20,652 nt of DNA, taken from positions 1 to 20,652 of the IMG/VR virus record IMGVR_UViG_3300033154_000173. One strand, written 5' to 3'. Position 1 is the first letter of the stretch, and each line of letters begins with the position of its first letter. The stretch comes from a virus. This document shows positions 1 to 20,652 of this stretch, one piece after another. A program made the position numbers and the translations under genes. The notes under the pieces are model-generated. The model worked only from the letters and a program-made list of their open reading frames with translations. It had not been told where the DNA came from and ran no database searches.

Positions 1-73
1 CAGTTCTCTTATTCTACGAAGAACACTCACTTCTCCACTTCACTAAGATTGACCCTTAAAGGAGGGCTATTTA

Positions 74-1903
74 ATGACTGAGACAACCGTAATTGAAAAG
101 GTATTATGCGCTGGAACAACCAAGAAAGGTCTGCCTTGCAAGAATCGCCCACAAATCGGAGGAACACTCTGCGGGCCACACGGCAAACAAATCGCCCTAG
201 ACCTAGCAGCCGAGCTATTCAAAAGCACCGCCATTGGCAAGTCTCACAACCGCCACGCGAAAACAGCTTCAAGCATCGTCCAGCTCAAAGAAGATGTGGA
301 CGAGCTGGCACAGAAAGTATTCGACAACGCAGAAGCAAACCCGCCATCAGACAAACAGCCGGACATCGTTTTTATCAGTGGCGACCGTGACAACGACCAC
401 CCCGAGCGCACCCACCAGGCTCTTAGCGAATTCTTCACAGACTATTGGCCAAAACCCTACGTGATCCTTGGAGACGCTAAAGGCACAGATGGAATCGTCG
501 AAGACTGGCTCACGACAAGCAACCTTAAATTCCAGATCGTTAAAGCGAATTGGGAGACTAAGGGTGGCGTATTCCGAAAGGGAGCTGGCATGGAGCGCAA
601 CGAAGAATGCGTTCTGCGATGTGCAACCCTAGTGGCCTTTAGTCACGAAGGCTACGGAGACTACGACAACGGAAAGCCCGTTGACAAAGGTACAACCCAA
701 GCCATTGAGAAGGCACGGGAAGCTCAGAAAAAAGTCGTCATCTTCAACCTCTCGGAATGGGACAAGGTTGAATTTGATTCAAGATTGGAAGACAGCATGG
801 CCAGCGTGACCGACGAAACAGCAGCCGAGGTCTTTCAACTACTGAAAGCCGAAGAATTCGCGTTTCGCCCCTCGCTAATCTCGCTTAACACCTCTAGCTG
901 GATCTACATCGGCAGAGGCAAACAGGGTACTGCAATGACGTTCCCTGGAATACTGGCACTCCCTCGCAAAATGTCACACGCTGACTTCAAGCGCAAGCTC
1001 TGGAAGCGCATGACCAGCCGCGAACCGCACCTTCTACGAGAACTAGCCCGAATCAGCGAGACTACTTCAATAGTCTGTAATTGCTTCGTCTCAAAAGACG
1101 AGCACGTTTGCCACGGCCACATAATAATCGCCGCTTCAAACTTCATGCACGGCAATGACGGTACGCCCTACCGAATGACCACCCAAGAGATCAAGGATTA
1201 CGACGCGGCTAACAATCCGGCGTTGTTGTCAACCCTGCCCCAATCCGAACGAACCAGGATCGTGGCTCGATACAGCGCCATGACCCGCAAAACCTGGGAG
1301 GTCCCTAGTTTCAGAACGATGAACGGCGGCAAGAAACTATCCAAGGCAACGCCACTCGTCAAGAATTCCAGGGTCGTCTATATCAACGGCGATCTTGAAC
1401 TTCCTGCGGTGGTAACGCATATCGAATACGGAACTGAGTGGATCGACGACCAGTATACAGGGCGACGACGCAAAGAGATTTTGAACTGCACCTTATTCAA
1501 CGAACCAATTAACGCTCATTTTACATACAGTGACAGCAACGCCGAGATGATCCGACGAGGCCATCGCATCCACGAAACTGGACTAACCTCGGAGGAAGGC
1601 ATTTTGCCGACAATCGCGCCCTTTATCAAGAAGGCGAAGAACACCAAGTCGGTAATGCCAGTCGACCTAACAACTGGTTGCCGTATCAAGTCTGGAATGC
1701 CAATCAGGATCATCGACCGAGCAACGGGCAAGGTTATGGACGTTGGAATCGCCAAGAGCATCAACTCGGCCTACTGGTACAAAGTCGTACCGCAAATGCC
1801 AGCGATTAAAGACGCCTGGATCGTCGAATATCACAGTATGCTAACTAACAAATCAGCCACCTGGAAAGGTGATGAGGGTACTCGTATCGAAACCGCCTAT
1901 TAA
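74..1903 (+). CDS. Multidomain Cys/His-knuckle + SLOG (DUF2493-like) + DUF4326-like protein
   Basis: This is a 609-residue protein of unknown role. Seen: residues 12-36 carry C12, C22, C33 and H36, a zinc-knuckle-like spacing. Residues about 96-228 look like a Rossmann-type SLOG domain of the DUF2493/YspA type: ISGDR near 101-105, ILGDAKGTDG at 131-140, ERN at 174-176 followed by ATLVAF, and KGTTQAI at 205-211. Residues about 275-355 resemble DUF4326: YIGRG at 278-282, then C335, C337 and the CHG of 346-348. The last 250 residues match nothing I recognise. The start is fixed by AAAGGAGG (58-65), 8 nt upstream. Known: SLOG domains are predicted to bind or process nucleotides or nucleotide-derived ligands. 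Inference: a cytosolic nucleotide- or NAD-metabolite-handling protein, perhaps anti-defence or metabolic. The domain calls are fairly secure; the function is not. Confidence 0.8.
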   Translation: MTETTVIEKVLCAGTTKKGLPCKNRPQIGGTLCGPHGKQIALDLAAELFKSTAIGKSHNRHAKTASSIVQLKEDVDELAQKVFDNAEANPPSDKQPDIVFISGDRDNDHPERTHQALSEFFTDYWPKPYVILGDAKGTDGIVEDWLTTSNLKFQIVKANWETKGGVFRKGAGMERNEECVLRCATLVAFSHEGYGDYDNGKPVDKGTTQAIEKAREAQKKVVIFNLSEWDKVEFDSRLEDSMASVTDETAAEVFQLLKAEEFAFRPSLISLNTSSWIYIGRGKQGTAMTFPGILALPRKMSHADFKRKLWKRMTSREPHLLRELARISETTSIVCNCFVSKDEHVCHGHIIIAASNFMHGNDGTPYRMTTQEIKDYDAANNPALLSTLPQSERTRIVARYSAMTRKTWEVPSFRTMNGGKKLSKATPLVKNSRVVYINGDLELPAVVTHIEYGTEWIDDQYTGRRRKEILNCTLFNEPINAHFTYSDSNAEMIRRGHRIHETGLTSEEGILPTIAPFIKKAKNTKSVMPVDLTTGCRIKSGMPIRIIDRATGKVMDVGIAKSINSAYWYKVVPQMPAIKDAWIVEYHSMLTNKSATWKGDEGTRIETAY

Positions 1904-1934
1904 CACAGGCTCGGGGGAGCCAAAGGACAATCTC

Positions 1935-2039
1935 ATGATGCCAGAATCTCGACGTAGCTATTGGATAATCTGCTTTATCATACTCGCCATTTCCTTCTAT
2001 ATCTTGATCAATACAGGCATACAGGTGGCAAGCGCATGA
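1935..2039 (+). CDS. Small single-pass membrane peptide (34 aa)
   Basis: This is a 34-codon ORF. The first residues include the charged stretch ESRRS; about 20 hydrophobic residues follow (WIICFIILAISFYILI, about 10-25), predicting one transmembrane helix with a short polar tail. AAAGGA (1922-1927) lies 7 nt before the ATG at 1935; a second ATG follows at 1938. Its stop overlaps the next start as ATGA (2036-2039), the usual arrangement for translational coupling. It lies just after the SLOG protein and a small GGCTC/GAGCC hairpin (1908-1921). The function is unknown. A role in lysis or membrane targeting would be a guess. Confidence 0.6.
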   Translation: MMPESRRSYWIICFIILAISFYILINTGIQVASA

Positions 2040-2494
2040 ACTTCCTAATCTATCACAACGAACATTTCCTAGAACACTCCTATACAATGTTACCAGGCGA
2101 ACGCTCTCCTCGTTACAAGCTCAACCTAGTTGCAAAGGTCGACGCCATCAACCTGGACGACGCCTATCGTGCAACTAATCACATTCGCGAATCATGGTGG
2201 CGTAACCCCGAGATGATCTGGTGGCGGCCGTCACGCTCAACCTCCGTTGGCGATGTCATATACAATATGTACACCGAGTCCTACCACAAAGTCGACTCCT
2301 TCGGATTCAAAAGACTCGAACCCTGGCACGAACTCACTACCTACTTTCTCGAAAAGGATCTGCCCGATGCCCCCCAAATCTTTGTTAATATATTTACTAT
2401 TGATCGCTCACCTACTGCTCGTCTCCGTAGACTGGTGCTCCGACAACTATACTGGATTCGAACACATCTCGAGCTGCCTTTTCTACGAGAATAG
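2036..2494 (+). CDS. Conserved phage-type protein of unknown function (152 aa)
   Basis: A soluble 152-residue protein that begins MNFLIYHNEHF and carries RSTSVGDVIYNMY near residues 66-78, then a GFKRLEPW stretch. I recall this kind of pattern (a YHN start, then R-S-x-SVGD and GF/GW-x-x-L) from uncharacterised phage and plasmid proteins, but I know of no assigned activity. I chose the ATG at 2036 rather than an upstream in-frame start because it overlaps the preceding stop (ATGA) and has GGTGG (2024-2028) 7 nt upstream. Its last 43 codons are overlapped in the +1 frame by a possible membrane ORF (2367-2522). An intrinsic terminator follows 34 nt after the stop. No catalytic motif is visible. 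Confidence 0.7.
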   Translation: MNFLIYHNEHFLEHSYTMLPGERSPRYKLNLVAKVDAINLDDAYRATNHIRESWWRNPEMIWWRPSRSTSVGDVIYNMYTESYHKVDSFGFKRLEPWHELTTYFLEKDLPDAPQIFVNIFTIDRSPTARLRRLVLRQLYWIRTHLELPFLRE

Positions 2495-2522
2495 AGTGTT
2501 CGGTCAGTACCTACAGCCCTAA
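2367..2522 (+). CDS. Possible nested small membrane or secreted protein (51 aa)
   Basis: This ORF starts inside the 2036-2494 gene in the +1 frame and runs past its end. AAGGA (2354-2358) is 8 nt before the ATG. The protein begins MPPK, then has a hydrophobic segment (SLLIYLLLIAHLLLVSV, residues 5-21), then a polar tail with C24 and C37. That fits a signal anchor with a short exported domain. The C24 context (VDWC) is not a good lipobox. The stop at 2520-2522 lies 5 nt before the terminator stem, which favours a real reading frame. Known: nested membrane genes such as Rz1 within Rz occur in phage lysis cassettes. Calling this a spanin would be speculation. Confidence 0.4.
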   Translation: MPPKSLLIYLLLIAHLLLVSVDWCSDNYTGFEHISSCLFYENRVFGQYLQP

Positions 2523-2527
2523 CAACT

Positions 2528-2561
2528 AAGCGAGGGAGGTTCACGCCTCTCTCGCTTTTTT
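2528..2561 (+). terminator. Strong intrinsic terminator
   Basis: Arms 2528-2540 and 2545-2557 pair over 13 bp (AAGCGAGGGAGGT with GCCTCTCTCGCTT, including two G.T wobbles) around a TCAC loop. Six T residues (2556-2561) follow or overlap the 3' arm. It closes the accessory block (74-2522) and separates it from the repeat-rich region. Confidence 0.88.
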
Positions 2562-2639
2562 ATTTGCGAAGCACTTGAGAAGAACGCTAGAGCGCATGGT
2601 CGTGGAGGAACCATCGACCAGGCGACGCGGGCAAACCCC

Positions 2640-2778
2640 GATACATCGGCCTCGCAAGCTCGCCTCGTAACGAACGCAGACCTAGCCCAGATACATCGGC
2701 CTCGCAAGCTCGCCTCGTAGCGAACGCAGACCTAGCCCAGATACATCGGCCTCGCAAGCTCGCCTCGTAGCGAACGCA
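2640..2778. repeat. 50-bp direct tandem repeat, about 2.8 copies
   Basis: ATACATCGGCCTCGCAAGCT starts at 2641, 2691 and 2741, giving an exact 50-bp period. Copies 1 and 2 run to CCTAGCCCAG and differ by one base (GTAACG versus GTAGCG). Copy 3 is cut after CGAACGCA (2778). The near-identity over full units points to recent expansion. There are no unique spacers, so it is not a CRISPR array. The + strand has no open frame worth calling across it. It could be an iteron, a recombination scar or part of a structured RNA. Confidence 0.9.
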
Positions 2779-2802
2779 AGCAAAGGAAGGAGTCAAGGAA
2801 CA

Positions 2803-2964
2803 ATGCCCCTGGCTGAAGCAGCCGCCGCACACGGTCCCCAATGCCGTCCGTGCTGGTCCCCTGCGGGGCCAGTTCTTTATGTTGCCCCTAAGAATGGGCA
2901 ACATAAAATTGCAGTTAAGTATCCATTGCTCCCTATAGGTTTCGCAATCCACGGCCTCGCCTAA
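2803..2964 (+). CDS. Possible small ORF with CxxC motif (53 aa)
   Basis: This is a 53-codon ORF beginning MPLAEAAAAHGP. It has a CRPCW motif (C14, C17) and a beta-rich VLYVAPKNGQHKIAVKYP stretch. AAGGAG (2787-2792) is 10 nt upstream, and a closer AAGGAA is at 2795-2800. Its TAA overlaps the ATG of a second small ORF as TAATG. Against it: the DNA also forms strong hairpins, including a perfect 12-bp stem at 2876-2907, so it may be structured RNA rather than coding. I do not recognise the product. The CxxC pair alone is not enough for a zinc-binding domain. Confidence 0.4.
   Translation: MPLAEAAAAHGPQCRPCWSPAGPVLYVAPKNGQHKIAVKYPLLPIGFAIHGLA
2876..2907. repeat. Perfect 12-bp hairpin
   Basis: TTTATGTTGCCC (2876-2887) and GGGCAACATAAA (2896-2907) are perfect reverse complements around an 8-nt loop. 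Neither strand has a following T run, so it is not a normal terminator. A second GC-rich stem, with arms CTGGTCCC and GGGGCCAG (2853-2872), lies directly upstream. It may be an operator, an RNA element, or a control hairpin within the small ORF 2803-2964. Confidence 0.85.
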
Positions 2965-3089
2965 TGGTCCGGCCTAAGAAAAAAAGGATTCAAGGAAGGG
3001 AAGGTCGCTCGGAGCTGCGCTTGCCTAACGGAAGCAGCGCAGCTCTTGAGTCTCGCGCCCCACTGATACTAGGACTCGGGCTGGCATAA
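2964..3089 (+). CDS. Possible small basic ORF, coupled to the preceding one (41 aa)
   Basis: A 41-codon ORF starting in the TAATG overlap (2962-2966). It begins MVRPKKKRIQGREGR and ends in a hydrophobic run (PLILGLGLA). There is no separate ribosome binding site; translation would depend on coupling. It contains the 10-bp inverted repeat at 3012-3045. The length and composition are weak evidence, and a structured RNA explains the region equally well. Confidence 0.22.
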   Translation: MVRPKKKRIQGREGRSELRLPNGSSAALESRAPLILGLGLA

Positions 3090-3271
3090 ACCGCCAAGCC
3101 CTCGGAACCACTCTGAGCCACTTGCCCACGCGAGAAATGTGGTATCATAAGCACATGAGAGAAAGATTAACCATTTCGCATAGTCATCTACTAGCTTCGC
3201 TTTAGCACATAAGAACCTCATTTGAGATTCTATTTGTATGCCCCAGGTATGCCCATTTCACAGGAGAAACC

Positions 3272-4051
3272 ATGTCCAAACCATCGAGTTTACAGGCAAC
3301 CGAGGTCGACCAGCCATCACAGTGGCAAGAACTAGCTCAGGATCTCCTGGCAAGCATTGTCACCGGCCAACACTTCCGGAAGAAACGGCGCACCATCCTC
3401 GCCCTGGCCGATGCTGCTTACATGAATGTAAGCCAGGCGACGGTGTACCGTCTCCAGGGGTGCGCCTCCAAGGTCGCTCACTACAAATGGCGTGACGTAG
3501 ATCCACAGTATGAAGCAGCCTACCAGTTCCTGGTAGGTGACCCTGCCACACCAGGTGTAGCACGTGTCCAACGCGAACAGGAAATCGACGAGCAAGAACA
3601 CCTTGCCATCTCAGCATTAGCAGAAGCTAAGAACGTACTACGCATGGCTGCGGCCGACGCTGCATACACGCTTACCGATGCCCTCCATGCCGAGACATCC
3701 CACGGACCTAAGTGGCATGAACGCATATCTGCGGCCAATAGTATCCTCGACCGTTCAGACCAGGAGACAGCTACAAAAGTAGCACCTGCGATCAGCATTA
3801 TAGATGCCGCCATCATGAAGGTGTATTCGGATGACCCCATAGATGCCACCCCGCAAGCTGGCTTGCCCGTTGACAGCCCGCCTTCCCAGGAGGTTTCCGA
3901 ATCACAATCCGAAATTGGCAAAGGGGATACGCCCAACCATAGCAATGATGAGGACATCATTAGCCACGGTTCCCCCGACAGAGACAGCCAAGCCGCCCTG
4001 CTTGCATTGCGCTCATACACATCTCAGGATACCGACGAAGATGAGGAATGA
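3272..4051 (+). CDS. terS: Probable terminase small subunit
   Basis: A 259-residue protein, probably the DNA-recognition subunit of the packaging motor. Seen: a helix-turn-helix-like stretch at about residues 41-63 (ILALADAAYMNVSQATVYRL); a long helical region at about 110-170 with an ISAANSILDR ending, as in oligomerisation segments of several small terminases; and a disordered, acidic tail ending DEDEE. AGGAG (3262-3266) is 5 nt before the ATG. It precedes the large terminase, but unusually about 800 bp lie between them. The assignment rests on fold-like pattern and position, not a signature motif. A transcription regulator acting on the inverted repeats downstream is the main alternative. 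Confidence 0.6.
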   Translation: MSKPSSLQATEVDQPSQWQELAQDLLASIVTGQHFRKKRRTILALADAAYMNVSQATVYRLQGCASKVAHYKWRDVDPQYEAAYQFLVGDPATPGVARVQREQEIDEQEHLAISALAEAKNVLRMAAADAAYTLTDALHAETSHGPKWHERISAANSILDRSDQETATKVAPAISIIDAAIMKVYSDDPIDATPQAGLPVDSPPSQEVSESQSEIGKGDTPNHSNDEDIISHGSPDRDSQAALLALRSYTSQDTDEDEE

Positions 4052-4111
4052 ACTAGGCAATAGCCGTTCGCCATGCTCTCAGGATTGCCTAACAAATAGC
4101 ATCAATCACAA

Positions 4112-4129
4112 GGGTGACAAATGTCACCC
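4112..4129. promoter_or_regulatory. 18-bp operator-like palindrome
   Basis: GGGTGACA-AA-TGTCACCC has perfect 8-bp arms with a 2-bp spacer, 61 bp after the small terminase stop. Its symmetry and size fit a dimeric DNA-binding protein site. It has no T tract, so termination is unlikely. Confidence 0.6.
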
Positions 4130-4147
4130 CAACAGTGAACAAGACAT

Positions 4148-4161
4148 GAGTGCTTGCACTC
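4148..4161. repeat. Short inverted repeat GAGTGC-TT-GCACTC
   Basis: Perfect 6-bp arms around TT, 18 bp after the 4112-4129 palindrome. The adjacent GCTTGCAAAG (4164-4173) recurs as its exact reverse complement at 4283-4292, linking it to the later palindrome. Confidence 0.5.
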
Positions 4162-4188
4162 CTGCTTGCAAAGAAGGTCAACAACCTT

Positions 4189-4206
4189 AATAGTTAATTA
4201 ACTATT
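4189..4206. repeat. Perfect 18-bp AT-rich palindrome
   Basis: AATAGTTAATTAACTATT equals its own reverse complement over all 18 bases, with no spacer. It opens an AT-rich stretch (4189-4260). It may be a protein site or part of an easily melted region. Confidence 0.65.
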
Positions 4207-4219
4207 CTTATCTCATCAT

Positions 4220-4255
4220 TACTTTACCTTATATTATTCTAATATATGTAAAGTA
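4220..4255. repeat. Nested AT-rich hairpin with TACTTTAC arms
   Basis: Outer arms TACTTTAC (4220-4227) and GTAAAGTA (4248-4255) enclose inner arms ATATTA (4231-4236) and TAATAT (4240-4245) around TTC. The outer arms share the TACTTT[A/G]C half-site with the palindrome at 4280-4299. There is no T tract after it. Confidence 0.65.
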
Positions 4256-4259
4256 GTTA

Positions 4260-4321
4260 CTAGTAGGTAGTTGACCGGGTTACTTTGCAAGCAAAGTAAT
4301 ACACGGCAACGGACCTACTAG
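4260..4321. repeat. 9-bp inverted repeat enclosing a 20-bp palindrome
   Basis: CTAGTAGGT (4260-4268) and ACCTACTAG (4313-4321) are perfect reverse complements. Between them is TTACTTTGC-AA-GCAAAGTAA (4280-4299) with perfect 9-bp arms. The right outer arm ends 7 nt before the GGAGG of the 4336 gene, so folding in RNA could affect access to that ribosome binding site. Confidence 0.65.
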
Positions 4322-4335
4322 GGGTCTGGAGGAAT

Positions 4336-4527
4336 ATGACCTTGGCCGAAAACACGACAATTCCAACTGAGCTGGTTGATAAAATTCTTGACTTTCTGAA
4401 AGGCGAGGCTGAACACTGGAAACAAGAATGGGAATCCGCTGGAAGGCATCCGGCATCGCGCTTTCGGAGAGAGTATTGGTATTTTTCGGAGCTTGTGACC
4501 GAGCTTGAGACAGCTATTAAATTATGA
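4336..4527 (+). CDS. Small acidic helical protein, unknown function (63 aa)
   Basis: A 63-residue, mostly helical, charged protein (ELVDKILDFLKGEAEHW, then a basic RFRREYWYF stretch and a helical end). GGAGG (4328-4332) is only 3 nt before the ATG at 4336, which is short; an in-frame TTG at 4342 would have a better 9-nt gap, so the start may be there. It sits alone between the inverted-repeat cluster and a terminator (4568-4600), so it may be a short separate transcript. I do not recognise the family. A small DNA-binding or packaging accessory role would be a guess from position only. Confidence 0.6.
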   Translation: MTLAENTTIPTELVDKILDFLKGEAEHWKQEWESAGRHPASRFRREYWYFSELVTELETAIKL

Positions 4528-4567
4528 GTTACTCACTATTTATTCTCTATGAAGGCCAACCTAGTAT

Positions 4568-4600
4568 CACGGTCTTTTGCGAAGCAAAAGCCGTGTTTTT
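4568..4600 (+). terminator. Intrinsic terminator after the 63-aa gene
   Basis: CACGG-T-CTTTTGC (4568-4580) pairs with GCAAAAG-CCGTG (4584-4595) with a single bulged T and a GAA loop, followed by TTTTT (4596-4600). It ends transcription from the 4336 gene 40 bp after its stop. Confidence 0.8.
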
Positions 4601-4644
4601 CCTGGTTGGACACACCCCTTGATGTCTATGCGAAGTAACACCGT

Positions 4645-4801
4645 GCTCTTTTTTATGAACGTGGGTTTTTGCTGTTTTACATGGGGTAGGGGTAGTTTGA
4701 CCAGGTTCTTTTCTATGAACACGGCCAGGTTCTTTTCTATGAACACGGTGACGGTCAATTACCAGGGGTCAGGGTGGGTCACCAGGTTCATAGAAAAGAG
4801 C
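4645..4801. repeat. Four-copy iteron-like repeat upstream of terL
   Basis: Four copies of a CTTTTYTATGAAC-centred motif: 4645-4664 (GCTCTTTTTTATGAACGTGG), two exact 24-bp tandem units at 4701-4724 and 4725-4748 (CCAGGTTCTTTTCTATGAAC plus ACGG), and an inverted copy at 4782-4801. The inverted copy matches the first at 18 of 20 positions. TCTTTTCTATGAAC (4731-4744) and GTTCATAGAAAAGA (4786-4799) can pair perfectly. A TATAAA (4804-4809) just after the inverted copy could be a -10 box, but no good -35 is present. The stretch 4528-4847 holds nothing else I can call besides the terminator. It could be a regulator or replication-protein array, or a packaging site. Confidence 0.8.
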
Positions 4802-4847
4802 ACTATAAAGACTAAGAAAGATATAGAAACACATATGGGAAATTTTG

Positions 4848-6314
4848 ATGCTTAATCAATCTGTTAGTAACTTACAGGAAGCGCGGAAATTAAGGACGAG
4901 CGACGAATACAAGAACGCGATTACCAAATTGGTAGCAGCCGCCAACCGAGCTGGATCGCCGCCCGAACAGATTCGTAATTTCGCGCTAGGCGGCTACACG
5001 CCAACAGAAGAACAATGGATATTTCATTCGGCTGCTCGTCTAGCAGATCGGCCGGATGGACCAAGCCACATTGCAATGGGAGGTCCACGAGGAGGAGCCA
5101 AGTCGCATGCCATTATGTGCCAGGCTGCATTAGATGATTGCCAGCGTTTTCCAGGCTTAGAGGTTTTGTACCTGCGTCTTATTCAGAAGGCCGGTCGAAA
5201 GGCGCTGGACCAGCTTCGCGCAAAGACTCTTATGGGTTTGCCCCATAAATACAACCGAAATGAGGGACTGATCTCCTTCCCGAACAGTTCATCTATCGTC
5301 GTCGGCCATTTTAAGAACGAGGGTGACATCGACAAATACATCGGAATTGAGTTTGATGTAATGATAGTTGAAGAAAGAACTCAGCTATCAAGAATGAAAA
5401 TAGACCAGCTTTTTGGCTCATTGAGAACTAGCAAGGAATTATGGAGGACAAGATCGTACAACGCCGCTAATCCAGGCGGGATAGGCCATCAGGAATTCAG
5501 ATCGGATTTCGTTCTTCCGGCGAGGGAGCACCGGCAGCATTTGACCAAGACGTTCTATATGAATGCCGACTGGCGCAATAATCCCTTTATTCAGGATGAG
5601 TACAAGGAGTATTTGCTAGGATTGACTGGAATACTCGGAGAGATGTGGCGTGATGGTAATTGGGACATTGGATCAGGAACCTATTTTATAAACTGGCAAC
5701 CGAAGGTCCATGTAATTGAGCCAATGAAAAGAATTCCGCTTGAGTGGAAAGTGTGGGTTAGTCTCGATTGGGGATGGACCCATCCACTTAGCATACAATG
5801 GCATACGCTTAGACCAGATGGCGCGATCGTTACCGTAGATGAGTACAAGACTCAACGAACACTTGTCGCTGATGTGGTGGAAGAAATAGAAAGGCGAACC
5901 CGTAAATGGGATCGGAAAATGTCAGACATAGTTGGTTGGGTGGCCGGACACGACATATACGCTAATCGTGGAAGTCATCCGGACGGACTAACCATTGCAG
6001 ATCAATTCTCGAAATTGGGGATACGCTGGACTAGGGCGAATGTTGATCGGATCAATGGCGCAGCAGAAATAACAAGACGGTTAGGAAGTCCAAGAGAAAA
6101 CAAACCAACATCCTGGTTCGTTACTAAAAATTGCCAAGAATTGATATATACTATGCCAAATATGATCATTGATGATCGGAGGCCGGAAGATGTCCTCAAA
6201 GTGGATGCAAACGAATTTGGAGAAGGGGGGGATGACAGCTATGATTGTGCAAGATATGGCATTATGGTTAGGCCTCTCTTTATTCAAAAACAGGGCTTTG
6301 CGTGGAAATTCTAA
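4848..6314 (+). CDS. terL: Terminase large subunit
   Basis: A 488-residue packaging ATPase-nuclease. Numbering from the ATG at 4848: YTPTEEQW (50-57) is the adenine-binding Q-type motif; GGPRGGAKS (78-86) is Walker A with K85; FDVMIVEE (169-176) is Walker B with the catalytic acidic pair; SYNAANPGG (203-211) is the coupling motif. The RNase H-like nuclease follows with VSLDWGW (D307) and a C-terminal GGDDSYD (460-466) acidic cluster. The length is normal for the family and all motifs are intact. A TTG directly upstream (4845) is an alternative start; GGGA at 4837-4840 suits the ATG. It acts with the small subunit at the portal. Its end overlaps the next gene by 13 nt. Confidence 0.95.
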   Translation: MLNQSVSNLQEARKLRTSDEYKNAITKLVAAANRAGSPPEQIRNFALGGYTPTEEQWIFHSAARLADRPDGPSHIAMGGPRGGAKSHAIMCQAALDDCQRFPGLEVLYLRLIQKAGRKALDQLRAKTLMGLPHKYNRNEGLISFPNSSSIVVGHFKNEGDIDKYIGIEFDVMIVEERTQLSRMKIDQLFGSLRTSKELWRTRSYNAANPGGIGHQEFRSDFVLPAREHRQHLTKTFYMNADWRNNPFIQDEYKEYLLGLTGILGEMWRDGNWDIGSGTYFINWQPKVHVIEPMKRIPLEWKVWVSLDWGWTHPLSIQWHTLRPDGAIVTVDEYKTQRTLVADVVEEIERRTRKWDRKMSDIVGWVAGHDIYANRGSHPDGLTIADQFSKLGIRWTRANVDRINGAAEITRRLGSPRENKPTSWFVTKNCQELIYTMPNMIIDDRRPEDVLKVDANEFGEGGDDSYDCARYGIMVRPLFIQKQGFAWKF

Positions 6315-6757
6315 ACAAACCAACCGTGTCTAACAAAGAGCTTCAAACATTTCTCCAGGCTGCTAGTTGTGCGGCCTACATGGAAAAACACCTTGGCGAG
6401 ATATGGGCGCACACGAAACTCGCGATCAAACTTCCCCCAAACACTTCTTTCGTACACCTAAAACAAGACAAAAGCAATCTCGTAGGCATGAACTTTATGG
6501 AGGAACGCCTTCTTCCAGTCAAATACAATATCTACATTGATATTAAGAAAAAAGACAACCTCTACAAAGGAGGTTGGCTGATGCTCTACACTTTCGATCC
6601 TCCAACAAGACAGTTTTTCTACTGGATTACCGAAATGGTAACAGTATACGAAAAGGGAACAGACTATGATTTTACCCAGGCAAGTAAATTTGGCAGAATT
6701 GGCTTTTCTCATGCATCAGGCAGAGGAGGAGTTGGAGTTACAAGCACGAATAATTAA
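6302..6757 (+). CDS. Unknown phage protein between terL and portal (151 aa)
   Basis: A 151-codon ORF with a GTG start at 6302, overlapping the terL stop by 13 nt; AGGG (6292-6295) is 6 nt upstream. Another in-frame GTG is at 6326. The middle is rich in beta and aromatic residues (KGGWLMLYTFDPPTRQFFYW). The last 30 codons overlap the portal gene in another frame and read as low-complexity SHASGRGGVGVTSTNN, suggesting that part is a by-product of the overlap. I do not recognise the family. Its position suggests a head or packaging accessory, but nothing in the sequence proves that. Confidence 0.65.
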   Translation: MEILNKPTVSNKELQTFLQAASCAAYMEKHLGEIWAHTKLAIKLPPNTSFVHLKQDKSNLVGMNFMEERLLPVKYNIYIDIKKKDNLYKGGWLMLYTFDPPTRQFFYWITEMVTVYEKGTDYDFTQASKFGRIGFSHASGRGGVGVTSTNN

Positions 6758-8348
6758 AGGTCGTGAGTTATACGCCGGATACATGAGTTCGGAGTTGTCC
6801 GAACAAGCAGCAGACATCTACCTCGGAGCCGAGGCCGACGATATTGAAGGCATAAACTTAATGGCCATCGCCATTAACACTACGGTTAGGCGAATCACAC
6901 TAAACGGATTCGAGGTAGTGGCGCCCATCGCCGAGGGGGAAGAAGGAGAAGCCGTTTCACCAGACGAAGAAGGTAGTTCGTCCGTCCAAGCAATCGAAGC
7001 CTGGATCAAAAAGTTTTACGAGGTGAACAGGATAGAGGCGATTAGCCGTGACCTTCAGAGAATGACAGAAAGAGACGGAGAAGCCTTTCTCTTAATCGAC
7101 TATGACCTAGAATATATCTATCCAAGAGATGTCGCCCAGGTCGGGATCGCAAGACTGTACATTAGCGAAAGATACACTGATGCAGGGACATCGTGGGGAG
7201 AATTTCAAGGTTCTAATGAAGGATGCAAAGCTCATTACCGTCATGGAGATCCCAACCAGCCGCTTGACATGGTTTCTAAGCGATGGATTGAGCAGTATTG
7301 GGAAGAAGAAGAAATAAAAGCTCGTCAGCGAATGACCCTTTACATAGCGGAGGTCGGCTCGGAACTTGTTGGGGACATCGTACCGGCAAGAATTGAAAAG
7401 TACGCAATGAACGAGGCCGGAGAGTGGGAGGAGTATCGTGACGAAGGAGATGAAGAATGGCCGCTTTGGTGGACAGAGAACGGAACCGATGCTGGAGAGA
7501 GTTTGCCGATACCAGTTATCCATTTCCGGAACGAGGAGTTGGAGCCAGGACAAAAGAAAATTTGGGGGCTACAGGCGTCAATGGACGAGCTGTGGATCTC
7601 CTTTATGAATGCACAGCTTGTGGCGGGTCACCAGCTACTGGTAGCCTTTGGTTTTTTCCCAACGACTGACGGACTCCCTCCGGAAGAAGATGGAAGTAAC
7701 TTATTGACGGTTTCGCCGAGGCAGATTATCGGCTCGGGAGCTACAAGCTCCAAAGAAGCCTCACTAACAGCTATTCAACCACCCTCTGCCGAGCCACTTC
7801 TACAGGGGCTGGACAAAACCGCGATCTACGCCAGTTTCGTAGGCAGTTTGCCGGTCAGCAACTTCATTTTCTCGAAAGCAGTTGCTTCTTCCGAAACATT
7901 GAAACAGGGTGACGCTGAATTAGTCGCTAGAATCAATGAACTAATTGGGCTATGGACTTTTTCTTGGTCTGCGGCCATGGACATCGCAAGAAAAATGGAG
8001 ATTCTGTATGGTGGAAACACCATGGACGAAGCACCGGCCATCTTACCTCAATGGGCGTCACCAGAAAGACGCGATATGAACCATCTGACCAAGGAAGCGA
8101 ACGCCAAACGAGCGGCAGGAGTGCCAGAAATAATCATCCTGCAAGAAGTATGGGGCTATACGCCGGAACAGGCTGCAACCTACCTCGCAGAAAACCTCTC
8201 AGAACACAAACAAGGGATCGGACCAGAAGCGATTACGATCTTGCAAGCTCAGATTGCTGGCGCGGGAGAAGAACCAGGCGCACCGGCCACGGACGAGGAA
8301 CACGGCAATGCCGCAAGTGAACAATTAACCACTAACGCCAGTCCATGA
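6666..8348 (+). CDS. Portal protein (SPP1 gp6-like type)
   Basis: A 560-residue portal subunit. Portals form the dodecameric ring at the capsid vertex through which DNA is packaged and to which the tail connects. Seen: an N-terminal helical segment with a GRELYAGYM pattern common near portal starts, INTTVRRITLNGFEV, and MTERDGEAFLLIDYD at residues 133-147, the beta stretch typical of SPP1-type portals. The C-terminus is a flexible, acidic and Ala-rich tail. AAGGGA (6653-6658) lies about 8 nt before the ATG at 6666, so I keep this start although it overlaps the upstream gene by 92 nt. An internal ATG at 6711 has no ribosome binding site. The position after terL and before scaffold and capsid supports the call. 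Confidence 0.88.
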   Translation: MILPRQVNLAELAFLMHQAEEELELQARIIKGRELYAGYMSSELSEQAADIYLGAEADDIEGINLMAIAINTTVRRITLNGFEVVAPIAEGEEGEAVSPDEEGSSSVQAIEAWIKKFYEVNRIEAISRDLQRMTERDGEAFLLIDYDLEYIYPRDVAQVGIARLYISERYTDAGTSWGEFQGSNEGCKAHYRHGDPNQPLDMVSKRWIEQYWEEEEIKARQRMTLYIAEVGSELVGDIVPARIEKYAMNEAGEWEEYRDEGDEEWPLWWTENGTDAGESLPIPVIHFRNEELEPGQKKIWGLQASMDELWISFMNAQLVAGHQLLVAFGFFPTTDGLPPEEDGSNLLTVSPRQIIGSGATSSKEASLTAIQPPSAEPLLQGLDKTAIYASFVGSLPVSNFIFSKAVASSETLKQGDAELVARINELIGLWTFSWSAAMDIARKMEILYGGNTMDEAPAILPQWASPERRDMNHLTKEANAKRAAGVPEIIILQEVWGYTPEQAATYLAENLSEHKQGIGPEAITILQAQIAGAGEEPGAPATDEEHGNAASEQLTTNASP

Positions 8349-8375
8349 TAGACTGTAACTAAAGGAGGGTACATA

Positions 8376-8660
8376 ATGACAAGGCATAATCACAGACGGA
8401 AATCGAAGAAAAAACCACCAACCGCCAATGCGAACATAGGAACAGCGATAATTCAAGCATTGGTCTCTAATTCGGAAACGAGAGAAGAAGATAGAATGGC
8501 CATAAATGCGATGAAAGATAGCGTTTGGCATTACATGAACTCATTGCATACGCAAAATGACAAAGTTCATTGGGCAGCAGCAGGTATGTTAGCCGCCTAC
8601 AATTTAGGTAGATTCGGAACGAAAATACCCACAGGTGATCGAAGGGTAGAGACACCTTAA
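8376..8660 (+). CDS. Small basic protein, unknown function (94 aa)
   Basis: A 94-residue protein with a very basic start (MTRHNHRRKSKKK), then a helical region (TREEDRMAINAMKDSVWHY) and a WAAAGMLAAYNLGRFG stretch. AAAGGAGGG before the ATG is one of the strongest ribosome binding sites in the window, so it is probably made in quantity. It lies between portal and scaffold. It has no catalytic motif and I do not recognise it. Head-morphogenesis or nucleic-acid binding are reasonable guesses from charge and position only. Confidence 0.65.
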   Translation: MTRHNHRRKSKKKPPTANANIGTAIIQALVSNSETREEDRMAINAMKDSVWHYMNSLHTQNDKVHWAAAGMLAAYNLGRFGTKIPTGDRRVETP

Positions 8661-8677
8661 ATTTATTCGTGTACAAT
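8649..8677 (+). promoter_or_regulatory. Possible promoter upstream of scaffold
   Basis: GAGACA (8649-8654, 4 of 6 matches to the -35 consensus) and TACAAT (8672-8677, 5 of 6 matches to the -10) are separated by 17 bp. They sit in the 68-bp gap before the scaffold gene, one of the few gaps in the head module. An extra promoter for the highly expressed scaffold and capsid genes would make sense. The evidence is consensus match only. Confidence 0.35.
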
Positions 8678-8728
8678 ACACACACTTAATTACGTTACAT
8701 CTTACGGAAAAAGATGGAGGAACGAGCA

Positions 8729-9367
8729 ATGCCAGGTTTAGAAGAAACTACGACCAGAACAGCAGAAAACACAGGCGCAGAAGATACGGGTTCGCCTACC
8801 GGAAATGCAGATGGTCAAGATGCGACAAAAGAAAAGGCCAAGGCCGAAAAGCCAGAAGGCCAAACCCAGGCGAAGACTTTCTCACAGGCAGATGTAGACG
8901 CCTTATTGGGAAAGACCCGCCAGGAAGGACGCGATAGAGCTACATCCGCATTATTGCAAGAAACAGGCATGAAAGATGTCGAGTCTCTCAAGACCGTCAT
9001 TTTGGACGCCGAGAAAAAGAGAAAAGAACAGTTGTCGGACCTCGACAAGATAACAGAGGAAAACAACCGCCTGGTCCCTTTTGAGCAATTAGCTACGGAG
9101 CAAAAAGAATCACTTACGAAATATGAAAAGGCCGTTGGGAAGTATGTAGAGTCTCTAATGGAGGCTATGGAAGTTCCCGACCACATAAAGCCGCTTCTAA
9201 CTCAAATGGATTCGCTTGCGAAACTCGCGTATTTAACGGAACATGGCGCTGCTTTCTCTAAACAGGCCGCTTCTACACCACCGTCCACCAATGTGTCAAA
9301 CAAAGGTGGCGGCAAAAACGGCGCAGATAGTATAAAGAAAGCTCGTCAGAAATATGGTATTCGATAA
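8729..9367 (+). CDS. Capsid scaffolding protein
   Basis: A 212-residue, highly charged, helical protein. Scaffolds guide capsid assembly and then leave or are degraded. Seen: a disordered Thr/Glu/Gly/Ala-rich start, a SQADVDALLGKTRQEGRD segment near residues 50-68 as in DUF4355/gp20-type scaffolds, a long coiled-coil-like Glu/Lys region (about 85-140), and a short basic C-terminus (IKKARQKYGIR) of the kind that contacts the capsid protein. I chose the ATG at 8729 rather than 8714 because GGAGGAA (8716-8722) lies within the longer version, ideally spaced for 8729. It is immediately upstream of the decoration and capsid genes. Confidence 0.85.
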   Translation: MPGLEETTTRTAENTGAEDTGSPTGNADGQDATKEKAKAEKPEGQTQAKTFSQADVDALLGKTRQEGRDRATSALLQETGMKDVESLKTVILDAEKKRKEQLSDLDKITEENNRLVPFEQLATEQKESLTKYEKAVGKYVESLMEAMEVPDHIKPLLTQMDSLAKLAYLTEHGAAFSKQAASTPPSTNVSNKGGGKNGADSIKKARQKYGIR

Positions 9368-9390
9368 ATACCATTTAGGAGACTCATATA

Positions 9391-9819
9391 ATGGCAGCTA
9401 TAACTATAGTTCCCCTCGATGTTGGTGCATTGCGGGAATCGTTCGTCAGGCCGTATCCTTGCGGCGAAGTAGTCGAAGTCGGAGAGGCGGTTTACCTCGC
9501 TTCTGATGGCACGATTATGCTGGCCGACGCCGCAGCCGCCGATACAGCGCAAGCGATTGGTATCGTTGTCGCCGTTGGGGGATACGGAAAGCTCGTGTCA
9601 GTTATTGGAGATGTGTGCGACGTTGTTTTACATGGCGTTTGCACCGGCTTCAGTGGCCTAACTCCTGGCCTAGAGGTTTTCGCAAGTGCCACCGCTGGCG
9701 CAATGGACGAAACCAAACCGGCCGGATCGTCCGGCGACTTCATCTGGATAGTCGGCAAGGTATTGGCCGCAGGTATCATCTACGTACAACCGAACACCTT
9801 TGATATTGCGGCTCAGTAA
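9391..9819 (+). CDS. Head decoration-type protein (DUF2190-like)
   Basis: A 142-residue beta-rich protein. Seen: a VEVGEAVYLASDGTIMLADA pattern followed by AIGIV, then GLTPGLEVFASATAGAMDE, then IVGKVL; these short beta repeats around Gly turns are typical of small capsid-decorating (DUF2190, gpD-like) proteins. Such proteins bind the outside of the expanded capsid and stabilise it against DNA pressure. AGGAGA lies 7 nt before the ATG. The position between scaffold and major capsid is the usual one. The exact family is inferred from pattern and context. Confidence 0.75.
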   Translation: MAAITIVPLDVGALRESFVRPYPCGEVVEVGEAVYLASDGTIMLADAAAADTAQAIGIVVAVGGYGKLVSVIGDVCDVVLHGVCTGFSGLTPGLEVFASATAGAMDETKPAGSSGDFIWIVGKVLAAGIIYVQPNTFDIAAQ

Positions 9820-9877
9820 GCCCGATTAGTCTTAGGTTTATAGAATACAGTAACACTACGTTATTGGAGGCATTAAA

Positions 9878-10981
9878 ATGGCACGAATAGGCTTTGGCGA
9901 TCTCAAAGATCAGGGACTTCACCCTCTTTGGGACTTGGCCGAATTAAAGAAAATGGAACTGGAAGACGGAACCTCTATTGAGCAGATGCTCCGAGAGGTT
10001 CAAGATGTAGCGTCTGCCGTTTCCGGTGAAATCACTCGATTACCGCATTATTCCACACTTTTCAACGTCCAAGACGCTCCGGAAATGGAATACGGCACTT
10101 TCACTGGTGGTGGCATTCAGGAAATGACCGAATACAGCGTTCCCGATCCGTACAAGGGCAAAACGACCGGACACATGTTGCCGATCAAGATGTTCACCCG
10201 TGCAATCGGCTGGACATTCCTCGCCCTCGAAAGACGCCGACGCAATCAGTTGGAAGCGGATCTCAATGTCGTAGTAGACGACATTCGCAACCATTATCAG
10301 CAAAAAGTTTTGACCCGTTTCTTCAAAATGGAAGCGGACGCAGTTGGTGATACGGCTGGCGCATCTGTTCCTTTCGCAGATGGTGGGACAGGCGACGCGA
10401 ACTGGATTCCTCTAAGATCGCCCGATGGCGTAGAGTTTGACGCCGCGCACGATCATTATCTTCGAGTAGCGACTCTCGACACGACAGCTATCGTAGCTGC
10501 GGTCAAGCACCTCAAAGAACACGGACATCAACCTCCGTATGACTTGATTGGCGCAGAGTTGGACGCCGCGACATATATAGCCCTAGACGAGTGGAGAGCA
10601 CCCGTTTGGCCTGGGATTATCTATCGCGACACCAGCGCGGGAATGGATCGAGCCTCCCTCAACGGAATTGAGGAATACGATGGCTTCATGGAAACAGTCG
10701 CCGGGATAGTCAAGGTTTGGTTTACGCCAAGATTGCCGACTGGCTACTTCGGTATCTACAAGGACTACGGCGCTGGCGCAGATGGCGCACCATGCGCGAT
10801 GAGAATCAATCCGAAGCTAGGCTTTGGCTGGCAAATGGTTCCTGGTAACTACGTGAACAGTCCGCTTAATCTCGGAGTCCTTCGTTCTGAGTTCGACCTC
10901 GGTGTCGGCAAAGACCGAACGAACGGTGTGTTCACCAAGGTGTTCGCTGACGGTGACTACGTAACTCCAGATATCGGCTAA
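9878..10981 (+). CDS. Major capsid protein
   Basis: A 367-residue shell protein. It starts without an obvious scaffold-type delta domain, in keeping with the separate scaffold gene. The N-arm is helical (LWDLAELKKMELEDG), followed by beta/loop segments with PDPYKGKTTGHMLPIKMF and a long helix with LERRRRNQLEADLNVVVDDI; this general order suits an HK97-like fold, but no diagnostic motif exists. GGAGG before the ATG is strong. Position after scaffold and decoration, size, and the downstream connector genes make the call reliable. A terminator (11214-11248) follows one small gene later, as often seen after highly expressed capsid genes. Confidence 0.88.
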   Translation: MARIGFGDLKDQGLHPLWDLAELKKMELEDGTSIEQMLREVQDVASAVSGEITRLPHYSTLFNVQDAPEMEYGTFTGGGIQEMTEYSVPDPYKGKTTGHMLPIKMFTRAIGWTFLALERRRRNQLEADLNVVVDDIRNHYQQKVLTRFFKMEADAVGDTAGASVPFADGGTGDANWIPLRSPDGVEFDAAHDHYLRVATLDTTAIVAAVKHLKEHGHQPPYDLIGAELDAATYIALDEWRAPVWPGIIYRDTSAGMDRASLNGIEEYDGFMETVAGIVKVWFTPRLPTGYFGIYKDYGAGADGAPCAMRINPKLGFGWQMVPGNYVNSPLNLGVLRSEFDLGVGKDRTNGVFTKVFADGDYVTPDIG

Positions 10982-10995
10982 ATTCGAGGTCTACA

Positions 10996-11205
10996 ATGAC
11001 TGAATTACTGCTAACGAGTACTGGTATCCCCAATACTTGCTCAGTTTGTGGAGATATGCAGGAAACCGAATGGTATGCGGAAAATGAAAACATGGCCCGT
11101 TCCGGACAGGGGAAATGCCCTACCTGCGCTGGACTAAAGCCAAAGAAAACTGTTCGCAAAAAACGTACCGCACGGAAAAAGCCTGCACTACAGGTCGAGA
11201 AATAA
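10996..11205 (+). CDS. Small zinc-ribbon protein
   Basis: A 69-residue protein with two CxxC pairs (C15, C18, C41, C44) spaced as a zinc ribbon, followed by a strongly basic tail (KKTVRKKRTARKK, about 50-62). It likely binds one zinc ion and, from the charge of the tail, nucleic acid; that part is inference. GAGG 5-6 nt upstream starts it 15 nt after the capsid gene, and a terminator follows, so it is probably co-transcribed with the capsid gene at a high level. I know of no named counterpart. A head-associated or late-gene regulatory role is possible. Confidence 0.7.
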   Translation: MTELLLTSTGIPNTCSVCGDMQETEWYAENENMARSGQGKCPTCAGLKPKKTVRKKRTARKKPALQVEK

Positions 11206-11213
11206 AGTATTGC

Positions 11214-11248
11214 AGGGGGAGGTCTAATCAGCCTCCCCCTTGATTTTT
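11214..11248 (+). terminator. Terminator or attenuator after the capsid operon
   Basis: AGGGGGAGG (11214-11222) pairs perfectly with CCTCCCCCT (11232-11240) around a 9-nt loop, followed by TGATTTTT. The T tract is interrupted, and the ribosome binding site of the holin gene follows at once, so read-through is likely. It would lower expression of downstream genes relative to capsid. Confidence 0.7.
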
Positions 11249-11259
11249 AAGGAGAGACA

Positions 11260-11676
11260 ATGGACACCCTGCTAGAAGTATTAACCGAAGCTCTAATCAA
11301 AGCAGCCATCATCATAATCCCCATCTTACTTGCCGTTCTCACCACCTACCTCGTCAAATTCCTACAGGCGCAAATGGTAAAGCTGGAACGCGAGGGCAGG
11401 GATCTTGAACTTCTACTGCTACAAGAGTTTACGCAAATAGCCGTACTCGCCGCCGAGCAGCTATTAGCGCATGACGAAGAAGATAACGAACGATTCGAGT
11501 TCGCTTCTGAATCACTGAAGAAACTGGCCTCCGAAGCGGGTATTCCGATAACCGAGGACCAAATTCTCTTGCTGATAGAAGGAACTGTACACGCATTACA
11601 AAACGAGCTTCCTCGCCCCACTGAGCATTATTACATCGAAGGCACTTCAGAGGAAGATGGAAGCGATGCCACCTAA
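11260..11676 (+). CDS. LLH-family-type holin
   Basis: A 138-residue protein with one N-terminal transmembrane helix (about residues 11-34, AAIIIIPILLAVLTTYLV) followed by a charged coiled-coil (KFLQAQMVKLEREGRDLELL) and a soluble end with AAEQLL, FEFASESLKKLASEAG and ILLLIEGTVHALQNEL. This order and the A-A-E-Q-L, Y/F-x-x-A and I-E-x-x-V patterns are those of the LL-H phage holin family. Holins permeabilise the membrane to start lysis. AAGGAGA is upstream. It is oddly placed between capsid and connector genes. No endolysin is visible in the window, so a structural or membrane role cannot be excluded. Confidence 0.72.
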   Translation: MDTLLEVLTEALIKAAIIIIPILLAVLTTYLVKFLQAQMVKLEREGRDLELLLLQEFTQIAVLAAEQLLAHDEEDNERFEFASESLKKLASEAGIPITEDQILLLIEGTVHALQNELPRPTEHYYIEGTSEEDGSDAT

Positions 11677-12136
11677 TGAACACGAAAACAACAAGGCGAT
11701 CCGAGAACTGTCAAAAGAGTTAAGGGAAAGCCGACTACTAACCGAACGAATCGACGGAAAGATAGACCGTATCAGAGATAGTCAGAAAATCTCAGATAAA
11801 AGAGTAGAGGCCTTGCTAGACGTAGTTACAGGCTCAGAGTCAGGCGCGAAGACAGGCTTAATCGTGCGGGTTCATGACCTGGAACAGAAACAGGCCATGA
11901 CCGACAAGCGGATTGACGACATTCTGGCTATGGGCGATAGAATAGAGAACATGGAAAAGATGCTTACCGCTACAATAAAGATGCAAACAGATCATCCAAG
12001 TATTCTGTATTCCCTGCGTTTTGAAACAAAGAAAACGATTGCATGGTTGTTCTTCGCCTTGCTGATCGTAAGCATTTGGTTCGTGTCCGGCCTAAGACAA
12101 CCCGTACTTGAATTCTTTGGGCTACCGATTTTCTAA
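11657..12136 (+). CDS. Coiled-coil protein with C-terminal membrane anchor (XhlA-like topology)
   Basis: A 159-residue protein: a long coiled-coil with heptad-like Leu/Ile/Arg/Glu (about 10-60), a SGAKTGLIVRVHDLEQKQ segment, a second coil, then one transmembrane helix near the C-terminus (IAWLFFALLIVSIWFVSGL). This topology resembles XhlA-type lysis accessory proteins, though those are usually shorter. It overlaps the holin by 20 nt in another frame, suggesting coupled translation. ATG at 11666 is an alternative start: AGAGGA (11649-11654) is 2 nt from 11657 and 11 nt from 11666, neither ideal. Pairing with the holin suggests a membrane complex; the function is inferred. Confidence 0.65.
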   Translation: MEAMPPNEHENNKAIRELSKELRESRLLTERIDGKIDRIRDSQKISDKRVEALLDVVTGSESGAKTGLIVRVHDLEQKQAMTDKRIDDILAMGDRIENMEKMLTATIKMQTDHPSILYSLRFETKKTIAWLFFALLIVSIWFVSGLRQPVLEFFGLPIF

Positions 12137-12145
12137 GAGGAAATG

Positions 12146-12517
12146 ATGGCAGAGATAAACGAATTCACCTACAAACTAAATAGTGACGATTTAGACATTG
12201 CCAACATAGCAAAAATCAGGCTCGAGGTTGGAGATACCGATCCCGAGCGTGGAATAAAGCCAGGAGGCGACAATTACACCGACGACGAGATACTATACGC
12301 TCTCAACGAGGAAGAAAGGATCGTTGGCAGAGCAGCCGCCAAGATATGTGAGATGAGCGCAGCCGCCTGGACCTCCGTGCCGAGGACGATGTTTGGAGCG
12401 TTATTCGATCCAAGAGCGGTCGCCTCTAATTTTATGAAAATGGGGAAGGAACTACGTAAAAGGTACGGATTCTCCAACGTCACGAGTCAAACCTTTAGTG
12501 TCCCGGTGAAGCGATAA
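12146..12517 (+). CDS. Head-tail connector / adaptor protein
   Basis: A 123-residue protein beginning MAEINEFTYKLNSDD. It has a TDDEILYALNEEERIVGRAAAKICEMSAAAW helical region and an FDPRAVASNFMKMGKELRKRYG stretch, the alpha-helical pattern seen in head-tail connector subunits (HK97 gp6 / SPP1 gp15 type) that form a ring under the portal. AGAGG (12136-12140) better suits the ATG at 12146 than the one at 12143. It is the first of four small genes in the usual connector order before the tail tube. The family match is by pattern and order. Confidence 0.72.
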   Translation: MAEINEFTYKLNSDDLDIANIAKIRLEVGDTDPERGIKPGGDNYTDDEILYALNEEERIVGRAAAKICEMSAAAWTSVPRTMFGALFDPRAVASNFMKMGKELRKRYGFSNVTSQTFSVPVKR

Positions 12518-12519
12518 CC

Positions 12520-12876
12520 ATGGTTACAAAGAAACGCTGGAAATTCCATAACTCTGCATTGAAGTTTAGCTGCACCGAAGCGGCCGTGCTCAACCGACTC
12601 AAGGCCAGTCCAGTGGACGATACAGATTTTACCGTAGTCGACAATGATTTTAAGATCACGCCGCCGATTGAAATGCTCAACGACGAGAAGGAACGACATA
12701 GATACGGAACAGTATCTTCAATACTTATCGCATGGTGTGAGAAACCAGCAGGATCCCCAAAAGAAAAGGATAGATTAGTCTCGGGAGGGATTGATTACAG
12801 AATCAGAAAGGTCAAGGCCTGGCCTAACGTAGTAGAACCAGCATTTTATGAGCTGCATCTAGAGGACGAATCATAA
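12520..12876 (+). CDS. Head closure-type protein
   Basis: A 118-residue beta-rich protein. Its ending (DYRIRKVKAWPNVVEPAFYELHLEDE) has the pattern of head-closure or head-tail joining proteins, where a final pair of strands reads Y-R-V...Y-E-L-x-L. Such proteins bind under the connector and plug or seal the DNA exit before tail attachment. The ribosome binding site is weak (GGTGAAG), and only 2 nt separate it from the upstream stop, suggesting coupling. The next gene overlaps by one base (TAATG). The assignment depends largely on gene order. Confidence 0.62.
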   Translation: MVTKKRWKFHNSALKFSCTEAAVLNRLKASPVDDTDFTVVDNDFKITPPIEMLNDEKERHRYGTVSSILIAWCEKPAGSPKEKDRLVSGGIDYRIRKVKAWPNVVEPAFYELHLEDES

Positions 12877-13385
12877 TGCCCGTAATTACCTTCACAGGTT
12901 CGGAAGTAAGGGCAATGCAAAACTCACCAGGCTACGGCGTAGGTAAAACCTGGTGGGAAATTCAAGCAATGGGCTTTAAGCAGCTTGAAAGAGATCTCGG
13001 CAACCTCATACGCAAATGGGACAAGGAATCCGAGAAGATATTAGGCGAAACGGCTACAAAAGTAAGAAAGGCCGCACAGCCACGAAGCCCTTATTTATAC
13101 GGTGTTTTGCGTAGTGCTCATTTCGACACACTGTTACGAGACTCCACGTTTTGGGGAGGTCGCGCAGGTTTGGTCGCGATAGATCCGCAAGCAGAGCATC
13201 ATATTTTAGGCGGCAGACCTAACATATACGGCGCGGAAATACACGCTGGACTAAGAGGTGCGCGGCGTCCTTGGTTCGCTGACACAATCGCACAAGATGT
13301 ACCAAGTATTTTAGAAGAAACCGGAAACGAACTAAAGGGCGTTTACGCAGAATACCTGAACCAGACACTGTCCGGAGCAATATAA
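12876..13385 (+). CDS. HK97 gp10-like tail completion / neck protein
   Basis: A 169-residue protein with a helical middle (FKQLERDLGNLIRKWDKESEKIL) followed by VRKAAQPRSPYLYGVLRSAHFD, the 'V-x-x-A-x-P-x-x-T/Y-G-x-L-x-x-S' pattern of the HK97 gp10 family, and GARRPWFADTI near the end, where that family has a P-W/F motif. These proteins sit at the head-tail junction or cap the tail. It begins inside the upstream stop (TAATG) and ends directly against the next start. Fairly sure. Confidence 0.72.
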   Translation: MPVITFTGSEVRAMQNSPGYGVGKTWWEIQAMGFKQLERDLGNLIRKWDKESEKILGETATKVRKAAQPRSPYLYGVLRSAHFDTLLRDSTFWGGRAGLVAIDPQAEHHILGGRPNIYGAEIHAGLRGARRPWFADTIAQDVPSILEETGNELKGVYAEYLNQTLSGAI

Positions 13386-13799
13386 ATGGCGACAATAAAC
13401 GAGCAATTAGACGAGCTAAAAGTCGAAGTAAGAACTATACTACCAGCAAAATGGACCACCATTTATGGGTATAGAACAGCACCAGAAAAACACGTTCGTT
13501 ATGCGATGATCACGCACATGGGAACAGAAGATGGAACCGCCGTTACTGGCGGGCAAAATAAAGTTACTGACTTTCTTATCGTGCTATTTGCACAGCACGA
13601 CAAGGAAGAAGCAACACTGGAGGCAGCAGAAAGAGACTTGAACGACGCAGAATCATTGATTCTCGATCAGCTTACTCAAGTGCGAAGAAACGGTAAATGG
13701 CAGAAGGTCGTAATTCCATTTCCAACGATTCGACCAAGACAGCCAAGGGCATTACCAGAAACTCGATTAGCAGAAATTCCAGTTCGCCTATATTCATAA
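13386..13799 (+). CDS. Tail terminator-type protein
   Basis: A 137-residue protein starting MATINEQLDELKVEVRTILP, a helix followed by beta strands (TDFLIVLFAQ), a helix (EATLEAAERDLNDAESLILDQL) and a last strand (RLAEIPVRLYS). That alpha-beta layout and position between the gp10-like gene and the tube genes match the gpU / SPP1 gp17-type tail terminators, which stop tube growth and join the tail to the head. No diagnostic motif exists in this family, so the call rests on layout and order. Confidence 0.6.
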   Translation: MATINEQLDELKVEVRTILPAKWTTIYGYRTAPEKHVRYAMITHMGTEDGTAVTGGQNKVTDFLIVLFAQHDKEEATLEAAERDLNDAESLILDQLTQVRRNGKWQKVVIPFPTIRPRQPRALPETRLAEIPVRLYS

Positions 13800-13818
13800 T
13801 CATAAAAAGGAAATAACA

Positions 13819-14028
13819 ATGCCAGCACCAAACGCCAAGCCAGATCAAAAACTTTATGTAGTCAAGAAAAACATCCGGTACAAAAATCCGGATAAGAAGC
13901 TCGGGTTATACCGCGCTCTTATTACCCCGGACTCAGATCTTGGCAAAAAGGGATTGCCGTTTCCGCATCTGAAGCCAGAAGAAATCAAGTTGCTAGAACG
14001 ACGCGGGTTCATCGCTCCAAAGAAGTAA
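13819..14028 (+). CDS. Small basic protein before the tube genes (69 aa)
   Basis: A 69-residue Lys-rich protein with a KKLGLYRALITPDSDLGKKG centre and a conserved-looking ending (HLKPEEIKLLERRGFIAP), a short helix-turn as seen in several small phage proteins of unknown role. AAAGGAAA lies about 8 nt upstream. Its position between the tail terminator and tube genes suggests tail or neck morphogenesis, without direct evidence. Confidence 0.62.
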   Translation: MPAPNAKPDQKLYVVKKNIRYKNPDKKLGLYRALITPDSDLGKKGLPFPHLKPEEIKLLERRGFIAPKK

Positions 14029-14075
14029 GCCCGCCACAGTCCCGTTCTACTAATAGAGTAATGAGGTAATAACCA

Positions 14076-14594
14076 ATGACAAAAACAGCCAATAGTTATA
14101 TCTCCGATCAAGGAGAACTTGTCTTAACCGTAGACTCCGTACTAACGGACATAGCGTACTTCACCACCGCAGAACCAGTTATTTTTGACGGTGTGCTGAG
14201 AAAGCTCGAGGAAACGTCTCCCAAAACCAGGGAATATTCAGAGGTCTTTGTAACCGGAAGTACATCGCCTATCAAGACGATGAGTTCCAAGCAGACCGCA
14301 ACAGAATGGACCTTGACCATACTTGACGACTACAGTGCCGGAAACACTGGCGAATGGGGAACCGACGAACTCACCGCAGTTGAAACATTCCAGCAGATCA
14401 TGGACAACGCCTTAGTAATAGCGGACCTGGCTTGTACACCGGCCGGAGGCGCGACAGGCGACATCGAAACCACGCTGGTCAACGTCGACGTAAAATCCGT
14501 AACCCACCCACCGATTGACTCTGACGCGACGAACCCGCAAGAAGTAGTAATCATGCTCGTGGTCGAAAGCTACACCAAGGCCGCACATAGTTAA
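14076..14594 (+). CDS. Major tail tube protein, copy 1
   Basis: A 172-residue beta-rich protein that by position and size forms the tail tube. It shares nearly its whole sequence plan with the next gene: ANSYISDQGELV at the start, EETSPKTREYSEVFV in the middle, MSSKQTATEWTLTILDDYS, and a last 45 residues matching at 42 positions. The region near 88-125 is more variable. The start follows GAGG 10-14 nt upstream. A long variable loop may face outward. It is distinct from sheath proteins, which are much longer. Confidence 0.75.
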   Translation: MTKTANSYISDQGELVLTVDSVLTDIAYFTTAEPVIFDGVLRKLEETSPKTREYSEVFVTGSTSPIKTMSSKQTATEWTLTILDDYSAGNTGEWGTDELTAVETFQQIMDNALVIADLACTPAGGATGDIETTLVNVDVKSVTHPPIDSDATNPQEVVIMLVVESYTKAAHS

Positions 14595-14607
14595 ATAGGA
14601 AAACAAT

Positions 14608-15135
14608 ATGCCAGATAAAACAGCCAATAGTTATATATCTGATCAAGGCGAATTAGTATTCGTCATCAGCGCAGCAGCCGTGACCGCAATCGCCGCCATA
14701 ACCACAGAAGAAGATATGATCCTTGATCTCGTTCTGCGGAAGTTTGAAGAAACGTCCCCTAAGACCAGGGAATATTCCGAGGTGTTTGTTGCAGGAGACG
14801 TCAGTCCCATAAAGACTATGAGTTCCAAGCAAACCGCAACGGAATGGACCTTGACCATACTCGACGACTATTCAAGCGGCGGGACACCGGAACTCGGTGG
14901 TACTCCTTGGACCACAGCCGTAGAGCTTTTCCAAGAATATATGGATGCAGCGTATACTCTTGAGGAATTGTCACTCACTCCCGCAGGTGGAGTGGCCGGA
15001 GACATCGAAACCACATTGGTGAACGTAGATGTGAAGTCGATTACCCACCCGCCGATTGACTCTGACGCAACCAACCCGCAAGAAGTGACAATTATGCTGG
15101 TCGTGGAAAGCTACACAAAGGCCGCACATGGTTAA
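14608..15135 (+). CDS. Major tail tube protein, copy 2 (paralogue)
   Basis: A 175-residue paralogue of the preceding gene. The block EETSPKTREYSEVFV...LDDYS matches at 40 of 43 positions and the last 45 residues at 42 of 45, while residues about 17-40 and 88-125 differ. Synonymous differences are frequent, so the duplication is not recent and both copies seem under selection. Only 13 nt separate the two genes. Its stop overlaps the chaperone start (ATGGTTAA, 15128-15135). Either both proteins form a mixed tube or one caps or replaces the other; the sequence does not decide. Confidence 0.75.
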   Translation: MPDKTANSYISDQGELVFVISAAAVTAIAAITTEEDMILDLVLRKFEETSPKTREYSEVFVAGDVSPIKTMSSKQTATEWTLTILDDYSSGGTPELGGTPWTTAVELFQEYMDAAYTLEELSLTPAGGVAGDIETTLVNVDVKSITHPPIDSDATNPQEVTIMLVVESYTKAAHG

Positions 15136-15553
15136 AAGCGAATCCATAGAGCTGCCAGAGTTCCTAATGGCATTGCCCGAAGATTTGCGCCCCACTCGTC
15201 CTAAAGTAAACCGGCTGGTCTTCCCATCACCGTTGAAGGAATGGCCTGGAACAGTCACTACCGCATGTTATCTGAGCGCAGAAGAATATCATGTGTGGTG
15301 GACTAATTCAGGGGACGGCCAGCCAGAGGACGACAAACGGCATTGGGCGTACTTCGATTGGGAGACGCGGTTCCACTTCGCGAAAGCCTGGGCTATCGAG
15401 GGTCTTGACAACGATCAACTAAAAACGGATCCAAAAGATATTCCAGACACGCGCCTGATAATATGGTACGTCACAGTAACCAATACCATTATTCAGGAGG
15501 CTACGTTACTCCCAAACTCGCGAAGGCCGTCGAGCGAAACTTTGATCACGTAA
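15128..15553 (+). CDS. Tail assembly chaperone (gpG-like, 0 frame)
   Basis: A 141-residue protein between the tube and tape measure genes, the position of lambda gpG-type tail chaperones that bind the tape measure during tail assembly. It has an N-terminal SIELPEFLMALPEDLRP stretch and a Trp-rich centre (YHVWWTNSG, HWAYFDWETRF). A -1 frameshift site near its end (15511-15517) would join residues 1-130 to a 110-residue extension encoded by the overlapping downstream ORF. It overlaps the upstream gene by 8 nt. Sequence similarity within this group is always low, so the call rests on position and frameshift architecture. Confidence 0.75.
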   Translation: MVKSESIELPEFLMALPEDLRPTRPKVNRLVFPSPLKEWPGTVTTACYLSAEEYHVWWTNSGDGQPEDDKRHWAYFDWETRFHFAKAWAIEGLDNDQLKTDPKDIPDTRLIIWYVTVTNTIIQEATLLPNSRRPSSETLIT

Positions 15554-15849
15554 AAGAATCGCAAGATGGCCAGCGTCACAAGGACAATGTGGATCCGCTA
15601 CCGTGGCCGCACGAACTTGGTTTGAGTATCATAGATCAGGCAACAAACAGTCCGAGATTTTGGCCCTGGCCGACGAGAGATTGGCTATTCAACAAACCAG
15701 CCCTTGATGCCATAAACATTGTCTCCTTCATGCAAAGATTACTTAAAAAATCAGGCGAGCTTTGGACAGATAATGATAACAGCTTCTATCGAGCGATTCA
15801 CGCAAAGCCAGAGGTAGTGCAACATGGGCGCAATAACGTCACATTATAA
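15463..15849 (+). CDS. Tail assembly chaperone extension (gpT-like, -1 frame)
   Basis: This ORF lies in the -1 frame relative to the chaperone gene and overlaps its last 91 nt. It has no ribosome binding site at its first ATG (15463), as expected if it is reached by frameshifting. From the slip site onward it reads CTC-GCG-AAG (LAKAVERNFDHV), continues through PWPHELGLSIIDQ, and stops at 15847-15849, overlapping the tape measure start by 26 nt. The predicted fusion is 130 + 110 = 240 residues. In lambda-like systems the fused form (gpGT) links chaperone to tube protein. The ORF's 5' part upstream of the slip site is probably not translated in this frame. Confidence 0.72.
   Translation: MVRHSNQYHYSGGYVTPKLAKAVERNFDHVKESQDGQRHKDNVDPLPWPHELGLSIIDQATNSPRFWPWPTRDWLFNKPALDAINIVSFMQRLLKKSGELWTDNDNSFYRAIHAKPEVVQHGRNNVTL
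15495..15517 (+). promoter_or_regulatory. Programmed -1 frameshift site with upstream Shine-Dalgarno-like stimulator
   Basis: The heptamer C CCA AAC (15511-15517) sits in the 0 frame as ctC-CCA-AAC, the X XXY YYZ form, and slips to CCC-AAA in the -1 frame. AGGAGG (15495-15500) lies exactly 10 nt upstream. The -1 frame is open from 15409 to 15849. A weak CTCG/CGAG stem (15517-15520 with 15531-15534) follows; no strong downstream structure was found by eye. Known: a Shine-Dalgarno-like sequence about 10 nt upstream stimulates -1 shifting in E. coli dnaX. Confidence 0.75.
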
Positions 15850-18800
15850 TCTTGCAATAATAATCCAAGAGCAACGGCGCGGAAACGCAGTTCGGGATCT
15901 TAAACAAGATCTAACGCTAGTCAACCAACGTCTTGACAAACACGGAGTTGCGGCCGGACAAGCTGCGTCTAAGACAGAACAGTTTGTCACAAAGACGAAA
16001 CGGCTAGGCCAAGCTCTCAGAAAAGTTCTAGTACCAGCATTGCTTCTGGCCGCAACCGCAGTTGCAAAGCTCGGCACGGATGGAGTCAAAGCCTTTGCTC
16101 AGTTCGACAAAGGGATGCAGGAGGTTTTTACACTCATACCGGATAGATCAAAGGAGATGGAGGACGAATTAACCAAGGGCATTCAAAATGTGGGCAAGCA
16201 ATTCGGATACCTAACCGAAGAAACAATACCTGCTTTGTACCAAGCCCTATCAGCGGGTATACCAGAAGAAAATGCCATAACAGCAGTAGAATTAGCGGCC
16301 AAGGCCGCAAAAGCGGGAGCCTCGGATCTAGAGAGTACAATGCGTATTGGCATGGCCGTTGTGAATGCCTACGGTGGAGAAGTCTATACGCTTGGCGAAG
16401 CCTACGATCTAATATTTCAATTAGTCGATAAAGGAGTTCCACGACTGTCTGATTGGGGGAACACCCTGCAAGACGTTATCAGCATCGCGTCAGAAGCCAG
16501 AACCCCATTTGAGGACATCGTGGCCGCACTCGCCGTTATGACTCGCCAGGGCGACACCGCGGCAGAGTCAGCCGAATTACTTGGCTTTATCCTCATGCAG
16601 ATGCAGATTGAGGGAACGACCGCAGCCGGAGTCTTTATGGAGGCAACCGGACAAAGCTATCGCGAATGGATCGCCACAGGACACGGCCTCGTAGAAGGGC
16701 TTCAAATGATAGACCAATACGCGATCGATACAGGCCAACATCTTGACAGCATGATTGGTGGTAGCTCTAACTTCTATCGAGATCAACAAGCAGCTCGTGG
16801 AACAATGGAGCTGACCGGAATACACATGCAGGAGCTAATAGATCTCGCTAAGCTTGTAGGCGAAGAACAAGAAGGCTCGATGGAGAAGGCATACGGAACG
16901 GCCTCCGACAACGCACAGCAGAGCCTGGATGAAATGGCCGCGAAATGGGAAATCATAAAAATAAAGATAGGCGAAGCGATTTGGGAGCAGGAAATATTCT
17001 TTGGTTTTACCGGAGAGGAACTATTTGATAGCGCAGGAACTGTCTTGGACTACGCCACAGACGATCTAGGGGACCAGTTAATAGGCAACCTGGAATCAGC
17101 CATAGGCGAAATAAAAGACAGGAATATGCTCGAGGAGATAGCAGAAGCCTGGGTGTCAGAAGATAGAACGATAGAAATACCGTTCTTTCCAGACTGGGAA
17201 CTATTTGAGGAAACAACGGCAGAAGGAAAAGAAATACTAGCGCGAGAACTAGCCCAATACTATGGTCAATACGAGGATTATTCTCGAGCCATACGGAAAT
17301 TGGGATTAGTAGAACAATACCGACTCGATCCTGGCCTTCTTCAGCAAACAACAGGTGATCCACTAGGCGAATGGGCAAAGAAAAGACACAAAGAAAATGC
17401 AGAACTGACGTCCCAAATACAAGAGTATTACAACGCTGTCTTTATACTCCAAAGTGAAGAAGAATTGAACATGCTTAATCTCAAGCAGGTCAATCAAGAA
17501 ATACAGCAAGAGAATTTAGAAAAGGAAGCGAGTTTACAAAGACAGGCAGAGTACAACGAAGAAAATCTGTTCTTTTTTGACTCATTTTATGCAACACAAC
17601 AATCTACCGTGGATTTGCTAGGAATGTATAACGATGGCCTAATAACCCAAACGGAATATTGGGAACAATTAGGAGTTTACGGGAAGGAGTTCGGGGAGGT
17701 TGTTCATTGGATCGCCGTTGACACTCGCGCCATGACTTCTGAAATGAGCAGCTTTATTTCCATTGTGGGCACACAAGGAGCGAAATTATACGATGGCTAT
17801 GACGCACTCGCCGAGGCTTCCGGAGAATGGACTCAGATTCTCACAAACAACGCTGGCGAAATCGACGCCGTAATGGAACAGTTGGGAACTGATCTAAGCG
17901 ACGACGAGCAAGGTGTCATGCGCGGAATATTGGATACCGCCGAAGAAGGTGGAACCGCATGGTTGGCCGCATGGAGAGCCTTGCAAACAGACTTGACCCA
18001 AACTCAACGAAACGAACTCATAGCGCGAATGGCCGATCTGCAAGCAGCAGACGGAGTTTACAAAGGCGTTTGGACCGGCAACAAAAAGGCCGCAGAGGAC
18101 GCAGAGGCTGATATACTGGCAGCTCTCGAAGCAATAGAGACTGGTTGGAACAACATGGTAATCGAAGTATTTGCGGCCAATCTCGCCCTGGATTCAAGAC
18201 TGGCCGGAACGATAGAAGCGCAAATTGCAGAAATTAGACTTCAAGAAGCAATGGGCGAAATAAAACCAGAAGTGGCCGAATCACAAATAACTTATTTGGA
18301 AAAAGCGAGTCAGTTAAAAGAGATACATGACGAAATGTACACCGCTTACATGGCAGACGGAGTGCTTGCGCAAGAAGAAGCCGCAAAAATGGCAGTCGCA
18401 GAAGACACAGTGTTCTTGTCAGCCGAAATGACAACCAAAGAATTAAAGAAACAAATAGACGCAGCGACAGCTTACGAAGGCGGCTACCCGTATGTAGTAG
18501 GGCTTATCAGAGATGATCTTAATCCAGCATTAGATGATACGGCAAATAAGGCTAAGAAACTTACAGAAAAGCCAATCGTGCCGGAGGTCGGCATGGACAA
18601 AGTGGCATTTGACACAAAATACAAATTCTTGATGGAACAAATAGACGAAGCAGAGGGACCGCATGAGGTCGAATTCTACATGAGCCAAATGCCGACGCCA
18701 CCGGCAACTCCCGATGCCAGGGAAGCAGGTGGAACCGGAGGCACTTACAGGACTGTTCCAGGCGGCTATCCGAACGACTCCTACCTCCTCGGCCTAACAA

Positions 18801-18988
18801 GTCGCGAGGAATACTCGGTTTTAACGCCAGGCCAAGCTAGAGGGCAGGGCGGGGGAGGTCGGCAGTACATTGACCAAAGCCACCACACAACCATTATTAA
18901 CAATCACACTCGCGCAGCAGCCGCCGTGTCCAGAGCCTATCTAGACACTTTGTACGATCAAAGATTAAGACGATTTGTAGGAGAATAA
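15824..18988 (+). CDS. Tail tape measure protein
   Basis: A 1054-residue protein, by far the longest here. It sets tail length and is ejected with the DNA. Seen: a coiled-coil N-terminus (DLKQDLTLVNQRLDKH), a hydrophobic stretch (VLVPALLLAATAVAKLG, about 68-84), then a TP901-type core at about 88-300 with AFAQFDKGMQEVFTLIPD, ETIPALYQALSAGIPEENA and LAAKAAKAGASDLE. The rest is mainly long helices with few Cys, ending in Gly-rich and HHTTIINNH segments. At about 1.5 Angstrom per residue the tail would be near 158 nm (inference). GAGGT (15811-15815) is 8 nt upstream of the ATG. It overlaps the chaperone extension by 26 nt. No lytic transglycosylase or peptidase motif was noticed. Confidence 0.9.
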   Translation: MGAITSHYNLAIIIQEQRRGNAVRDLKQDLTLVNQRLDKHGVAAGQAASKTEQFVTKTKRLGQALRKVLVPALLLAATAVAKLGTDGVKAFAQFDKGMQEVFTLIPDRSKEMEDELTKGIQNVGKQFGYLTEETIPALYQALSAGIPEENAITAVELAAKAAKAGASDLESTMRIGMAVVNAYGGEVYTLGEAYDLIFQLVDKGVPRLSDWGNTLQDVISIASEARTPFEDIVAALAVMTRQGDTAAESAELLGFILMQMQIEGTTAAGVFMEATGQSYREWIATGHGLVEGLQMIDQYAIDTGQHLDSMIGGSSNFYRDQQAARGTMELTGIHMQELIDLAKLVGEEQEGSMEKAYGTASDNAQQSLDEMAAKWEIIKIKIGEAIWEQEIFFGFTGEELFDSAGTVLDYATDDLGDQLIGNLESAIGEIKDRNMLEEIAEAWVSEDRTIEIPFFPDWELFEETTAEGKEILARELAQYYGQYEDYSRAIRKLGLVEQYRLDPGLLQQTTGDPLGEWAKKRHKENAELTSQIQEYYNAVFILQSEEELNMLNLKQVNQEIQQENLEKEASLQRQAEYNEENLFFFDSFYATQQSTVDLLGMYNDGLITQTEYWEQLGVYGKEFGEVVHWIAVDTRAMTSEMSSFISIVGTQGAKLYDGYDALAEASGEWTQILTNNAGEIDAVMEQLGTDLSDDEQGVMRGILDTAEEGGTAWLAAWRALQTDLTQTQRNELIARMADLQAADGVYKGVWTGNKKAAEDAEADILAALEAIETGWNNMVIEVFAANLALDSRLAGTIEAQIAEIRLQEAMGEIKPEVAESQITYLEKASQLKEIHDEMYTAYMADGVLAQEEAAKMAVAEDTVFLSAEMTTKELKKQIDAATAYEGGYPYVVGLIRDDLNPALDDTANKAKKLTEKPIVPEVGMDKVAFDTKYKFLMEQIDEAEGPHEVEFYMSQMPTPPATPDAREAGGTGGTYRTVPGGYPNDSYLLGLTSREEYSVLTPGQARGQGGGGRQYIDQSHHTTIINNHTRAAAAVSRAYLDTLYDQRLRRFVGE

Positions 18989-18991
18989 TTC

Positions 18992-20485
18992 ATGGCCGCA
19001 TATTTAGCCGTAGCTAATTTTGACGAAACAGAAAAATACGACTTCACACACGCAGCAAGCAAGGTTCGGCTAATAACCGGAACCCTCAGTGATACGACAA
19101 GCGAGCTTGGCGAACCAGTCGAATTGCGTTTCCAGACAGTCACCAAAGGAACTGCGGCTGAAATACGACTCGCGCTCACTCAAGTCGAGACTATTTTTGG
19201 GCGAACCGCCAAGTTCTTCCTTGATTTGACATCACAGAACAGTATTTGGATGTACGCCAACAGTGATGGAGAAAGAGTTAGGCGAGCTCTTGTTCTTTCG
19301 TGGCAGCGCGTAGACACTGTTCAAGGACCGTCAGATCCCTTGCTCGATAAATCACTTATGGTCATAAGCGATTGGATAATTCAACGCAAGGGATATTGGG
19401 AAGCAACGCTAAGTCACATATATGATCCGGCACTAACATGGTGGCCCGACTTTAATTCAGGTGCTTGTATGGCAGGGACATTCACCGGAGATGGACACGG
19501 TACAGAAGAAAGCGACATGATAGACAAGGGAACCGTACCTGGAAGAATAAGGGAATGGCGCTTTACGTGGCCCACCGTCTACTCAACTAAATACTTTGAC
19601 AAAATGTGGTTCGGGATGAAAACGACTACGGCGCTGGAAGGTGGAGGCAATCTCTTTAAGCCATTCGCTAATTTTGACAGCACATGGGGAAATCCGGACG
19701 TTTACGACTCGTACATCACCCAAAATTACACGGTCGGGCAAAGTGGAATTGCCCTAAATGGCATTTGCGCCGACATCGAGTTCGATGGTGTAGGACGCGC
19801 ACCAGAATGGAAAAACAGAATCAGTGTTCCAGTTCCCTTCCACAACACACAGCCAAGAAACCAGAAAGGGACATACCAAATTCTATTTAGGATGAGAGCT
19901 AAAGCAGCAGGTGGCCGCTATCGAGTGGCAATGTTTCAAGCCTGGGACAAAATAGACCAGGTTTACTCAGTCGCCGAAACCTACCAGGATGTATTTGTGG
20001 AATCGACCGAATACCACTTATATGAAATGGGAGTCATACAAGTGCCGCCAGAAAACTATAGGTCGGCAAGACGAACAACGCCCGAAGATTTTTACCAGCT
20101 CAACATCGGCCTGGCGGCAGAAAGGCTTTCTGCGGACCAGACCGGGACGCTCCAATTGGATATTCTTATCTGGATACCGCAGGAACATTCGATTACACTT
20201 TCGAACATGAGAGCAAGAAGCCCAGGTGGTATCAGTGTAATTACAGATGAAGAAGATATTGCCTTTGGATTTACAACTGTTTCGTCGCCATGGGAAAAAT
20301 TCGTCCATGAAATATCGGAGAATAACTGGACCTGGCCGTCAGATCCAGATCGAGATGTGATTGCGGTTATGGCAGCAGATATTCCAGAGGGAGACGGTCA
20401 TCATCCGTTGACTTCGGATATAACAGTTTCTGATTTTGAAATCATTCCTCGTTATCATTCGTATAATAAAGACTCGTACTCATAA
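18992..20485 (+). CDS. Distal tail / minor tail protein
   Basis: A 497-residue protein directly after the tape measure, where siphoviruses encode the distal tail protein that starts the tail tip. The first 150 residues (YDFTHAASKVRLITGTLSD, a Q-T-V-T-K-G strand, a LSWQRVDTVQGPSD turn, then WIIQRKGYWEATLS) are beta-rich. Long insertions follow, including several Trp-rich strands, so it is larger than minimal Dit proteins and may contain a carbohydrate-binding-like domain (ILFRMRAKAAGGRYRVAMF, about 299-317); that is a guess from beta pattern. AGGAGA (18978-18983) is 8 nt upstream. It overlaps the next gene by one base (TAATG). Confidence 0.68.
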   Translation: MAAYLAVANFDETEKYDFTHAASKVRLITGTLSDTTSELGEPVELRFQTVTKGTAAEIRLALTQVETIFGRTAKFFLDLTSQNSIWMYANSDGERVRRALVLSWQRVDTVQGPSDPLLDKSLMVISDWIIQRKGYWEATLSHIYDPALTWWPDFNSGACMAGTFTGDGHGTEESDMIDKGTVPGRIREWRFTWPTVYSTKYFDKMWFGMKTTTALEGGGNLFKPFANFDSTWGNPDVYDSYITQNYTVGQSGIALNGICADIEFDGVGRAPEWKNRISVPVPFHNTQPRNQKGTYQILFRMRAKAAGGRYRVAMFQAWDKIDQVYSVAETYQDVFVESTEYHLYEMGVIQVPPENYRSARRTTPEDFYQLNIGLAAERLSADQTGTLQLDILIWIPQEHSITLSNMRARSPGGISVITDEEDIAFGFTTVSSPWEKFVHEISENNWTWPSDPDRDVIAVMAADIPEGDGHHPLTSDITVSDFEIIPRYHSYNKDSYS

Positions 20486-20652
20486 TGGAACCAGAAGAAA
20501 GAACAGGCACGAACCCATATCTTCCACAAGAGCGGCTGAAACCCAACATTAGAATCTATCAGCCATTAAAATTGGGTTCTCGCTACATAAGCGACATAAC
20601 AAAATACGCCACCGGATACAGACAAGCGATTCGCCTTTACGGAGGGTATTGG
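20485..20652 (+). CDS. Next tail gene, 5' part only
   Basis: An open frame begins in the TAATG overlap (20483-20487) and runs to the window end without a stop (56 codons). It starts MEPEERTGTNPYLPQERL and continues with YQPLKLGSRYISDITKYATG. By position it should be a tail-tip or tail-associated protein, but too little is present to assign a family. Close coupling to the upstream gene supports it being real. Confidence 0.65.
   Translation, partial: MEPEERTGTNPYLPQERLKPNIRIYQPLKLGSRYISDITKYATGYRQAIRLYGGYW

Follow-up and report, generated by a model that had tools for sequence, protein, structure and literature searches.

An inverted and extended SLOG-DUF4326 fusion protein encoded by a tailed-phage fragment

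What might a phage do with a single polypeptide that carries a Cys/His knuckle, a SLOG domain, a DUF4326-like domain and a long C-terminal region? This question is raised by an open reading frame (ORF) in the window analysed here, which is the whole stretch of DNA of 20,652 nucleotides. A first reading of the sequence without database searches (hereafter the sequence-only reading) had proposed a fusion of this kind, which might make, sequester or break down a nucleotide- or NAD-derived metabolite for anti-defence or host takeover. We follow the protein from its gene context to its domains and its possible role.

The fusion gene and its phage context

As a virus record of 20.6 kb, the window represents a fragment of a tailed phage, with genes for TerL (4845-6314), portal (6666-8348), capsid (9878-10981) and tape measure (15824-18988) proteins. 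Among the best matches listed, TerL shares only about 23-29% identity with named phages. A twin contig in IMG/VR (IMGVR_UViG_3300033153_006512, 27.6 kb) encodes TerL and capsid proteins identical to those of the window, the comparison being made on these proteins only. This contig begins near window position 3240 and does not carry the fusion gene; therefore, it gives no information on the conservation of that gene.

The fusion ORF spans exactly 74-1903 on the plus strand, as the sequence-only reading had it, and encodes 609 aa in the order Cys/His knuckle, helix, SLOG, DUF4326 and orphan C-terminus. It has an ATG start, no internal stop and a GC3 of 0.59. A ribosome-binding site (AAAGGAGGG, 58-66, plus strand), recognised by its sequence about 7 nt upstream of the ATG at 74, supports this start. 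The gene is followed on the same strand by a 34-aa ORF with a single hydrophobic stretch (1935-2039), whose stop overlaps the start of the next ORF (ATGA). The latter (2036-2494, plus strand) encodes 152 aa and is marginally YodL-like (E 0.1). Further downstream, a strong intrinsic terminator with a 13 bp stem and a T-tail (2528-2557, plus strand) closes the gene group that contains the fusion. Because these two ORFs and then the terminator come after it, the fusion gene is among the last members of its gene group, which is cut off by the window edge and lies apart from the packaging genes. TerL is downstream of the fusion gene, and the packaging genes are separated from it by the terminator and about 700 bp.

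Several other features of this phage were observed. In the intergenic stretch 2636-2785, between the terminator and a TerS-like ORF, a 50-nt unit occurs three times in tandem, with 88-96% identity to the first copy. Just upstream of TerL, at 4641-4803, a TTCTTTTCTATGAACACGG-like element occurs in direct and inverted copies, and is possibly a packaging or regulatory site. An LLH-family holin (PF09682, 8e-16) is encoded at 11260-11676, between the capsid and tail genes. Adjacent similar ORFs of 172 and 175 aa (14076-15135) indicate an apparent tandem duplication of a tail-tube-like gene. The two ORFs just before the tape measure gene (15128-15849) overlap by about 90 nt, as is typical where tail assembly chaperones are produced by frameshifting. 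The twin contig encodes a 667-aa protein made of many 'FAGTAALVTTTPDI'-like repeat copies (L014:17319-19322).

Domains of the fusion protein

The Cys/His knuckle (104-193, plus strand) has the pattern C12-x9-C22-x10-C33-x2-H36. All four residues named in the sequence-only reading are present, but the match to a known family is weak, as Pfam PF19067 (DUF5763) aligned with this segment at E 0.017 and 15 bits, below its cut-off of 26.3. PHROG 10899, annotated as terminase small subunit, matches the knuckle residues at E 7.7e-4. The knuckle probably binds zinc. In the structure model, a predicted long helix (aa 62-88; 257-337, plus strand) joins the knuckle to the SLOG domain.

The SLOG domain (aa 97-226; 362-751, plus strand) is of the YAcAr/DUF2493 (YspA) type. 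The assignment that the sequence-only reading had based on motifs (ILGDAKGTDG, ERN and KGTTQAI) is borne out by several comparisons. PHROG 289 matches at E 2.5e-12, and Pfam YAcAr matches the segment aa 94-234 at E 1.3e-4 (22.1 bits, under the cut-off of 28.2). A viral SLOG profile, built from 101 non-redundant IMG/VR sequences fetched by DNA motif, scored the fusion protein at 47.1 bits versus at most 8.3 bits in 5000 shuffles. In a 35-row alignment, the invariant residues R105, G133, A135, G137, D139, W160, G172, R175, N176, G206 and T207 are all kept, the rows having been retrieved with a motif that already contained some of these residues. The alignment with viral SLOGs also revealed inserts in the fusion protein before AGxxRN and before KGT. 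In whole-protein numbering, the SLOG motifs begin at residues 133 (GDAKGTD), 174 (ERN) and 205 (KGTT), and those of the next domain at 278 (YIGRG), 335 (CNC) and 346 (CHG).

Structure prediction, which the sequence-only reading had suggested for this region, was carried out as two models, because MAFFT misaligned SLOG and DUF4326 fragments when they were combined. AlphaFold2, run with the viral SLOG alignment, models this domain as alternating strands and helices in a five-stranded Rossmannoid fold, most of the core reaching pLDDT 91-97. Foldseek searches against viral proteins gave many YspA/DUF2493 matches (target TM up to 0.88). Against solved structures, the model matched Moco carrier, ShosA, DprA and ThsA (8btp, E 3e-3), where DprA and ShosA were among the top matches and DprA ranked level with ThsA. 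On sequence and predicted fold combined, the identity of aa 97-226 as SLOG is certain. The motif GGxGTxxE is the catalytic motif of LOG-type phosphoribohydrolases. It is absent from the SLOG domain of the fusion protein and from all 101 compared viral SLOGs.

The third domain (aa 267-356; 872-1141, plus strand) is a divergent DUF4326. It keeps YIGRG, CxC and CHG, with 4 additional residues separating CxC from CHG, and lacks GN. Pfam DUF4326 (PF14216) gave no match on the whole 609-aa protein and a match at E 0.006 on the segment (17.6 bits, under the cut-off of 25). The six-frame Pfam family search missed the domain, and hence a negative from it is not conclusive. The closest relative found is a stand-alone DUF4326 gene of another phage contig (L139:2942-3394), located between portal-like and head-like genes, whose product is a Pfam DUF4326 member (E 1.2e-15). 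A phmmer comparison aligned the segment with this protein over about 85 residues at E 4.6e-7 (30.5 bits). In addition, a profile of 81 viral DUF4326 sequences scored the fusion protein at 16.2 bits versus at most 8.0 bits in 5000 shuffles. These sequences were fetched by a pattern requiring YIGRG, CxC and CHG but not GN, so the invariance of the three motifs across 33 aligned rows follows from the selection, whereas the match across the rest of the domain is unaffected. By sequence comparison, homology of the region to the family is well supported, in agreement with the YIGRG...CNC...CHG signature pointed out by the sequence-only reading, which here belongs to a divergent member. On the rhodanese-phosphatase-like fold of the family, the model was less telling, with part of the core at a pLDDT of about 90 and no meaningful match in the PDB fold search (best E 0.48). 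DUF488-N3a (PF22751) was considered as an alternative identity, but its match (E 0.0013 on the segment) is sub-cut-off and covers the C-terminal half of the DUF4326 region, and YIGRG favours DUF4326.

All 81 compared viral DUF4326s have GN(P) after YIGRG, 80 of them in regular register and one after a 2-residue insert, and it is missing in the fusion protein. Catalysis by this domain is possibly altered or lost. The missing GN offers a natural test of whether DUF4326 is an enzyme or a binder. Elsewhere, DUF4326 was seen in larger settings: a phage contig with a 2052-aa open frame has it within a very large multidomain protein (L006:20-6178), and an 877-aa open frame has it behind a helicase-like region and before a probable second Rossmann-type domain (L146:13322-13603).

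Beyond DUF4326, the chain is predicted to continue as a helical stretch (aa 368-404; 1175-1285, plus strand), which has fair confidence in both models. The remaining orphan region (aa 405-609; 1286-1900, plus strand) has a low-confidence model, with pLDDT mostly below 50 and perhaps small beta units at aa 451-474 and 543-585; their SH3-like barrel look is an impression only, on which we base no claim. As the sequence-only reading anticipated for its 250 C-terminal residues, this part of about 200-250 aa found no match in Pfam, PHROGs, PDB sequences, or tblastn searches of phages and plasmids. It is the only part of the fusion that might turn out to be truly new.

Proposed role and competing explanations

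We tentatively favour a role as a phage accessory protein whose SLOG and DUF4326 domains bind or clear an ADP-ribose-type host alarm nucleotide, a reading that we rate somewhat below an even chance. The SLOG domain would bind a small molecule of the adenine-nucleotide or ADP-ribose type, which the divergent DUF4326 would help to bind or process. A host alarm nucleotide, e.g., a cyclic ADP-ribose variant, could thereby be sequestered or destroyed, while the knuckle and C-terminus would probably supply oligomerisation or targeting. ThsA is a cADPR-sensing SLOG protein, and its presence among the fold matches, together with the SLOG identity and fold, argues for this reading. So do the homology to DUF4326, the recurrent pairing of the two families described below, and the literature, in which viral SLOG and DUF4326 proteins are predicted to process ADP-ribose derivatives and to counter NAD/ADP-ribose signals (PMC9503650, PMC7824862). 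The ligand, the anti-defence role and any catalysis are proposed here from family knowledge and from that prediction.

Several observations count against the alarm-nucleotide reading. Pfam recognised no Macro, NADAR, Nudix or TIR genes among the window proteins scanned, about one third of the protein has no assigned domain, the DNA-binding protein DprA ranks level with ThsA, and both GGxGTxxE and the GN of DUF4326 are absent. With these two motifs lacking, the protein is as likely to be a binder, as sponge or sensor, as it is to be an enzyme. Hence, the suggestion in the sequence-only reading of an anti-defence protein acting on a nucleotide or NAD metabolite fits the published prediction (PMC9503650, PMC7824862), but its simple enzyme version is weakened.

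An alternative explanation, possible but doubtful, is that the protein is directed at DNA: the knuckle and a DprA-like SLOG would bind DNA, DUF4326 would act in DNA-end processing or base modification, and the protein would protect phage DNA or aid replication or packaging. DprA-type SLOGs bind DNA, and the prominence of DprA and ShosA among the fold matches is in line with this explanation, as are the resemblance of the knuckle to one in a terminase-small-subunit PHROG, the position upstream of TerL and the joining of DUF4326 to a helicase-like region in L146. DUF4326 has also been tied to replication and restriction-modification in one report (PMC7824862). However, the SLOG sequence is of the YAcAr/DUF2493 rather than the DprA type, no DNA-modification gene was seen in the scanned parts of the window, and the terminator and intervening DNA set the gene apart from the packaging genes.

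It is unlikely, though conceivable, that the protein is an effector gated by a sensor, in which nucleotide sensing by SLOG, with a degenerate DUF4326, would activate the C-terminus for superinfection exclusion or an anti-host function. Sensor-effector SLOG fusions are on record (PMC9503650), each of the two domains lacks a motif that an active enzyme should carry, and the C-terminus is large and found no relatives. Yet, no effector domain was recognised, the model of the C-terminus is too poor for assignment, and PADLOC detected no defence match in the 609-aa fusion protein. Very unlikely is a degenerate or structural protein whose domains persist as ligand-free folds or scaffold, as the loss of GN and the lack of the LOG motif could suggest, since every invariant SLOG residue and the Cys/His motifs of DUF4326 are kept, which points to constraint on a pocket.

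A bolder proposal, which we consider quite unlikely, would make this the first of a novel class of ligand-gated phage proteins. SLOG and a repurposed, catalytically changed DUF4326 would form a composite nucleotide sensor or sponge, and the C-terminus linked to them would represent a domain family of its own with anti-defence or anti-host action.

Comparison with known fusions

Searches for relatives of the whole protein by tblastn gave only weak SLOG matches in phages and none in plasmids. Peptide scans of IMG/VR and GTDB genomes found none either, a weak test because exact 8-mers were needed. DNA patterns of the DUF4326 variant had no match in genomes, and their matches in IMG/VR, considered as relatives, were instead ordinary DUF4326 proteins with inserts.

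The pairing of the two families recurs. In IMG/VR, at least 19 ORFs carry both SLOG and DUF4326, with DUF4326 first in 19 of 19, the reverse of the order in the window; the loci were picked by a separate motif per domain, so that this count is bound to the sample and rare SLOG-first fusions could have escaped. At least 5 further loci carry the domains as separate ORFs. The reversed domain order in the window suggests that SLOG and DUF4326 were fused more than once. Repeated joining, if true, would support a functional partnership of the two.

Compared to known systems, the window protein shares its SLOG fold with ThsA of Thoeris (SIR2-SLOG), but ThsA is a host defence effector with SIR2, which the window protein lacks. 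Its SLOG sequence and fold are those of the YspA/YAcAr/DUF2493 phage proteins (PF10686, PHROG 289). However, these are usually single-domain proteins, and the window SLOG has the two inserts. The DUF4326-SLOG proteins of IMG/VR (L148, L154, L172, L180, L216 and others) combine the same two families in one ORF, but they have DUF4326 first, are about 210-290 aa long without extra domains, and keep GN in those inspected. ARQ95298.1 of Bradyrhizobium phage BDU-MI-1 is a close relative of these DUF4326-first fusions and shares the two domain families with the window.

SLOG-DUF4326 fusions in phages have already been published, as have fusions to Macro and NADAR (PMC9503650, PMC7824862). Like the window protein, the published viral SLOG-DUF4326 fusions join both domains in one phage polypeptide with an inferred link to NAD/ADP-ribose signals. 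The window protein is set apart from them by its N-terminal knuckle, long orphan C-terminus, lost GN and SLOG-first order, although the order in the published ones is not visible in the text consulted. Hence, the architecture is already known in kind, and the window protein is an inverted, extended version of it, which joins a published set of phage fusions predicted to be counter-measures to NAD-derived immune signals (PMC9503650, PMC7824862).
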